A stretch of 64,000 nucleotides of DNA, taken from assembly GCF_007752135.1 (NCBI RefSeq), contig NZ_CP036298.1:248001-312000 (forward strand). The letters are read 5' to 3'. Source of the stretch: Aureliella helgolandensis. GTDB lineage: Bacteria > Planctomycetota > Planctomycetia > Pirellulales > Pirellulaceae. Below, one piece after another: positions 1 to 64,000 of the stretch (within the stretch, counting starts at the first letter, position 1; each line of letters starts with the position of its first letter). The notes beneath the pieces are model-generated. The model was not told where the DNA came from. It saw only the letters and a program-made list of their open reading frames with translations, and ran no database searches. The position numbers and the translations under genes were made by a program.

Positions 1-590
1 ATGGTGATTAGGAAAGCCCATAGAGCGATCGTCGATTTGGTGCATCCGAGCACAATCATCAGTGCGCCCTGAAATAGAAACAGCCAGCCGCCGATTCGAT
101 GGGTCTTCTTCCACGATTGATGGCTAGACAGTGTCCAGGGAGTGCGAATGCCTACGAACCCGTTGGGCCGGAGCTTGCCCATGATCCTACCGAGCAGAAT
201 GAATAAGCCGCCTACCGCCAATCCCACCAGTAGGCCAACGTCGACGTTGAATCCAAACGCAGCCAATTGCGTAACAGCATAGATCGCGACAAGAAACAAC
301 AAGGTGAGTAGTCGAACGAAGCCATAGGTTTCATCGAACGATGGGTGGTTCGCTTTACTCGGATCCAACTTGGGTAAAACGAGTAGTAGCAGGTGGAGGC
401 CTAGGGCGATGAGCGGCAGTAGGAGTAGTCCTTCAATTCGTCCGCCATATCGGTCGACTTTCCCTGCAAGATTCCAGTGGACTGGCATCGAATCGGGAGC
501 TGCTTGCCAGGCTGCGGAAGCGTATAGAAACATGGAGGCGATGATGGCCAGCATCCAAGATTCGCGTTTCCAGTGAATTCGAAATGTCAT
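1..590 (-). CDS. SdpI/DUF1648-family integral membrane protein (3' end off the window)
   Basis: The reading frame starts at 590 (MTFRIHWKRE...) and is open to the left edge, so the C-terminus is missing. About 196 residues are visible. The first third has a membrane segment followed by a P-x-S-M-P-V-H-W-N-x-x-G-x-x-D-R-Y-G stretch. This is the signature of the DUF1648 domain (proline and the HWN/G-x-x-D-x-Y-G core) found at the N-terminus of SdpI-like proteins. At least three more hydrophobic segments follow, and a conserved-looking 'VGIRTPWTLS' loop, which SdpI proteins carry before their last helices. In Bacillus SdpI gives immunity to a toxin and is made with an ArsR repressor, SdpR. No such repressor lies upstream here, so only family membership is claimed, not immunity. 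Confidence 0.8.
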   Translation of the reverse strand, partial: MTFRIHWKRESWMLAIIASMFLYASAAWQAAPDSMPVHWNLAGKVDRYGGRIEGLLLLPLIALGLHLLLLVLPKLDPSKANHPSFDETYGFVRLLTLLFLVAIYAVTQLAAFGFNVDVGLLVGLAVGGLFILLGRIMGKLRPNGFVGIRTPWTLSSHQSWKKTHRIGGWLFLFQGALMIVLGCTKSTIALWAFLIT

Positions 591-1077
591 GTTTCAGTCG
601 CTCACCTGTAACTAGGTAGATCGATAAGGGGTGCCGAAGTCTGTTCGCTGGTGAAGAATCCGTCTTGTAATTTATTTCGAGATTTCGCAGCAGTGAAATG
701 AAGGGGCACCTGTAGTGTATCGGATCGGGGCAGTGGTTCCGTGGCCGCGCGCCGGCGAGTGTTGGATGCCTTTCCTGGGACATCAGTGGCATTCCACTCC
801 CAAGGGTGAGTAGGGCAGCCTCGATACGCAAGCGGCACGGTATTGAGGAGGAGGGGCTAGTACTGCCGGCTTGGCCGCCGAAACGATTTAGAAACAAATC
901 TGTGTGCATATATGTCGGTGCGGTGAGCAAGAGTTTGATAAACTAGAGGCCCGCTTGTGCGTGCCTATATTTCTGTTCTGCGAGAACCCTTTCGGATTCT
1001 CCGTTGCTCGGGAAGCTCAGAGCACGCATTTCCCCCGCCTGTTGAAAAACATCCTTCCAGAAGATAGTGAGCCCTTG
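591..1077. other. Divergent intergenic region without a convincing gene
   Basis: This gap of nearly 490 bases separates the SdpI-like gene (minus strand) from the hydrolase (plus strand), so both promoters should lie here. Short reading frames on either strand have no recognisable domain, and they conflict with each other. An upstream in-frame extension of the hydrolase to 904 is possible, but it would place about 58 residues before a clear signal peptide, so I treat it as untranslated. Confidence 0.5.
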
Positions 1078-2355
1078 ATGATGCTCCAGCGATTACTTCT
1101 GACGACATTGTTCGTCTTCTTTCTGACCGATTCCGTGGTTCAAGCTGAGGGTGGCCTGAGCGAGGAAACGCCGGGCGTCTGGCCGATCGAGCGTTTGAAG
1201 TCGGAAATTCCCAGCTATCGAATCGAAGATCCCACGGCGAAGATCCAGTCGTTGATCTACGAGGGAGAGAGGGTGGACGGCCAAGCGACGGAGGTCTTTG
1301 CCTTTTATGCATCGCCCAAGACTTTGGGGATAAGTACCAGTGATGAAAAATTCCCTGGCATCGTACTGCTCCATGGAGGTGGCGGAACGGCCTTCGCCGA
1401 TTGGGCTTGGATGTGGGCCAATCGTGGATACGCTGCGATAGCCATGGATCTTGGCGGTCGTCGACCTCCCAGCCCTCAATTCGATGATGCTGGAAACCTA
1501 GAGCCATACGCGGGGCACAGCAAAGCCACTCGAATTAAGCTGCAGAAAGGTGGCATTGCCGATGGCCATGCCGGAAAGTTTGACAGCATCGGTGGGAGAA
1601 TCGACAACGATTGGCCCTACCATGCTGTCGCCAATACGATGCGAGCTCACACTTTGATACGCAGTTTTCCGGAAGTGGATGCCGAGCGAACGGCGGTGAC
1701 AGGAATTAGCTGGGGAGGCTATACGACTTGCATAACTGCGTCGCTCGATGATCGATTCAAAGCTGCCGTTCCCGTGTACGGATGTGGATTCTTGCATGAA
1801 GGAGAATCGGTTCAAAAGCCTTCCATTGATCGGCTTGGCGATCGCCGGGATGCCTGGGTCGCCGCCTACGATCCAGGGAGTCACTTAGGGAAATGCACGG
1901 TGCCGATGCTGTGGGTCAACGGAACGCACGACATTGTCTATGTGCTTGATAGCTATGCCAAGTCTTATGTCAAAGTTCAGGGACCGCGCACGATTCGCAT
2001 CGAGCCGCGCATGAGTCACAGTCATGTGTCGGGCTGGAATCCGCCTGAAATTCAGATCTTTATTGATTCCGTTTTGAAAGGGACAACCCCGCTGGCAACC
2101 GTTGGCCGCATGCACATCAGCGACAGTGGGACGGTGACGGTCCCCTTTCAATCCGAAACGAAAATCATCCGCTCCGCGTTGCTTTTCACCACAGATACGG
2201 GACTTCGGTCCGATCGGGAGTGGGAGACGGTCGAGGGAGAGGTTGGGGATGGGAAGGTTACTGTGGCGGGCTTGCCTCTCGAAGCCAATACCTGGCTAGT
2301 GACGCTTGTCGACGAACGAGGCGCCCTGGTCTCTACGGAAGTAGGATTTCGTTGA
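1078..2355 (+). CDS. Secreted alpha/beta hydrolase (acetyl-xylan-esterase / prolyl-oligopeptidase-like)
   Basis: A signal peptide starts at the MMLQRLLLTT methionines (1078/1081), which is why I prefer this start over the longer frame at 904. The hydrolase fold is clear. An oxyanion-hole H-G-G-G-G lies at about residue 99, and the nucleophile elbow G-I-S-W-G-G puts the catalytic serine near residue 211. The acid is in G-T-H-D (about Asp285) and the histidine in M-S-H-S-H (His314 or 316). The order and spacing fit the dienelactone-hydrolase/S9 branch of the superfamily, with an extra C-terminal beta-rich region of about 100 residues. Planctomycetes carry many such exported esterases for polysaccharide side chains. 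The substrate cannot be read from the sequence. A sialidase-like gene follows 37 bases downstream on the same strand, so the two may be co-transcribed. Confidence 0.82.
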   Translation: MMLQRLLLTTLFVFFLTDSVVQAEGGLSEETPGVWPIERLKSEIPSYRIEDPTAKIQSLIYEGERVDGQATEVFAFYASPKTLGISTSDEKFPGIVLLHGGGGTAFADWAWMWANRGYAAIAMDLGGRRPPSPQFDDAGNLEPYAGHSKATRIKLQKGGIADGHAGKFDSIGGRIDNDWPYHAVANTMRAHTLIRSFPEVDAERTAVTGISWGGYTTCITASLDDRFKAAVPVYGCGFLHEGESVQKPSIDRLGDRRDAWVAAYDPGSHLGKCTVPMLWVNGTHDIVYVLDSYAKSYVKVQGPRTIRIEPRMSHSHVSGWNPPEIQIFIDSVLKGTTPLATVGRMHISDSGTVTVPFQSETKIIRSALLFTTDTGLRSDREWETVEGEVGDGKVTVAGLPLEANTWLVTLVDERGALVSTEVGFR

Positions 2356-2392
2356 ACCACTTGTCCTGGCAACACCAACCCAATTAAGCAGC

Positions 2393-3514
2393 ATGAACAT
2401 CTCAGCATTACTCCCCTGCATTCCATTACTGCTGATTGTGGCCGGGGCAATCCGCGCCCAAGAGGCCGAGGTTTGGCTGGATTCCCGCGTCTCCCCACTG
2501 CCCACGGAGATGCTGGGGCCTTTCGTGCATGTTTCCGACGGCCAGGTGTTGGCCATCAGTGGTAATGCCACTTTCCTTAGCGAAGATGGAGGGCATTCTT
2601 GGTCTGAGCCGCGGCCGCTGGACGGCGCAACTGAGAAAAATATCAAGGTTAGTAATGAACGCGCTATGATCCGAACTGCAGACGGCACGATCATCGCTGC
2701 TTTTATGAATCTGAATGAGCGCAACTGGACTTGGAGTGATGCCATTCATGACGCGCCGCATGCCAGTCTACCGACTTGGGTGATGCGCAGTGAGGATGAT
2801 GGAGAGACGTGGGGGCATGTAACGAAGTTGCACGATGAATGGTCTGGCGCAGTGCGCGACATGATTCAGACGAAGGAGGGCCGCATTATCTTCACCGCGA
2901 TGAAGATGCAGCACGATCCCGGGCGGCACGCTGTGTTGACCTATTCATCCACCGACGATGGCAAAACCTGGAAGGCAAGCAACCTGATCGACCTTGGCGG
3001 ACAAGGCCATCATGGCGGAGTAACCGAGCCCACCTTGACGGAATTGCCTGATGGCCGATTGTGGATGTTGATTCGGACGAATTGGGGCGAGTTCTGGTCG
3101 GCCTATTCTCACGATGGCGGCCGCTTTTGGCGCGTTATTCAACCTTCAGGAATCGCTGCCAGCAGTTCGCCCGGACTGTTGCAACGCCTGCAAAGTGGGC
3201 GCTTGCTTTTGGTTTGGAACCGACCGTTTCCTGAGGGACAATCCGAATGGGAGATGAGCGGCGGAGACGGATTGTGGTCAGATACGCCCGTGAGCAATTA
3301 TCGAGAGGAACTGTCGTTGGCGTTGTCGGACGATGATGGCACAACTTGGTCGGAACCGATCGTAGTTGCGCGGTGTACGCTTCCGGCCGCTTCCAAAAAG
3401 AGGCGGTGGCTGGCGTATCCCTACCTCTTCGAATACCAGCCAGGCGAACTTTGGCTGACAACGATGCAGGGGAATGTGCGCGTTCGATTGAACGAGAAAG
3501 ATTTGGTTAGATAA
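2393..3514 (+). CDS. Secreted sialidase/neuraminidase-family protein (BNR repeats)
   Basis: The 373-residue product has an N-terminal signal peptide (MNISALLPCI...) and at least five Asp-box (BNR) motifs of the form S-x-D-x-G-x-T-W: SEDGGHSW, SEDDGETW, STDDGKTW, SHDGGRFW and SDDDGTTW. The repeats mark blades of a six-bladed propeller as in exo-alpha-sialidases. This family in planctomycetes is often annotated as sialidase without biochemical proof, and related propellers act on other sugars. The gene directly follows a secreted esterase, which fits breakdown of sulfated or acylated polysaccharide. The stop at 3512-3514 is followed in the same frame by the remnant of an SGNH hydrolase. Confidence 0.82.
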   Translation: MNISALLPCIPLLLIVAGAIRAQEAEVWLDSRVSPLPTEMLGPFVHVSDGQVLAISGNATFLSEDGGHSWSEPRPLDGATEKNIKVSNERAMIRTADGTIIAAFMNLNERNWTWSDAIHDAPHASLPTWVMRSEDDGETWGHVTKLHDEWSGAVRDMIQTKEGRIIFTAMKMQHDPGRHAVLTYSSTDDGKTWKASNLIDLGGQGHHGGVTEPTLTELPDGRLWMLIRTNWGEFWSAYSHDGGRFWRVIQPSGIAASSSPGLLQRLQSGRLLLVWNRPFPEGQSEWEMSGGDGLWSDTPVSNYREELSLALSDDDGTTWSEPIVVARCTLPAASKKRRWLAYPYLFEYQPGELWLTTMQGNVRVRLNEKDLVR

Positions 3515-3760
3515 CGCGAGCTGGGGAGATCATACCGACGATGCCTCAACGTCCATCTCCGCGATTGTGCGGCAGCGGTTCGCCAGCTTGCCAAGGCGGA
3601 GGGTGTACCGTTGGTGGATGTCGATCACCTGTTTTAGGCGCGGGAAATCAGACTGGGCGAGCGGTCAGCAATCTCTTGCTCGATGGTGTGCATCCCAAAG
3701 AGTGGGGCCGCCAGTTGAACGCCGAGCGCTTGCTTGCCGAGTTGGAGCGATTTCGGGTTC
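3515..3760 (+). pseudogene. Remnant of an SGNH/GDSL hydrolase C-terminus, frameshifted
   Basis: Two adjacent pieces in different frames together match the end of an SGNH hydrolase. The first (frame of 3542) reads LNVHLRDCAAAVRQLAKAEG followed by VPLVDVDHLF and then a TAG at 3635-3637. The second (frame of 3541, around 3670-3760) reads NLLLDGVHPKEWGRQLNAE. The second holds the D-x-x-H of SGNH block V (Asp and His of the triad), and the first holds the usual 'A-V-x-x-x-A-x-x-x-G-V-P-x-V-D' helix-strand before it. A single-base shift plus a stop separates them, and no block I G-D-S-L part exists upstream, where the sialidase gene lies. This is a decayed fragment and not a functional gene, unless the shift is a sequencing error and the protein is a short domain. 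Confidence 0.6.
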
Positions 3761-4291
3761 ACGCTGCCATTGCAATCGAGCAAGGAGTGAGGCCTTTATC
3801 AGGTACATTACGAGGAAGTAAGGTCGGTCCCCCCCTGCCCTCTCGCCCCAGGGCGTTTCCCCCACCTTTGAACCGGTTTCTCTTAGTCGTTTGCACGCAG
3901 CTATTGTCAGTCAGCGAAACGGCACTCGTAATCCAAACACCCGCCCAAGTGTGCTGTTCTAGGGACCGAGCATGAGTAGGGTCGGTTGGTTTCGTGCAAT
4001 TAAATGCATGGGATTGTGGGAAAAGGATGCCGAGGCCCCTTTGGCAGAGTGCTGCTGGAGAGTGAAGGGAGTTGCGAGTCGGTTCACCACCACTCTGCGA
4101 AGTCGAAGTGGCAATCGTCACAGGGCTCGTGCGGCGAATCGTACTGCAAATGGAGAGGGATTGGGCTGGGGGGAGTAACGGACGGTCAAGGCGCGAAGTA
4201 CAATAGATCGCTTGAGCCGTGAATTGGAGGGATGAACCTCCCAGAGTGTGAGTGTCCCGCCTGTCTCGCCCCCTTCCTGACTAATCGCACT
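3761..4291. other. Intergenic gap, nothing recognisable
   Basis: About 530 bases lie between the SGNH remnant and the RND adaptor lipoprotein. Short frames on both strands show no domain or periodicity I recognise. A promoter for the efflux operon is expected near the right end, but I could not fix its boxes. Confidence 0.4.
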
Positions 4292-5521
4292 ATGAATACT
4301 CGATTTACCACATTTACGCTGTTGAGCGTTTTGGTTTTGGTGGGCTGCCCCGCGGCAAAATCCCCCCAGCCTGAATCCGCGGCGAAGTCCCTTGAAACGC
4401 TCGACGCAGAGGTGCTTACTCTTGAGTTGAGCCCATGGCCTCAAACGGTTCGCAGCCAAGGGAGTTTGTATGCCGACGAGCAATCGGTAGTGGGGGCAAA
4501 AGTGGCCGGTCGCGTTGCCAAGGTGCATGGCGATGTTGGGGATGTGTTGAACCTGGGAGACCCGCTGGTTACCCTCGATCAAGAAGATTTTCGCTTGCAG
4601 GTCCAAATCGCCGAGGCGCAGCTTTTGCAATCGCGGTCGTCGGTCGGATTGCTTGAAGGGGACCCGATCGAAAAATTGGATCCTGTCAACGCGCCACCCG
4701 TCCGGCAGGAGCGTGCGCTGTGGGAAGAGGCGCAAAGCAGTTTAAAGCGTTTTACTTCGGTCACCAGTTCGAATGCAATCTCGCAGCGGGAGATTGACAT
4801 CGCCGCTGCTGCAGAGCGAGTTGCCGAGGCACGTTATGCTGCGGCCGTCAACGGTGTTCGCGAGAAAATTGCCTTGATCCAGGTGAATCAAGTTCAGTTG
4901 GCTGTCGCGCGAGAGAGATTCAAGGACACCGTCATTAGCAGCCCCATGGATGGATTTGTCCTGAACCGCCTCGTAGCTCCAGGAACCTACGTGTCGGTTG
5001 GCCAGTCGGTGGCGACAATCGTACGCACCAATCCCCTCCGCTTCCGCGGCACGGTCCCTGAACGCTACTCGCAATCGATAGCCATCGGGCAGAGTGTAAC
5101 TCTGAAGATTGAATCGCTGGCGGAACCTCGCGAAGCGAAGATTTCGCGGGTTAGTCCGGCGCTGGATCAACAGAGCCGAGCACTCACATTCGAAGCCTTG
5201 CTCGACAACACCGAACACACGCTGCGCGCCGGTCTGTTCGCCGAAGCGGATGTCGAGACCAATCCCGACGCGGTAGCACTGGTTGTGCCTGCGTCGGCAA
5301 TTACTGAGTTTGCGGGAGCGACCAAGGCCTGGAAAATCGTCGATGGAGTGACGGTAGAGCAAGAGGTGCAAATCGGTTCGCGACGAGGTACCTTTTGGGA
5401 AGTCGTGCGAGGACTGTCGCCCGGCGACGCAATTCTGCTGGACGCCGAGCAGGGCCGCATTGCAAAAATCGATCCTGCGAGAATTTCTAACGCGGCAGTT
5501 TCCACCGCCGTTGCTCCTTAA
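4292..5521 (+). CDS. RND efflux periplasmic adaptor lipoprotein (HlyD/MFP family)
   Basis: The start at 4292 (MNTRFTTFTL...) gives a lipoprotein signal with a lipobox L-V-G-C (Cys19). The longer frame from 4232 would bury it. The rest has the adaptor layout. A lipoyl half-motif ('GRVAKVHGDVGDVLNLGDPL') comes first, then a helical hairpin from about residue 95 to 200, then the second lipoyl half ('ISSPMDGFVLNRLVAPGTYV'). Beta-barrel and membrane-proximal domains end near residue 410. Such proteins bridge an inner-membrane RND pump to an outer-membrane channel. The pump gene follows directly. No outer-membrane factor is encoded nearby, so a channel from elsewhere would have to be used. Confidence 0.9.
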   Translation: MNTRFTTFTLLSVLVLVGCPAAKSPQPESAAKSLETLDAEVLTLELSPWPQTVRSQGSLYADEQSVVGAKVAGRVAKVHGDVGDVLNLGDPLVTLDQEDFRLQVQIAEAQLLQSRSSVGLLEGDPIEKLDPVNAPPVRQERALWEEAQSSLKRFTSVTSSNAISQREIDIAAAAERVAEARYAAAVNGVREKIALIQVNQVQLAVARERFKDTVISSPMDGFVLNRLVAPGTYVSVGQSVATIVRTNPLRFRGTVPERYSQSIAIGQSVTLKIESLAEPREAKISRVSPALDQQSRALTFEALLDNTEHTLRAGLFAEADVETNPDAVALVVPASAITEFAGATKAWKIVDGVTVEQEVQIGSRRGTFWEVVRGLSPGDAILLDAEQGRIAKIDPARISNAAVSTAVAP

Positions 5522-5571
5522 AATCACCGATTGGATGCCTACCCCGATTCCTCTCCTGGAAGTGTTGCATT

Positions 5572-8500
5572 GTGTATTGGCTTGCCGAGGTTTGTGTAAA
5601 GCGTCCGGTTTTTGCGTTGATGCTCATCACGGCGCTGGTGGTGGCTGGCGTCGTCGCCTTTCCACAACTGGGCGTGGATCGCTTTCCGAACCTTGATTTA
5701 CCGCAGATTTACATCCGCACGACCTACGTGGGAGCGGCGGCAGAAGAAGTCGAATCGGAAGTCAGCTCGGTTCTAGAAGACGCGGTCGCTACGGTCGCTG
5801 GGATTGACGAATTGCGTTCGATCTCAGCGGATGGTCGCTCGTTCGTGATTATTACGGTGCAATTGGATCGTGACATTGACTCTGCGATCCAAGATGTTCG
5901 CGATGCGGTCGCCAGTATTTTAAATCGCTTGCCCTCCGGCATCGATCCGCCGATCATTCAGAAGCAGGACTTGGATTCTTCGCCCATTCTGACACTTGCC
6001 GTCTCCGGCCCTCGCTCGCCTCGCGAGTTGTATGTGTTGGCGGATCGCTACGTGAAAAATGTGATTGAGTCGGCGCGAGGTGTAGGGCAGGTGCAGATCG
6101 CGGGAGCGGCAGATCGTGCGATCCAAGTTGACATTGATGCCAACCGCTTAGCCGCCTACGGGATCTCGATTCTGCAAGTTCGCGATGCCTTAGCAAGGCA
6201 AAATGCAGAAGTGCCCGGAGGACGGATGGATGAAGGGCAGCGCGAACGTTCCGTGCGGACACTGGGACGCATTGCTGAATCGAGTGGTTTTTCGGACTTG
6301 GTTGTCGCCACGGTTGGCGATACGGCGATTCGTCTCGGCGATCTTGGGCAGGCGGCTGACGCGACCAAAGAGGTGCGGACGCTCGCACGGCTCAACGGGA
6401 CACCCGCCGTGGTCTTGCAAGTCCAGCGACAGAGTGGTCAGAACACGGTTGCTGTGATTGAGGGAGTCAAGGCGGCGCTGCCCAGGTGTGACGCGTTATT
6501 GCCAGCAGATGTGCATGTTGAGATTATTCAGGATCAATCGCGGTATATCGTCGAAGCCTTGCATGAAATTGAGCGGCATTTGGTCTCGGGAAGCATTCTG
6601 GCTTGCCTGACGGTGTTGCTGTTCATGCGATCGTGGCGTTCCACGATCATCGCATCCGTCGCCATCCCTGCCTCAATCATTGCCACCTTTGCCTTCATGA
6701 AGTGGTTCGGGTTTACTCTGAATAATGTCACCATGCTGGCACTAGTGCTAATGGTCGGAGTCGTTATTGACGATGCGATCGTGGTGCTGGAGAACGTGTT
6801 TCGCTGTATCGAAGAGTTGGGGATGGAGCCAGCGGAAGCTGCCGTCAAAGGGACGAAAGAAATAGGGCTGGCGGTGCTGGCGACCACGCTCTCGCTGGTG
6901 ATTGTCTTCCTACCCGTCTCCTTTCTTTCTAGTGTGACAGGACGTTTGCTATTTGAGTTTGGAATCACAGCGACCGTTGCCATCTTGATCTCGATGTTGA
7001 TTAGCTTCTCGCTAACCCCCATGATGTGTAGCAAGCTACTGCGACCGGCCCCCAAGAGCGAGGCTGTATCCGCCCCCAGTTCTCGGCGTGGTTTGTACGG
7101 TTTAGTCGAAAGTTCCTATCTCAGGTTGCTCGCCGTTGCGCTGCGTTTCCGCTGGGCCGTCTTGGTATTGGTGGTCTTGGTGATCGCATCGAATTATCCG
7201 CTGAGCCAGTGGGTGCGCCGAGACTACGTTCCGCTGAATGTCGATGAATCGGAATTCGAAATCCGAGCTGAGGCAAGGCCCGGAGCTAGTATTCTGGCGA
7301 TGCGGGAGACGATCGATCGTGTCGAAGCCATTTTGAACAGCGTCGAAGGGATCGAAACGGTCTTAGCGTCGGTAGGGACAAGCGGCTATGGCGATGTGAA
7401 TCGCGCCCAAATTTATGTGCGATTGATGGATAGCAGCCTACGTACGTTTTCGTTGGGGCGATTGTGGGAAGGACTGCTCGCCGGCGACCCCCAAGCAGCA
7501 TTTCGCGATAATTTTAGTCAGCGCGACAAGATGGGAGAGGTCCGCAAGAAGCTTGGGAAGCTCGACGACGTGCGGATCTCCGTTCGCAATTTGACCTCCT
7601 TGCGGCAGGGAGCTCCGGTCGATATCGATTTTGCGATCACGGGGCCAGATGCTGAACAGTTGCTCGAGTTTAGTGAAAAGTTGCGCAAGAAGGCCGAGAC
7701 AATTCCAGGAATCGTGGATGTCTACTCTACGCTGCAGATCGATAACCCCGAGTTGCTGGTGTCGATCGATCGCGAGCGTGCAGCTGCGCTGGGCGTTGAA
7801 GTTCGCGAAATTGCGGAAACATTGCAGGTCGCTGTGGGCGGTGATGACCGTGTTTCGCGGTACCTAGATCGATCCGCGGGGGATGCCTATGACGTCGAAT
7901 TGCGTTTGATTGGGTTGGACCGTCACGATATCCCTTCGATCTCGCAGTTGTACGTTCGCACCAATCCAATTGCCAGGACCAACACTTCGGGGCAAGCGGC
8001 CTCAATGGCTTCAGAGCGCGGCGTACCATCGTTGACTAGGATCGATAATGTCGTCAATTTTGAAGTCAATACCGCAGCGTCGCGAATCGATCGACTCAGC
8101 CGTTCTCGCATGGTTGCGGTTCGCGCGAATGTGGCCGCCGGGTATGCACTGGGCGATCGGACCGAGGCGATGAAGCAAGCGGCGCAAGAGATTGGATTTC
8201 CGCCTGGGTTTAGTGGCGAGGCGCTCGGTGGTGGCCGGGAGTTGGAGCGTACGATCAGCGACTTTGGCTGGACCTTTCTCATGTCGTTTGTGTTTATGTA
8301 CATCGTTTTAGCAGCCCAGTACGAAAATTTGGTCTATCCGCTGATCATCTTGCTGTCCTTGCCACTGGCGGTTCCGTTCGGCTTGCTCAGTTTGTACTGG
8401 GGGGGGGAGACCCTAAATCTCTATTCTGCGCTTGGAATCCTGGTGCTGTTTGGCGTGGTCAAGAAGGCGGCGATCTTGCAGGTGGACCATACCAACGCCT

Positions 8501-8790
8501 TGCGTTCCCAGGGGCTTGAGCGGCACGTCGCGATTATGCAAGCCAATCGCGACCGCCTTCGACCGATTTTGATGACGACCCTTTCGTTTGTCGCCGGACT
8601 GTTGCCGTTGTTGATCGCAACGGGGCCCGGTGCCGAAGAACGCCGCTCGATCGCTGTGTTGGCAGCTGGTGGCCAGACTCTCTCACTCGTTCTGACCCTC
8701 ATTGCCATTCCCGTACTTTACACCTTCTTTGATGACTTCGCCGTGCTTGTAAAAAACCTTGTATCGCGTTGCATGCTTCCGCGCAAGTAA
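5572..8790 (+). CDS. RND-family efflux pump, inner-membrane permease (AcrB/MexB type)
   Basis: At 1072 residues this has the normal length of a hydrophobe/amphiphile-exporting RND pump. It starts at a GTG (5572), and the first helix follows at once (KRPVFALMLITALVV...). Two repeats of six transmembrane helices flank large periplasmic loops. The proton-relay aspartates are present in helix 4: V-V-I-D-D-A-I, Asp400 and Asp401, matching AcrB Asp407/408. The F-G-V-V-K-K-A-A stretch in the second half marks helix 10, with its lysine. It lies 50 bases behind the adaptor gene and forms one operon with it. Substrates (drugs, lipids or metals) cannot be told, but the double aspartate argues for the HAE1-like class over the heavy-metal class. 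Confidence 0.93.
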   Translation: MYWLAEVCVKRPVFALMLITALVVAGVVAFPQLGVDRFPNLDLPQIYIRTTYVGAAAEEVESEVSSVLEDAVATVAGIDELRSISADGRSFVIITVQLDRDIDSAIQDVRDAVASILNRLPSGIDPPIIQKQDLDSSPILTLAVSGPRSPRELYVLADRYVKNVIESARGVGQVQIAGAADRAIQVDIDANRLAAYGISILQVRDALARQNAEVPGGRMDEGQRERSVRTLGRIAESSGFSDLVVATVGDTAIRLGDLGQAADATKEVRTLARLNGTPAVVLQVQRQSGQNTVAVIEGVKAALPRCDALLPADVHVEIIQDQSRYIVEALHEIERHLVSGSILACLTVLLFMRSWRSTIIASVAIPASIIATFAFMKWFGFTLNNVTMLALVLMVGVVIDDAIVVLENVFRCIEELGMEPAEAAVKGTKEIGLAVLATTLSLVIVFLPVSFLSSVTGRLLFEFGITATVAILISMLISFSLTPMMCSKLLRPAPKSEAVSAPSSRRGLYGLVESSYLRLLAVALRFRWAVLVLVVLVIASNYPLSQWVRRDYVPLNVDESEFEIRAEARPGASILAMRETIDRVEAILNSVEGIETVLASVGTSGYGDVNRAQIYVRLMDSSLRTFSLGRLWEGLLAGDPQAAFRDNFSQRDKMGEVRKKLGKLDDVRISVRNLTSLRQGAPVDIDFAITGPDAEQLLEFSEKLRKKAETIPGIVDVYSTLQIDNPELLVSIDRERAAALGVEVREIAETLQVAVGGDDRVSRYLDRSAGDAYDVELRLIGLDRHDIPSISQLYVRTNPIARTNTSGQAASMASERGVPSLTRIDNVVNFEVNTAASRIDRLSRSRMVAVRANVAAGYALGDRTEAMKQAAQEIGFPPGFSGEALGGGRELERTISDFGWTFLMSFVFMYIVLAAQYENLVYPLIILLSLPLAVPFGLLSLYWGGETLNLYSALGILVLFGVVKKAAILQVDHTNALRSQGLERHVAIMQANRDRLRPILMTTLSFVAGLLPLLIATGPGAEERRSIAVLAAGGQTLSLVLTLIAIPVLYTFFDDFAVLVKNLVSRCMLPRK

Positions 8791-9054
8791 AGCCGCTCTC
8801 AACTCAATTCGGTTAAAGTTCATAAAAGTAGGCAACGTTCGACCTGAGGCTTCGATAACCCTTTCTGTACGGCTTGTTGGTTGAATCTCATTTACGGTTT
8901 CAACCCAAGCATCGGAGCGCGACTCACGCTTTTGCAGCAACGACGCTAGACTCGGCTTCACGGCGGGTTCCCGGATCCACCAGCCACCATAGGGCGGGGG
9001 CGCAAATCGACGAGTCGCGTAGCGCAAGTTCATTCTCTACAGGGAGCGAGTGTC

Positions 9055-9912
9055 ATGTCACAAATCATGGGTTCGGTGGGAAGCTATCAAAGCGGTGCCA
9101 AGAACTTCAAGGCGGACGTGGAGACGGTGCAACGCATGCTCCAGGCCGCTTCGCAGAAACTTCGAAAACCCCAATTCGACCCCAACGGAATCGATGGGCT
9201 GATCAATCGAATCGCAGAACGCTCGGGAACCGTCAAAGCCATCAGCAACTTCCAGAAAGAGCAAGTGCGAATGACGCGCCCCGACCAGCGGGTCGACGTC
9301 AATGGGCAGACTTGGAAGGCACTGGTTCAAACGGTTGGCTCCGTACCAGCGCCACGGCCCAAACCGGTCGTATCGCAAGTTACTTTGACAGTATCTCACG
9401 GAGGATTGGTACCTACCGGAACGACTCGCATGGACGGCAAACCTGTGGGGACGTATCAGGGACCCTATGAGTCTTCCTTTGTGCTGACGGGGGGGCTCGT
9501 CGGTACTTTTCGCGGATCGATTTGGCCTAACAACATGACGGTCAAAGGGTATGTGGTCGACGGTATCTACCCATTGCACATCGGGTTTCACAAGGGAGGC
9601 ACAGCGGCCAAACAGACGGCGTCGGATCTGGTGGTCAGGACTAGCGGGATTCGCGCGGGGTTGCTGGTGAACGCTCGCAGCGGCGTGACGGTTAAAAGTG
9701 ACAATCCCGCGAAGACCCTTTCGCATGGAATCAATGTGCATAACGGTCTGAGTAGCGGTAACCGCTCCTCGGACGGTTGCCTGAATTTACCTACCGAAGA
9801 CTGGAAGCGGTTTATCAAACTTTTTCTGGATGCCTATCCTGACATCAATGATTGGCACACGTTAGGAACGAACACCGGCAAGAAGATCGGTTCGCTAGTT
9901 ATCCAGAAGTAG
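9055..9912 (+). CDS. L,D-transpeptidase (YkuD-like) domain protein with N-terminal peptidoglycan-binding-like part
   Basis: The 285-residue product starts at 9055 behind an AGGGAG site. Its first 100 residues contain a helix-rich region (KADVETVQRMLQAASQKL...) that resembles peptidoglycan-binding domains. The C-terminal half carries an S-H-G-I-N-V-H-N stretch (His224, His229) and S-S-D-G-C-L-N-L with the candidate catalytic cysteine at residue 242. This is the H...S-x-G-C-x-N arrangement of YkuD L,D-transpeptidases. No signal peptide or membrane helix is visible at the N-terminus, which is odd for a cell-wall enzyme. It could be exported by another route, injected, or act on a cytoplasmic or self-made substrate. 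The family call is good, but the role is open. Confidence 0.7.
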   Translation: MSQIMGSVGSYQSGAKNFKADVETVQRMLQAASQKLRKPQFDPNGIDGLINRIAERSGTVKAISNFQKEQVRMTRPDQRVDVNGQTWKALVQTVGSVPAPRPKPVVSQVTLTVSHGGLVPTGTTRMDGKPVGTYQGPYESSFVLTGGLVGTFRGSIWPNNMTVKGYVVDGIYPLHIGFHKGGTAAKQTASDLVVRTSGIRAGLLVNARSGVTVKSDNPAKTLSHGINVHNGLSSGNRSSDGCLNLPTEDWKRFIKLFLDAYPDINDWHTLGTNTGKKIGSLVIQK

Positions 9913-10112
9913 TGTTGCTGCGGCGGCACAGGTTGACCGTTCAAACCACGCACCTGTGCTGGTGCGCCGCGCCGTCAAGCCCTCACACGGCCACGCCGAG
10001 CTGGTATGCTTGGCTAGCGAGCTGCAGTGGCCTACAGCGGCGTGTGGGGAACGAATGCAGCTGGCCCGCCCGCCAGGGAGTGAATGAGTAGAGTTGCTGC
10101 ATCCTGCCTCTG

Positions 10113-10904
10113 ATGAAATTTGAATTGAAAAAGTCAATTGAAAGCAAGCGAAGCTGGTTTCCCTGGTTGGGGGTGGCTCTGATTGCGTCGCTGGCTACCG
10201 CCTATTGGCTGTATCCGGGTGTCGCTGTCGATGTGCAACATCGCCAAATGGAAGTTGCTGGTCTGGTTCGAGAATATCGCTACGTCCTTCCTCACGCCAT
10301 CGCTGGAAAAACGGGCTTGCCGCTCGTCGTTGCATTGCATGGTGCGTTGGATACGACGGATGAAATGGCGGAGTACACGCAACTAGATCGATTGGCTGCA
10401 GAGAAGCGGTTTCTACTTGTGTATTTGCAGGGCCGACATTTAAATTGGCCACCGAACATTCCCGAGGAGAATCCCGATGTCGCAGCGCCCGATTTGCTTT
10501 TCTTTGATGCGCTATGCAACCAATTGGTAGAGTCGGACGGCGTAGATCGGAATCGCATCTACGTGGTGGGGGTTTCTCAAGGAGGGGCGATGTGCAATCT
10601 GTTGGTGGCACGGCGGAGTGAGCGGATTGCGGCCGCTGTTTGCAATTGCGGTTGGATGCCCAAACCTCTCGACGAACAACCGCTGACAACGCTCCATAAA
10701 TGCCCCATGCTGTTTCTGGTGGGCTCTCGCGACACTCAAGTTCCCCCAGCAGTCGTTCAAGCAGCTTGTGATGTGTTCGACCGAGCCCAGCACCCCGTTG
10801 TGTTTCAAATTCTCGAAGGTGCTCCTCATGGCTGGAATTTTGAGTTCGGCGTGAACCAAATTGTCGGAGAATTTCTGAGTGACCAACAGCTCCCAACGCA
10901 GTGA
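10113..10904 (+). CDS. Membrane-anchored esterase, PHB-depolymerase/LpqC-like alpha/beta hydrolase
   Basis: A single transmembrane segment at residues about 15-34 (WLGVALIASLATAYWLY) anchors a hydrolase domain outside the membrane. The L-V-V-A-L-H-G oxyanion region comes first. The nucleophile motif is G-V-S-Q-G-G, the acid lies in G-S-R-D-T-Q-V-P, and the histidine in A-P-H-G-W-N. The motif set and the loop between strand and nucleophile fit the polyhydroxybutyrate-depolymerase-like esterases (LpqC/feruloyl esterase group). Members of this group cleave various esters, so the substrate is unknown. The gene converges with the next one, nine bases apart. Confidence 0.8.
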   Translation: MKFELKKSIESKRSWFPWLGVALIASLATAYWLYPGVAVDVQHRQMEVAGLVREYRYVLPHAIAGKTGLPLVVALHGALDTTDEMAEYTQLDRLAAEKRFLLVYLQGRHLNWPPNIPEENPDVAAPDLLFFDALCNQLVESDGVDRNRIYVVGVSQGGAMCNLLVARRSERIAAAVCNCGWMPKPLDEQPLTTLHKCPMLFLVGSRDTQVPPAVVQAACDVFDRAQHPVVFQILEGAPHGWNFEFGVNQIVGEFLSDQQLPTQ

Positions 10905-10913
10905 GTTCTTGGA

Positions 10914-11795
10914 CTAGTGAGCAGCCTGGTGAACTTGCTCAACGAACTCATCGAGCTTCGCTAAGTAATCTGGGCTCATCCAGTTGTTATGGCCCGCTCC
11001 TCGCACCGCAATCCAGCTTCTGGGTACGGTCGGTGCCTGCTTCTGGGCAGCTTGAAACAGTCGATGCCCATTGGAGATTGGAATGGTCCGATCGGCGGTT
11101 CCGTGGCTCTGCAACAGTGGTCCGTGGTAGTTTGCAAGTTTTTCGAGTGAATCCAGTTGATCGACTGGGACGACCCATGAGTATTGGGGGAAATGGATCT
11201 CAGCAATCTCGCGCAACGAGGTAAAGGTACTTTGAAGAATCAGCCCTCGAGGCGCGGTTTCAGCGGCCAAATGGATGGCGAATGCCCCGCCCAGGGAGTC
11301 ACCCATTATCAAGATTTCAGAAGCGGGAATGTTAGCGAGTTCGCAAAGCCGTTGCTGCGCGGCGCGCGCGTCTGCCAAGGCTCCAGCAACGGTGGCCACG
11401 CCCTCACTCTTGCCATATCCGCGATAGTCAAGAATAAACGTTGAAACTCGCAATTCAGCTTGCAAGTGCTTAAGCCAGGCCGCGCGGGAGGCCACGTGAC
11501 CAGCATTCCCGTGAAGTAGCAAGATGTTGGCCCGTGGATTGGGGCAGGGGCAATACCAACCATGCAGCTTGGTTCCATCGGCGGAGTAGAGCTCTTCGTC
11601 GGTGAATTCTAATCCACGGGGAGTCCAATTTCCCTGCGGAAATTTAGCGGGTTGGAAGAGGAGAGCTTCGACAAGTGTTGGAGTGCTGGAGGCGGTCGAC
11701 TCTGCCGACTGTCGCTCGACCTGCTCCTGTGCCACAGCGACCGAAGCGAGACCAAGGGACAGTGTATAGCACGCACTTACAATCCAGTTCACCAT
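10914..11795 (-). CDS. Secreted alpha/beta hydrolase (serine aminopeptidase S33-like)
   Basis: The start at 11795 (MVNWIVSACY...) has a good ribosome site, AGGAG five bases upstream, and opens a signal peptide ending near VAVAQ. A longer frame to 11828 lacks both. The fold is shown by L-L-H-G-N-A-G-H (oxyanion hole) and G-D-S-L-G-G (nucleophile). A late G-A-G-H-N-N holds the catalytic histidine, and the region 'SHGTADRTIP' holds the acid. This pattern is that of the BEM46/YqkD-type alpha/beta hydrolases, whose physiological substrates are mostly unknown. It stands alone, convergent with the upstream esterase and divergent from the receiver-HATPase gene. Confidence 0.82.
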   Translation of the reverse strand: MVNWIVSACYTLSLGLASVAVAQEQVERQSAESTASSTPTLVEALLFQPAKFPQGNWTPRGLEFTDEELYSADGTKLHGWYCPCPNPRANILLLHGNAGHVASRAAWLKHLQAELRVSTFILDYRGYGKSEGVATVAGALADARAAQQRLCELANIPASEILIMGDSLGGAFAIHLAAETAPRGLILQSTFTSLREIAEIHFPQYSWVVPVDQLDSLEKLANYHGPLLQSHGTADRTIPISNGHRLFQAAQKQAPTVPRSWIAVRGAGHNNWMSPDYLAKLDEFVEQVHQAAH

Positions 11796-11990
11796 GGCTC
11801 TCCTCGTGTGTTTTCGTAGCACCCTCAATACTTAGGCCGTTATTCTGCCAGCAAAGCTGATTCGGTGGTCCTGGAACCGGTTAGTTCTGGAATTTTGCAT
11901 TGCCTGGCGGAATACCCTATGATGCAAGTGGTGACTGGCGTTCCAGCAGCACTACTTTTCATCTTAAATCCTATCACAAGGAATTATGTT

Positions 11991-12905
11991 ATGCCCATGA
12001 TTCTGGTAGCAGACGATTCAGAGCTGGACAGGATGGTTATCCAAGAGATGCTCAAGAAAGAGCCGCTCGACTGGCTGGTGGAAGTTGTGGGGTCGGCGGA
12101 AGAGGCGATTGCCTTGATGCGTGAAATGGCGTTTGATCTCGTCGTGACCGACGTGCTGATGCCTGGGATGTCAGGAATTGATCTACTCAATCATGTGCAT
12201 CGCCAACCCTGTCGAGTGCCCGTGATTGTTATCTCCGGGCAGGATGACAAATCCTCCGCAGTCGAAGCCTTACGGCAAGGTGCGGCTAGCTACGTTCCCA
12301 AAAGCGAGCTCGGTTCTCGACTGGGGGAAACGGTAAAGCAGGTCCTGGACGCGGCTCGTTCGGAACAGGGGTATCAAAATCTTATTGGATGTGCCAATGA
12401 GATGCGGTACCAATTCACGTTTGAGAACGATTCCAATTTAATTCAGCCGTTTATCCGATTGATGCAACAAATGGCTGGAGGCATGGGATTGCTTTGTCCC
12501 GAGGCGCTAACACGCTTCGGCATTGCAATCGACGAAGCCATGGTAAACGCGATGTGTCACGGAAATTTGGAACTCAGCCAGGATGAAATGGTGGAGGTGC
12601 GAAGTCAGTTGCACACAGGCGCGCGAATTGAAGTCATGGAGCAGCGGCGGCAGTCCCCGGAGTTCGTCGATCGCCGATTGCATGTCGCGGCCGGACTTTC
12701 CAAAGAGGGGATCAAAGTAACGATTCGCGACGACGGGGGCGGGTTTCCCGTATCCGATGCACAGCATTCGGGGGCCCATCGTGGCATTACTATCATCGAA
12801 AACTTAGTCGACAAGGCGAGCTACAACTCGAGTGGCAACGAATTGACTTTAGTCAAGTTGCGTGAAGTGTCGAAGTCAAGGCAGGCGGCGAAGCAACCTG
12901 CTTGA
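11991..12905 (+). CDS. Receiver domain fused to an HATPase (anti-sigma-factor kinase-like) domain
   Basis: The start at 11991 (MPMILVADDS...) has AAGG eight bases upstream. The frame is open to 11865, but the first part has no family features. Residues 1-120 form a complete receiver domain: acidic pocket Asp8/Asp9, phospho-acceptor Asp54 (V-V-T-D-V-L-M-P-G), Ser82 and Lys104. Residues about 150-290 form a GHKL ATPase of the HATPase_c_2 kind. The N-box is I-D-E-A-M-V-N-A, the G1 box is D-D-G-G-G-F, and there is a G-I-T-I-I-E-N turn. No histidine-phosphotransfer region is present, so it is not a normal histidine kinase. The likely role is a phosphorylation-controlled RsbW/SpoIIAB-like kinase or binder in a partner-switching system. 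A SpoIIE-type phosphatase lies in this window (32600), but linkage is only inference. Confidence 0.8.
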   Translation: MPMILVADDSELDRMVIQEMLKKEPLDWLVEVVGSAEEAIALMREMAFDLVVTDVLMPGMSGIDLLNHVHRQPCRVPVIVISGQDDKSSAVEALRQGAASYVPKSELGSRLGETVKQVLDAARSEQGYQNLIGCANEMRYQFTFENDSNLIQPFIRLMQQMAGGMGLLCPEALTRFGIAIDEAMVNAMCHGNLELSQDEMVEVRSQLHTGARIEVMEQRRQSPEFVDRRLHVAAGLSKEGIKVTIRDDGGGFPVSDAQHSGAHRGITIIENLVDKASYNSSGNELTLVKLREVSKSRQAAKQPA

Positions 12906-12950
12906 TTGGGGCCGAGTCGCAGCACTCCAGAGCAGTGCTTCCTTGGACGT

Positions 12951-13436
12951 TCAGCGGAATTTTTGGCTGGCTTCCACAGCCATGACGTCGCAGCGTTCGT
13001 TCTCTGGATGACCACTGTGTCCTTTGACGTGGTGGTACGACAGGCTGTGTAGAGGGATCAAACGATCCAGCTCCTGCCAAAGCTCGACATTGGCCACCGG
13101 TTTACGCTTGCCCCCTTCCATACGGACCCACCCCTTCTTTTTCCAACCAGCCATCCAGCTCTGGAGACCTTGCAGGACGTAGTTGCTGTCGGAGTGAAGG
13201 TGTACTCGGCAGCTCTTTTTGAGCGCCTTGAGTCCCTCGATCACTGCTTGCAACTCCATGCGATTGTTGGTGGAATCGCGTTCACCTCCTGAGCCGGTGA
13301 GTTCCTTGCGTGTTTTCTTATCGCGCAAGACGAAAGCCCATCCACCTGGTCCAGGGTTCCCGCTGCAGGCACCGTCCGTATACAACTCCACTTCGCGAAG
13401 TTTAGTTGGATTGGGGGAGGTGTCTGGTTTACTCAA
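12951..13436 (-). CDS. rnhA: Ribonuclease HI
   Basis: The 161-residue product matches RNase HI along its length. All four metal-binding carboxylates are present: Asp21 in Y-T-D-G-A-C, Glu61 in N-R-M-E-L, Asp83 in H-S-D-S-N-Y-V and Asp150 in N-E-R-C-D. The basic handle with W-K-K-K-G-W is also present. The active-site histidine loop is visible as V-K-G-H-S-G-H-P-E-N. The enzyme cuts the RNA strand of RNA-DNA hybrids during replication and R-loop removal. It ends facing the receiver-HATPase gene and starts 46 bases downstream of the cystathionine-type gene, with which it may be transcribed. Confidence 0.95.
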   Translation of the reverse strand: MSKPDTSPNPTKLREVELYTDGACSGNPGPGGWAFVLRDKKTRKELTGSGGERDSTNNRMELQAVIEGLKALKKSCRVHLHSDSNYVLQGLQSWMAGWKKKGWVRMEGGKRKPVANVELWQELDRLIPLHSLSYHHVKGHSGHPENERCDVMAVEASQKFR

Positions 13437-13482
13437 GAGTCGGTTCCTCGGGGAATGGCAAAATTGAACGAGTCCGCCGGTT

Positions 13483-14628
13483 TTAGCTAGAACGCAGCGC
13501 TTGGTCGAGATCTTCGATCAAATCTTGCGGATCTTCAAGCCCTACTGAGATGCGAATCAGACCATCCGTGATCCCTGCCTGTTGTCGCGCTGCAGCATCG
13601 TAGCTGGCGTGGGACATGGAGGCCGGTTGCTCAATCAGTGACTCCGCTGCACCGAGGCTTACCGCCAAGTGGAAGAGTTGTGTCGACTTGACAATCTGCT
13701 TGGTGGTTTCAAAGTCACCGATGGCCTCAAAGGTAATCATTCCTCCAAAGCCGCCGTCAAGCAACTGTTGGGCGCGCAAGTGGTCTGGGTGGGAGGGCAG
13801 GCCTGGGTAAAGAACGGAACGGACCATTGGATGTTTTTCGAGGTATTCAGCAATTTGAAGAGCCGAGCGGCTCGACTCGCGGACTCGCAGGTCTAGCGTC
13901 TTGATTCCCCGCGCGAGCAGGAAGGACTCAAAGGGAGAGAGGACAGCGCCCGTGGCATTCTGAATGTAATACAGTCGTTGGAGCAGTTCCGGTGACTGGA
14001 CGGCCAACACTCCCGCCAAGCAGTCGCTATGGCCGCCTAGGTACTTGGTGCCCGAATGCATGACGATGTCGACGCCCAGTTCTAGTGGCCGGAGTAGCAC
14101 CGGGGTGGCAAAGGTGTTATCGACTCCGACCAGCAGTTGGTGCTGATGTGCGATCTGGGTGATCGTCGGCAGGTCGGGGATGGACATGCAGGGATTTCCA
14201 ATGCTCTCCAACCACAGCATTTTGGTGTTGGGACGCACCTCTCTGGAGATCGCCTGGGGGTCTTGAAGATCGACGAGAGTAACTTCGATGTTGGATGCTT
14301 TGCAAATCTTGTGGAACAAGCGGTAGCTGCCGCCATAGATGTCCATTCCAGCCAGGAGGTGGTCTCCTGCGGAGAGTAGCATCGTGGCGCAATGCGTGGC
14401 GGCCATACCTGAAGCAAAGGCGAGTGCACCACAGCCCCCTTCCAGGGATGCTAGAGTTTCTTGCACAGCGGATCGAGTAGGGTTGCCACTGCGCGAGTAG
14501 TCGAACGCGCCCCACTCCCCTGCCCCAGGTTGGACGAATGTCGTCGCCGGATGGATGGGTTGCACGACCGCTCCGGTTTGAGGGTCGGGGGCATTGCCGA
14601 CGTGGATGGCGCGGGTGCGAAATTTCAT
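13483..14628 (-). CDS. Trans-sulfuration PLP enzyme (cystathionine gamma-lyase / beta-lyase type)
   Basis: This is a 381-residue Cys/Met-metabolism PLP-dependent enzyme. The pyridoxal lysine is Lys195 in H-S-G-T-K-Y-L-G-G-H. The phosphate-binding S-G-M-A-A-T and the Y-S-R-S-G-N-P-T region are also present. The length and the C-terminal 'SLGAAESLIEQPASMSHA' segment fit cystathionine gamma-lyase, gamma-synthase and beta-lyase, which sequence alone does not separate well. Its start codon overlaps the stop of the next gene upstream (ATGA, 14625-14628), so the two are translationally coupled. Because the upstream partner looks like a gamma-synthase, a lyase role here is the more economical reading. 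Together they would turn cysteine and an activated homoserine into homocysteine. Confidence 0.88.
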   Translation of the reverse strand: MKFRTRAIHVGNAPDPQTGAVVQPIHPATTFVQPGAGEWGAFDYSRSGNPTRSAVQETLASLEGGCGALAFASGMAATHCATMLLSAGDHLLAGMDIYGGSYRLFHKICKASNIEVTLVDLQDPQAISREVRPNTKMLWLESIGNPCMSIPDLPTITQIAHQHQLLVGVDNTFATPVLLRPLELGVDIVMHSGTKYLGGHSDCLAGVLAVQSPELLQRLYYIQNATGAVLSPFESFLLARGIKTLDLRVRESSRSALQIAEYLEKHPMVRSVLYPGLPSHPDHLRAQQLLDGGFGGMITFEAIGDFETTKQIVKSTQLFHLAVSLGAAESLIEQPASMSHASYDAAARQQAGITDGLIRISVGLEDPQDLIEDLDQALRSS

Positions 14629-15887
14629 CTCTCTAGAGCCTGTTGAAGGTCGTCGATTAAGTCTTGAGTGTTTTCAATGCCGCAAGCCAAGCGAATCATA
14701 TTATCGGGAATGCCAAACTTCTTGCGGTTCTCCGGTGTTTGCTGGAAGTAGCTCATCACGAGCGGTTGTTCGATCAACGATTCCACACCACCTAGGCTTG
14801 GCCCAATACGGGCAAGCTTAACGCGATCCACGATGCTCGCCGTCTCACGCCAGTCGGCATCTTTGACGAGGAACGTAATCAGACCGCCGAAACCCTGCAT
14901 TGTTTGCTTGGCAATTGCATGGGTGGGATGACTCGGAAGACCGGGGTAGTAGACGCGGTCGATTCGTGGGTGTTCTTCCAGAAACTCTGCAATGGCTTGG
15001 CCGTTTTCGTTGTGCCGTTGCATGCGAAGGGCAAAGGTTTTTAGCCCACGTTGGAGCAAGTACATGTTGTGCGGTGAGTTGATGCCGCCCATGATGCCGC
15101 GCAGATTGCGGACCGACTCCAGCTGTTCCTTGGAGCCACTAATGACGCCAGCCAGCAGGTCGTTGTGGCCCCCCAAGTATTTGGTGGCGGAGTGCAGGAC
15201 GTAGTCGACTCCGAATTGAAGTGGTCGTACGTTGAAGGGAGTTGCCAGCGTGGCGTCGATCAGCGTTTCAACCTCACAGGATTTTCCAAGTGCAACGAAC
15301 TGTTCCATATCGATGCAGGTTAGGTGCGGGTTGGTGGGAGATTCACTGACGAGCAGCTTGGTGCGCTCGTTGATGGCAGCTTCCATGGCTGCGTAATCCC
15401 CAGTTGGCACTTGGTGTGTCACTACTCCAAAACGTGATAGATGTTTAAAGCAGAATTCGCGGCTGCGGTGGTAGCACTGGTCAAAGAAGACAATCTCATC
15501 ACCCGCACTCAGCTTGGCCATCAATAGCCCTACCATGGCAGACATGCCACTTGAGTAAATGACGGCATCTTCCGCACCGTCGAGGGCGGCTAACTTGCGT
15601 TCAACGACGCGTTCGTTCGGGTTGCCATAGCGACCGTACTCTTCGCGCTGCTCATTGTTTTCAATGAAGCGAATAATGGTATCGGTGTCTTCAAAGGTAT
15701 AGGTTGAAGCGCACACGATCGAGTCGGTGATGGCATCCGATGGTTTGCAGCGTGCTTCTCCACCATGCACGCTGATGGTGGAGCTACCGGCGTGTTGCTC
15801 AAGCTTCGTGATTTTGCTCGCGAGCGGCGCGGCTGGACTGGCAGGGATGGTCGTAGAGTTGGAAGGCTTGGGGGTGGTGTTGGCCAT
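14625..15887 (-). CDS. Cystathionine gamma-synthase-like PLP enzyme (plant-type)
   Basis: The 420-residue protein has a Ser/Thr-rich N-terminal extension of about 35 residues before the enzyme domain. PLP lysine Lys236 lies in H-S-A-T-K-Y-L-G-G-H-N-D. The segments Y-G-R-Y-G-N-P, S-P-T-N-P, R-N-L-R-G-I-M-G-G and M-S-Y-x-x-x-x-x-x-x-R are those I know from plant cystathionine gamma-synthases. The match is closer to that branch than to E. coli MetB. It would join cysteine to O-phospho- or O-acyl-homoserine. The gene overlaps the second trans-sulfuration gene by four bases. A strong terminator-type hairpin lies 36 bases before its start, which hints at attenuation control by a methionine-cycle signal, although it could simply end the upstream gene. 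Confidence 0.85.
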   Translation of the reverse strand: MANTTPKPSNSTTIPASPAAPLASKITKLEQHAGSSTISVHGGEARCKPSDAITDSIVCASTYTFEDTDTIIRFIENNEQREEYGRYGNPNERVVERKLAALDGAEDAVIYSSGMSAMVGLLMAKLSAGDEIVFFDQCYHRSREFCFKHLSRFGVVTHQVPTGDYAAMEAAINERTKLLVSESPTNPHLTCIDMEQFVALGKSCEVETLIDATLATPFNVRPLQFGVDYVLHSATKYLGGHNDLLAGVISGSKEQLESVRNLRGIMGGINSPHNMYLLQRGLKTFALRMQRHNENGQAIAEFLEEHPRIDRVYYPGLPSHPTHAIAKQTMQGFGGLITFLVKDADWRETASIVDRVKLARIGPSLGGVESLIEQPLVMSYFQQTPENRKKFGIPDNMIRLACGIENTQDLIDDLQQALER

Positions 15888-16228
15888 AATTACGTAACCA
15901 TTCTCCAGTCGCGACTAGGCATAAAAAAACCGCAGCATTCAGTTTGGGTGAGGGCTGCGGATTGCGTTGCGTCTTGTTCTGGAGAGGCTTATGGGGCCAC
16001 ATGCCTCAGGCATGTTCAAAGCATCTCGTTTGGCTCTTTAGCAGTTTAGGCTGCAAGCGGCCGCAAATCCCTCGTTAGGTTAGGATCCATGTTAGCTGTT
16101 GGAAAGCGAGGGAGCAAGGTTTCACGAAGTTCTATTTGGGTGAATCCCAGGGAAAGCGATAGGAAACGTGGTTTATCTCTCCTGGGTTGCCCAATCGCTT
16201 TAGGTTTTCAGGCCGGTCGATTCACTGC
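15888..16228 (-). promoter_or_regulatory. Structured leader / intergenic RNA candidate upstream of the trans-sulfuration operon
   Basis: This 341-base gap lies between two minus-strand genes and can form many stems when read on the minus strand. An 8-bp stem (16153-16160 with 16194-16201) encloses smaller hairpins. A perfect 7-bp hairpin with a 3-base loop lies at 15999-16015. A GCAG/CTGC hairpin at 16041-16054 carries a TAA stop in its loop, and a terminator hairpin ends the series. A 10-bp palindrome, AGTCGCGACT (15907-15916), sits just before the gene. The reading frame 16096-16046 encodes 16 residues, ANMDPNLTRDLRPLAA, and ends in L-A-A-stop like a tmRNA tag. I could not match the region to a known riboswitch, and I found no tRNA-like T-arm or CCA end. 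Confidence 0.4.
15923..15960 (-). terminator. Rho-independent terminator hairpin, possibly an attenuator
   Basis: On the minus strand a perfect 7-bp stem CCGCAGC/GCTGCGG with a 17-base loop is followed at once by seven T residues. It lies 36 bases upstream of the cystathionine gamma-synthase start and about 270 bases downstream of the preceding gene. It either terminates the preceding transcript or a leader RNA of the trans-sulfuration operon. Confidence 0.75.
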
Positions 16229-16858
16229 CTATTTTTGATTGGGGTCCACTATGGCTGCCGGCTGATTCTGCCCCGCGGCATTCAGCTGGTAGTTTCGGAT
16301 GGGGCCGCCCCCTACATAAACCAACGCTCCGGTCTGGGGGCGATTGCTCGACTCGGCGGTTCGATTCCATGGGATTGCATAGGCTGCAAAGGTCCCATTG
16401 GTGGAATCGGTAACGTAAACCAGCGATGCACCAGGACGGGCACCGCCCGATGTAGCTTTAGTGACGGCTTGTCCGGTAACCATCATGTACTTGGAATTCT
16501 TGCCACCTCCCCCAAGGTTTCCGGTTACATTGGTAGCGAAGTGTGCGCCGAAGGTACCGCTTCGAGGGTAGTACACGAGGCATTGCAAATCGCCTGTAAT
16601 GAAGTCTAAAAAGAAGACTCCTTCGGCATCTTCGCTGACGGCTCCCGTTGCCATGGCCATCGTGTCGCTCGAGGATGAGGCGGATGCCAGCAGTGGTGGA
16701 AGCGGTGTTACGGGCGTTTTCTGCCCATACCAAACGCCCGCTAGAAGCGCCACGCAGCTACATAGACTCGTCATTACAATCCTACCAATCCCACTCGCGA
16801 ATCCACCAAATTGACGGGGTGGTGTCTCGGATTGAGACGAAGCGTCGTACTTGGGCAT
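16229..16858 (-). CDS. Conserved-looking membrane-anchored protein of unknown function
   Basis: I do not recognise the family. The start at 16858 (MPKYDASSQS...) has AAGGA about ten bases upstream. A longer frame to 16909 exists but has no such site. After a polar N-terminus of about 28 residues there is one hydrophobic segment (IVMTSLCSCVALLAGVWYG), then a Pro/Ser-rich linker. A domain of about 130 residues follows, with G-V-F-F-L-D-F-x-T-G-D-L-Q-C-L, a G-G-G-G-K-N loop and a 'YAIPWN' stretch. This composition suits an extracytoplasmic beta-rich domain. Similar single-helix proteins with an 'FLDFxTGDL' core are, as I recall, common hypothetical proteins in planctomycetes. The C-terminus (VDPNQK) ends just before the structured leader. 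Confidence 0.72.
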   Translation of the reverse strand: MPKYDASSQSETPPRQFGGFASGIGRIVMTSLCSCVALLAGVWYGQKTPVTPLPPLLASASSSSDTMAMATGAVSEDAEGVFFLDFITGDLQCLVYYPRSGTFGAHFATNVTGNLGGGGKNSKYMMVTGQAVTKATSGGARPGASLVYVTDSTNGTFAAYAIPWNRTAESSNRPQTGALVYVGGGPIRNYQLNAAGQNQPAAIVDPNQK

Positions 16859-17013
16859 GGTAAAAAGTCCTTGGTTTGAAGGTATTTGAACATCGTCACC
16901 GATTCTCAAGTATACCTTGTGTTCGACCTCGGAGTCACCGGCATATTTGCCTGTTTTCAGGGAGGCAGCCGTGCCAGAGAGGCAATTTCAACCATTGGAG
17001 AGCAGCCCACATC

Positions 17014-18003
17014 ATGAATAGCCGCATCGGTTTGGGGACTTGGGGATTGGGGGTGGTGTGCCTAGTGCTCGCCTTGCTGCAGCGATCCGTTGGGCAGGAG
17101 ATTGAGCCAGCCCTAGTGCCGTCCGTTGCAGAGATCGCAGGGAAGTTGGCCGAGACAGAAGCGCGGTTGGCGAGGCTCAATTTTGTGGTGGACACTCGCC
17201 ACACCGCCCGCTCGATGCAGCGGGGGGGAGCGGAGGAGGAGCCGGAAGCGAGGATTTTCATCGGTGGGCAAGTTGCCGGACCGCTGGTGCGAATTGTTTC
17301 CGATGTGCACTGGGAATTGCGCCGCGATGGCAGTCGTCGTTGCTTTTCCATCAGCGGTTCGCAAGCTGTCACCGAGGTTGTGGGTGAGCACTCGGCGCCG
17401 GAGTTTGTGTTTTTCTCCGTTTATGATCAACGACGTAAACGCGGTCGCTCGATCGCGAACTGGTTGAGGGAGCGTAGCGACCTGGTGCAAAAGGACTCTT
17501 CGGAAAACTATTTTAACTCCAACGGCTACCTGCAGCCGGATCGAATGCTGTGCGGCTATGGAGATAGTCGATACAGTGAATTGGTTTCGCAACGCAAGGC
17601 TCGAATCGTTGATCCGCAGGCTTGGGAACCGGGATCGGTAATCGTGCTCGAAACGGAACCGCGAATTGCGTCCAATCGCTCTTCGTTTTACCACCAGCTA
17701 TTTGTCGATACGCAGCGATGGATTGTGATTCGCCTCAAGGCCTTTGGGAAGCTCGGTGATCGGCATCCCCCAGGCCTTGTGTCCCAGTGGGTTTTTAAGG
17801 ACTTCCAGCGCGATGTGGCGCATGACGTTTGGTTGCCCCGCTATGCACACCATTGGGAATTTGCCTTTTCCACTGAACGGCAAGGAGCGTGTCGCTCTCG
17901 CGAGCACATCCAGTTTGTCCATTGGTCACTCGATGAAGAGCTTGAGGACGAGCGGTTCTCCATCGATTTTGACATGCGAGAGGTGCCAGTTCCCGAGCAC
18001 TGA
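17014..18003 (+). CDS. Secreted hypothetical protein
   Basis: The start at 17014 (MNSRIGLGTWGLGVVCLVLA...) opens a signal peptide ending near SVGQ. The frame is open further upstream, but it would overlap the start region of the divergent gene. The mature part of about 300 residues has an early helix 'VAEIAGKLAETEARLARLNFVVDTRH'. Many beta-strand-like segments follow, with several W and Y residues, and the end is acidic (FDMREVPVPEH). It may belong with the LolA/DUF1571-like secreted proteins of planctomycetes, in which a beta-sheet half-barrel wraps a helix. That is a guess from layout, not from motifs. It shares the intergenic region with the divergent 16229 gene. Confidence 0.7.
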   Translation: MNSRIGLGTWGLGVVCLVLALLQRSVGQEIEPALVPSVAEIAGKLAETEARLARLNFVVDTRHTARSMQRGGAEEEPEARIFIGGQVAGPLVRIVSDVHWELRRDGSRRCFSISGSQAVTEVVGEHSAPEFVFFSVYDQRRKRGRSIANWLRERSDLVQKDSSENYFNSNGYLQPDRMLCGYGDSRYSELVSQRKARIVDPQAWEPGSVIVLETEPRIASNRSSFYHQLFVDTQRWIVIRLKAFGKLGDRHPPGLVSQWVFKDFQRDVAHDVWLPRYAHHWEFAFSTERQGACRSREHIQFVHWSLDEELEDERFSIDFDMREVPVPEH

Positions 18004-18073
18004 GTTTTGTGGAGGCGCTGTTCGCGCGAGTTCTAAGGGGGGAAAGTGCGGTGGCCCCTCCTGCGCCTGCTCC

Positions 18074-19513
18074 CTATTTTGAAAGCCGGTCGAGCGCATT
18101 GCGCGTGATGCGTACCACTGCTGGATCGTTCCCGGCTAGGCCGTGTGCCCAATCGGTGCTCCCGCAAGTTACGACGGTACCACCCCGTGTGTAAGTGCCC
18201 AGGACCGATGCGCCAATACGGTCGGCCGGAAAGCGATCGTACCACAGGCTGTCTCCAGGAGCCCAGCGAGCTGGACACGTTCCCAGGATCGTGAAGCCTT
18301 CCGGTGTGCCATCGCGGTGCGTGGGGAACGGCAAGCCATCGCGCCATTCCATTTCGCAACCATCGCACTCGTATCCTACGATCGTGTCGTTGCCACCGAA
18401 GGATTGCCCTCGCTCGAGCCGTGTTCCCTCGAGCAGCCAGTGGTCAGGGCGATGGACCGTGTAAGCGCCAGGACCGTCCATGAACTGCCCATGGCTGCGT
18501 TGGTAGCCTCCCCACAAGAACCCAACTCCAGTTAGCGAGTTTTCAGGACGGTCTACCAGATGGTGGCTCCAAGCAGTGCTGAGTAGGGCGTGATCGCCAG
18601 TGCGGTAGAGCGGGTCCATGTTGTAGGATTGTTTCCAGGAAGTGAGTGCCCGACCTTGGTCCTCGCTTCGAACTTGCCAACAGCAGGTGTTGCCACTGAA
18701 GAACGCAACGTTTCCTCCCCCTGCAATGTAGGCTTCTAGATGGTCGCGCATCGGGGCGGACCAGTATTCATCATGGCCGACACTGAGGATCAACTGGTAG
18801 TTTTCCAAGATCTCCGGATGGAATTCTAAGTCGCTATTGGCCGCATAGTCAAGGTTGTATCCATTCGCTTCGGCCCACTGCACGAAGGGCAGTTCCCACT
18901 TGCCAAACTGAGAGTGAATAGGACGATCGAACGAGACGCGATGCCCTTGGATTCCATCGCGGTCATGGTAGCCATACAGACTATGGCCGCCCCAATTGGT
19001 GTAAGCATTGTAGGTGTTGGTGGAGAGCTGCAACAAGATCTTGGACTGACTAGCAGACGGTGCTGCACGGACAATGAAGAATAGGCTGCCCGCTGCGGCC
19101 GCTTGATCGGGTTGTCGGCCATGAAGAGAGACCTCGTAGTAGCCGCTCTTCCAGTCTTGGGCAACCGTCAGGCGATGCGTGATGGTCCAATTGCAACCGT
19201 CGGACGACGCGCGATCGGGGATCGGCTGTGGACTGCAAGGAATGGCTGAGTGCCGGTACACTTCCTCGCGTTTGGCTCCCACGCGTTCCACAACCAAATC
19301 CACCTGTGGGCAACTCGATGAAAGTCGCAATTCCACCTCTTCTCCCGGGGCATAGCTCACCTGATTGGCGTAGCCTACGAGAAACGGGCTGGTGGGTTGG
19401 AGTTGCTCGGCTCGACAGTTCGAGGCTGGGAAAACTGAAAGCAGGCTTGTCAGCCCCAGGGAGGCCGTGAGCAGGAGGGTACATCGAGCGGTAGTGAAGG
19501 CAGGTTGTGGCAT
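18074..19513 (-). CDS. Secreted protein with N,N-dimethylformamidase large-subunit-like domain
   Basis: The 479-residue protein has a signal peptide followed by a beta-sandwich-like region, 'VSYAPGEEVELRLSS', at residues about 50-150. A long C-terminal domain contains the conserved stretches STNTYNAYTNWGGHSLYGY, SVGHDEYW and a late 'GSTDWAHGL'. These are hallmarks of the DmfA2-like C-terminal domain (N,N-dimethylformamidase beta subunit). In the true amidase the same family binds iron through Tyr and Glu residues. The H-D-E-Y-W motif keeps plausible ligands. Most bacterial homologs are uncharacterised secreted proteins, and the small alpha subunit is absent nearby, so formamidase activity is not claimed. 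Confidence 0.82.
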   Translation of the reverse strand: MPQPAFTTARCTLLLTASLGLTSLLSVFPASNCRAEQLQPTSPFLVGYANQVSYAPGEEVELRLSSSCPQVDLVVERVGAKREEVYRHSAIPCSPQPIPDRASSDGCNWTITHRLTVAQDWKSGYYEVSLHGRQPDQAAAAGSLFFIVRAAPSASQSKILLQLSTNTYNAYTNWGGHSLYGYHDRDGIQGHRVSFDRPIHSQFGKWELPFVQWAEANGYNLDYAANSDLEFHPEILENYQLILSVGHDEYWSAPMRDHLEAYIAGGGNVAFFSGNTCCWQVRSEDQGRALTSWKQSYNMDPLYRTGDHALLSTAWSHHLVDRPENSLTGVGFLWGGYQRSHGQFMDGPGAYTVHRPDHWLLEGTRLERGQSFGGNDTIVGYECDGCEMEWRDGLPFPTHRDGTPEGFTILGTCPARWAPGDSLWYDRFPADRIGASVLGTYTRGGTVVTCGSTDWAHGLAGNDPAVVRITRNALDRLSK

Positions 19514-20000
19514 AGCAGTCGTCAGCGATTGGAAGGGCGGGAGGTGAAAGCCTGAGCGGCGGGGCTGAATGCAGTGCTTTATTGTAGAGTCTCGCGTGTG
19601 CGCGTGGGGAAATGAGTGCTCAAGTGTTGGGGATGGCCGTCACGGCCGAATCCATGTTTGGCAGCCCTGCAGACTTGGGCTATTGCTCAGGGGCGAGGTT
19701 GGCGAGTTGCTTGGCCAAGATTCCGACCTTTTTGCTACGGGACGGGCAACGAGGATTTGGACCAGCCGGAGGTGCAATAGCTGCTGACGGGGAGGTTGTA
19801 GAATGAAACGAGACCGCGTACAAAAGCCGCTCACCGTGAATATCTTGCGGATGAATCGATGCTGTTGCGCGATTGCCGTATGCCTCGTAACCTGCTTAGT
19901 AGCAATCACTTAGCGTTTTACCGAGCCTCCTCTGGACCGTTCCAGTACAAGCTGCCACTCGTATTTTACCTCGCCCCATTTCCGTCGAGCCGAACCTGCC
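19514..20000. other. Intergenic region between the amidase-like and PepSY genes
   Basis: Apart from the small frame at 19803-19913, I see no gene in this stretch of about 490 bases. It should hold the divergent promoters. No obvious Fur-type box was found, although the PepSY gene would be a candidate for iron control. Confidence 0.4.
19803..19913 (+). CDS. Possible small hydrophobic protein (36 residues)
   Basis: A short frame MKRDRVQKPL...CLVAIT is preceded by GGGAGG at a good distance (six to seven bases). It has a basic N-terminus and ends in a cysteine- and valine-rich hydrophobic stretch (CCCAIAVCLVTCLVAIT) long enough to span a membrane. It stops about 90 bases before the PepSY membrane protein gene on the same strand. 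No family is recognised and chance cannot be excluded. Confidence 0.3.
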   Translation: MKRDRVQKPLTVNILRMNRCCCAIAVCLVTCLVAIT

Positions 20001-20951
20001 ATGTTAGAAAAATCACAACCGACAAGTGCAGCCATCGAATCCAAACGACGAACTCGCAAGTTCTGGTCACGATTAACAATTCTGGTGCGTCGCGTGCACC
20101 TCTACGCAGGCTTGTTCCTCCTGCCCTGGGTTTTCATGTACGGTGTGACTGGAGCGATGTACAACCATCAGACGCTCTTTCCGGAAGGGGATGTGCATAC
20201 GATCTCATCCGACGTCGTAGCGAAGTTGCCGATTGCCGGTATCGCTGCGCCCGATGAGATTGCGCGCCAGGTGGTGGAAGCTTTGCAGGCGGCCGCGCCC
20301 GACGATTCGGTCGAGCTGGACACGTCGCACGCTGCGGAATTCACCAGCGACATTATCTTCGAAGTTCCCGCTGACGGCGATCGCCACGTGGTGCACATGG
20401 ACCCGGTCGGAAAGGGCTCTTGGGTGGCCACGTATCCCAAGAACCCCGAGACACCTGTCGCTCTATTGAAGGATGTCCGCAACCTAAAACTCGCCGAAGA
20501 TCCCTATGTTGCGGCCCGGAAGTCGGTGGCGGATATCTTAGGGGCAGCGGGCATTGAAGCAGAGTCTGCGCCGAAGTCGGTGGGGTGGTCCAAGTTGAAT
20601 TTCTTAGCCAACGTCAATGGCGAGCAGGCCAAGGTAACCTACGTGCTGCGCGATGGTCATGTGGATGTCACGCGCTACGCTGGGGAAGATGGCATGACGC
20701 TCCGCGCGTTCCTGTTGCGTCTCCACACCTCTCATGGCACCACGCCTCATTGGAATGGACGCATGTTCTGGTCCCTGATCGTCGACATTATGGCCATCGC
20801 CATGGTGTCTTGGGGAGTGACTGGTTTGATCATGTGGTGGACCATTAAACGCACTCGCCGCGTGGGGAGTGTCGTCATGCTCTTGAGTGTGGCGACAGCG
20901 GCAGCGTTCTTTTTCGCGATGGAGCACTTTTACGCCACCACCACGCTCTAG
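20001..20951 (+). CDS. PepSY-associated transmembrane protein
   Basis: The 316-residue product has the PepSY_TM layout. A basic cytoplasmic start (KRRTRKFWSRL) is followed by the first helix with R-V-H-L-Y-A-G-L-F-L-L-P-W. An extracytoplasmic part of about 170 residues contains two PepSY-like strands-helix units. A second helix carries H-T-S-H-G, and a third hydrophobic segment lies at the end. The histidines at the membrane faces (R-V-H and L-H-T-S-H) resemble the haem-ligating ones of ferric-siderophore reductases and iron-uptake-linked PepSY proteins. A role in iron reduction or uptake is inferred, and no TonB-dependent receptor lies beside it. The gene ends 63 bases from the convergent DUF1501 gene. 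Confidence 0.78.
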   Translation: MLEKSQPTSAAIESKRRTRKFWSRLTILVRRVHLYAGLFLLPWVFMYGVTGAMYNHQTLFPEGDVHTISSDVVAKLPIAGIAAPDEIARQVVEALQAAAPDDSVELDTSHAAEFTSDIIFEVPADGDRHVVHMDPVGKGSWVATYPKNPETPVALLKDVRNLKLAEDPYVAARKSVADILGAAGIEAESAPKSVGWSKLNFLANVNGEQAKVTYVLRDGHVDVTRYAGEDGMTLRAFLLRLHTSHGTTPHWNGRMFWSLIVDIMAIAMVSWGVTGLIMWWTIKRTRRVGSVVMLLSVATAAAFFFAMEHFYATTTL

Positions 20952-20952
20952 C

Positions 20953-20980
20953 GCCTCTAGCAAAAAAGGGGGGTAGAGGC
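20953..20980. terminator. Hairpin between convergent genes
   Basis: A perfect 7-bp inverted repeat, GCCTCTA/TAGAGGC, with a 14-base loop begins two bases after the stop of the PepSY gene. It faces the end of the DUF1501 gene. The loop holds an A6 run, but no T run follows the stem on either strand, so a classical terminator is not certain. Confidence 0.4.
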
Positions 20981-21014
20981 TGAGGGGAAGCCTGGGTTGC
21001 TGGGCAGGTGAGGG

Positions 21015-22475
<1,461 letters not shown>

Positions 22476-22501
22476 CTGTCATACTCCCAGACTGGCTAAA
22501 C

Positions 22502-24952
22502 TTAGTCGAGATAAAAGAATTCATTGAGATTGAGGGTGACGAGGCACATGGCGTGTCGCGCGGCGTGATCGTCTAATTCGTATTGGGTTTTCAAGCGAGC
22601 AACTAAGTCCAGCAATTCGGCTACATCGATTTCCTGCGCCGGCTTGCTGAGCGCCAGTTCCAGGCACCGTTTCGCTTGCTGTCGGAGGTCGTTGCCCACT
22701 TCGGCTTCGACGCGTTTCAGAAAATACTCGGCTTGTTGCTGCATCCAGTCGCTGTTGAGCATGGAGAGGGCTTGCCCGGGTTGCGTCGTTAGAAAGCGGG
22801 CTTCGCAACTAATATCGGTCTCTGGGAAATCGAAAGCGGACAGCATTGGGACCGGTAGCGAGCGTTTGACATGCACGTAAATACTTCGCCGGCTTTGCTC
22901 TGCGGCGCTGGATTGCCCCCAGCCCTTACCGGGCTGCGACTGGCTTGCCAGCACCTCCGCAGATAGTTCTGGATACATGCTTTCCCCGAATCGCACTGCG
23001 TTCAATTGTCCGGTAACGGTGAGCACCGAATCGCGGATTTGTTCCGCACTTAAGCGGCGCAAGTTTTGGTGGCAGAATAAATCATTGCCTGGGTCTTGAG
23101 CCTCAAGTTCGTCGGTGGGTTGGGTTCGCAGGCGATAGGTGCTCGATTGCAGGATCATGCGATGAATGTTCTTCAGCTGCCAGTTGTTGCGGATGAGTTC
23201 CGTGGCAAGAAAATCGAGCAGCTCGGGGTGTGTCGGTGGATCTCCCATGAGACCAAAATTGTTGGGTGAACGGACGATGCCACGTCCGAAGTAATGAAGC
23301 CAAATCCGATTAACGATCACGCGAGCGGTCATCCAGTTGTCGTCGGAAGCGATCCAATCGGCCAGCACGCGTCGCCGGCCAGCAGATTTGGCATCGGCAG
23401 GAGGTTCTGGGATTTGAGGGGCGCCGCCACCGATAAGCTTGGGAAAGGTCAGGTCGACGGGGTCGCCAGGAGCATGGGGGCTACCGCGGAGTTGTACGAA
23501 GGTTTGTTCGGGATGAGCATTCAGCACGGCCAGCCCCAAAACCGTTTCCCGAGGTGGGAGGTTCTGAAGTTGCTTCCCTATTTCACGGACTTCCTGCTTG
23601 AGCGACTGGTACGTATCCCAGGTCTCCGCGTCCACGAATTGCTGCATGCGTTCCTTGAGCACCTGGCGACGACCAGCTCCCTCGGTGGCGCGTTGTTCGG
23701 TAGCGGTCATCTTCTGAATCGCAGCTTGCTCAATTTTTCGCGTTTCTTGTTCCATAGTGCGTTTGCGAGATTCGAGTACATCGTATTGCTCGCCGACGTC
23801 CGCGTTGATGTCGATCTGATTGTTCGTCGTTAGGTCGCCTCGCTCCGCATACTCGGTCACGTCGCGCATGAAAGCGACCATGCTGTAGTAGTCTTTTTGC
23901 AGCAAGGGGTCAATCTTGTGGTCATGGCAGCGCGCGCAGTTGAGCGTAAGACCGAGGAAGCCTTGGCTAGTGGTGGCCACGAGGTCATCGTATCCATCAA
24001 ACTTGGCTTGCAATGGATCTGCCGGTTCGTCATCCCAGATTCCCAGGCGATAGTAGCCAGTAGCGGTAAGTGAGTCGGGGGTGACTTCATCCAGTTCATC
24101 ACCGGCGAGTTGTTCACGCACGAAACGGTCATAGGGTTTGTCGCTGTTCATGGCGCGGATGACGTAATCGCGATACTTCCATGCGTTGGGCTTGATGCCG
24201 TCTCGCTCGTAACTGTTGGTTTCAGCAAAGCGGACGACGTCGAGCCAGTTGCGCGCCCAACGTTCTCCGAAGGCGGGATCGGCCAGCAGCTGGTCCACTA
24301 GCTGGGTGTATTTCTGATCGCTCCAGTCGTGACTCCAGGCTGCTACCTGTTCGGGAGTCGGAGGAAGTCCCGTAATGTCGATGTAGGTTCGGCGGACCAA
24401 GGATTGCGCACTCGCTTCCGCTACTGGGGCCAGTCCCGCTTGCTCGATCTTGGACAAAATGAAGTTGTCGAGTGGTTGTCGTGACCAAGCAGGGGTGGAT
24501 ACCTCGGGAACCGGTGGTCGTGAAATGGGTTGAAAGGCCCAGTGGAGTTTGTACTCCGCGCCGGAGTCGATCCAGGCCGCCAACGCCGCGACTTCCGTTT
24601 CCGTCAACGGTTTCCCTTCCGGCGGCATGCGCTCGGATTCGTCCTCGGTTGTAATGCGGCGAATCAGCTCACTCTGGCTCGCCTTACCTGGCGTAAGGGG
24701 TGGCAGACCGCTGTCGGCTTCCGCAATGAGGCTGGTGCGATCGTCAAAGCGAATGCTGCCCTCCTGTAGGTCGGGACCGTGGCAGGCATAGCACCGGCGC
24801 GCTAGGACCATCTGGATGTCTTTGGCAAAGTCGATATCTGCCGCTCCAGCCAGCGGATTGACCAGTGACACCGAGCAGAGTCCCGTCAGAGCCGCTAGCA
24901 GTACATTGGGGAGCCATCCTAAGCCTGGGAATAGCGTCTGCTTTGCCATTGG
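22502..24952 (-). CDS. Planctomycete cytochrome c-type (PSCyt1) DUF1549/DUF1553 protein
   Basis: The start at 24952 (MAKQTLFPGL...) has an AGGAAT site about seven bases upstream and opens a signal peptide. The 817-residue product has the standard order. A PSCyt1 haem-binding motif C-Y-A-C-H-G comes near residue 55, with the E-R-M-P-P-E-G-K-P-L loop containing the axial methionine. A DUF1549 domain contains the W-S-R-Q-P-L-D-N-F-I start and the N-C-A-R-C-H-D-H motif, a second CxxCH. A coiled linker leads to DUF1553, with R-V-I-V-N-R-I-W and S-S-T-Y-R. These proteins are exported, carry c-type haem and work with DUF1501 partners, as the downstream gene shows. Confidence 0.93.
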   Translation of the reverse strand, partial: PMAKQTLFPGLGWLPNVLLAALTGLCSVSLVNPLAGAADIDFAKDIQMVLARRCYACHGPDLQEGSIRFDDRTSLIAEADSGLPPLTPGKASQSELIRRITTEDESERMPPEGKPLTETEVAALAAWIDSGAEYKLHWAFQPISRPPVPEVSTPAWSRQPLDNFILSKIEQAGLAPVAEASAQSLVRRTYIDITGLPPTPEQVAAWSHDWSDQKYTQLVDQLLADPAFGERWARNWLDVVRFAETNSYERDGIKPNAWKYRDYVIRAMNSDKPYDRFVREQLAGDELDEVTPDSLTATGYYRLGIWDDEPADPLQAKFDGYDDLVATTSQGFLGLTLNCARCHDHKIDPLLQKDYYSMVAFMRDVTEYAERGDLTTNNQIDINADVGEQYDVLESRKRTMEQETRKIEQAAIQKMTATEQRATEGAGRRQVLKERMQQFVDAETWDTYQSLKQEVREIGKQLQNLPPRETVLGLAVLNAHPEQTFVQLRGSPHAPGDPVDLTFPKLIGGGAPQIPEPPADAKSAGRRRVLADWIASDDNWMTARVIVNRIWLHYFGRGIVRSPNNFGLMGDPPTHPELLDFLATELIRNNWQLKNIHRMILQSSTYRLRTQPTDELEAQDPGNDLFCHQNLRRLSAEQIRDSVLTVTGQLNAVRFGESMYPELSAEVLASQSQPGKGWGQSSAAEQSRRSIYVHVKRSLPVPMLSAFDFPETDISCEARFLTTQPGQALSMLNSDWMQQQAEYFLKRVEAEVGNDLRQQAKRCLELALSKPAQEIDVAELLDLVARLKTQYELDDHAARHAMCLVTLNLNEFFYLD

Positions 24953-25398
24953 AACAATTCCTAGCCGGAGATTTGTGGGGGGAGGAGTGAGGAGTTGGCG
25001 GGAGACGAGCCCGTGCATCTGCGGTTGAGAACCACAGGTTGTGCGCACTGAGCGAAGGGATCCATACAGTCTATCTTAGACGATACGATGCGTTTGTCAT
25101 TACGCTTCTGGAGCGGGGGCAGCCGGAAACACACCTTGATGCTCGCCTGCTGCTAGCTAGCCCTGCGTACCCAGCAGGATCCCCAATGTGGCGTAAATGC
25201 GTCAAAATTGCCCCGCGAGCGTGAGACATGCTGATTCTGCCTGGGGAATAAGGTAACATGCGATCTTACGCCTTAAGTAGCTTGTAGGAGCGTTTGGCCG
25301 CCTTTAGTGGCGGTGTGCTTGCAAGCTAGCGGTTTCGCAGCGTGCGGTACCAGCTTCGTGCGTATCCCCCCTTTGAGTTCTGGATCAGGAGATCAGCC
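24953..25398. other. Divergent intergenic region with a small hairpin
   Basis: About 450 bases separate the divergent PSCyt and DUF1559 genes. The region contains a CCTGCTG...CAGCAGG inverted repeat near 25150-25180 and a CCGCC/GGCGG hairpin near 25300-25316, neither followed by a T run. No reading frame here looks real. Promoters for both directions are expected. Confidence 0.4.
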
Positions 25399-26331
25399 AT
25401 GCTACGAAACGCGCCCAAACGTGCATTCACTCTCGTTGAGTTATTGGTCGTTATTGCGATCATCGGTATTTTGGTGGGGTTACTGTTACCCGCGGTGCAG
25501 TCTGCCCGCGAAGCGGCTCGGCGGATGCAGTGCAGCAACCATCTCAAGCAGTGGGCGCTCGCGTTTCATAATCACCACGATGCCTTCAAGGCCTTCCCCA
25601 AGGGGTCGTCCAATGGTGCGGCCCTCCGGCAGACTTGGGTCATGTATCTTTGGCCCTATGTGGAACAAACGAGTCTGTACAACATGACCGACCTTAAGTC
25701 TCATTTTTACGTGGAGCCAAATACGATTCCCTTCACCTTGGACGGGCCAACCGGGAAGCATGTCTCCATTTATTTATGTCCGAGCGACAGTGGCACGATC
25801 GACCAGAATGATCCGGGTAGTCGATACCAACGGACGCGCGGCAACTACGTGGTCAATTGGGGAAACAGCTGGTATGGGCAGAATCCTCAGCCGGCAGCAT
25901 CCGCCCCCTTTTCGCATAACAATGGCAACCGCAGTATGCCCAACAAAACCACTTTTGGCAGCATTTCGGATGGGACATCCAATACGCTGCTAATGAGTGA
26001 ATATCTGATCGCTAAGAGTTCGGCGGACAATGACTGGCGCGGAGACATTCACAACGATGATGGTGTTTTTCGATTCCATACATTGATGACACCGAACACC
26101 TCGGCGCCGGACATTATTCGCAACGGGTGGTTTCAAACGCCCAACGACCCACAAATGCCAGCTGCTGCTGGGACGGAGCAGCAAAACGCGGCGCGCAGCC
26201 GGCACACAGGAGGTGTAACTACAGCCTATTGTGATGGTTCAATTCACTTTACTAGCAACAGTATCTCGCTAGTGGTGTGGCAAGCCATGGGGACGATGGA
26301 TGGTGGCGAAGCTGTCGAACTCCCGGAATAG
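25399..26331 (+). CDS. DUF1559 protein with type IV pilin-like N-terminus
   Basis: The start at 25399 has AGGAGAT six bases upstream. The N-terminus, R-A-F-T-L-V-E-L-L-V-V-I-A-I-I, is the prepilin cleavage/methylation motif with Glu at position 5 of the mature protein. The DUF1559 start follows (A-R-R-M-Q-C-S-N-H-L-K-Q) and the body ends with the H-x9-D-G motif, here R-H-T-G-G-V-T-T-A-Y-C-D-G. Dozens of copies occur in each planctomycete genome. They are thought to be pseudopilin-like surface or secretion components, but their function is not settled. A small lipoprotein gene follows with its start 55 bases downstream, a common companion of this family. A GspF/PilC homolog lies at 62371 in this window. 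Confidence 0.92.
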   Translation: MLRNAPKRAFTLVELLVVIAIIGILVGLLLPAVQSAREAARRMQCSNHLKQWALAFHNHHDAFKAFPKGSSNGAALRQTWVMYLWPYVEQTSLYNMTDLKSHFYVEPNTIPFTLDGPTGKHVSIYLCPSDSGTIDQNDPGSRYQRTRGNYVVNWGNSWYGQNPQPAASAPFSHNNGNRSMPNKTTFGSISDGTSNTLLMSEYLIAKSSADNDWRGDIHNDDGVFRFHTLMTPNTSAPDIIRNGWFQTPNDPQMPAAAGTEQQNAARSRHTGGVTTAYCDGSIHFTSNSISLVVWQAMGTMDGGEAVELPE

Positions 26332-26386
26332 TCTCCCACGTTACCCACAAAACCGCTTCCTGTTCAATCCTCTCGTGAGTTGTTTC

Positions 26387-26791
26387 ATGCTACGTTTTTT
26401 ATTCTTAGTCCTCTCTATTCTCACCGTTCCGACGCTGCTCGGCTGCGGCGACTCTTCGGGGTTGGTAAAAGTCAGTGGGACCGTTTCCGTGGACGGAAAA
26501 CTATCGGACAAGGGAGGGATTACTTTTATTCCTGTCGATGGTCAGTCGCCGACCGCGGGGGCCGAGATCATCGACGGAAAATACACTTCGATGGTGCCCT
26601 TGGGGGAATCCAAAGTGCAGATCCGTATCCCGAAGGTTGTCGGGACGCGGAAGCTGTACAACACGCCAGACAGTCCAGAGCAGGAAATTCTCGAGGAGGT
26701 GCTGCCACCGAAGTACAACAACCAGACGGAGTTGATTTTGGTCGTGGAGGGAGGGTCGATGCAAAAAGACTGGGACCTGCCCTCTGAATAA
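26387..26791 (+). CDS. Small lipoprotein (carboxypeptidase-regulatory-like fold) next to DUF1559
   Basis: The start at 26387 (MLRFLFLVLS...) gives a lipoprotein signal with lipobox L-L-G-C (Cys20). The longer frame at 26300 would overlap the end of the DUF1559 gene and hide this signal. The mature part of about 115 residues has V-S-G-T-V-S-V-D-G-K near its start, then 'GITFIPVDGQSPTAGAEI' and 'DGKYTSMVPLGESKVQI'. This is the strand pattern of transthyretin-like/carboxypeptidase regulatory domains in the lipoproteins that accompany DUF1559 genes in planctomycetes. A role in anchoring or assembling the pseudopilin is only inferred from context. Confidence 0.8.
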   Translation: MLRFLFLVLSILTVPTLLGCGDSSGLVKVSGTVSVDGKLSDKGGITFIPVDGQSPTAGAEIIDGKYTSMVPLGESKVQIRIPKVVGTRKLYNTPDSPEQEILEEVLPPKYNNQTELILVVEGGSMQKDWDLPSE

Positions 26792-26817
26792 CCCTGTTTT
26801 TACTTGAGTTGCGCCAG

Positions 26818-28554
26818 CTACGGTTTAATTAGGATTTCCGCGTATCCGACCTCCCACCCCTGTGGGCTGGATAAGAAGAGTCTTAGGCCGTAGCGGCCAC
26901 GGGGGAGGTCGTCTGGAACTCGCATTGTTACGCTAAAGGGCACCGTGGCGGGAGCGGTATTCCCGTCAGGGTGCGTTGAGATGTTCGTGAGGACGATTTG
27001 GCTGGAGGTTGGACGGCTGGTGAGAGGGGACGCTGGGGGAGCGAGGTTCACCGATCGCTTTAGAATGACGCTATCGTTGGACGATTGGTAGCGTTGTTGC
27101 ATCCCTGCCCGGCCTGCAATTGTGATTGGGTCGGTTGCAAGGTGTTCGAGATCGGGGCGGTGTTGGCCTCGCCGATGGATCAGTTCTACCGACAATTGGC
27201 CAGCAAGTGTTGCATGACCGGTGACTTCAAACTCCTCACCCGCGGAGGCTTGGGTGGGGGCGTCCACGCTGAGTTCGCTGGGCTGAGGGAGTCGCAGCAG
27301 TGGATCCCCGAGCAGGTTCATTTGCCAGGCGTGTTCGGCTCTCTCGGCAGCCAAGTCATAGTCGGCAGGACTGAGCGCTTGAGCGATGGCAGCGACCATG
27401 TCGAGCTGGGAGGGAGGGGGATCTGTCGTAGCATTCCCTTCCTTGCTGGCGGCTTGCAATGAACATTGCTTTGCGTGGAGGATAGCCAGGCCGAGCGTTT
27501 CAGTGGGAAGGTCGAAGTACTCGGTCAGCAGTCCGTCGGAGAGCATTGCCAAGCCGTAGGGGCCGGCGACTCGCGATGCGGCCAAGGCAGCAATTGGGCC
27601 ATTATCGCTGAGTATTAGGCGTTCGGCCAACGAGTCTTCCTGTGCATCGAAAGCACCGGTGTAGCAAGCTAGGAACACGGCGATCGGTGCGCGCGTGCCA
27701 GCCTGGAACTTGCCGACCTGGTCCTCCGTGAGGATGGGGATTTGCCGCTCTTCCACCCGCAGGTAATCGAGTTGGGTGACGGCACCATGTCCAATATAGA
27801 CCCACAGCATGCCACCTTGGTTGATGCGGTTAATCAGCGTAGAGCTGAACAGTTCAGGATCGGGGCAGTAGTTGCTTTGAGCGCTCGCGTGCGTCATCGA
27901 TACATTCGACCAGCCTGGAATGCGCTGAGCCAGGAACTGTCGCGTGGTCATTTCAATGACCGAATCGGCCAGGGCACCAAACCCACCGACTCCAGCGACC
28001 ATATGGACATCCCGCCTCCAGCTGGTGGAGTCCTGCTGCGTTTCAAAGGCCACGATACGATCTAGGACTCGTTGCAGTTCTGCTGGGCTATTGGCTGGGA
28101 TGCGGCCGACTGCCAATTCTGGGATGCCATCGTTGTCGAGGTCACCGAACGGGTTGTCGGAGGCTAGCATATGCTCGCCACCAAATTGCACCATTGCGGT
28201 GCTCGTGTAGTAAAAGGTGCCGATGTGGATGGTCGGGTCGTTGCCAACGTCGCCCACAATCAAAACATGTTTGAGCTCATCGGCCTGTCCAGCTTCCGCT
28301 TGCTGGCGCGCGATGTTGACGATGGCGGCTCGGATTGCGTCTTTGCCCATTCGGCCATCGAGTTCGAGCAGGGTGTGCCCCTGGGATTCTCGGTGTTGTT
28401 TCCAGTTTGCCATAGCGCCCTCCCACTCCGCAGGTCGCACCACGACGACATCTGCAGGTTGTGCGTGGGGGGCTAGGCATGCGACTAGGCACAAGCTGGC
28501 TAGGTGCAGGTTAAATAAGCGTCGCGGTCGGTAGGACCCGGTATTTCGCCACAT
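26818..28554 (-). CDS. Secreted C25-family (gingipain-like) cysteine peptidase
   Basis: The 578-residue protein begins with a basic stretch and a hydrophobic signal (LHLASLCLVACLAPHAQP). The peptidase domain has V-L-I-V-G-D-V-G-N-D-P near its start and the D-N-P-F-G-D-L-D-N-D-G-I-P-E-L-A-V-G-R-I segment typical of C25. The catalytic pair is visible as Y-I-G-H-G (His256) and F-L-A-C-Y-T-G-A-F (Cys297). A region of about 150 residues follows that looks like an Ig-type beta-sandwich. No type IX secretion sorting domain is visible, so export must follow another route. The target is unknown. Confidence 0.85.
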   Translation of the reverse strand: MWRNTGSYRPRRLFNLHLASLCLVACLAPHAQPADVVVVRPAEWEGAMANWKQHRESQGHTLLELDGRMGKDAIRAAIVNIARQQAEAGQADELKHVLIVGDVGNDPTIHIGTFYYTSTAMVQFGGEHMLASDNPFGDLDNDGIPELAVGRIPANSPAELQRVLDRIVAFETQQDSTSWRRDVHMVAGVGGFGALADSVIEMTTRQFLAQRIPGWSNVSMTHASAQSNYCPDPELFSSTLINRINQGGMLWVYIGHGAVTQLDYLRVEERQIPILTEDQVGKFQAGTRAPIAVFLACYTGAFDAQEDSLAERLILSDNGPIAALAASRVAGPYGLAMLSDGLLTEYFDLPTETLGLAILHAKQCSLQAASKEGNATTDPPPSQLDMVAAIAQALSPADYDLAAERAEHAWQMNLLGDPLLRLPQPSELSVDAPTQASAGEEFEVTGHATLAGQLSVELIHRRGQHRPDLEHLATDPITIAGRAGMQQRYQSSNDSVILKRSVNLAPPASPLTSRPTSSQIVLTNISTHPDGNTAPATVPFSVTMRVPDDLPRGRYGLRLFLSSPQGWEVGYAEILIKP

Positions 28555-28685
28555 GATTGATTCATCCTTGTCGCCAGTAGACGCAGTTGTTGGATTTCGC
28601 GTGTTCGATTTTTTGGCTATCGTTCATCCCTGGGGTGATTTGAGTGTTTGCTAGCGAAGTGGAAGCGCGCACTCACCGTGCAAGC

Positions 28686-30071
28686 CTACCTCAAAAAGGT
28701 ATCGGCGGTGAAGATCGTATTAGGGGGGAGTTTAGCTGCAACCTCTTTAGCGTCTTGTGCCCAGCTGGGATGGATCTCGACTCGAATTCCATCTTCAACC
28801 ACAGCACCCGCAGACTCCAGCCACTTTCGGTGTTGGGCTAGGATGGCCGTTTGGGACGTCGCTGGTGTATCAACCTCAGCGCCATTGGCATTTTTGACCG
28901 GTGCAAAGACGTCGGCAGCCAGTCCTTCGACCACGATGGCCCCGCTGGCGAGAGGCAATAGGTCGAATACGAAGCGTTCAAATTTGATCGCATTGGGTTG
29001 TTTGGGGGCGACGCATTTGCCCTCGAGCGTGACATGGCCGACCGTCTTGTGGGCGCGATGGAAGGGGAGGCCAGAATCGCTTTGAACGACCTGCTCCAGG
29101 AACTCACGGCTCAGGACATGGATTGCGATGTTGCCCGCCCACAGCCGCAGCGAGCCGTCGGGTTGGATCTGCTGGGCGGCCGCGGCAGGTAAATCGCTGT
29201 ATTCGATAATCTGAACTTTGCCATCGACTTGGACGACATTGCCCACTTTTTCCTCGGCAAACCGTTTGGTGACGACTTGAGTGGTCATCTCGCTGCCGGC
29301 GAGCAGGTGGTAGCCGAGCAACTCGGGGGCGCAGACCTGAGCGAGTGGGTTGTCGACTTGGGCATAGTAAAAATGTTCGATGCCAACGCGTTGGGCTTCT
29401 TTCAGGCAGCCGTTCTTTTCGAGCGCTTCAACGAGTCCCCCGTGGCCATCAGGGCTGAGGGCAATCTTATCGGGCTCAGCCATTAGGATCTGACCGGATT
29501 GACCGTCCACCGCCGGCATGGTTCCTTGGCAAAAAATGTGTAGCTCGTCGGCCTCCAAGCCACAGTTGTTGTGCTGTGCGAAATAGTCTCGTGTTTCTGC
29601 GTCGGTGGCTGGGCTGGTCATGATGAAGAGATGGATCGGTACGCCGTATTTCTGCATGCATGCGAGCAGGCGGTCGCAGTGCATTTGGAAGAGCGTGCGG
29701 CCGCTGACCGGGCCAATGGGGAACATGCCTTTGGGTTGATCGAATCCGAGCCGCGTCCCCTGCCCTCCAGCGACCAGAATCATTCCGACTTTTCCGTCAC
29801 GCAGGGCCGCTTCACCTGCTTCCTGTGCAGCCGAGGGAGAGAATTCGGGGTGCGGTGTGCCCAGCCTTACCGCCGTCGGTGGCTCGGCGCGGGCGGCCAA
29901 GGCGGACCAATCGGTGTGGGTGTCCGCGCCGGCGGTCAATCGCGCCAGTTGCCCGAAATCGATCTGCTCTAGCTGGTTTTCCAAGGCGGCTCGTGACGGT
30001 CCGGCCAATTGCTCCAGAAAGTTGACTAAATGAGCTTGGCGATGCTGTTGGAGAGTCTCTTTGATGCTCAT
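28686..30071 (-). CDS. UTP:sugar-1-phosphate uridylyltransferase, UAP1-like
   Basis: The 461-residue protein has the nucleotide-binding signature L-V-A-G-G-Q-G-T-R-L-G-F-D-Q-P-K-G at about residues 100-117. The uracil/sugar region I-E-H-F-Y-Y-A-Q-V-D-N-P-L-A and the F-E-R-F-V-F-D-L-L-P motif also match the eukaryotic-type UDP-N-acetylglucosamine pyrophosphorylase (AGX/UAP1) group. The bacterial GlmU family does not fit. It should make a UDP-activated hexose or N-acetylhexosamine from UTP. The size fits the family. Bacterial members are fewer than GlmU but known in planctomycetes. No sugar-pathway genes are adjacent, so the precise sugar is uncertain. Confidence 0.85.
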   Translation of the reverse strand: MSIKETLQQHRQAHLVNFLEQLAGPSRAALENQLEQIDFGQLARLTAGADTHTDWSALAARAEPPTAVRLGTPHPEFSPSAAQEAGEAALRDGKVGMILVAGGQGTRLGFDQPKGMFPIGPVSGRTLFQMHCDRLLACMQKYGVPIHLFIMTSPATDAETRDYFAQHNNCGLEADELHIFCQGTMPAVDGQSGQILMAEPDKIALSPDGHGGLVEALEKNGCLKEAQRVGIEHFYYAQVDNPLAQVCAPELLGYHLLAGSEMTTQVVTKRFAEEKVGNVVQVDGKVQIIEYSDLPAAAAQQIQPDGSLRLWAGNIAIHVLSREFLEQVVQSDSGLPFHRAHKTVGHVTLEGKCVAPKQPNAIKFERFVFDLLPLASGAIVVEGLAADVFAPVKNANGAEVDTPATSQTAILAQHRKWLESAGAVVEDGIRVEIHPSWAQDAKEVAAKLPPNTIFTADTFLR

Positions 30072-30388
30072 GGCCGTGGGTCGCGTGTGAGGGATTGAGG
30101 ATGGGGGAGCCGTGGGGCACCGAAAAGGATCATGAGGAATACCTGTTCTAGATGAATCCCAAGCGAAGAGGGGAATTCTCCACCGGGAGTATCCACCTAT
30201 TTCCCCAAATATAGCGGGATTGCGAGTCTAGGACGACAGCAGCTGGATGGACCGCAATTATCGTAAGTGCTACCCTTCGTGGCCTGCCTGGGGTAGGATA
30301 AACGCTATCTAACTACACGGAATTCGCGGGGGCCATTGAACCCCCAGCTCCTGTTTCTTTTTCGTACTTCCAAAATAGCGTTTTCCAT
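30072..30388. other. Divergent promoter region
   Basis: The 317 bases between the pyrophosphorylase and the zinc-ribbon gene hold no reading frame I believe. A GGGGG/CCCCC stem with an 8-base loop followed by a T-rich stretch lies at about 30334-30362, just before the zinc-ribbon gene. It is short and I do not call it a terminator. Confidence 0.35.
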
Positions 30389-31090
30389 ATGACGGCTTCG
30401 GGACCACTTGTACATCGCCTCCATCGTATCAATCGCCAGAAAACAGACTTGCTGGGACAGTTGGCACGTGGTCCTAAGGTGGTGGGGGTTGTCCAGAACA
30501 AGTTGCGGTTAGCGGAGGCCTACGTCGAGCAGATTCGGGGTACGATCCAGCAGACGAAGATGGAAGCGGACAGCAAGCAGCTTCAGATGAAGGAGCGGGA
30601 GGGAAAGATTGTCAATTGGCAATCGCAGATGAACGCTTCCAAGGAAAATCGAGCGTACCAGACGCTAAAGGAGCAGATTGCCGCCGATACGCAGGCCAAT
30701 GTCGTGCTTTCGGATGAAATTCTCGAAGCTTTGGAAGCGATCGACGAGCAGGAGCAGCTCTTGTCGGTGGCCCTGGACAAAGTCGAGGAGGTCAAGGGAG
30801 AGTTGGCCGAAGTGAGCCAGCGGATCGCTGACAAAAAAGTGGTTTTGGAAAGCGAATTGGCACGCGTGGGGACCGAATTGGAGGCTGCGGAGGCGGAGCT
30901 CAGTGGCGAATTTAAACGCGAATATCTCCGTTTGGTGGCTGCCAAGGGAGAAGACGCAATGGCCGAGTTGGAGGGGAAGTGCTGCGGCGGGTGCTACCAG
31001 AATTTGACCCCTCAAATCATGGAAAAATTGCTGGTGGGACAAACTGTCATGTGTCCGGCCTGCGGTCGCCTGCTGTACCAGGTTCGCTAG
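30389..31090 (+). CDS. Coiled-coil protein with C-terminal C4 zinc ribbon (CT398/DUF164-like)
   Basis: The 233-residue product is almost entirely a helical coiled coil, with heptad-rich stretches of K, E, Q and L from about residue 30 to 175. It ends in a zinc ribbon made of C-x-x-C and C-x-x-C pairs (C-C-G-G-C...M-C-P-A-C-G). This is the layout of the CT398-like proteins (zf-RING_7 family), which in other bacteria are linked to flagellar or sigma-54 functions or proposed to bind nucleic acid. No such partner gene lies here. It is followed by a strong terminator and then greA, so it is probably its own transcript. Confidence 0.85.
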   Translation: MTASGPLVHRLHRINRQKTDLLGQLARGPKVVGVVQNKLRLAEAYVEQIRGTIQQTKMEADSKQLQMKEREGKIVNWQSQMNASKENRAYQTLKEQIAADTQANVVLSDEILEALEAIDEQEQLLSVALDKVEEVKGELAEVSQRIADKKVVLESELARVGTELEAAEAELSGEFKREYLRLVAAKGEDAMAELEGKCCGGCYQNLTPQIMEKLLVGQTVMCPACGRLLYQVR

Positions 31091-31184
31091 AGGACTCCCA
31101 AAGCGAGCCGTCCAAGCACCCCCTTCTGCTTGACAAACGCTGGGGAAACTCCAACGATATAGCTACAGACTAGTTTGAATTGGC

Positions 31185-31245
31185 CACGACCTCTTCCTCC
31201 AAGTCGCTGTTTGAGCGGCTTGTCGAGGGAGGGGTCGTGTTTTTT
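31185..31245 (+). terminator. Rho-independent terminator before greA
   Basis: A long stem with outer arms CACGACC and GGTCGTG, partly extended inward by CCTC/GAGG pairing, ends directly in six T residues (31240-31245). It lies 95 bases after the zinc-ribbon gene and 35 bases before greA, so it ends the former transcript or attenuates greA. Confidence 0.8.
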
Positions 31246-31279
31246 ATGGTAATGCCTTCGTCCTGTAAGGAGTGATCGA

Positions 31280-31756
31280 ATGTCGGAAATGGTTCCGATG
31301 ACTCGCGAGAAGTATAACCAACTTCGGGCTGAAGTTGATCAGCTTGAGAATGTTGACATGCCGCTGGTTACCGAGAAGATTGCAGAGGCACGCGCCGAGG
31401 GGGACCTCAAAGAAAATGCGGAATACCATGCGCAGCGTGAAAATCAAGGGATGTTGCAGGCCAAGATCAATCAAAAGAAGATGATGATCTCCAATGCTTA
31501 CATCATTGATCCAAGCAAACTTCCCAAGGATGAAGTCGGCCTATTGTCCACCGTCAAGGTCAAGGACCTCGACTACGACGACGAGGAGGAGTTTACCATG
31601 GTCGGGGCTGGTGACGAAGACTATGACAAGGGGAGGATTCTCTCGACGAGTCCCATTGGAGCCGCCTTGATGGGATGCAAGATCGGTGACAAAGTTGAAA
31701 TTGACGTGCCCAAGGGCAAGCTCAAGTTTGAGATCCTCGCGATAGAGTATCGGTAA
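31280..31756 (+). CDS. greA: Transcription elongation factor GreA
   Basis: The 158-residue length is standard. An N-terminal coiled coil carries the tip motif [15 protein letters not shown], whose acidic pair (Asp, Glu) is the catalytic end that restores backtracked RNA polymerase by stimulating transcript cleavage. The C-terminal FKBP-like domain includes [14 protein letters not shown]. An AAGGAG ribosome site lies nine bases before the ATG at 31280. The next gene starts three bases after the greA stop, so the two are in one operon. An acidic insertion (DYDDEEEF) is present in the C-terminal domain. Confidence 0.95.
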
Positions 31757-31759
31757 TCC

Positions 31760-32536
31760 ATGTCCGAAAACGAAGATGCGTCCGATGCGCCAACCACCGG
31801 TGTACCCGGCACCGAGGGCCAGCCCAAGGCACCGGTTAAACCCAACGCTGAAGAGCACCAAGAACCCTCCATAGGACCTGCCTGTCTGGTGGTGGTTATT
31901 TTGACGCTGGCGGTTTTTTGTAGCGTGTGTGCCTTCGGCAGCTGGTTCATGTTCAGCGATCAATACCCCTTGGCCGAACGAGGGGTCGACGAACAATTGA
32001 TTCCTTGGGTAGAGACCAGCCAGTTGGCTGCAGAGGATAAGAACTCAATCGTCGATCAATTGCACGATATCGTAGCCATGCTGCATGACCGGAGCATTGA
32101 TAAGCGGCAGTTATCGAGGTTGCGGAATTGCCTGCAAGATAACCCAATTCTATTATGGGGAGGGGTTCAGTCGATCGTGGCGCAGTCGAAGGATGTTGGT
32201 TTGACTGGGACTGAGGTCCAGGCTGTGGAGCGGATCAGTCAGCGTCTGATGCGGATGGGAGCCGAGCGAAAGCTGGGTAGAAACGATCTTGAATTCACGC
32301 TGCAGCACTGTTCAAAAGTCCGCGAGGACCAACTCAGTGTTGAGGTGCGTAGCAATTTGACCGCCGATGAAATTCGCGAATTTATGCGACGTGCTGAGCA
32401 GTTGGTTCAGGGGAGTGATGTTCCCAACGAGCCCTACGAATCGACAGCCGCGGAAGCATTCGCAAAGTTAGTGAAAATGGCACTTGATGTGGACAACGTC
32501 CCGGGTGAAATGGCGACGCCACCCGCCAGGAATTAA
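31760..32536 (+). CDS. Single-pass membrane protein of unknown function, greA-linked
   Basis: No family is recognised. The 258-residue product has an acidic, Pro-rich N-terminus of about 40 residues and then one transmembrane segment (CLVVVILTLAVFCSVCAFGSWFMF). A helical domain of about 190 residues follows, with few hydrophobic stretches. Its start is three bases after the greA stop, and a site for separate initiation is weak, so translation is probably coupled. It is followed 63 bases later by the FHA-phosphatase gene. The position suggests a conserved neighbourhood, but nothing in the sequence ties it to transcription. Confidence 0.7.
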   Translation: MSENEDASDAPTTGVPGTEGQPKAPVKPNAEEHQEPSIGPACLVVVILTLAVFCSVCAFGSWFMFSDQYPLAERGVDEQLIPWVETSQLAAEDKNSIVDQLHDIVAMLHDRSIDKRQLSRLRNCLQDNPILLWGGVQSIVAQSKDVGLTGTEVQAVERISQRLMRMGAERKLGRNDLEFTLQHCSKVREDQLSVEVRSNLTADEIREFMRRAEQLVQGSDVPNEPYESTAAEAFAKLVKMALDVDNVPGEMATPPARN

Positions 32537-32599
32537 ATTCTTGGGGTTGTCGACCGTCAAATATTGAATCCACGTTTCCATCCGGTTCGGAAGTTTGAT

Positions 32600-34282
32600 A
32601 TGGCATTTCTCACCGCGATAAGTGGTTCTGGTTTCGGCAAACGCTTCGAGGTGGACAAACGCGTGACGGTGATGGGGCGGCATCCCGATTGCGATGTTAC
32701 CATCGATGTGGGGGCTGTTAGTCGGCAGCACGCGCGGTTGCATCGTCACGGCGGAGAGTACGAGATTGAAGACCTTCGCAGCCGCAATGGGACATTCCTC
32801 AATGGAAGGCTCATCTCGGGCCGCAGCCCGCTGCAGGATGGGGATCTCATCCGTATTTGTGATGTGGAGTATTCTTTCCACGCAGATCCGGTCAAGGGGC
32901 TGCTGACTGGCTCCTCGGTCATGTCTTCCGATGGTTCTTCATTTGGCGTCTTGTTGGTCGACGATCAGGGGCAAAAGGAGTCTTCGCGAGCCGTCAGTGG
33001 GAAGCTAAGCATTCGCGGCAGTCAGCATGGTACGCAGTTGACGACCGGCTCTGACGTGCGACTGCGGGCTGTCCTGGAAATTGCTTCGAACCTTGGCCGA
33101 GCGTTGAAGATCGAGGACGTGCTTCCGAAAGTGCTCGACGCGCTTTTTAGAATCTTTCTACAAGCCGATCGCGCGTTCATCGTCCTCAAGGAAAATGGCG
33201 AGCTCGTACCACGCTGGGTGAAGACGCGGCAGCCTGGCCAGGAAGAAACCTTTCGAATCAGTCGAACCGTTTTGCGCGAAGTGATGGAATCGAAGCAAGC
33301 GATCATTTCCTTGGACGCGACGAGCGACGAGCGATTTGAAATGGCGAACAGTATCTCCGATTTCCGAATTCGCTCGATGATTGTTGCCCCATTGCTCGAT
33401 AGCGATGGAAATCCGCTGGGTGCTATTCAGATGGATACCCTGGATGCCAAGCGCCATTTCGAGCAAGGGGATTTGGAGGTGCTCGCTGGCGTGGCGACGC
33501 AAGCTGGCGTCGCGATCGAAAATGCACAGCTGCACGAACAGCTCGTTCATCAACAGCGAGTGTCCCAAGACTTGAACCTTGCGCGCCGAGTCCAGCAAGC
33601 ATTCTTGCCTGAAAAGGAACCGCTCACCGAGGGGTACTCCTTTTTTCAATTCTACCGACCTGCTGAGCAGATTGGTGGGGACTACTACGACTACATTCCT
33701 CTGGCTGACGGCCGGCTTGCGATAGTTGCAGCGGATGTTTCAGGGCATGGTATCGCGGCCGCGATGCTCATGGCCAAGCTGTCGGCCGAGATGCGATTTC
33801 TGCTAGCCAGCCATTCAGATCCTGCGGTGGCCGTGACCTGCTTGAATCGCAATATGAATGAGCTGGGCGTAGGCATGTTCATCACTTTGTTATGCCTGGT
33901 CCTGGAGCCGGGGACCGGCCGGGTGGATATTGTAAACGCTGGGCACATGCGGCCGCTCTGGAAGCGAGCCGATGGTTCGCTGTTCGAGCCGGGAGATGAA
34001 GGAGTGGGCGTTCCCATTGGCGTGATTGAGGATTTTGAATACGAACTGGTGTCGATTCAACTGAATGCCAAAGAGGGGCTCGTGCTCTATACCGATGGGA
34101 TTAACGAAGCGCCTTCCAAGTCGGGAGGTATGTTCGGTATTGAACGACTCAAAAAGCTGGTAACCGCCAGCGCGGGGGACATGCAGAAGTTGGGGAAGAA
34201 GATTGTTGCCGATGTGCAGCGATTTACCGAGGGTACTGAGCAAGCTGATGATATGTGTGTCGTCATCCTCAGTCGCGCCTAA
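32600..34282 (+). CDS. FHA-GAF-PP2C (SpoIIE/RsbU-type) phosphatase
   Basis: The ATG at 32600 has GGAAG in front. The frame opens with a TTG at 32564, which I reject. Three domains follow in order. FHA comes first (residues about 15-95), with G-R-H-P, S-R-x-H and R-N-G-T-x-x-N-G to bind phosphothreonine. A GAF-like sensor occupies about 160-330. A SpoIIE-type PP2C domain runs from about 350 to 560, with I-G-G-D-Y-Y-D, V-A-D-V-S-G-H-G and a late T-D-G-I-N-E-A holding the metal-binding aspartates. Such proteins dephosphorylate anti-anti-sigma factors or similar partners when a signal binds the GAF domain. The FHA domain implies input from a Ser/Thr kinase. No kinase or anti-sigma gene is adjacent. 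Confidence 0.9.
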   Translation: MAFLTAISGSGFGKRFEVDKRVTVMGRHPDCDVTIDVGAVSRQHARLHRHGGEYEIEDLRSRNGTFLNGRLISGRSPLQDGDLIRICDVEYSFHADPVKGLLTGSSVMSSDGSSFGVLLVDDQGQKESSRAVSGKLSIRGSQHGTQLTTGSDVRLRAVLEIASNLGRALKIEDVLPKVLDALFRIFLQADRAFIVLKENGELVPRWVKTRQPGQEETFRISRTVLREVMESKQAIISLDATSDERFEMANSISDFRIRSMIVAPLLDSDGNPLGAIQMDTLDAKRHFEQGDLEVLAGVATQAGVAIENAQLHEQLVHQQRVSQDLNLARRVQQAFLPEKEPLTEGYSFFQFYRPAEQIGGDYYDYIPLADGRLAIVAADVSGHGIAAAMLMAKLSAEMRFLLASHSDPAVAVTCLNRNMNELGVGMFITLLCLVLEPGTGRVDIVNAGHMRPLWKRADGSLFEPGDEGVGVPIGVIEDFEYELVSIQLNAKEGLVLYTDGINEAPSKSGGMFGIERLKKLVTASAGDMQKLGKKIVADVQRFTEGTEQADDMCVVILSRA

Positions 34283-34380
34283 CGAGTAGGGCCGCCTGCT
34301 ACTGCCGATGCCTGGGCTCAACTCCGCATGTCTTGTAAATACCCATTTAACCTCTGAATTAATAGGAAAGCTTAAGATCT

Positions 34381-35490
34381 ATGGCCGAGAAACACTGTCG
34401 CTTTGGAATCATGGGGACCGCTGGGATTGCACGCAAGAATTGGAAGGCAATTCGCCTCAGCGGCAACGCCCGCGTCGCGGCGGTTGCAAGCCGTAGTGAA
34501 GCTTCGGCACAGAAGTTTATAGACGAATGCACCGCCCAAGTACCGCAGGTCTCTACACCGGACGCTGTCGGTTCGTACGAAGCTCTGCTGGCAAGAGAGG
34601 ACATCGATGCCGTCTACATTCCTCTCCCGACCGCGCTGCGGCACGAGTGGGTGATTCGCGCTGCGGAGGCAGGTAAGCATGTCTTGGGAGAAAAGCCAGC
34701 TGCACTTAACGCGCAGCAAGTGGCTGGAATGCTCGAAGCGTGCAAAAAGAACAATGTGCAGTACATGGACGGTGTCATGTTCATGCACAGCCAGCGGTTG
34801 CCTCTCGTGGGGGAGTTGCTGAAATGCGATGAGCGTATCGGTCAGCTTCGGCGAATGGCCGCGCAGTTTTCCTTTGCAGGCGATGCGACTTTCTTGAAGA
34901 AGAACATTCGAGTGCATAGCGAGCTCGAGCCGTACGGTTGCCTAGGCGATCTCGGATGGTATTGCGTGCGATATTTTCTGTGCAGCCTCAATGGTGAGAT
35001 GCCCACGCATGTGCAGGCACGTCAATTAACCCGCCTGCAAGGCACTGGCAGCCCCGGAACCGTGCCTGGAGAGTTTTCTGCGGAGTTGTATTTTGCAAGT
35101 GGTGTGACCGCCAGTTTCTACTGCTCTTTCCTAACCGAGAATCAGCAATGGTTCCATGCCAGTGGATCGAAGGGGAATCTGCGGGTCAACGATTTCGTGC
35201 TGCCCTATCACGGATCGGAAGTCGATGTGCTGACGGCTCAGGATCGATTCGAAATTGACAATTGCGAATTTCACATGGAACCGCATTCGCAGCGTCACGC
35301 TGTCCGCGAATACGATGCTGGTCAAGCAACTGCACAAGAGGTGCGCATGATCCGCAAATTTGCGGATCTCGCCCTGTCGGGTAAGAGCGATGCCAGTTGG
35401 CCCGCCTGGACGCTAAAGACCCAGCAGGTGCTCGATGCATGCTTCGAGTCGTCGAATCAGGATGGCGCCAAGATTTCCATGACACCCTAA
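34381..35490 (+). CDS. Gfo/Idh/MocA-family NAD(P)-dependent oxidoreductase
   Basis: The 369-residue protein begins with a dinucleotide-binding fold (F-G-I-M-G-T-A-G-I-A). It carries the family motif G-E-K-P near residue 105, whose lysine helps in catalysis. The C-terminal alpha/beta domain includes G-D-L-G-W-Y-C-V-R-Y, the usual 'D-x-G-x-Y' position. Members oxidise or reduce sugars, inositols or related polyols. This one lacks a leader and is cytoplasmic. It is followed after 35 bases by the pterin dehydratase gene. No shared pathway is evident. Confidence 0.9.
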   Translation: MAEKHCRFGIMGTAGIARKNWKAIRLSGNARVAAVASRSEASAQKFIDECTAQVPQVSTPDAVGSYEALLAREDIDAVYIPLPTALRHEWVIRAAEAGKHVLGEKPAALNAQQVAGMLEACKKNNVQYMDGVMFMHSQRLPLVGELLKCDERIGQLRRMAAQFSFAGDATFLKKNIRVHSELEPYGCLGDLGWYCVRYFLCSLNGEMPTHVQARQLTRLQGTGSPGTVPGEFSAELYFASGVTASFYCSFLTENQQWFHASGSKGNLRVNDFVLPYHGSEVDVLTAQDRFEIDNCEFHMEPHSQRHAVREYDAGQATAQEVRMIRKFADLALSGKSDASWPAWTLKTQQVLDACFESSNQDGAKISMTP

Positions 35491-35525
35491 AACCCTTTGT
35501 GCCCTTTAAGCAATTTGACTCTAGA

Positions 35526-35900
35526 ATGAAATGCACCATGGAAGTTCAATCGGCCACACAACTGACTGCCAAAAAATGCCTTCCCTGCGAAGGTGGGGTG
35601 GAGGCTTGTTCGCTCGATTTTTCCAGCCAGCAGCTCAACGCACTACCGGAGTGGCAGCTGTCGGAGGATGGCAAGTCGATCGCGCGCGTTTGGAAGCTGA
35701 AGAACTTTGTGCAAGCGGTGGGGCTGATCAACACAATCGCCGAGGTTGCGGAAGTCGACCAGCACCATCCCAATTTGCACCTTACCGACTATCGCAAGGT
35801 GCGAGTTGAGTTGACGACTCATGCCATTGGTGGGTTGAGCGAAAATGACTTTATCCTGGCAGCCAAGATTGATTCTATCGCGAGAGTCGTCGGATTGTGA
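35526..35900 (+). CDS. phhB: 4a-hydroxytetrahydrobiopterin dehydratase (PCD/DCoH)
   Basis: I start it at 35526 (MKCTMEVQ...), with 35538 as the alternative. The N-terminal K-K-C-L-P-C-E-G-G motif and the catalytic set H-H-P (His80, His81) and T-T-H (His99) with G-G-L-S-E-N-D-F are those of pterin-4a-carbinolamine dehydratases. The enzyme recycles the pterin cofactor after aromatic amino-acid hydroxylation. No hydroxylase gene is present in the window. Some bacterial homologs serve other pterin roles, such as molybdopterin. Its TGA overlaps the GTG start of the next gene (GTGA, 35897-35900), so the two are translationally coupled. Confidence 0.92.
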   Translation: MKCTMEVQSATQLTAKKCLPCEGGVEACSLDFSSQQLNALPEWQLSEDGKSIARVWKLKNFVQAVGLINTIAEVAEVDQHHPNLHLTDYRKVRVELTTHAIGGLSENDFILAAKIDSIARVVGL

Positions 35901-37318
35901 AACGCGTAGCGGTACTTGGCGGAGGGATCAGTGGCTTGGCGGCCGCGTGGCAGTTGCTGCAGGCAGAGCCACATCCCCACATAACTCTGTTCGAGTCGTC
36001 CGGGCGAGTTGGTGGAGTGCTTGAGACGATTCAGGCAGGACCCTATCTGATCGAGAAGGGGGCAGACAACTTTGCAACCCTCGTCCCCGATGCCTTGGAT
36101 TGGTCGCGAGCGTGTGGGCTAGAGGAGCAGTTGATTCAGCCGGCGAAGTCGAATCGTAAAGCATTCGTGCTGAACCGTGGCCGGTTACTGCCGATTCCCG
36201 CAGGGTTTAGCTTGATGCAACCCACTCGCATCAGTTCCATTTTGCAGACGAAGACACTTTCCTGGGCAGGCAAGTTGCGTCTGGCCAAAGAGTATTGGAT
36301 TCCGGCCCGAGATACCATTGCGGATGAGTCTCTGGAATCGTTTGTGGTGCGACGTTTGGGACGCGAGGTTTTCGAACGCTTGGTTGAGCCGATCGTCAGT
36401 GGTATTTTTACCGCGGATCCCAGCACGCTGAGCATGCAAGCGACCATGCCACAGTTTGTAAAAATGGAGCAGGAGCATGGCGGTTTGATTCGCGGGCATC
36501 TCGCCGCGAGGCAGAAGGATGCACTGGCTGCCGCCCGCAAGGCAAGCGGAGCTCGCTACGATCAATTCACTGCTCCAAAGTCTGGGATGAGCGATTGGGT
36601 GGCCGCACTTGCGGCACAGCTACCTAGCGATTGCATTCAATTGAATCAACGCGTTACAGAGCTGCGACCGGCGGGCAAGGATTCCTCGCGATGGGTGGTA
36701 ACCACCGAGCGGGAGTCTCTGGAGTTTGATGCGGTGATTGGTGCGATTCCCGCCGCGCCTGCCGCCGAATTGCTCAGGGCGACCCTGCCAGCTGGCGCCG
36801 AGTTGCTCGACCAAGTGCCCTATGCGTCGAGCGTGGTAGCCGCTTTGGTTGTCAACCGCGCAGATATCACCCGGCGGATGGACGGCTTTGGGATGATTGT
36901 GCCGAGCCGTGAAGGACGCGTCACGTTAGCGATTAGCTACAGCAGCGAAAAATATGCAGGTCGGACGCCCAAAGATGAGATATTGTTGCGAGTCTTTATG
37001 GGGGGAGCTCTGCATCCGCAGATGATCGAAAAATCCGATGCCGAATTGGAGAAGATTGCGGCAACCGAGTTGCGTGAGATCCTTGGCTGGACTGGGCGGC
37101 TCCCCAATTGGCAAGCTATTATTCGCTGGAATAAGGCTATGCCACAGTATTTAGTGGGGCATGTGGAACGCATGCAGCAGTTGAATCAAGTCTTGGAGTC
37201 CTACCCAACGCTTCGGTTGTGCGGTGCCGCCTATCAGGGAGTTGGCATTCCTCAGTGTGTTCGAGGTGGCCAGCAGGCAGCACGAGAGGTCTTGGCCAGC
37301 CTGGCTGAAGACAAGTAG
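35897..37318 (+). CDS. hemG: Protoporphyrinogen oxidase (FAD-dependent, HemY type)
   Basis: The 473-residue flavoprotein starts with GTG at 35897. Its first residues form the FAD-binding G-G-G-I-S-G-L-A-A-A-W, followed by E-S-S-G-R-V-G-G-V. The segment D-N-F-A-T comes near residue 55, and the C-terminal C-G-A-A-Y-Q-G-V-G-I-P-Q-C region closes the FAD site. The protein matches the oxygen-dependent HemG/HemY oxidases, which make protoporphyrin IX in haem synthesis. The last haem gene (ferrochelatase) is not in the window. The four-base overlap with the pterin dehydratase gene makes joint translation likely. A coproporphyrinogen-oxidase role, as in the monoderm pathway, is not excluded by sequence alone. 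Confidence 0.88.
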   Translation: MKRVAVLGGGISGLAAAWQLLQAEPHPHITLFESSGRVGGVLETIQAGPYLIEKGADNFATLVPDALDWSRACGLEEQLIQPAKSNRKAFVLNRGRLLPIPAGFSLMQPTRISSILQTKTLSWAGKLRLAKEYWIPARDTIADESLESFVVRRLGREVFERLVEPIVSGIFTADPSTLSMQATMPQFVKMEQEHGGLIRGHLAARQKDALAAARKASGARYDQFTAPKSGMSDWVAALAAQLPSDCIQLNQRVTELRPAGKDSSRWVVTTERESLEFDAVIGAIPAAPAAELLRATLPAGAELLDQVPYASSVVAALVVNRADITRRMDGFGMIVPSREGRVTLAISYSSEKYAGRTPKDEILLRVFMGGALHPQMIEKSDAELEKIAATELREILGWTGRLPNWQAIIRWNKAMPQYLVGHVERMQQLNQVLESYPTLRLCGAAYQGVGIPQCVRGGQQAAREVLASLAEDK

Positions 37319-37428
37319 GCGAGGTTGCGAGGAGCTCCGTGGAGTCGTGGCGCTCGGCCTCATTTCTAAGCCTCCCCGGAGTATGTGTGTGTGTCTGGGA
37401 GGATTGGCCAGCTTACGCCCCGATTCGC

Positions 37429-38139
37429 TTACTGGAGGCACGCCCGAGTCACCGCCTGCGCGATGGCTTCACACCACCGCATTTGGCTCTGTTCCGAAAA
37501 TTTGGCAAAGCGATTGTTAAGTTCGATTTCAAGGCCTGCGTAGTGGGAGTTGGGAAATCGCGTTCTGAGAAATGTGGTAAACCCATCGTCGGTCCCAAGG
37601 TAGGGCTCGTTGTATCGAGCATCCAGCTCGGCTGTCTTGAGGTGGGCCACAATCTGCTCGCTAACGGTGACTTCCCAGGAACGCGCGGGATCGAATAGGA
37701 CGCCAATGTCCAACGTCCGTCGGCTGCCTCGAAAACGCGGCGTAAAGGAATGAATTGATAGGTGGAGCACGGTCTGGCCGGCATTCACCTGTTGAGCAAT
37801 CCGCTCTTGAACGCGATTGCGATAGGAATGGTAGTATCGATCGCAGATGCGGCTGCGGGTGACGCTATCAAGCGGTCCTAGGAACTTCGAGAAGAGCTGC
37901 GGTGAATCGAGTGAACGGTTCAGTTCGACGACGAGCCGCGAAGTCGTGCTGTATTCCAACGGAGCGGCGAGCAAGTCCGCGAGTCTCTGGGCGGCTAGCA
38001 ATGCACCTGGATCGTATCCACGGTGGCTGTGCAGGTGTTGCTGAGCTTCTCCCCGCTGGAAGCAATCCGCCAGCTCTGCAGGGACGGTGTTCCCGCCGTG
38101 CTCGCATGTGAGGATGATATGGGGAGGAGTTGCTTGCAT
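37429..38139 (-). CDS. N-formylglutamate amidohydrolase-like protein
   Basis: The 236-residue product has the FGase signature: I-L-T-C-E-H-G-G-N-T-V-P at the start, then S-H-R-G-Y-D-P-G-A and a middle S-I-H-S-F-T-P. The His and Glu residues are those proposed to hold the zinc ion in the carboxypeptidase-like fold. The family hydrolyses N-formyl-L-glutamate in histidine breakdown. Here there are no hut genes. It lies 23 bases behind a GCS2-type ligase, in line with RimK-like and peptidase genes, so it more likely removes or trims an amide on the cluster's product. Its substrate is unknown. It is probably the last gene of the seven-gene set. Confidence 0.85.
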   Translation of the reverse strand: MQATPPHIILTCEHGGNTVPAELADCFQRGEAQQHLHSHRGYDPGALLAAQRLADLLAAPLEYSTTSRLVVELNRSLDSPQLFSKFLGPLDSVTRSRICDRYYHSYRNRVQERIAQQVNAGQTVLHLSIHSFTPRFRGSRRTLDIGVLFDPARSWEVTVSEQIVAHLKTAELDARYNEPYLGTDDGFTTFLRTRFPNSHYAGLEIELNNRFAKFSEQSQMRWCEAIAQAVTRACLQ

Positions 38140-38162
38140 GTTCGCTCAGCCGGACGGAAGGC

Positions 38163-39404
38163 TCACAGTGACTGGAACGGTACCCAGCGATGGAGGCAAT
38201 CGGCAAGGTCGCGATAGACGTCTGCGAGCCTTTCACGCGAAAACTGGGGACCCAGGGCATGGGTGATGCGAGTCGCCAGCGTGCCGCTCTCCAGGATGAT
38301 TTGAATCGGAGCAAACAGGTTATCCAGTGTGGCATCCTCGCGGCGAAGTTCACCAAGCAGGGTACTCCACAGTTGGCCAGCGGTAATGCTTGATTTGCGA
38401 ATGCCAAAATGTTGCAGGTAGCCTGCGTCTTCGATGGTTGCGTTCTCCGCGTGGGCGGTTGTCTGATCGAGGATGCTTCTGAGGTCGGCTGTTGAAATCG
38501 ATTGCTGTTTTTCGAGTGGCAGCCATCTTTGATCGCACAATGCTCGCACGAGCGAGGTGACGGCGGCACAGATCGATACGTCTGCCGCTGGATACTCCTG
38601 GACATCCATCACACGCAGTTCGATGGAACCTCGGTCGAATCTTGCAATGGCGCCACGCGCGTTGAGGAACTCGACCTCCATCTGTCCTTGGGGATCTAGT
38701 TTGCCGATGTCGTTGGCAATTGGGGTAAATATCTCACGGCGGTAGGCCGCTTCGTCGAAGATCGGTTCGGGGATGAGATTGCCGGTCAGGGAGGGAACGG
38801 CTCGGCAATGATCTGCATAGAGATTCATGCGCGTATCGAGCAATCCGGTGTACTTGCCATCGAGTACCGGGGAGCTCGCAGCCAAAGCGGGCAGTAGCGG
38901 CAGGACGAGGCGTACCGCCGCATGCAACTTTGCAAATTCGGCTGCGTGTTTAAAGGGCAGGTTGAGATGCACGCTCTGGACGTTGGACCAGCCGTGAGTG
39001 CGGCAATTGAAGATGCGATCGTAGGTTTCGTAGATCTCGTGGTACTCATGCGGCCAAAGTCGAGTCTCCGTGGTCGCATTCATCCAGGGGTGTACCGCCG
39101 AGGGGAGTAGGCAGAGGCCCATGCCATCTAGGATAGGGCTGATTTCGCTAATGGCGGTTTCAAACATGGAGGGAAGTCGTCGCAAACGCCGTTTGGGCTT
39201 GGTCGTTTTGAGTTCGATGACGTGCAGGGCGAGTTCATTGGACCAGGAAATGGGGCCAATTTCGACATCGCAGGTCGTGTGACCGGCCATCGCAGCTAAC
39301 ACTTTGTCGGCGACGGGACGCACCTCCAACGTCTCTCGGTCGACCAGCATGTACTCCATTTCGATACCGAACGCTTCGAACAAACCCAAGCTTACTGTCG
39401 ACAT
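38163..39404 (-). CDS. GCS2-family carboxylate-amine ligase (YbdK/GshA-like)
   Basis: The start at 39404 (MSTVSLGLFE...) puts the metal-binding glutamates of F-G-I-E-M-E-Y at residues 15 and 17. A longer frame to 39491 adds a poorly conserved stretch. The body holds the V-H-L-N-L-P segment and the F-D-R-G-S-I-E-L-R-V-M-D-V-Q-E motif, hallmarks of the GCS2 glutamate-cysteine ligase-like family. The enzymes use ATP to form an amide between a carboxylate and an amine. YbdK has only weak glutamate-cysteine ligase activity, and most members have unknown substrates. It lies between the ATP-grasp ligase (156 bases upstream) and the amidohydrolase, which supports a shared pathway. Both ligases seem intact. 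Confidence 0.88.
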   Translation of the reverse strand: MSTVSLGLFEAFGIEMEYMLVDRETLEVRPVADKVLAAMAGHTTCDVEIGPISWSNELALHVIELKTTKPKRRLRRLPSMFETAISEISPILDGMGLCLLPSAVHPWMNATTETRLWPHEYHEIYETYDRIFNCRTHGWSNVQSVHLNLPFKHAAEFAKLHAAVRLVLPLLPALAASSPVLDGKYTGLLDTRMNLYADHCRAVPSLTGNLIPEPIFDEAAYRREIFTPIANDIGKLDPQGQMEVEFLNARGAIARFDRGSIELRVMDVQEYPAADVSICAAVTSLVRALCDQRWLPLEKQQSISTADLRSILDQTTAHAENATIEDAGYLQHFGIRKSSITAGQLWSTLLGELRREDATLDNLFAPIQIILESGTLATRITHALGPQFSRERLADVYRDLADCLHRWVPFQSL

Positions 39405-39560
39405 GTCAGACTCTCGTACTGAATATTGAGCGCTGCCCAGTGGCGGGCAGGAATGAATGAATTGTGTGAGATCGATCCCGATTCGCTGCACTGCTGAGGC
39501 AGTTGCAGGATAACAAGCTTCCTAGGGCGAGAATCGCACTTCGCCACACGCCACAGCGAG

Positions 39561-41030
39561 CTATTTGCCGCTGAGTGCTTTACGGCGTTCGATTCGACGT
39601 ACGAAGGATTCCATCAATCGACGGTAGAGTTCGTCGCGCAATACGAGGTCTTCGACGCCAGAGTCCAGGTTGGGATTGTCGTTGACTTCGATGATGAAGA
39701 AGTTCCCGTCCGCTTCCTTGACATCGACACCGTAGAGACCATCTCCGATCAAATTGGCCGCTTTGAGGGCGACCGAGACTGCCTTGCGCGGAGCAAGCTC
39801 TACAGGCAGTGTATCGAATTTTCCAAATTCGGGCTTCTCACTTGCCGCATGCTTTGCGATTTGCCAGTGGCCACGGGCCATATGGTATTTGCAGGCAAAG
39901 ATCGGGCGCTGGTCCAAAATACCGATTCGCCAGTCGAAATCGGTTCGCATGTATTCCTGGGCAATTACCAACTCGGAATCCACGAAGAATTCAGCCAAGC
40001 GTGCTTGCAGCTCCTGGGCGTCGTTGGCTTTCACCACTCCCTGGCTGAACGCGCTGTCGGGGCGTTTGAGGACGCAGGGGAAGGAGAGGTGTTCCGCCAC
40101 CGAATCCGCGTTGCGGCGGTGCACGACGATTGTTTTGGGAGTTGGGATCTTAGCCCGGTTCAGCAACTCCGCTAAGTATACTTTGTTGGTACAGCGCAGG
40201 ATGGAAAGGGGGTCGTCAATCACCACTTGACCGGCCGCTTCGGCTCGCCGGGCGAGTTGGTAGGTATGGTGGCTGACCGCGGTCGTCTCGCGGATAAAGA
40301 GGGCATCGAACTCAAGCAACCGCCCGGCGTCCTCGCGGGTGATCAACTCTGCGGCGATACCCAAGCTAGCGGCCGCTTTAATCATCCGTTTGAGAGCCGG
40401 CGGATCGGAGGGAGAGAGTTGTCCTTCCGCTGGATTGTGGAGTATCGCCAGGTCGTAGCGCGAGGCGTGCCGCTTGGGACGGCGAGAAAAGCCACGTGCA
40501 AAGTGCCGCTGCGCGGCGCTAGCCACGAACTCTCGATGACTCTTGGGGATATCGTTGAGGGCGATGGCCGAAGCGCGTCGCAACCGCCACTTGCCACGCC
40601 GTGAGAACTTAAACCTCAACAACGGTGCTTGGAACAGTCCGTACAGCTCCCTGGCGAGCCGATCGTACTTGCGCGCTAGGTTCTCGCCAAAATAGACGCT
40701 GAGCGTGAACTCATCGGCGGTCAAGCTTTGGAGCGATTTTTGGATGACCTCTTCTAGTGAAGAGGGGATCAGCCGCACTGCCGCCACTCCATGCAAGTCT
40801 TGCATGGTCATAACATCTGGAATGGGACGTTGCCCACGAGCTTCTGCCAGTAGCGAAACGTAATACCCCATGCTTTGGTAGGCATAGGATCTACAGAGGT
40901 TGTAGATCTTGGTTCCTCGCCGAAAGTCCCAGTCTGGATTGGTTAGATAGTCACTGGGGTCAATGGTCTGAACGCCCTCAAAACCGCCAAGCCAGTCATC
41001 GCTGGATTCGGCAACGAGAACGACATTCAT
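39561..41030 (-). CDS. RimK-like ATP-grasp amide ligase with N-terminal RLAN-type domain
   Basis: The 489-residue protein has an N-terminal domain of about 180 residues of the RLAN kind (RimK-like ATP-grasp N-terminal), recognised by 'YNLCRSYAYQSMGYYVSLLAEAR'. An ATP-grasp domain starts near residue 280: C-V-L-K-R-P-D-S-A-F-S-Q-G-V, then I-A-Q-E-Y, D-W-R-I-G-I-L-D and the metal-binding end I-I-E-V-N-D-N-P-N-L-D. RimK adds glutamates to ribosomal protein S6. Members with RLAN form amide or peptide bonds in small-molecule or peptide-modifying pathways. The stop of the C39-like peptidase gene lies directly before this ATG, with no spacer. It is probably the central ligase of the cluster. Confidence 0.9.
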   Translation of the reverse strand: MNVVLVAESSDDWLGGFEGVQTIDPSDYLTNPDWDFRRGTKIYNLCRSYAYQSMGYYVSLLAEARGQRPIPDVMTMQDLHGVAAVRLIPSSLEEVIQKSLQSLTADEFTLSVYFGENLARKYDRLARELYGLFQAPLLRFKFSRRGKWRLRRASAIALNDIPKSHREFVASAAQRHFARGFSRRPKRHASRYDLAILHNPAEGQLSPSDPPALKRMIKAAASLGIAAELITREDAGRLLEFDALFIRETTAVSHHTYQLARRAEAAGQVVIDDPLSILRCTNKVYLAELLNRAKIPTPKTIVVHRRNADSVAEHLSFPCVLKRPDSAFSQGVVKANDAQELQARLAEFFVDSELVIAQEYMRTDFDWRIGILDQRPIFACKYHMARGHWQIAKHAASEKPEFGKFDTLPVELAPRKAVSVALKAANLIGDGLYGVDVKEADGNFFIIEVNDNPNLDSGVEDLVLRDELYRRLMESFVRRIERRKALSGK

Positions 41031-41825
41031 TTAGTGGCTCGCTTCACGCATGGAACGTGGTGTTAGTGTGAGGAGGTTCGCATCGTAGGTAACGATGCCC
41101 AAAAGAATGGCTGCCGTGACTCGCGAGCGAGCAGCGACATATTGATTGCTGGGGGCGATGGGATTGGGGTGCAATGGATCTGCAATCTGCACATTGCCGC
41201 TGTGCGGATCGTAGCCATGCAGCACGACAAAATGGCCGGTGGGGTCACCGCCAATATCGTCAGGGACGCAGGTTTTTCCCTGGGCATCGGCCGGTTGCCA
41301 ACGCTCCCTGCGCTCCTGGTAGAGGTACGTCGCGCTGACGCCGCAGAGCATTGGTTTTCCATCGGATAATGTCGACACGATCAACTCTTCGTTGATCGGC
41401 CGCATCTCGATGCGTCCGCCCAACGTTAAGAATTTTAAATAGGATTCGGTGGCTGTCTGCAATCGATGTTGGTCGGTATCGGGGCGGGTGCGTTTGACAG
41501 CATACTGCTGCTTGAGCTTATCGGCTAGCCAGTTGGCGTCTGGGCCGGCCGGCTCTCGAAACCACGACGGGTCAAAGACCTGCAGGTTATGCGTCGTGAT
41601 GACCGCGTCGTAGCCACGCTGTAACGCGTGGCATCCGAGCTGAACCGCAAGCGTGCCACCGCTGGACAGTTCCCCAATTTCGATGATCAATTGGTTCAAA
41701 TCGACCGGATCATTCCAGTACTGGTAAACCGCCGCCAAGCAGGTGGGGCCGCAACTGGAGTCATTCGGTTGGGACTGAATTTGAACTTGAAGGGCATGTT
41801 TCATGCGTGAGCTTGTCATCGTCAA
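41031..41825 (-). CDS. C39-like papain-fold cysteine peptidase
   Basis: The 264-residue protein has the catalytic cysteine in P-N-D-S-S-C-G-P-T-C (Cys25), the histidine in T-G-H-F-V-V-L-H-G-Y-D (His198) and the aspartate in Q-I-A-D-P (Asp216). These are the three positions of peptidase_C39-like enzymes. Unlike bacteriocin exporters, no transporter or ATPase part is attached and no leader is visible, so it is a free cytoplasmic peptidase. The ATG at 41825 overlaps the stop of the small upstream gene (41822), and its own stop abuts the ATP-grasp gene. It may cut a leader or release a peptide made by the two ligases. It could also act as a transglutaminase-like transferase, since the fold allows both. 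Confidence 0.8.
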   Translation of the reverse strand: MTMTSSRMKHALQVQIQSQPNDSSCGPTCLAAVYQYWNDPVDLNQLIIEIGELSSGGTLAVQLGCHALQRGYDAVITTHNLQVFDPSWFREPAGPDANWLADKLKQQYAVKRTRPDTDQHRLQTATESYLKFLTLGGRIEMRPINEELIVSTLSDGKPMLCGVSATYLYQERRERWQPADAQGKTCVPDDIGGDPTGHFVVLHGYDPHSGNVQIADPLHPNPIAPSNQYVAARSRVTAAILLGIVTYDANLLTLTPRSMREASH

Positions 41826-42139
41826 AAGTCGCTATCTCGATCGCGATTCTCGCCTCGTGGGCGATGCGACTTGGTTTCAGGTGGAACGGTAACGATGACG
41901 GCGTCACCACGACGGTCGGTGATTTCGCAGTCTTCGGGAAGTTGCAAGTCGTCGATCGTGAGTTCGCCACCATCAACGATGTCGTCGGCGACCAATTCGA
42001 GTCGATCGGGGAAGTGATGCTCGGGCCCTTCCAGGCGAACTCGCTTGATCGCTTGGTTGATCTTTTTGGGCCGCCGTACAGAATCACTGTAAACGAGCTT
42101 GATGTTGACATCGTGAACGATCCATTCCGAACCACTCAT
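41822..42139 (-). CDS. Small protein resembling the C-terminal domain of ribosomal bL25
   Basis: The 105-residue product reads ...KINQAIKRVRLEG... and then ...DRLELVADDIVDGGELTI... and D-L-Q-L-P-E-D-C-E-I-T-D-R-x-G-D-A-V-I-V-T-V-P-P. That order of strands is that of the TL5/CTC beta domain of bL25 ('...I-E-V-D-V-x-x-L-x-x-G-D-S-x-x-V-x-D-L-x-L-P-E-G-V...V-V-x-V'). The N-terminal RNA-binding domain of bL25 is lacking. The stop overlaps the start of the peptidase gene by four bases. Whether it is a carrier, a substrate or a scaffold for the pathway is unknown. The similarity is by eye and could be a coincidence of beta-rich sequence. Confidence 0.6.
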   Translation of the reverse strand: MSGSEWIVHDVNIKLVYSDSVRRPKKINQAIKRVRLEGPEHHFPDRLELVADDIVDGGELTIDDLQLPEDCEITDRRGDAVIVTVPPETKSHRPRGENRDRDSDF

Positions 42140-42176
42140 GATTACTTTCTACCTGTTGATTGGAGAAGCTCAAGTC

Positions 42177-43727
42177 TTATTCTCTGCCATTCGCCTTGGC
42201 ACGTATTCGAAGGAGCGAAGGTAGGATTGGCACGTCCAGTGTAGCAGTCGCCGGGCGGATCCCCAGCACGCGAACTGCCAGCGTCCGAATTGGAACCGGT
42301 TTCAGATCAGCCCGCAAGAGGAGGATCAGCGCTACGGCGCGGCCGCAACTTGAGAGCCCGAACAGCACTAAGTATGCGTTGAGGGTGCAGCCTAGGGAAT
42401 TCAAGAGCACGGCTCCCAGAGTCGCCCCCGCAAACATCGCTAGTGTATTAGCGAAGTTATACAACGTCAGCAGCTTGGTGCGCTGGTTGGCTGGCAGGGT
42501 TTCAAAGAACAGTAGGAAAAATCCGAGTTCATAGGCGGCCCAGGCAATCCCGCTGAAAAATTGAGCGATCATCAACCACCAAATGTTGGCGGACACCGTC
42601 CACATGGCGGAAAGGGGGACGAGGCCAATGGCTCCGATCCACAGAAGTGTCGAAGCTCCAAAGTGACTGGCAATCCGCGTCCACATCGCCAGTGCTAAAA
42701 CACGCGACAGGAATGCAACCGCTACTAAAAATACGAATTGATAGTAGTCCATCCCCAATTGCTTCAGCATGTAGGGTGCAAAAAACGGGCCGCTCACCTG
42801 AACGCAAGCCTGCACGGCGACTAGATACACGAGCAACCGTTTGCCTGACTTCGAGATCCCCTGCGTGCTGCTGGTGGCACCGCTTGCGGCGGCGGAGGTG
42901 GTGAGGCGACGAGAATCTCCGGTTGACGATTGGCGGGAGGTTAACCTTGGATTGGTGCGGTGTAGCGCTAGGCATGCCGCCGAAATTGAACGGAAGATTG
43001 CAGCCAATAGGAAGATGGAAGCAAAGCCAGTCAGCAACCAACCCTGGTTTTGGGCCGTTTGCAGCAGGGCCCCGCCTCCAACAAAGGCGATGAGGGTTGC
43101 AAGTTGTTGCAGCCGAGTTCGATTGGAGAAGTAGCCAGCTCGAATCTGAGATGGAACGACCGTTTCCATCCACGTGTTCCAAGCAGGGCCCGAAGCCAAT
43201 CCCGCCCCCCAGTAGATTGATGCAACGAGCAGCAGTCCAGGCAACCCGATAAAGCCGCTCAGGGCGGCGATTACCAGCGGTAGGAAGGCTAATGCTTGAA
43301 TCGACGCGCACAGGACTACCCAACGCTGCTCAGTCCCCAGCCATCGCATGGCCCGCAGCGAGACCAACTGCATGCCACCGCCAGCCACCACCGGTAGACT
43401 GGCCACCAGTCCAGCAGAGGTTTCGCCCAACCCGAGCGCTAGGGCAAACGCCGGAAGATACGATTCACCGAGTCCGACCATGGCTCCAAAATTGGCGCCG
43501 TCTCCCATGCTTTGTTTCAGATTCTGCCGCGTCGTTTGCGGGATCGAACCCAGCCGTCTGGCAGGAACGCTCGGTTCACGAGCTTGCAGTGTGTCGCCCA
43601 AGGAGTCGTTCTCGCTCTGCATAAACGGCTTGGCAAAGGAATCTTGGTTGGCCGATGAGTTCACGACCACCGAGCTGCGTGCAGGGGGACGCAAGGTGGT
43701 GGCGCGGGCTTCAAACGCATTGGGCAT
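42177..43727 (-). CDS. Major facilitator superfamily transporter
   Basis: About 12 hydrophobic segments, in two groups divided by a Ser/Thr-rich linker (around 'TSRQSSTGDSRRLTTSAAAS'), mark an MFS protein. The membrane part starts near G-A-N-F-G-A-M-V-G. The frame is open upstream to 44030 inside the M42 gene, so I start it at the first ATG after that gene, 43727 (MPNAFEAR...). Even so, about 75 residues of disordered, basic sequence precede helix 1, so the true start may be 43622 (MQSENDS...). It lies between peptidase and ligase genes and is the likely exporter or importer of the cluster's product. No substrate can be inferred. Confidence 0.8.
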   Translation of the reverse strand: MPNAFEARATTLRPPARSSVVVNSSANQDSFAKPFMQSENDSLGDTLQAREPSVPARRLGSIPQTTRQNLKQSMGDGANFGAMVGLGESYLPAFALALGLGETSAGLVASLPVVAGGGMQLVSLRAMRWLGTEQRWVVLCASIQALAFLPLVIAALSGFIGLPGLLLVASIYWGAGLASGPAWNTWMETVVPSQIRAGYFSNRTRLQQLATLIAFVGGGALLQTAQNQGWLLTGFASIFLLAAIFRSISAACLALHRTNPRLTSRQSSTGDSRRLTTSAAASGATSSTQGISKSGKRLLVYLVAVQACVQVSGPFFAPYMLKQLGMDYYQFVFLVAVAFLSRVLALAMWTRIASHFGASTLLWIGAIGLVPLSAMWTVSANIWWLMIAQFFSGIAWAAYELGFFLLFFETLPANQRTKLLTLYNFANTLAMFAGATLGAVLLNSLGCTLNAYLVLFGLSSCGRAVALILLLRADLKPVPIRTLAVRVLGIRPATATLDVPILPSLLRIRAKANGRE

Positions 43728-43836
43728 ATCTGGCTTCGTGGCAGTTACGTTGCCGGCGTTGATAGATTTCTGGGAACTGGGAACTGGGGCCGCACGGCGA
43801 GCTGCGACTGGACCTCTTGGAGCTGGCTGTGTGCCG

Positions 43837-44922
43837 TTACTCAGGAGGAGGGAGCTTGCACAAGTGGCAGAGTAGTCGCAGCATGGCTTCAATACTACTG
43901 ATCTCGGCGGTCTCATTCGCGGTATGGTAGGACGAAGTTGGGAGCTGCAGCGTTGTGCCTCGGACCGTTCCCCGGGTGGCGGTGAGAACCCGTCCCAGCT
44001 CTGTCCTACCAAGTGAGAGCTGCTTCTCACGGTTCTGGTTCAGACTTTCGACATATTGGTCCTTAAAGCGGTACGAGATTCCCAGACTTTCACAGCTTGT
44101 CCGCAATTCTTCAGTAACCTCGCGATCGAATTCCGAGTTCGCGTCCTTGTAGCGGAGGACCACTTCTTGCTCGGACAATTCCTCCAAGCTGCCGAAAGGG
44201 CTCGTGTCGAGTACGATCAGGCGGTTGGTTTGCGTGTCGTGTCGTTGAAACCACTCGGTGGCAAAACGCCAACTGCGCCCTGCCTCTTCGCCTGCGGTAA
44301 ATAACGCAGTCCCCTGAAAGCCGAGGCGAATTAACTCGATGAGCATGGCCACGGAAATGACGTTGTCGAGCTGGGCTGAGACGCGTCCTCCATCGACTTT
44401 TAAGCGGTCCAGGAACGAAACTGGAGTTCCGGGCTGCAGGAATTCGAGTCCATCGATTTCGAAGATCAAATTGCGCCGACGCGGGCAGACGTACGATTCA
44501 GTAATCGTGCCTTGTCCCAGGTAGGAGCCCGTGTAGGGAGTATGCGCCTGAACGCGCTGCCCATGGAAGCGCCCCGCCACCAATTCCATGAACTGCTCGG
44601 AAACGGAGTCGCCGGTCAGCTCACTGCGATTGCCTGCAATGAAGGCTGCATACTGAAATTCATTGGGGCCGGTGCACAGCAAGCCGTGGCGATCGACGTG
44701 GGCCGACAGATAGAGGCTGTCGGGTTGTGAGCCCTGCGCCACGAGAAGACCTTGGTAGCGTCGCACCGTCACTTGGCATTCTTCCAGCTCTCGTCGAAGT
44801 ATGCGGAAGAACGCGTCTTCCACACCCACCACGGATGGCTCTCGCACCAGAACTCGCAGCAGATGCAGCAGCTCGTTGACGTTGGCGGAAGTGGCAGGCA
44901 GTGGAGGTTGGGTTGTTGGCAT
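43837..44922 (-). CDS. M42-like metallopeptidase (aminopeptidase fold)
   Basis: The 361-residue protein keeps the complete metal and base set of M42/M28-like enzymes: S-A-H-V-D (His75, Asp77), Q-L-D-N (Asp186), G-E-E-A-G (Glu212, Glu213), V-L-D-T (Asp239) and S-Y-H-T-A-N-E (His333). So it should bind two zinc or cobalt ions and cleave an N-terminal residue or an isopeptide. No leader is seen. It begins the seven-gene minus-strand set, and a peptidase of this type could trim the amino-acid chain made by the two ligases. The next gene upstream, mnmE, is unrelated and ends 121 bases away. Confidence 0.87.
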   Translation of the reverse strand: MPTTQPPLPATSANVNELLHLLRVLVREPSVVGVEDAFFRILRRELEECQVTVRRYQGLLVAQGSQPDSLYLSAHVDRHGLLCTGPNEFQYAAFIAGNRSELTGDSVSEQFMELVAGRFHGQRVQAHTPYTGSYLGQGTITESYVCPRRRNLIFEIDGLEFLQPGTPVSFLDRLKVDGGRVSAQLDNVISVAMLIELIRLGFQGTALFTAGEEAGRSWRFATEWFQRHDTQTNRLIVLDTSPFGSLEELSEQEVVLRYKDANSEFDREVTEELRTSCESLGISYRFKDQYVESLNQNREKQLSLGRTELGRVLTATRGTVRGTTLQLPTSSYHTANETAEISSIEAMLRLLCHLCKLPPPE

Positions 44923-45043
44923 GGTTCAAGCTGCACTGTTCAGGCAGCCCGCAAAACGTCAAGTTGGTGATACAGCCTGAAGCATAGCTTTCTGGCGGAA
45001 TAGGAACAGAGCAACTTTTCACGGTAAAGAACCGGTTGGCCAA

Positions 45044-46576
45044 CTATTTGCCAATACAGAAGCGGCCAAAGATCTCACCAAGAATGTCTTCGTTATGAAC
45101 TTCACCAATGACCGAAGAGAGGTCCTCAAGTGCAACTCGGAGCTCGGAGGCGACCAGCTCTTCCCCCTCCTGGGATGCGTTCAATTGCATCGCTGCGGCA
45201 ATTGCTGCAATGGCTTGCTCGATTCCGCTGCGGCAGCGTAGCATAGCGCGGTGCATTGCGTCGGATTGTAGGTTGCTGGGCTTGCTAGCCAACGTTTGCC
45301 GGATGGAACGCACTAAATCTGCAATAGTGGCTGCGTCATGAACGCTAATCGCTTGATAAATGGGAGTCGCGTCCAGGTTCGATGGCGGACTCTGCGATTC
45401 TGAACTGCTTCCAGAGATTGCCGAAGCGGTAGTTGCGGGGGGAGCTTCAAGCTCGCCATTCGGCCGGTGCGTTGCACCGAGGATCGTTCGCAGGCGTGCC
45501 TCGCAGTTGCGATTTTCCGCAGCGTCCAACTTGGTTCCCACGACTACCATCGGAGTTCCCAACGCCCGCAATTTAGACCATTCGCCGACCAGCCAAGACT
45601 CGGAAAAATTTTCCGATAAATCGATGCAAAATAAAATGAGGTCGGCGGTGCTGAGTCGATCTTGGAGGACCCTTTGAGCCAGGGCTCGCGGTGTCGCCTC
45701 CTGCAGCTCTTCCATGCCAGCGGTGTCGATGAGCTCGACGGTCAACTCCTCAAACTCAATGCGCTGGCTAATGGCATCGCGCGTGGTACCCGCTTGGGCC
45801 GAGACAATCGCTCGATCCGAACCGACGAGGGCGTTGAACAGCGAGCTTTTGCCTGCATTGGGCAAGCCGACCAAGAGCAGTTGTGGGGTCCGGGAACGCG
45901 ATCCTCGCGATTGCAATTGTTGGGCAATGCGATGCAGTTGCGTGTTGATCTCCCGCAGTTGGTTTTGCAGCTCATCGACGCTGATGAACTCAATATCCTC
46001 TTCCACGAAGTCCAAGCCGGCTTCTAGATGGGCGATAACCTCTAGCAATTGGTTGCGCAGTTGCCGGATGGGAGTGGAAAGATTGCCGCCAAGTTGCCCT
46101 AAGGCAACGGACAGTTGGTCGTCCGATTCTGCTTCGATGACCCCCAGGACAGCTTCGGCTTGGGTGAGATCAATTTTTCCAGCGAGAAAACTGCGGAGTG
46201 TGAACTCGCCGCGACTGGCTGGCAGGGCGCCCAACGAGGCAATCTGCTCGGTTAGCAGTTCGACTAAGGGGAGCGACCCGAGAAGGTGCAGCTCCGCACA
46301 GGGCTCCCCCGTGAAGCTCCGCGCATTGGGCCAGTAGTACACACGAGATTCAATGGTGCGACCCGCCAGACCAAGGTCGCAGTCGACGACTCCGGAGAGC
46401 GCTCGGTTACTGGCCAGCAGCGTCTGTTTGACAGCGGCTTGTTGAGAACAGGCAGGGATTAGCAAGCGCGCGAGTATGGCACCGGTTTCCTGTCCGCTGA
46501 GCCGCACGATTGCACGGCGGGCCGGGGCAATCGCACTACTGACCGCCACGATCGTGCGCTGTAAGTCAAGTTTCAT
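45044..46576 (-). CDS. mnmE: tRNA modification GTPase MnmE
   Basis: The 510-residue protein has the N-terminal tetrahydrofolate-binding domain (start ...T-I-V-A-V-S-S-A). The central GTPase carries G-L-P-N-A-G-K-S-S (near residue 240), D-T-A-G and T-K-L-D. The C-terminal F-C-I-G-K holds the cysteine essential for modification. It works with MnmG to add the carboxymethylaminomethyl group to the wobble uridine of tRNAs. A 45-residue Ser/Pro-rich insertion lies after the T-K-L-D motif, and the protein is about 55 residues longer than E. coli MnmE. The upstream SHD1 protein gene ends 24 bases before it. Confidence 0.95.
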   Translation of the reverse strand: MKLDLQRTIVAVSSAIAPARRAIVRLSGQETGAILARLLIPACSQQAAVKQTLLASNRALSGVVDCDLGLAGRTIESRVYYWPNARSFTGEPCAELHLLGSLPLVELLTEQIASLGALPASRGEFTLRSFLAGKIDLTQAEAVLGVIEAESDDQLSVALGQLGGNLSTPIRQLRNQLLEVIAHLEAGLDFVEEDIEFISVDELQNQLREINTQLHRIAQQLQSRGSRSRTPQLLLVGLPNAGKSSLFNALVGSDRAIVSAQAGTTRDAISQRIEFEELTVELIDTAGMEELQEATPRALAQRVLQDRLSTADLILFCIDLSENFSESWLVGEWSKLRALGTPMVVVGTKLDAAENRNCEARLRTILGATHRPNGELEAPPATTASAISGSSSESQSPPSNLDATPIYQAISVHDAATIADLVRSIRQTLASKPSNLQSDAMHRAMLRCRSGIEQAIAAIAAAMQLNASQEGEELVASELRVALEDLSSVIGEVHNEDILGEIFGRFCIGK

Positions 46577-46600
46577 GCGTGCCGTCCATTGCGAATCAGC

Positions 46601-47932
46601 CTAGCGGCTTTGCACCGGCGGGGAGCTGTTGCCACTTGAGCTGCCGCTACCCGAGCCGCCACTACCTGAGCCGTTGTAGGATCCAGAGCCACCCGAGGAG
46701 GAGCCTGGCGGGCCATTGCGGCCTGGTGGGCCTGCCGGTGCAAAGGCTTGAGCCATCGCTGTTAGCTGCTCAACGGCAGCATCGAATTCTGCCTGAGTCT
46801 CGGCGTGAGCGAGAGCACCCGTCACGGCAATGGCACCCGTCAGGCCGATCTTGAAGGGAGCTAGCTGGGATGCGTCGGCGTTCGCTAGCCACTCCTGGGC
46901 GGCATCGAGCTGTTGGCGCGCTTCGTTCATCTCCTTGGGGTAGATCCAGAGGTTGCCTACCTTTTGCATCCTTTTCTTTTGGGGAGGAACGCCTGGAACG
47001 GTGACCTCGATTTCCGCGGAGTCGGCAGACTGACTGAGAATTTTGAACTCAGCCGCTAGCAGGGTTTGGGGGGCTGGAGCTTGTGGAGGAAGCATGGGCT
47101 GAATGGTCTCGTAAAGGGCCATACCATGCGGGACGGTTGCGGCGATGAAGTCGGCCAGCCAGGTTGGGAAGTTTCCCTTCTGGAAATTAGCGGCCTGCCA
47201 CAGCGATTCCTTCGTAAACGAACCGCTGAATCCAGCGAGTTGAGGCCAAATTTGTTTCGCGATGCTGGTCACTTGAGGCTGGCTGGCCAGGGCTGGATTT
47301 TTTAGGAGGAAGTCTCGTTTTTCTTGGATGATCGTATTCACGTTTCCCAGTAGAGTTCTCCATTGGGCAATGGTCCCCGAACCGAGGAGCTCGGCACCTT
47401 GGCTGGCCAGTGCCTCGATATCCCCCTGCATTTTTGGGGGAAGGCCGTGCCACCCCACCATCATGTTCCCCGCTTGCACCTCACGCTGCATGACCTCCAA
47501 ATATCGCTCAAGGGACATGTCCTTGGTGAATGGGGATCGCAGAATTTCGGCTGCATCCAAGATGAGAGTGGGCTCGGCGGCCACCACCTCGCTTTTGACC
47601 TCTGCTTTGAGCAGCGGTTTGGAAAACGCTTCCGGCTTGTCCAATTTAATGGCTTGCAGATGACTCTCGAGGCTCAGTTGCGCATAGGGAACCTCGGCCT
47701 CTTGGCCATTGGCCTTCAGTCTCAGCACCACGCCCTTGTCGGTTCGCCGTACGAACTCGGCCTCGATCTCCTTACCCGCCACGCTGGTCCATTTCGTCGC
47801 TGAACCCGCCTCTTGGCTCGTAGCTGTGCCTGGGAGGGATACCATTCCGACAGCAATGACGACGAGCAACCACGCGCAAACGGTGGAGAGCCCAAGGCAG
47901 GGCAAAACTGGAATTCTCAATCGTAACAGCAC
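46601..47932 (-). CDS. Secreted SHD1-domain protein with Gly/Ser-rich tail
   Basis: I start at the GTG at 47932, which has GGAGA seven bases upstream. A TTG at 47950 also opens the frame. After a leader, an SHD1-like domain is seen: W-T-S-V-A-G-K-E-I-E-A-E-F, then V-V-L-R-L, then V-P-Y-A-Q-L-S. It is the small SLA1-homology beta domain that planctomycetes place in many exported proteins. The middle part of about 250 residues has no motif I know. The last 50 residues are Gly/Ser-rich with S-G-S-G repeats. It may be a cell-wall or stalk-linked protein, but this is a guess. It lies 24 bases upstream of mnmE on the same strand. Confidence 0.75.
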   Translation of the reverse strand: MLLRLRIPVLPCLGLSTVCAWLLVVIAVGMVSLPGTATSQEAGSATKWTSVAGKEIEAEFVRRTDKGVVLRLKANGQEAEVPYAQLSLESHLQAIKLDKPEAFSKPLLKAEVKSEVVAAEPTLILDAAEILRSPFTKDMSLERYLEVMQREVQAGNMMVGWHGLPPKMQGDIEALASQGAELLGSGTIAQWRTLLGNVNTIIQEKRDFLLKNPALASQPQVTSIAKQIWPQLAGFSGSFTKESLWQAANFQKGNFPTWLADFIAATVPHGMALYETIQPMLPPQAPAPQTLLAAEFKILSQSADSAEIEVTVPGVPPQKKRMQKVGNLWIYPKEMNEARQQLDAAQEWLANADASQLAPFKIGLTGAIAVTGALAHAETQAEFDAAVEQLTAMAQAFAPAGPPGRNGPPGSSSGGSGSYNGSGSGGSGSGSSSGNSSPPVQSR

Positions 47933-48164
47933 AAATAGGTCTCCAAACAACTAAGCAATAACCGCATTATCTTCAAATTGAGACGGTCGCCACCCTCTGC
48001 GAAGTAAATTACTTCGTTCCAAGTGAAGATAACTGGAGCATAGCCCCAACGCAAATCAAATGCCTTGAAACCAGAAGCGTGTCTGCCACCTTTTGGGCAG
48101 AATTGCCCTGTCGCGGCAGTCGCTCCGGCCTTGCTCACGCGGCGGGGGCGATGTCAAAGAGGGG

Positions 48165-49094
48165 TTAAGGTAGGGGGGATTGGGGAGCGGCGGCGTTGGA
48201 CTGGGCCTCGAGGGCGTACCAGGCTAGGAGGCATTCGAGAGCTTGCTGGCTGCGAGAGCGTCGCACGGCGATTCTCATGCCCGTGGTGGTGCAATTGATG
48301 ACTTTGGCACGCATTTCCTCCTCCGCTTCGCATTCGAGCTCTATCGTGGGGGGGATTTCGAAGGCTGGGCAAAAACCGATGACGATCGTTTCGCTCTGCT
48401 GTTGAGGCTCCAATTGAATCAGGATTTCCCCGCTCATGTAGCGTTGTCCTTCGGCCGTCAGTTGGTCCGTGCACTTGCGGGTGAATTGCTCGGGCGGTGC
48501 GATCTCATCGCTCGATTCCGCTGCGAACGCGGGGGGAGGTCCCGAGGGCTCCGCTGTAGCAGGGCTACCCGCAGGCTCCTCGCTCAGGGACTCCTGGTTG
48601 GTCTGGCTGGTCTCGTTGCTCTGGAGAGGGGTGTCAGGTAGGGTGCGTTCCGCAGGGTCTTGGGCGAGCCAGCGGTAGAGGGATGCTCTTATTGCATGCA
48701 GGCTCGCGGTGATCCACGGTAGGCGGTTGCGGGGTAAGGCTTGGTAGAAAACTAGCTCGCTGCCCAGGGCTAGGCTGAGGAGCACAAGGGCGGATCCGGC
48801 GGATTCACAGCGCATCACCAGAGCACCCAGCCAATTGATCAGGCCCACGGTCGACATCCACCAGGCGGCGTGAAGGCTCGTTGGAGTCTCGGCATCACCG
48901 GCACTGGCTGGCGTTAGCAGCGGCCAGCGCAGGAGGGTTGTTAGGGCTAAGACCAGGATGGCTAGCAATGTTAGGGAGCTCGGGTTGGCTGGGGCTGCAA
49001 CGGAGGTGATGGTCGAGCACCAAGCGAGGATGCCGGACAGGCACCAGAAAGCAAGAATAGCCAGCCAAGCAAAGTGGTCTTTGGGATGAGGCAT
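48165..49094 (-). CDS. Membrane protein of unknown function with C-terminal cytoplasmic domain
   Basis: Not a family I know. The start at 49094 (MPHPKDHFAWL...) comes just before the first helix. Four hydrophobic segments occupy residues about 10-135. A Ser/Glu/Pro-rich linker leads to a C-terminal domain of about 100 residues with 'YMSGEILIQLEPQQQSETIVIGFCPAF' and 'AKVINCTTTGMRIAVRRS'. That region suggests a small beta-sandwich with positive charges at its end. The reading frame runs on to 49199, but I see no ribosome site for the longer form. It is upstream of the SHD1 gene on the same strand, 233 bases away. Confidence 0.65.
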   Translation of the reverse strand: MPHPKDHFAWLAILAFWCLSGILAWCSTITSVAAPANPSSLTLLAILVLALTTLLRWPLLTPASAGDAETPTSLHAAWWMSTVGLINWLGALVMRCESAGSALVLLSLALGSELVFYQALPRNRLPWITASLHAIRASLYRWLAQDPAERTLPDTPLQSNETSQTNQESLSEEPAGSPATAEPSGPPPAFAAESSDEIAPPEQFTRKCTDQLTAEGQRYMSGEILIQLEPQQQSETIVIGFCPAFEIPPTIELECEAEEEMRAKVINCTTTGMRIAVRRSRSQQALECLLAWYALEAQSNAAAPQSPLP

Positions 49095-49275
49095 GATCTT
49101 GGGTCCGGTGGATGTCAGGGGTGGGACAGCCATACCTGGCCATAGGTATGCCTGGCGGATTCTAGCAAGCTGCTGGCAGCGTGGCGGGCCGTGGTTCAAG
49201 CTGCATTTTCAGTCTCACCGCGATAGCGGCGCCTTGAAAAATCGCCCATGGCGGCAACCACCCTTTCTACCGCGC

Positions 49276-49335
49276 CGAGCTGCAATATATCGAGCTGCAA
49301 TTTATCGAGCTGCAATTTATCGAGTTGCAATTTGC
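49276..49335. repeat. Four copies of a 15-bp direct repeat
   Basis: The unit CGAGCTGCAATTTAT occurs four times end to end with single-base changes (first copy ATAT, last copy GTTGC...TTGC). A partial fifth copy starts at 49336. The phase is exact, 15 bases. It lies just after the metK terminator (minus strand), so it could be a protein-binding array or a simple expansion. Confidence 0.9.
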
Positions 49336-49354
49336 TGAGCGGCGATGTGGCCAC

Positions 49355-49393
49355 AAAAAAACCTGCTCCAAAGCACGATGGCTCTGGGCAGGT
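49355..49393 (-). terminator. metK Rho-independent terminator
   Basis: On the minus strand ACCTGC/GCAGGT is extended by CCAGAGC/GCTTTGG into a 13-bp stem with one G-T pair. A run of seven T residues follows. It lies 43 bases after the metK stop. Confidence 0.88.
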
Positions 49394-49435
49394 GGTAGTT
49401 TAGCAGGAGTGCGGGCTTTGAGTGCTTTGGTTGGC

Positions 49436-50602
49436 CTAAGCGAGGGCCTTTTTCAGCTCAGCAGCTTTATCGGTATTTTCCCAGGTAAACTCAGGCTCTG
49501 AACGACCAAAGTGGCCGCCTGCGGAAGTTTGGCGGTAGATTGGGCGTCGCAATTGGAGGTAGTCGATGATTCCACCGGGAGTCAGTGGGAATAGTTTGAC
49601 GACCGCATCGCAGATCTTGCTATCTTCCACTTTGCCCGAACCTTGGGTGTCGACGTAGACGCTGACCGGCTGGGTCACGCCAATTGCATAGGCAAGCTGC
49701 ACTTCGCAGCGATCTGCTAGGCCGGCTGCCACGATGCACTTAGCAACGTGTCGAGCCATGTAGGCTGCACTGCGGTCAACCTTGGTGGGATCCTTGCCGC
49801 TGAAAGCTCCGCCGCCGTGGCGTCCCCAGCCACCGTAAGTGTCGACGATGATCTTCCGGCCTGTTAGACCGCAATCTCCGTGCGGGCCACCCACGACGAA
49901 CTTGCCTGTTGGATTGATGTGGTATTTGATGTCGCCCTTCACCAATTCGGCGGGGAGGCAACCTTTGATCACGTTCTCAATGACGAATTTCTTAATCGTT
50001 TCTTGATCGACATCAGGGCCGTGTTGGGTGGAAACGACGATGGTATCGATTCGCACCGGTTTGTGCCCGTCATACTCGACGGTGACTTGGCTCTTGCTAT
50101 CGGGCCGCAGCCAGTCGACTTCACCCGTCCGGCGAGCTTCCGTCAAGCGGTTGGTGATGCGATGGGCCAGCGCGATGGGCAGCGGCATGAGCTCGGGAGT
50201 GTCGTTGCAAGCGAATCCGAACATCAGCCCTTGGTCGCCAGCTCCAATCTCCTTGCCAGCAGTAGAGTCCTCGTTGACGCCTTGAGCGATGTCCGCACTC
50301 TGTTCGTCGAGGGCAACCATGACGTTGCAGGTGTCCGCGCACAGTCCCATCATGTCGTCGGTGTAGCCGACTTCGCGAATGACCTCACGGATGACCTTTG
50401 CGTAATTGACATTGGCGGATGTTGAAATCTCACCGGCAATCATCGCCAAACCGGTTGTAACCAGCGTTTCGCAAGCCACACGGCTATTTGGATCTTGTGC
50501 GAAAATCGCGTCCAGGACTCCGTCCGAAATACGGTCGGCCAGCTTATCTGGATGGCCCATGCTGACAGATTCACTGGTGAAGAGATGTTTACCCGATGCC
50601 AC
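49436..50602 (-). CDS. metK: S-adenosylmethionine synthetase
   Basis: The 388-residue enzyme starts with GTG at 50602 and has GGAGG ten bases upstream. It shows [12 protein letters not shown] near the start, then [12 protein letters not shown]. The flexible-loop region follows with [16 protein letters not shown]. These are the ATP-, methionine- and metal-binding motifs. The enzyme makes SAM from methionine and ATP. The trans-sulfuration pair lies 34 kb away. An upstream gap of 286 bases separates it from the divergent metal-transport operon. I found no recognisable SAM riboswitch there. Confidence 0.97.
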
Positions 50603-50888
50603 TAAAATGACCCTCCAAATGTGGGGTGCCTGGCCGGGGGGTTCGGTCTGAACGCTGACCCGGAAGACTTTGAACTGTTGTCGTAATCGATACGAAGCCG
50701 CACAGTATAGTTACCCTTGTCACAATTGGCACTACACCTACCCCGGGGATTCTCAATCGGAAATGCTTGCTAGAATTGCCTGCGGTCGGACCTGCAGAAG
50801 CCAGGGGGAGCCGTGTGCCCTGCCCTCCTCTGGGTTGGCGACACACCCAGCCGTTACCCATCCACTCCCTTAGAATTGAAAATCGATC

Positions 50889-51896
50889 GTGAAGAATAGC
50901 GGATCCAACGTAAAAACTGTCCTCCTTCTGCTGAGCCTCTGTCTAGTGTGGGGTGGCGTCGGGTGTACGGAGCCGAAAGCTCCAGCGGTGGCTCAGGTTT
51001 TTCAAGGTACGCATCCCATTCAGGTGACGGTTACGGTGGGGATGGTAGCCGATTTGGTGCGAGCCATTGGTGGAGACCATGTTCAGGTCCAGCAACTGAT
51101 GGGCGCAACGGTTGATCCGCATTTGTACAAGCCGACACGGGATGACACGGCCGCGCTGTTGGGGGCTGATATCATTTTCTACAACGGCTTGATGTTGGAA
51201 GGGAAAATGGCGGAGACTCTCAAGAATTTTAGCCACCGGCGGCGCACGGTGCCGGTGGCCGAGGTGCTCGACCTTCATGAGGATGGCCAAGCGGCGGCCG
51301 AAGCGCATCCAGATCCGCACGTGTGGATGAATGTTGCCATGTGGAGTCAGGTGGCGCAGGGGATTGGCGATGAGCTAGCGAGGTTTGACCCTCAGCATCA
51401 AGCCGATTATCAAACTGCGTCTAAGAAGCTGCGCACGCAGTTGCAGGCCTTGCACCAATATGGGGTTGAGGCCATGCAGGGAGTGCCCGAGGGGCATCGC
51501 GTACTGGTTACTTCCCATGATGCATTCCGCTATTTTGGCGAAGCCTACGGGGTTGAAGTGCAAGCGGTGCAAGGGATTAGTACCGAGTCGGAGGCGGGAT
51601 TGAGCCGCATAAACGAATTGGTGGATATGCTGGTCGCACGCAAGATTACATCGGTGTTTATCGAAAGTAGTGTGCCCAAGGAGAGTATCGAAGCCCTGCT
51701 GCGCGGGGCGGCTTCCAGGCAGCATCAGGTCGAGATCGCGGGTAGCCTGTACTCCGATGCCATGGGGCCAGAAGGGACGTATGAGGGGACGTACATCGGG
51801 ATGATGGATCACAATTTGAGCACGATTGCACGGGCGCTGGGTAGTGCGCAAGTGCCTGACAATGGTTTCCAGGGGTATGCTGCCGATGTCGAATGA
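50889..51896 (+). CDS. Zn/Mn ABC transporter substrate-binding lipoprotein (TroA-like)
   Basis: The GTG start (50889) opens a lipoprotein signal with G-G-V-G-C (Cys26). Four metal ligands stand at His78 (D-P-H-L-Y), His144 (D-P-H-V-W), His210 (T-S-H-D-A-F) and Asp290 (Y-S-D-A-M-G). The spacing of 66, 66 and 80 residues matches Treponema TroA (His68, His133, His199, Asp279). This His-His-His-Asp set suits zinc or manganese. The long His-rich loop of ZnuA is absent. It overlaps the ATPase gene by about ten bases and heads the metal-uptake operon. Confidence 0.92.
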   Translation: MKNSGSNVKTVLLLLSLCLVWGGVGCTEPKAPAVAQVFQGTHPIQVTVTVGMVADLVRAIGGDHVQVQQLMGATVDPHLYKPTRDDTAALLGADIIFYNGLMLEGKMAETLKNFSHRRRTVPVAEVLDLHEDGQAAAEAHPDPHVWMNVAMWSQVAQGIGDELARFDPQHQADYQTASKKLRTQLQALHQYGVEAMQGVPEGHRVLVTSHDAFRYFGEAYGVEVQAVQGISTESEAGLSRINELVDMLVARKITSVFIESSVPKESIEALLRGAASRQHQVEIAGSLYSDAMGPEGTYEGTYIGMMDHNLSTIARALGSAQVPDNGFQGYAADVE

Positions 51897-52674
51897 GGCC
51901 GCTGAGAGCAAGCCAAGTCCGTTGTCTGTACGTGATGTTACCGTGGCCTATCATCGTAAGCCGGTGCTATGGAACGTGACGCTCGACATTCCCAGTGGGA
52001 GTCTCGTCGGGTTGGTCGGTCCCAATGGTGCGGGCAAGAGCACTCTGCTCAAAACGATTGTAGATATGGTGCCACGCATCTCGGGTGAGGTCACCGTTTT
52101 AGGGCGGCCCTACCGTCGTGCTCGCCAGTCGGTTGCTTATGTGCCGCAGCGAGAGTCGGTGGATTGGGATTTTCCGGCAACCGCGTTAGACGTGGTGTTG
52201 ATGGGGACCTACGGGCAACTCGGATGGTTTCGCCGCGTTGGCAAAACGCAGCGCGCTGCCGCCGCAGATGCGCTCCGAAAAATGGAGATTGAGCATTTAG
52301 CGGATCGCCAGATCAGTCAGCTCTCAGGCGGGCAGCAGCAGCGAACTTTTTTGGCCCGCGCGTTGGTGCAGGAGGCCGAGCTGTATTTGATGGATGAGCC
52401 CTTTGCAGCTGTCGACGCGGCCACAGAGCGCGCGATCGTGACGCTCATGCGGCAGTTGCAACAACAGGGAAAGACCATCGTCGTGGTGCATCATGATCTA
52501 CACACGGTCCCCGAATATTTCGATCATATCGTGCTGCTCAATATGCGATTGGTGGCGTGCGGCCCCACGGCTGAAGTGTTCACCGAAGAGTTTTTGCAAA
52601 AGACCTACGGTGGCAAGCTAACGCTGTTGGAAGAGGTTGGCGAAGCGATGCGGTTGCGGGACGGGGGAAGCTAG
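51886..52674 (+). CDS. Metal ABC transporter ATPase (TroB-like)
   Basis: Either the ATG at 51886 or the one at 51877 is the start, and both lie inside the end of the substrate-binding gene. The Walker A motif is G-P-N-G-A-G-K-S-T, the Q-loop region Y-V-P-Q-R-E follows, the signature is L-S-G-G-Q-Q-Q-R and Walker B is L-Y-L-M-D-E-P. A switch histidine (V-V-H-H-D-L) completes the set. It powers the metal uptake of this operon. The next gene starts directly after its TAG, at 52675. Confidence 0.94.
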   Translation: MSNEAAESKPSPLSVRDVTVAYHRKPVLWNVTLDIPSGSLVGLVGPNGAGKSTLLKTIVDMVPRISGEVTVLGRPYRRARQSVAYVPQRESVDWDFPATALDVVLMGTYGQLGWFRRVGKTQRAAAADALRKMEIEHLADRQISQLSGGQQQRTFLARALVQEAELYLMDEPFAAVDAATERAIVTLMRQLQQQGKTIVVVHHDLHTVPEYFDHIVLLNMRLVACGPTAEVFTEEFLQKTYGGKLTLLEEVGEAMRLRDGGS

Positions 52675-54087
52675 ATGCTCAGCAAACTCCTGGCTGACGT
52701 CAACGTGCCACTGGTATTGGCCGACCAAACGAATCGCATCCTGCGAATCATTCTGTTGCAAGATCTCAACACCCGAGTTGTTTTGCTAGGTACCTTCTTG
52801 CTGGGTATCGCAGCCGGAGTGCTGGGGGTATATCTGCTGCTCAGACGCAGGGTTTTGATTGGGGATGCGATCAGCCACTCCACGCTGCCTGGCGTTGCGC
52901 TGGCCTTCTTGTGGACAACCGGTGCCGACGGGAGTAAGTCGCTGCCCATCTTGTTGTTGGGAGCAGCCATCAGCGGTGCACTGGGAGGTGCGTCGGTATT
53001 GTTGCTCCGCAATCTAGCCAATATGCGTGAGGACGCTGCGCTGGGAATTGTGCTCAGCGTTTTCTTTGGGGCTGGGGTAGCACTCGTTTCGGTGGTTCAG
53101 CGGGTGGGAGGTAATGTCGCGGGATTGGAAGCCTTCATTTATGGCAAGGCTGCGTCGATGACTCCCGAGGATGTGTGGCTTAGTGGCGGGGCGGCTTTCA
53201 TTGTTTTGTGCGTCGTGCTGCTGCTAGGCAAAGAGTTGAAGATCCTCTGTTTTGACGCTGAGTTCGCCCGCAGCCAGGGCTGGCCAGTACTGCTGCTAGA
53301 TAGCCTGTTGATCGGCTTGGTCGTCGCGGTCACCATCGTCGGATTGCAAGCCGTGGGCTTGATCCTGATCATCGCGTTGTTGGTTATTCCGGCTGCCAGC
53401 GCTCGCTTCTGGACGCATGATCTCAAGCTGCTGCTATGGCTTGCGGGAAGCATGGGTGGAGTTAGTTGCGCGGCCGGCACGCTGGTGAGCGCCAGTTTTG
53501 ATCGCATGCCCAGTGGCGCGAGTATCGTTTTGGCGGGTTGCAGTTTATTCCTACTCAGTTTTGTATTTGGGACGCAGCGCGGAGTGCTGTGGCGTGCGAC
53601 GCGCATGATAGGGATGCGGCGTGAACAGAATTTTCAGCATTTCCTACGGGCCGCCTATGAAGAGCTGGAAACGCAGAATGCGATCCCGCTGGGGGCTGGC
53701 GAGTTGAAAACCACCGAACCGGTCATGCTCGAGAAAATTCGTCAACGACGATTCTGGACACTTGCCCGAGTGAGAATCATCGCCAAGCAAATGTCGCGAG
53801 CTGGCTTAGTGGTGTTTGGAGGTGGGCATACAGCTAGGCTCACACCACGCGGCATGGTTCGGGCGTTGGCGACCGTCCGCGATCACCGACTGTTGGAACA
53901 CTACATGATGGATCAGGCAGAAGCTAAGGTCGGGGAGGCGGACCGCGAAGCCGACTACCTGGAGCATGGGCTACTTCCCGAGCATCTCGCGGAGCTCTCC
54001 GGTGCACTCGATCCTACCATTGGCGATATTGTGCCACCCAATCCCCACGCGCAAACTGACCGAAACCCAAAGGCTGAGAACGAGTGA
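52675..54087 (+). CDS. Metal ABC permease fused to a DtxR/TroR-type regulator domain
   Basis: The first 310 residues form a TroC/ZnuB-type permease with about eight helices and the G-D-A-I-S-H-S-T-L-P-G motif. The last 155 residues are soluble. A stretch starting near residue 316 (N-F-Q-H-F-L-R-A-A-Y-E-E-L) leads to a region resembling a winged helix (...R-A-G-L-V-V...R-L-T-P-R-G). The dimerisation segment of DtxR-like repressors follows: A-T-V-R-D-H-R-L-L-E-H-Y and A-D-Y-L-E-H-G-L. The whole reads as a fused TroC and TroR. A membrane-bound regulator or a metal-dependent gate for the transporter is implied. It overlaps the decarboxylase gene by four bases. Confidence 0.9.
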   Translation: MLSKLLADVNVPLVLADQTNRILRIILLQDLNTRVVLLGTFLLGIAAGVLGVYLLLRRRVLIGDAISHSTLPGVALAFLWTTGADGSKSLPILLLGAAISGALGGASVLLLRNLANMREDAALGIVLSVFFGAGVALVSVVQRVGGNVAGLEAFIYGKAASMTPEDVWLSGGAAFIVLCVVLLLGKELKILCFDAEFARSQGWPVLLLDSLLIGLVVAVTIVGLQAVGLILIIALLVIPAASARFWTHDLKLLLWLAGSMGGVSCAAGTLVSASFDRMPSGASIVLAGCSLFLLSFVFGTQRGVLWRATRMIGMRREQNFQHFLRAAYEELETQNAIPLGAGELKTTEPVMLEKIRQRRFWTLARVRIIAKQMSRAGLVVFGGGHTARLTPRGMVRALATVRDHRLLEHYMMDQAEAKVGEADREADYLEHGLLPEHLAELSGALDPTIGDIVPPNPHAQTDRNPKAENE

Positions 54088-55631
54088 ACCCACTTCTCCG
54101 AGAGGCATATTCCACCGACGCGTTTCGCAAGTCCGCTCATCGCTTGATCGATCAGATCTGCGATCATTTAGCAGCGAGTTTTGCGGGGGAGCACCAACAG
54201 GCACTTCCCTGGCAGGCCCCCGAAAATGCTCAGCGTTTCTGGCGAGATTTGGCGCAGCAGAGTCCCACCATCGAGGAGGTTTGCCAGCATATCCTCGATC
54301 GCAGCGTGCGCATCAGTGACCCCAAGTACATGGGGCATCAGATTTGCGTTCCAGCGCCCACGGCCATCTTGGCAGGGATGGTTACCGAAGCGTTGAACAA
54401 TGGTTCGGGGGTGTTTGAAATGGGCATGGCCGGAACGGCCATGGAGAGCCATGTGGTGCAGGTTGTTGCTCGTCGGCTCGGGTGGGATGAGGCCGCGGAT
54501 GGATATTTGACCAGTGGCGGTACATTGGCGAATTTGACCGCTCTGCTCGCCGCTCGGGCGTGCCGCCGACTGCACTCCGATGCCCTCGATGGTCCCTCGC
54601 ATTCCACCAGTGCCTCCCCGACGAGCGATTGGGAGCACGGAACGCGACAGCGCTTGGCCGTAATGGTTTCTGAGCAGGCGCATTATTGTGTCGATCGGGC
54701 GGCACGCGTCATGGGGTGGGGGGCGGCTGGGATCATCCGTGTTCCAACCAACCCAGCCTTTCAGATGGACACCGAGCAATTGCCGAGACTCTATGCGCAA
54801 GCGACGGAGGATGGGTTAACCGTCGTGGCGATAGTCGGAAGTGCTTGTTCGACCTCGACCGGTGCGTACGATGATCTGCAGGCGATCGCGGATTTCGCCG
54901 CCGAGCAACGCCTGTGGTTTCATGTCGATGGGGCGCATGGTGCCGCCGTGGCCTTTTCGGATCGGCATCGTGGGATGTTGGCTGGTATCGAGCGCGCTGA
55001 CAGCGTGGTAATCGACTTCCACAAAATGTTGCTGACTCCAGTGCTCTGCAGTGCACTGGTGTTTCGCTGCGGAGCGGATAGCTACCGGACCTTTGCCACT
55101 GAGGCAGAGTACTTGTTTTCGCAGCAAGAGGAAAATGAGAGTGTGGCCGCTGCGGAGAGCTTTAATCTAGCTCGGCGTACTTTTGAATGCACCAAGACGA
55201 TGATGGCTGCCAAAATCTACAGTTTATTGGCAGTTCATGGTGAGCAATTGCTGGAGGCGAGCGTTGATCACTTGCATGCGTTGGCGAGTCAGTTCGCGGC
55301 CGTGATCGAGTCGCGCCGCGAATTTGAGTTGGCGGTGCAACCTCAATCCAACATCGTCTGCTTTCGATACCACGGACGTGGAGAAACGACCGACAAGTCG
55401 AGTCGAAGCGTCGAGGCTGCTGTCGCCCTCAGCCAGCGGATGACCCTTGTTCGTCAAGCGCTGACCGAGCAAGGTAAATTCTACATCGTCAAAACTGTAT
55501 TGCGCGGTGAAGTTTGGCTGCGTTGCACGATTGCCAATCCGTTTACCAGTGCAGACGAGTTTAATGCATTGTTAGATGAAGTCGAACGGTTGACTGAAAC
55601 TCTTCGGCCATCCCTAACGGAACGCGTTTGA
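54084..55631 (+). CDS. Group II PLP-dependent decarboxylase
   Basis: The 515-residue enzyme starts with GTG in a four-base overlap with the permease-regulator gene. The cofactor lysine is Lys314 in D-F-H-K-M-L-L-T-P, and F-H-V-D-G-A-H-G contains the aspartate that binds the pyridine nitrogen. This pattern fits the aromatic-amino-acid/glutamate/2,4-diaminobutyrate decarboxylase group. The substrate cannot be decided, but placement in the metal-transport operon allows a metallophore precursor or a diamine role. It ends 18 bases inside the convergent DNase I-like gene. Confidence 0.86.
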   Translation: MNPLLREAYSTDAFRKSAHRLIDQICDHLAASFAGEHQQALPWQAPENAQRFWRDLAQQSPTIEEVCQHILDRSVRISDPKYMGHQICVPAPTAILAGMVTEALNNGSGVFEMGMAGTAMESHVVQVVARRLGWDEAADGYLTSGGTLANLTALLAARACRRLHSDALDGPSHSTSASPTSDWEHGTRQRLAVMVSEQAHYCVDRAARVMGWGAAGIIRVPTNPAFQMDTEQLPRLYAQATEDGLTVVAIVGSACSTSTGAYDDLQAIADFAAEQRLWFHVDGAHGAAVAFSDRHRGMLAGIERADSVVIDFHKMLLTPVLCSALVFRCGADSYRTFATEAEYLFSQQEENESVAAAESFNLARRTFECTKTMMAAKIYSLLAVHGEQLLEASVDHLHALASQFAAVIESRREFELAVQPQSNIVCFRYHGRGETTDKSSRSVEAAVALSQRMTLVRQALTEQGKFYIVKTVLRGEVWLRCTIANPFTSADEFNALLDEVERLTETLRPSLTERV

Positions 55632-56594
55632 CAGGGCTCCCGCTACAGCGGTCGCTGCTCCAGTCGATTCGGTAAAGCTGAACTCAGCCCAGATTGGCAG
55701 GTGGTCCGAGATGCGTTCGGTGTCGTCCAGATCGATGCTAAACATTTGTTCCAAGTCGATGGTCCCGGCTCGTCCTGTGAACTCGCGTGTCTTTTGAATG
55801 TCAATCAGGATGTTATCGAGCGTTTTGTTTTTTCGAGTGTTCGTGGGAACGTCGACGATTAGAGGGTCGACCGAAGGGATCGTGCCCAGTTTCTGAAAGC
55901 GGTCGGGGGCTGCATTGAGGTCGCCCAGCAGAATGATGTCATCCTCGGGGTACTCGTATTGGCGGACGTTGACATAGACATCGGCCAACACGTCTAGCTC
56001 CACCGAAATTTCGCTGGGAGAAGTATGCATGTTGATCAAGCGAAAGGTGAACGGATTATTGCTGATCGTTTGAAAGCGTCCGACAAAGGGCTCGCGATAC
56101 AAATAATCTTGCTCGTCTTGAATCACATAGCTGTATTCCTGTCCGGTTTGGACACGCGTTGTGTCGTAGACGAATACGTATTGTTCGAAGTAGGTGTTTC
56201 GTCCAATCTGAGGGCTGATGGTGTACGCATACTTCCCGCCACCTTGGTTAACGTAGGTCAACAGTTGTGGAACGGTGGTTTGATCTTGACTGGTGATCTC
56301 TTGCAGGGCGATGACGTCGAATCGTTGAATCACTGAGGCAAGTTTTTCCATGACCCAGGGTTGTCCCAATTTGCTGGGGCCCAGGCGTTGGATGTTGAAG
56401 CTGCCGATGAGCAGTCGATTGGCAACCCGGTCGGGGATGGATGCCGGGTAGTGCGTGGTCGAACTGGCCGTACCCCGCGCTCCGGTGACGACGGATTCGA
56501 GGGGCAATTGGATGGAATTGGGGTCGCAACCCAAATAGCCACCAAGTCCAACTAGGACGAGTACCATCATGGGGTAGAACGGTAGTGAACGCAT
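55614..56594 (-). CDS. DNase I-like (endonuclease/exonuclease/phosphatase) lipoprotein
   Basis: The ATG at 56594 has AGGAGG eight bases upstream, while the frame runs on to 56888 without a site. A lipobox Y-L-G-C (Cys23) follows a leader. The metal and catalytic set is I-G-S-F-N-I-Q near the start, A-L-Q-E-I (Glu), L-L-G-D-L-N-A-A-P and I-S-D-H-L-P-I at the end (Asp and His). The protein should cleave nucleic acid or a phosphoester outside the cytoplasm. It converges with the decarboxylase gene and overlaps it by 18 bases. Confidence 0.85.
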   Translation of the reverse strand: MRSLPFYPMMVLVLVGLGGYLGCDPNSIQLPLESVVTGARGTASSTTHYPASIPDRVANRLLIGSFNIQRLGPSKLGQPWVMEKLASVIQRFDVIALQEITSQDQTTVPQLLTYVNQGGGKYAYTISPQIGRNTYFEQYVFVYDTTRVQTGQEYSYVIQDEQDYLYREPFVGRFQTISNNPFTFRLINMHTSPSEISVELDVLADVYVNVRQYEYPEDDIILLGDLNAAPDRFQKLGTIPSVDPLIVDVPTNTRKNKTLDNILIDIQKTREFTGRAGTIDLEQMFSIDLDDTERISDHLPIWAEFSFTESTGAATAVAGALSNAFR

Positions 56595-56644
56595 CCCAGT
56601 CGCCTCCTTGCTACGGGAATTCAAATCAAGGTGTCGCGCACCCT

Positions 56645-57124
56645 TTAGGTTGTGGTGTCGAGAGCCGTCCTGGCTAGTCGACTCAGGCGAGGATCGGTAC
56701 TGGTTGTGGCTTGTTGCAGTGCGCTGCGCGACTCTTGGTCGAGCGTGGGCAGTTTTCCTAATGCAGCGGCAGCAGCCTGGCGTGCGGCGGTCTCTGAATG
56801 CGTTTGCAGGGTTGTCCGCAGCGTCTGTTGAATGGCAGCCTGTTGAGCGGCATCGCAGGAGTTCGCCCGCCGGGCGAGCAGAGTGCAAGAGTACTCGCTA
56901 ATTCCAGCATTTTTATGGGAGCAAGCGAGGAGGAGTTCAGGGACGATTTCCTCGGGAATCTGTTGGATCACCTCAAGTGCGTCGCAGGCCCAGCCCCGCA
57001 GTTCCATCTCGCTATCATTCAGGCATGCCAACAAATCTAGAGTGCGCAGGCCAGCCTCTTGAGGATCGTTGACTAAGCTGCGAATTTGTTCAATTGCGAG
57101 CGGGGAATGGTCAGTCAGTGGCAT
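56645..57124 (-). CDS. Small HEAT/armadillo-like helical-repeat protein
   Basis: The 159-residue product is a run of helical pairs: 'DSEMELRGWACDALEVIQ', 'NAGISEYSCTLLARRAN', 'SETAARQAAAAALGKLP' and 'DPRLSRLARTALDTTT'. These fit degenerate HEAT repeats of 30-35 residues. No leader or catalytic motif is visible. It lies upstream of the DNase I-like gene on the same strand, 51 bases away, and its stop is followed by that gene's ribosome site. It is probably a binding protein. The call rests on periodicity, since single HEAT repeats are weak in sequence. Confidence 0.68.
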   Translation of the reverse strand: MPLTDHSPLAIEQIRSLVNDPQEAGLRTLDLLACLNDSEMELRGWACDALEVIQQIPEEIVPELLLACSHKNAGISEYSCTLLARRANSCDAAQQAAIQQTLRTTLQTHSETAARQAAAAALGKLPTLDQESRSALQQATTSTDPRLSRLARTALDTTT

Positions 57125-57971
57125 AGCGCGTCAACTCGGGGACTTCGAAGTGGCTGGCATTCAGGGGATTGGGTATTCCGATGAGGGACATCCCGGAGTT
57201 TGCATTCTGGCATCTGGCGAAGGATGGGAGGCCCACCGCTCAACTCAGCTCGCCTTAACTGTAATTACGGGAAAAGGGTGGTTGGTCGCAATGCCAATAC
57301 AGTATGCCAATACAGTGCTGGGCATGTACCTTCACGGGGCGTGATCGAGCGGTTCTGTCTCCGAGTCTTTTCTACGCAGCCAGGGATTGGGGCGCCCTGG
57401 TGGTTGGGAAGCTACGGTAGTGCCGTGAGTTAGCGGCAACCATCTGTCCTTGCTCACCGGACTGTTGAAATAGCAACCCGCTGCGTGAGCGAGGAAGAGT
57501 GGTTACCGCTATAGGGTAATTAGGGGGGCTACCTTCGCGCCAGAATTCAAATTGCTATTAAATCAACAGCCCGTCACGCTGGGGTTACTATTTCAACAAG
57601 CCGTTCCCGGCGGGTTACTATTTGGACAAGCTGTCGCGCTGCGAGGGATTCTTTGGGGGGCCTCGGGAATGCGAGCGACTCGTGGGGAAAAGCTATTCAA
57701 GCATTGCTATGGTTGCAGGTGCAGGCTTGTTGTATGCTCGCGCGACGAAATTGGGAACATCAATAGAACCAAGTTTATTCGGCAGCGAATTCATTCGAGA
57801 ACGGCTCGATGCCACTGCAACCCCAAGCAGCGTGGTGGATGTTGTGGCTTGCGCGTTGAGCAATGAGAGCGTTTTCATGACGAGCGGTCTTTCAGGACGT
57901 CAACCCATCGACAATCGGTGAGTAGAAATCTGGTGTGCAGAGTGGGAATGTGCGAAGTGAGAAACATTCGA
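57125..57971. other. 850-bp intergenic region with an interspersed repeat family
   Basis: No gene is convincing here. The region holds a 13-bp perfect tandem pair ATGCCAATACAGT (57291-57316). It also holds the repeat family at 57461-57647. Between the repeats and the large secreted protein gene no motif is clear. The gap shares the divergent promoters of the HEAT-like and Ycf48-like genes. Confidence 0.5.
57461..57647. repeat. Degenerate 30-bp repeat, one inverted and three direct copies
   Basis: Three units share CTATTxxxxCAAGCxGTxxCGCxGxGxGxTTA: 57555-57587, 57588-57617 and 57618-57647. A fourth, in the other orientation, is at 57461-57494 (TTGAAATAGCAACCCGCTGC...GTGAGCGAG). The arms at 57461 and 57588 could pair as a long stem (GTTGAAATAG/CTATTTCAAC). 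The copies are not identical, so this looks like an old repeat family, not one recent duplication. Confidence 0.75.
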
Positions 57972-60900
57972 ATGCCAATTCTTCGATCTAGTTTACTGAT
58001 CGTGCTGAGCGTCTTCATTGTGGAGCTAGGCGGTGCGGTGGCCAACGCTGAAACGCTTTCAGATCGAAGTGCCATTTCAGTCGATCCGCAGCTACTTAAC
58101 GACGCTTACGTGGCTAGTGCCTCGCCAGGCGCCAACCTAAATGATGTGGCGATCATTTCCGAAGACCGATTGCTTTGTATCGGTGATCGCGGCCTCATCT
58201 TGGGCAGCAAGAATGGTGGCCGCCTGTGGAGCTCGTTAGCCAGTCTCACCACGGCGAATCTGCATGGAGTCGACTTCGATAACCATGAAATCGGCATTAT
58301 CGTCGGCGGCTGGATCGGGAACTACACCGGTACCAGCAAGGCTGCAGTACTCCGCTCTCTGGATGGAGGGGATACTTGGACAACCGTCCGAGATGTGGAG
58401 TTGCCAAGCTTGCGCGGAGTGCGCTTCGAGAATCGTCGAGCGATTGCATGGGGTGATTACAGTCCCAAGTGGAAGACGAGCGTGTTCGAAAGCCTCGATG
58501 GGGGATTGTCTTGGCATGGCCTCAGGATGCCCATTGGGCACGCGACGGTTGCCGCGGTGGACAATGTCGGGACGGTGGTTGCGGTGGATCGATTGGGTCG
58601 GTCCGCAATGGGAGTGGGGCACGCCGACAGGCTAGACAATATCTCCGATGGAAACCGTCCCTTGCAGTGCCTGACGCATACCGGGCTTGGCTGGTTAGCC
58701 GGCGGCTCGGCAGGCGAATTGATCTTCAGCCGCGATGGCAAGCAGTGGCAAGACCTTGCGCTGCCTCTCTCCCCGGCAGCGAAGGCCTGCTGCCGTTGGG
58801 CGAGTATTGCCCAGGTCGACGATGAGATCTGGGTCGGTGGTGCCCCCGGCTCGGTACTCCTCTACAGTGCGGATCGGGGCGCGACATGGTCCCTAAAATC
58901 TACGGGGCATACTCTGCCCATTGCGAGTCTTCGGTTTCTCGATGCGAGGCGTGGGTGGGCGGTCGGTGCGTTGGGGAGTATTCTGGCGACACGCGATGGT
59001 GGAAAGACGTGGTATTCTCAGCGTCAGGCGGCTGGGCGCCTGGGGGTGCTTGCGATTTCAGCCACAGACGCAGATACACCCTGGTTGCCTCTGATTGCAA
59101 CGAGTTGGGATGACCAAATCGCTTCCGCTTCGTTGGTTCTACAGGCCGGTGAGCCGATCGAGCATGCCAATTTCTTGCCGGGCAGAGCTAGCTGCCTGGA
59201 GTCATTAGCACCTCACTTGGGATTGGCGCAACATGCGCATTGGGCCGACCTGCCGGTCTCGAAGGAGTCTGCGACGGAGCGGCTCGCCATCGAGCTGCTC
59301 AGCTGGAAACCCGATGTGTTGTTGACTTCGCGAGAGAGCGGCCGAGGGGCGACGAGTCCAACCGCACTGGCGCTCGCTGCGATTGAGTCCGCGGCCCAGT
59401 CGGAGAGGCTTTCGGTGGCTCAAGAGCTAGGGCTCAAGTCTTGGCCGGTAAGGAAATTGGTGGAGGTTACTGACGAAGCGACCAGCCAATTTACCGAGCA
59501 ATCGCAACGCGTGCTGAGAACTCCGGCGCTGTCGATTCAGGACCTGCTGCAAGCATTGCCCCCAGATATCACTCAGGAGCAATCTACGGTGGCCATGCGA
59601 AGCGTTTGGACACGGACCCACGCCCCAGCAGCCTTAGTCTCCTTGCTGGGCGCAATTCCGCCATCAGCCGATACGCGGATGGAACTCCCGATCAAAGAGA
59701 TTGGGAATTATCAGCTGGTCATGGGGCGAGTGCATCGCGACCGAGCAATGATGCGATTGGGAGATAGTGAGGGGCGAATGGCCTCTGATCAGCAATGGGA
59801 TGAGGCGTTGCGAGTTTTGTTAGCCGGGTTGCCAGATGGTGAAATTGCACCAGCGGCGTACCGTTTAACTGGCATGTTGAATGAGCCGCAGGATTGGCCG
59901 CGCCGCCGCCGCGTCCTGGAACGCTTGATCGCCTTGCAGCCGAAGAGCGATGCGGCCGATTGGGCTCGGCTGGAATTGTTGACACGGCTGGGAAGCGAAG
60001 AGTTCCGTGCTTGGCAAGCGAGCGCCCTAGTGACTGTGTCCGAAGCCTCTGTGGAGCAATTTGTCACCGATTCTGCCGCACCGGTACCGATTCCGGAATC
60101 GCGCCTGGGCGGAGCGGGCGAGCGACTCGATCGACTGGTTGGGGAGCAAGTCAAAGTGGACGATGCTTCGGCAGGTGGCACCGTTTGGGACCGCAGTCCC
60201 TTTTCCGACGCCCAGCGTGGGACCTCGGCACAACTGGCAAGTGCCCCCTTCGGATCGGTGGTTCGCGCCTCGGCGACTTCATCACCGGCCCCTTCGGTAC
60301 CAGTCAATGAATCGTTGGAACCACAAGCTTGGTTCGGTCTGCTGGATAGGGTTCATCGCGAATCACCAGGCTTGCGTAATCGACCCGATCTGGCACTGTT
60401 GATTGAACGCATGAAGGATCGCATGCCGTTGACGGCTGCTGCGCAGAAAGCGGCTCTGGGTGGTGAAGCAGCCTTTGGCGAGTCCAGCATGCTTGAGGGC
60501 CCGTTGATCGGTTGGCCGCAAGTGGCTCGCCAAGAGCTCCTGTTGCGAAGCAATCAGACCGGTCAGTTGCGTTGGCTCGCTCTCGCTGTTCGCGCCGACC
60601 AGCCCCCATTGCTCGACGGCGTGCTATCGGAGTCCTTCTGGAATCAAGTCCCAGCTCTGCAGCTTACCTCAATTGCCAGTGATCCAGCGAGCGAGTCTGA
60701 GCAACCAGCGCTCATTCGAATCGCCTACGATAGCGACTACCTCTATGTAGCGGTTCACTGTTTTCGAGAACAGAGTGACGGGAATTCAAGTCGCCTAAAA
60801 CGCGTTCGAACCTACGACTCTGATTTGAGTGAAACGGACCGAGTTGAATTGCTGTTTGACGTGGACCGAGACTATAGCACGGCAATCGAACTGGCCATTT

Positions 60901-61175
60901 CCGAAGATGGGCGGACCTGCGATCGCTGTGATGGAGTGGCGGGATTTAACCCTAAATGGCATGTGTTCGCACGGCCAGAAACGCACGAGTGGACCGCTGA
61001 AATTGCGATTGAACTCTCCTCATTGACGACCGAAAAGAGTGTGATGGGGCAAGCCTGGGCGCTATCCGTTCGCCGGCACCGTCCGCAGGGGAATTCGCAG
61101 AGTTGGTCCCAATTGCAGACGCATCGCAGCCTTTTACAGGCTAGCGGACTGCTGCTCTTTGCGCCACCCTTGTAG
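57972..61175 (+). CDS. Very large secreted protein with Ycf48-like propeller and CBM9-like C-terminus
   Basis: The ATG at 57972 (MPILRSSLLIV...) gives a leader ending near NAET. The frame is open to 57918. Residues about 40-360 form a beta-propeller with repeats such as L-R-S-L-D-G-G-D-T-W, F-E-S-L-D-G-G-L-S-W, Y-S-A-D-R-G-A-T-W and A-T-R-D-G-G-K-T-W, as in Ycf48/BNR proteins. The middle 500 residues are mostly helical with no known motif. The last 200 residues form a DOMON/CBM9-like sandwich (L-L-D-G-V-L-S-E-S-F-W, then I-A-Y-D-S-D-Y-L-Y-V-A-V). Similar domain sets occur in planctomycete exported proteins of unknown function. A role in binding surface polysaccharide is a guess. Confidence 0.82.
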   Translation: MPILRSSLLIVLSVFIVELGGAVANAETLSDRSAISVDPQLLNDAYVASASPGANLNDVAIISEDRLLCIGDRGLILGSKNGGRLWSSLASLTTANLHGVDFDNHEIGIIVGGWIGNYTGTSKAAVLRSLDGGDTWTTVRDVELPSLRGVRFENRRAIAWGDYSPKWKTSVFESLDGGLSWHGLRMPIGHATVAAVDNVGTVVAVDRLGRSAMGVGHADRLDNISDGNRPLQCLTHTGLGWLAGGSAGELIFSRDGKQWQDLALPLSPAAKACCRWASIAQVDDEIWVGGAPGSVLLYSADRGATWSLKSTGHTLPIASLRFLDARRGWAVGALGSILATRDGGKTWYSQRQAAGRLGVLAISATDADTPWLPLIATSWDDQIASASLVLQAGEPIEHANFLPGRASCLESLAPHLGLAQHAHWADLPVSKESATERLAIELLSWKPDVLLTSRESGRGATSPTALALAAIESAAQSERLSVAQELGLKSWPVRKLVEVTDEATSQFTEQSQRVLRTPALSIQDLLQALPPDITQEQSTVAMRSVWTRTHAPAALVSLLGAIPPSADTRMELPIKEIGNYQLVMGRVHRDRAMMRLGDSEGRMASDQQWDEALRVLLAGLPDGEIAPAAYRLTGMLNEPQDWPRRRRVLERLIALQPKSDAADWARLELLTRLGSEEFRAWQASALVTVSEASVEQFVTDSAAPVPIPESRLGGAGERLDRLVGEQVKVDDASAGGTVWDRSPFSDAQRGTSAQLASAPFGSVVRASATSSPAPSVPVNESLEPQAWFGLLDRVHRESPGLRNRPDLALLIERMKDRMPLTAAAQKAALGGEAAFGESSMLEGPLIGWPQVARQELLLRSNQTGQLRWLALAVRADQPPLLDGVLSESFWNQVPALQLTSIASDPASESEQPALIRIAYDSDYLYVAVHCFREQSDGNSSRLKRVRTYDSDLSETDRVELLFDVDRDYSTAIELAISEDGRTCDRCDGVAGFNPKWHVFARPETHEWTAEIAIELSSLTTEKSVMGQAWALSVRRHRPQGNSQSWSQLQTHRSLLQASGLLLFAPPL

Positions 61176-61181
61176 GACCGT

Positions 61182-62180
61182 TCAAGCTCGTGAGATCGGG
61201 AAGGAGATCACTCGATCGATGTCGGTAATCCCTTCGGCGACCATCAGCAAGCGATCCAGTCCCAAAGCGCAACCGCTGCAGGCAGGGAATGTGGCTTGCA
61301 TGGCGTCGATGAGGTAGCTCTGCTCTGGGAGTGCGCGGTGTCCATCATCCAGTCGCTGACGGTTCGTAGTTTGGTTGCGGTGGACTAGTTCGGATGCATC
61401 AGTGAGTTCGTTGTATCCGTTGGCCAATTCGATCCCATGTATGAAAAGTTCAAAGCGTTCCGCGGTCCGAGCATCTTGGCTCGAAAGCCGAGCAAGCGCG
61501 GATTGGCTAGCCGGGTAGTGCGTGATGATGGTGGGAAGGTTGTGTCCCAATTGAGGCTGAATTACGTCTGAAAAAATGAGGTTGAGCCAGTCGTCTCGAT
61601 CTTGACTCCAGTCGAGGCCGACGCCCAGGTTTCGGTCGACGGCGCAGCGGGCCAGTTCCGAGATAGGGCACGCCAGGGGATCGAGTTGTGCGTACTGCTG
61701 GAAAGCAGCTTGATAGGTTTGTTGATGGGGTGGCGAGACGCCCAGGGCGGCCACCACGAGTTCGCTCAGCAGTTGCACCGCTTGCGTGAGATTGTCGCCA
61801 ACGCGATACCATTCGACCATGGTAAATTCGGGGTTATGGAAATTGCCACTCTCACCTCCTCGGTAGACGGGACCGATCTGATAGATGGCTGGCATGCCTG
61901 CAGCGACCAAGCGTTTCATGCAGAATTCAGGGGAGGTTTGTAAGAACAGGGTGTCATCCGCGAGTTCCGCCAGACCTAAGGCTTTGCCTGGGAGAGCAAT
62001 GGGCTCAATATGGCGATCGACGACCGTATCATGACACAGGGTCGGCGTGTGAACTTCCAGAATGTCGCGTTGATGGAAGAATTGTCGTAGACGCCAAGTT
62101 AATTCACCGCGGCGGCGCAAGACTTCGATAGAAGCCGTTGGTCGCCAGGGTGGATTGATATCTGAAGTCAACAAATTCAT
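61182..62180 (-). CDS. epmA: EF-P lysine (R-beta-lysine) ligase EpmA
   Basis: From the ATG at 62180 (MNLLTSDINP...) the protein has 332 residues, close to E. coli EpmA. The frame is open to 62276, but the extra part lacks family features. It shows class II aminoacyl-tRNA synthetase motifs: P-V-Y-R-G-G-E-S-G-N-F-H-N-P-E-F-T-M-V-E-W (motif 2) and G-C-A-L-G-L-D-R-L-L-M (motif 3). The anticodon-binding domain of LysS is missing. EpmA attaches beta-lysine to a lysine of elongation factor P. Its partner genes epmB and efp are not in this window. The gene lies opposite the Ycf48-like gene, with six bases between the ends. Confidence 0.9.
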   Translation of the reverse strand: MNLLTSDINPPWRPTASIEVLRRRGELTWRLRQFFHQRDILEVHTPTLCHDTVVDRHIEPIALPGKALGLAELADDTLFLQTSPEFCMKRLVAAGMPAIYQIGPVYRGGESGNFHNPEFTMVEWYRVGDNLTQAVQLLSELVVAALGVSPPHQQTYQAAFQQYAQLDPLACPISELARCAVDRNLGVGLDWSQDRDDWLNLIFSDVIQPQLGHNLPTIITHYPASQSALARLSSQDARTAERFELFIHGIELANGYNELTDASELVHRNQTTNRQRLDDGHRALPEQSYLIDAMQATFPACSGCALGLDRLLMVAEGITDIDRVISFPISRA

Positions 62181-62370
62181 GGTGCACAGGTTTCGGCAAG
62201 TTCGGGATGGGGAGGAAGCCGCAGACCTAATTCGTGCGACACATACTACAATGGAGAGAGTTGTTCCGCGTTGCACGTACCGTTCGAGGCCGGTTGGTAA
62301 TGCTTTAGCTTTCGTAATGTTCGGTCAAGCTGTACAAGTTTTCTAATGCGTTGCACAAAAGGTGAAGATA

Positions 62371-63393
62371 ATGATGAGCCTGGGGGCCTTGGCCGCGTTT
62401 TGCCGTCGAATGGGGATCGGCCTCAAAGCGGGAGTCGACATTCTACGCTTGCTTGAGAATGAGACCAAGTCTGGCAATGCCCAGCATCAGCGAGTCATGT
62501 CGCGTGTGTTGGAGGAAATTCGAAATGGCAACACTTTCTCGAAAGCCATGTTTCAGGAGAAGCAGTATTTCCCACCACTCCTCATTCAGATGGTCAATGC
62601 GAGTGAATTGGGGGGGAGGACCGAGGCCATGTTTGCCTACATGGCAGACTACTATGAGCAGCTCAAGCGGACTCGGGCCCTGTTCCTTAGCAAGATCTCC
62701 TGGCCTCTTATCCAACTCTTCATGGCGGTGGGTATTATTGGGCTGGTGATCTTGATCCAGGGATTGCTGACGCCCAATACACCGGGGAGTTATGACGCCT
62801 CTGGAGTTGGGCTGCGGGGAGTGAATGGGTTTTTTATCTATTGCTTTGTCGTCAGCAGCTTCTTTGGCGCCGTGAGTCTAGTTGGCTACGGAGTGTGGAA
62901 AAATTGGTTCAACTGCCACCGCCTCTTGATGCCTCTGATACAGCGCATTCCGGGCATCGGGACGGCGCTAGTAACGCTGGGGTTGTCGCGTTTGAGCATG
63001 ACCATGTCGATGCTGCTGAACGCCGGGGTTGAAGCGCGTCGTAGCCTGCGCCAAGGATTCCTGTCGACGGGGAATTACTATTTCATTGGTGGTATGGATC
63101 TGGCTGTGGCCGAAGTTGGAAAGGGCTCCAGCTTCGGTGAAGCCTTCACCGCGTCTGGCGTCTTGCCACAAGAGTTTGTCGAAGCGGTGCGGATCGGTGA
63201 ACTTAGTGGCACTGAAACCGAGTCCTTTGATCACCTCGCCGAGCAGTATCGGCAGCGTGCTCAAGCCGCACTGTCGACGATCGCGACGGTCGCAGGGATC
63301 GCGATTTGGATGGGCATTATCCTGTTAATGGCATTCATGATTATTCGCATGGCAATGAGCTATATCAATCTGCTCAACGGATTTTTGCCGTAG
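62371..63393 (+). CDS. Type II secretion / type IV pilus inner-membrane protein (GspF/PilC-like)
   Basis: I prefer the ATG at 62371, with AAGGTGAAG in front, over the GTG at 62362. The 340-residue protein has the two T2SSF domains. The first starts near F-C-R-R-M-G-I-G-L-K-A-G with E-L-G-G-R-T. The second starts near L-G-L-S-R-L-S-M-T-M-S-M-L-L-N-A-G-V with I-G-E-L-S-G-T-E-T-E-S-F. Three membrane helices separate and follow the domains. It belongs to the platform of a pseudopilus or pilus machine, which the DUF1559 prepilin family of planctomycetes may use. The ATPase and other machine genes are not in the window. Confidence 0.88.
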   Translation: MMSLGALAAFCRRMGIGLKAGVDILRLLENETKSGNAQHQRVMSRVLEEIRNGNTFSKAMFQEKQYFPPLLIQMVNASELGGRTEAMFAYMADYYEQLKRTRALFLSKISWPLIQLFMAVGIIGLVILIQGLLTPNTPGSYDASGVGLRGVNGFFIYCFVVSSFFGAVSLVGYGVWKNWFNCHRLLMPLIQRIPGIGTALVTLGLSRLSMTMSMLLNAGVEARRSLRQGFLSTGNYYFIGGMDLAVAEVGKGSSFGEAFTASGVLPQEFVEAVRIGELSGTETESFDHLAEQYRQRAQAALSTIATVAGIAIWMGIILLMAFMIIRMAMSYINLLNGFLP

Positions 63394-63535
63394 AAAATGG
63401 CGTAGGCAAGTCTCTTTAAACTTGTGAGTTCTGCGACATTGCCGTTGCGTTCGTCCCGGAAATGCCTGTCTTGGAGTGTTGGACCTACGTGGGGGATGGG
63501 GCCAATGCGCACAACGCCAACCCACTCTATTCGCA

Positions 63536-64000
63536 CTAGTAATGCAATTGGAAGGTGATCGGGAGATGGTCCGAGCCAGGAGCGTGGGGCAAGACCTGAC
63601 GATCGGAGATGCTGCACGCGCCTAAGGTTAAGGCATGGTCGATGGGAATGCCCAGTGGTCCTGCCCAACTGGGCCACGAGGGGCAATTTCCGCTTCCAAG
63701 CCGTGAATCTTGAAAGCCCAAGGCTATGAGATTTGCAAAGGAACGGGTCCAGGGAGTGGTGTTCAAATCACCGACCACGCAGATAGGAACACGCTGGGAC
63801 AACGCCCAGTCGCCAAAGGTCGTAAGTTGTCGGTCGCGGTGTTCGACACGACTGACTGGCAGTGGTGAGTAGGTATGCATTCCTATGATTTGCACAGCCG
63901 GCTCCCCAGATGCATCTGGATAGGTGGCAACGATGGCAGGACGTTGTTCGTAGCCCCACAGCTCAACCGTAAGCTGGGCACGCGGGTCGCGACTGAACAA
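63536..64000 (-). CDS. DNase I-like (endonuclease/exonuclease/phosphatase) protein, N-terminus off the window
   Basis: The visible 154 residues are the C-terminal half of a second DNase I-like protein. It has I-G-M-H-T-Y (the histidine after the central sheet), V-V-G-D-L-N-T-T-P-W, I-D-H-A-L-T and a terminal G-S-D-H-L-P-I. This is the family's catalytic D-x-N and S-D-H pair. The frame is open to the right edge, so the first catalytic residues are not seen. It is not the same gene as the one at 55614, which is lipid-anchored and shows different loop lengths. Related proteins of this kind are often inner-membrane proteins with two N-terminal helices, but that part lies outside. Confidence 0.85.
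   Translation of the reverse strand: MFSRDPRAQLTVELWGYEQRPAIVATYPDASGEPAVQIIGMHTYSPLPVSRVEHRDRQLTTFGDWALSQRVPICVVGDLNTTPWTRSFANLIALGFQDSRLGSGNCPSWPSWAGPLGIPIDHALTLGACSISDRQVLPHAPGSDHLPITFQLHY

Follow-up and report, generated by a model that had tools for sequence, protein, structure and literature searches.

Gene content of the locus

Seven open reading frames (ORFs) follow one another on the minus strand of the 64,000-nucleotide stretch of the Aureliella helgolandensis genome analysed here (the window), and the domain types given for them in a preliminary description of this DNA all hold, with Pfam matches above the curated cut-offs. In order of transcription, they encode an M42-like metallopeptidase (43837..44922; Peptidase_M42, 40.2 bits), an MFS transporter (42177..43622; MFS_1, 52.2 bits), an ORF resembling the bL25 C-terminal domain (41822..42139; Ribosomal_TL5_C, 30.5 bits, cut-off 27), a C39-like papain-fold cysteine peptidase (41031..41825; Peptidase_C39_2, 48.2 bits), an RLAN + RimK-like ATP-grasp ligase (39561..41030; RLAN 160 and RimK 44.8 bits), a GCS2-type carboxylate-amine ligase (38163..39404; GCS2, 93.6 bits) and an N-formylglutamate-amidohydrolase-like hydrolase (37429..38139; FGase, 82.6 bits; hereafter FGase).

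The tight spacing described previously was found at the C39/RLAN junction, where TAA is directly followed by ATG with zero spacing, whereas the overlap between the bL25-like ORF and C39 needs a TTG start; comparison with homologues supports a putative C39 start at the ATG a few codons downstream. The true start of the MFS gene is uncertain. As called, this ORF starts at 44030 and overlaps M42 by about 190 bases; an ATG at 43622 or 43508 is the likelier start, and the homologue at L053 begins near the equivalent position. The GCS2 ORF is open from 39491 but probably starts at ATG 39404, because the homologues compared begin there, which leaves about 156 bases between RLAN and GCS2. Upstream of M42, mnmE lies at a distance of 121 bases on the same strand and is followed by more minus-strand genes on to metK at 50602; thus, the operon boundary at M42 is unproven. 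MnmE was rejected as a member of the cluster: it is on the same strand in the window, yet the loci of 17 relatives gave only weak GTPase matches, in L036. Predicted intrinsic terminators (4 found, 4.1 expected from shuffles) and sigma-70 promoters (8 found, 9.2 expected) were likewise discarded as evidence for an operon.

Conservation of a four-gene core

We compared the 80 best loci of at least 577 RLAN-RimK relatives in one genome collection, whose carriers include cultured Pontibacter, Rufibacter and Thiobacillus species, and a set of 60 related genomes; at least five of the 80 loci lie on contigs that were also sampled as genomes (L061 = G009, L068 = G044, L081 = G011, L129 = G072 and L111 = G076). 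At the 80 loci, C39 and GCS2 were counted by HMMs, as the ORF caller undercounted them owing to long antisense ORFs; gaps were measured between HMM matches, and annotation of flanking genes covered the recurring families, a minority of these genes. In the 60 genomes, a manual cut-off of E < 1e-100 defined orthologues of RLAN (17 of 38 genomes with matches) and of the GNAT-nitrilase discussed below (19 of 22 genomes); the MFS count includes all 25 genomes with matches at E up to 1e-20, and the M42 count all 10.

A fixed order of C39, RLAN-RimK, GCS2 and FGase was complete in 46 of the 80 related loci (eleven phyla). By HMM counts, 70 of the 79 loci that extend far enough to show it have C39 upstream of RLAN, and for GCS2 on the downstream side the figure is 73 of 77; altogether, GCS2 was present in 74 of these best 80 loci. 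Among the 60 related genomes, GCS2 occurred in 17/17 RLAN-containing and 1/43 RLAN-lacking genomes (uncorrected for kinship), the single exception being at a contig end, and in two genomes (G044 and G050) it was located on a different contig from RLAN. FGase was seen in 47 of the 80 loci; 25 of the 33 loci without it had at least 3,200 bases downstream. Neither C39 nor GCS2 was seen in three loci (L059, L126 and L127), and no GCS2 or C39 of this class was seen in L140-L146, which are seven loci with RLAN from the phylum. Pairwise distances of the four core proteins were correlated (r 0.54-0.68; shuffled data reached at most 0.12-0.22). A mere effect of genome size or kinship was rejected as the explanation of co-occurrence, since a control gene (54084-55631) was not enriched (4/17 RLAN-containing vs 8/43 RLAN-lacking genomes, p 0.46; one control, uncorrected for kinship).

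Conservation of the four-gene core is far beyond chance, and that of M42 and MFS is moderate. The unit is C39/RLAN-RimK/GCS2/FGase rather than all seven genes. The single seven-gene pathway proposed earlier is not borne out, as the bL25-like ORF is not conserved and M42 and MFS are only optional. With regard to the expectation that relatives would not carry the ligases without the peptidases and transporter at chance rates, ligases lacking an upstream C39 were indeed rare, but the ligases in general mostly occurred without MFS and M42.

Genes associated with the core

M42 was found in 10 of the 60 genomes, eight of which contain RLAN. It adjoins the cluster in G007 (L037) and L057, lies 5.4 kb off in G025 (L038), and was close to the cluster in one of the 59 loci long enough to show it. 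Six loci (L036, L053, L054, L066, L076 and L077) have an MFS homologue no more than about 4 kb from the cluster, on the opposite strand in L036 and L066; this linkage was seen in some planctomycetes only. Both genes are optional partners. The bL25-like ORF probably lies outside the pathway: lacking a close relative in 59 related genomes, where it had two weak matches (27% and 24% identity), it was rejected as a member. A stronger TL5_C match in the same genome sits in another gene.

The family that recurred in distant taxa around the 80 loci, besides MFS in planctomycetes, was a GNAT-nitrilase fusion; most other recurring neighbour families reflected local synteny of Pontibacter or Thiobacillus-type genomes. 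In A. helgolandensis, the GNAT-nitrilase gene is 3.4 Mb away from the cluster and is therefore invisible to a reader of the window. It was present in 14/17 RLAN-containing and 5/43 RLAN-lacking genomes of the 60-genome set, and in 16/36 and 6/102 genomes, respectively, of a wider phylum sample (neither comparison corrected for kinship). The link was also found within a genus (6/6 vs 1/9), a further reason for which genome size or kinship was rejected as its mere cause. The phylum sample included all 36 RLAN genomes, with two split matches and both RLAN classes, and left out 3 of 25 GNAT-nitrilase genomes, in which the match covered the nitrilase half only. From the 36 genomes, 15 loci and L136 were inspected, a non-random selection made partly for odd ORF lengths, and inspection of GNAT neighbours left out L143 and L146. 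In L136, the gene sits inside the operon. Two genomes of the L140-L146 group (G166 and G182), whose RLAN loci show no GCS2 or C39 of this class, belong to the 16 that have both RLAN and GNAT-nitrilase; thus, the association extends beyond the RLAN loci of the GCS2 class.

The abundance of hydrolases in and around the cluster (C39, FGase, M42 and GNAT-nitrilase), which outnumber the ligases, could suggest a catabolic role, in which GCS2 would put a protecting glutamate on an amine or peptide, to be released by FGase, C39 and M42. Glutamate plays such a part in putrescine utilisation by the Puu pathway. The MFS protein close by in some planctomycetes would fit, as would the surroundings of six Pontibacter loci, which within about 7 kb upstream encode an argininosuccinate-lyase-like protein, a class-III aminotransferase (also at L073, making seven loci) and an M20 peptidase (also at L075). 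However, these arginine-type genes are mostly from one genus, where a minus-strand gene separates them from the cluster; FGase is optional, and no pair of genes is kept more strictly than the two ligases, which spend ATP. We therefore consider a catabolic role improbable.

Features of the core enzymes

In RLAN-RimK, residues K322, D366, R368, E448 and N450 were invariant in a 58-row alignment, and the predicted structure (pLDDT 88) had its best PDB matches in RimK, LysX/ArgX and D-Ala-D-Ala ligases. By sequence, the RimK domain was nearest to RimK and LysX. The substrate loop of these enzymes, R...N...GG, is not kept in RLAN according to HMMER alignments, which show invariant Y382, M384 and W389 there instead; thus, a glutamate acceptor cannot be assumed. 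In GCS2, the GhExE motif (E15 and E17) and other residues were invariant in 48 rows. The available text of PMC2588565 gives this motif as that of carboxylate-amine ligases, and relates GCS2 to PafA. The protein is far from curated subfamilies (70 bits with TIGR02050, whose cut-off is 176), and its 48-row profile matched no PDB chain at E 0.01. Conservation suggests that the invariant residues of all core enzymes are catalytic.

The two ligases share one reading frame in G092 (1028 codons) and G073 (1021 codons), from one planctomycete genus; both loci are on short contigs, with no C39 or FGase seen. The fusion appears to follow the logic of bifunctional glutathione synthase. A different use of the ligases would be protein tagging, in which they attach amino acids to the tail or a side chain of a protein, to be removed by C39 and FGase, on the model of RimK acting on ribosomal protein S6 or PafA with Pup. 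The bL25-like ORF abutting C39 in the window is ribosomal-protein-like and could be the target, and the closeness of the RimK domain to RimK and LysX and of GCS2 to PafA (in the available text of PMC2588565) points the same way. However, BLAST-based search found no conserved short ORF near the 80 loci, and hence no conserved small protein beside the ligase as in a Pup-type system, although very short or fast-evolving ORFs could escape such a search. With the bL25-like ORF so poorly matched in 59 relatives and both ligases joined in a single frame, in the style of glutathione synthesis, tagging seems unlikely. On the same short-ORF result, a LysW-kind carrier protein or a ribosomally made precursor was rejected.

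In C39, Q19, C25, H198 and D216 were invariant (56-row alignment). The structural model (pLDDT 94) matched isopeptidase- and transpeptidase-type papain folds, including the pseudomurein endoisopeptidase PeiR, which was the best match, C39 peptidase domains and the phytochelatin synthase Alr0975 with its glutathione acyl intermediate. TM scores by query length were 0.34-0.47 (13 matches at E up to 0.001), so the match is at superfamily level. In Pfam, the protein falls into C39_2, and the matches listed include neither phytochelatin synthase nor a GNAT family; hhalign showed a remote relationship with the DUF3335 portion of L145 (probability 90, E 1.5e-6). The resemblance to PeiR raises the idea that the ligases serve to form a peptide cross-link or to recycle peptides of the wall, with C39 as an isopeptidase on such links. 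An oxidoreductase gene about 2.3 kb upstream in four Thiobacillus-type loci (L113, L115, L124 and L130) would agree with this, its product matching the C-terminal domain of diaminopimelate dehydrogenase. This match is, however, sub-threshold (25.1 bits, cut-off 30) and limited to one group, and the structural resemblance of C39 is again a superfamily-level one; a role in wall peptides is thus highly unlikely. Finally, the closest solved relative of FGase was 2odf (E 6.6e-40), and E13, H14, H39, D43, H130, E204 and E206 were invariant (32-row alignment).

Proposed function of the gene set

We consider it somewhat better than an even chance that the four core genes form an ATP-driven cycle that assembles and turns over a small peptide or amino-acid conjugate of the gamma-glutamyl type. 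GCS2 would activate the carboxylate of a side chain, the gamma-carboxylate of glutamate being the likeliest, and couple it to an amine, after which RLAN-RimK would activate the free carboxylate of the product and add a further amine. The C39-like enzyme would cut one amide bond, or transfer it via an acyl-enzyme step, and FGase would release a glutamyl or acyl group. In some of the hosts, GNAT-nitrilase, M42 and MFS would probably cap, degrade and move the product. The substrates, the product and the direction of each hydrolase are those we infer. The order suggested in the preliminary description, with GCS2 first, extension by the ATP-grasp enzyme and trimming by peptidases, is supported by the gene order across phyla, the RLAN-GCS2 pairing and the natural fusion, and only its seven-gene scope is lost.

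This two-ligase scheme can be likened to glutathione synthesis because both take two steps, the ligases being a single polypeptide in one planctomycete genus. The four-gene set, common to many distant bacteria, probably builds and takes apart a candidate small glutathione-like peptide. It is a more speculative and distinctly improbable extension that the widespread GCS2 and RLAN-RimK pair makes a glutathione-like metabolite from which C39, as a phytochelatin-synthase-like transpeptidase, might produce gamma-glutamyl oligomers, with acyl capping by GNAT-nitrilase. If true, a new small peptide cofactor, thiol or osmolyte would be common to hundreds of bacterial species. The fusion and the GNAT-nitrilase partner sharpen what was a vague prediction and could lead to a new metabolite.

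Comparison with known systems

RLAN-RimK clusters are a known, uncharacterised kind, reportedly described by Iyer et al. in 2009. The RLAN-RimK systems of the PF14401 kind have GNAT-papain (DUF3335) partners, in which the peptidase is fused to GNAT. The present cluster is a variant of this kind, because the C39 of the window is not fused to GNAT. Both have RLAN fused to a RimK-like ATP-grasp domain, a papain-fold peptidase in the vicinity and an acetyltransferase; here, C39 stands alone directly upstream of RLAN, the operon also holds GCS2 and FGase, and GNAT is part of the GNAT-nitrilase encoded elsewhere. L145 contains a GNAT-DUF3335 + RLAN pair, and at L140 and L144 GNAT is fused to RLAN. 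A literature search for the function of the cluster found no paper; the gene set was not met in the available text of PMC8939145, PMC4431377 and PMC2922099, and relatives of the Rlo/Rim systems were rejected as their partners differ in the available text of PMC12239564.

From the glutamate ligases LysX, ArgX and RimK, RLAN-RimK differs in the R...N...GG loop. The NAGGN osmoprotectant system, which consists of a GNAT-ATP-grasp ligase, an amidotransferase and an M42 peptidase, likewise combines ATP-grasp, GNAT and M42 functions but is not known to include GCS2, C39 or FGase; the window M42 scored 13.2 bits against the NAGGN trio_M42_hydro equivalog (cut-off 397.75). C39 shares with phytochelatin synthase and Alr0975 a papain fold with a Gln-Cys-His-Asp set and, if our reading is right, a gamma-glutamyl peptide substrate, but it differs in Pfam family and resembles them at superfamily level.

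Finally, glutathione synthesis by GshA/GshB or bifunctional GshF (available text of PMC4574134) shares with the present system a GCS-type and an ATP-grasp ligase, as separate genes or one fused protein. Here, GCS2 is of a divergent subfamily, far below the cut-offs of the NCBIfam glutamate-cysteine ligase models listed, and the ATP-grasp enzyme is RLAN-RimK rather than GshB, far below the cut-offs of glutathione synthetase models and closest to RimK and LysX. In the RLAN-GCS2 fusion the ATP-grasp part comes first, unlike in GshF, where it comes last.

Organization and conservation of the cluster

The window corresponds to G000:C1:248001-312000 of an 8.44-Mb genome assembled as a single contig. 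All seven minus-strand ORFs that the preliminary description had placed between 44922 and 37429 were present, and their proposed domain types were confirmed, each scoring above the curated Pfam cut-off (M42, MFS_1, TL5_C, C39_2, RLAN plus RimK, GCS2 and FGase, an N-formylglutamate-amidohydrolase-like hydrolase); the ORF start sites needed correction. The mnmE gene lies on the same strand, 121 bases upstream of this run. Gene spacing suggests an operon, and promoter and terminator scans were uninformative on this point. The stand-alone bL25 C-terminal-domain-like ORF (41822-42139) had two weak matches among 59 relatives, and a stronger TL5_C match is present elsewhere in the window's genome. 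This ORF is possibly a decayed or repurposed copy.

Of 60 related genomes, the window's own among them, 17 had an orthologue of the RLAN-RimK ATP-grasp ligase at E < 1e-100. In this set, again with the window included, the C39-like peptidase was upstream of RLAN in all 16 genomes having upstream sequence. On the downstream side, the GCS2 ligase came next in 15 of 17 genomes, and FGase came after in 9 of 17. The GCS2 subfamily occurred in 18 of the 60 genomes, namely all 17 with RLAN and G002, in which the gene is cut by a contig end. The nearest named RLAN relatives among the matches listed, which may omit records very near the window's genome, were the planctomycetes Roseiconus nitratireducens (75%) and Stieleria tagensis (74%).

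At least 577 RLAN relatives were recovered when 84,980 species genomes were scanned. The best 80 of these (loci L053-L132) represented eleven phyla by record title, including Planctomycetota, Pseudomonadota, Bacteroidota, Verrucomicrobiota and Thermodesulfobacteriota. Profile HMMs detected GCS2 at 74, C39 at 71, FGase at 47 and M42 at 1 of the 80 loci, and the order C39-RLAN-GCS2-FGase at 46; at three loci, neither C39 nor GCS2 was found. Where the contig left room, C39 was upstream in 70/79, GCS2 downstream in 73/77 and FGase downstream in 41/66, with median gaps between HMM matches of 10.5 bases (C39-RLAN) and 3 bases (RLAN-GCS2). Distance matrices of the four core proteins were correlated (r 0.54-0.68; maximum of 500 shuffles, 0.22), and the RLAN tree was clustered by phylum but needed 16 changes versus the minimum possible 10. 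Thus, the core set is mostly inherited together, with some transfer possible.

Active sites and predicted chemistry

Residues expected for catalysis were invariant in alignments of 58 RLAN, 56 C39, 48 GCS2 and 32 FGase rows; apart from GhExE, their catalytic role is predicted from the folds. GhExE is described in a passage of PMC2588565 as a motif of carboxylate-amine ligases. The RLAN model (pLDDT 88) shared about 300 aligned columns with RimK, LysX/ArgX and D-Ala-D-Ala ligases, and at the sequence level the match spanned residues 236-463. The C39 model (pLDDT 94) gave superfamily-level matches to PeiR, C39 peptidase domains and Alr0975, and the nearest solved structure for FGase was 2odf of Agrobacterium. 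In alignments with RimK and LysX, their R...N...GG stretch was replaced in RLAN, and therefore the acceptor may differ from glutamate. On the best reading, the core cluster is a predicted two-step amide assembly with opposing hydrolases.

Associated genes

A GNAT-nitrilase (Acetyltransf_1 plus CN_hydrolase) was found inside or beside the cluster at L057, L061, L070, L072, L102 and L129 of the best 80 loci and, among the relatives' loci, at L036, L038 and L039 (the same as L061); at L136 (the same as L129) it lies between GCS2 and FGase. The copy in the window's genome (3,718,675-3,720,189) is unlinked to the cluster. By Fisher tests, here and below treating genomes as independent though they are related, the GNAT-nitrilase occurred in 14 of 17 genomes with the RLAN orthologue versus 5 of 43 without (p 3.3e-7), and the difference persisted within the family (13/13 versus 3/24) and the genus (6/6 versus 1/9). 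Among 138 phylum genomes, it was present in 16 of 36 with an RLAN family match, a count pooling both RLAN classes, versus 6/102 lacking one (p 5.8e-7); exclusion of three genomes shared with the first sample gave 14/34 versus 6/101 (p 5.1e-6). In G166 and G182, which belong to the 16, no GCS2 was found at the fetched locus.

M42 (8/17 versus 2/43, p 3.1e-4) and MFS (12/17 versus 13/43, p 0.005) also co-occurred with RLAN, and all 10 M42 genomes possessed the GNAT-nitrilase. The corresponding values for a control gene of the window (54084-55631) were 4/17 and 8/43 (p 0.46). The GNAT-nitrilase, M42 and MFS proteins co-occur with RLAN and are occasionally linked to the cluster, which makes them candidate pathway members.

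The control gene itself is PLP-dependent decarboxylase-like by eye, lies downstream of metal-ABC-transporter-like genes and was found in 12 of 60 relatives (E <=1e-50). An M42 homologue with an in-frame TAG inside the match (G059:C1:4464459-4465496), in a genome without the RLAN orthologue, may be a partner gene in decay.

Other recurring neighbours are local. Six Pontibacter loci (L091, L093, L098, L100, L101 and L103) carry a class-III aminotransferase, an M20 peptidase and an argininosuccinate-lyase-like gene upstream of C39, perhaps reflecting local synteny alone; such arginine-type genes also occurred singly in L073 and L075. Four Thiobacillus-type loci contain a diaminopimelate-dehydrogenase-like oxidoreductase, matched under the cut-off.

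Comparison with known systems

Clusters combining RLAN-RimK, peptidases and GCS2 were reportedly predicted by Iyer et al. in 2009; our literature searches found no paper on the C39/RLAN-RimK/GCS2/FGase set. A second RLAN class was represented by seven phylum loci (L140-L146), none of which had GCS2 or C39 of the window type on the fetched stretches. GNAT is fused to RLAN-RimK at L140 (5860-7824, minus strand) and L144 (5956-7914, plus strand), a GNAT gene adjoins RLAN at L141 and L142, and a GNAT-DUF3335 peptidase (L145, 5087-6196, plus strand) precedes RLAN. DUF3335 is characterized in a passage of PMC10318531 (citing Iyer et al. 2009) as a papain-like family, often GNAT-fused, and the papain part of the L145 protein is a distant relative of the window-type C39. 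Based on these gene contents and this kinship, both classes share RLAN-RimK, an acetyltransferase and partly a papain-fold peptidase, whereas the window class has GCS2, FGase and the nitrilase domain in addition.

In G073 (1021 codons) and G092 (1028 codons), two genomes of one planctomycete genus, RLAN-RimK and GCS2 are joined by a short linker in one open frame (loci L138, 4053-7118, and L137, 4386-7472, both minus strand); neither C39 nor FGase was found on these short stretches. In the 1028-codon fusion, 404 columns of the GCS2 profile aligned to residues 613-1024 (E 9.7e-65). The domain order is the reverse of that in the bifunctional glutathione synthase GshF, although the joining of two ligases in a single frame is alike. 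GshF, as described in PMC4574134, combines both ligase activities in a single protein.
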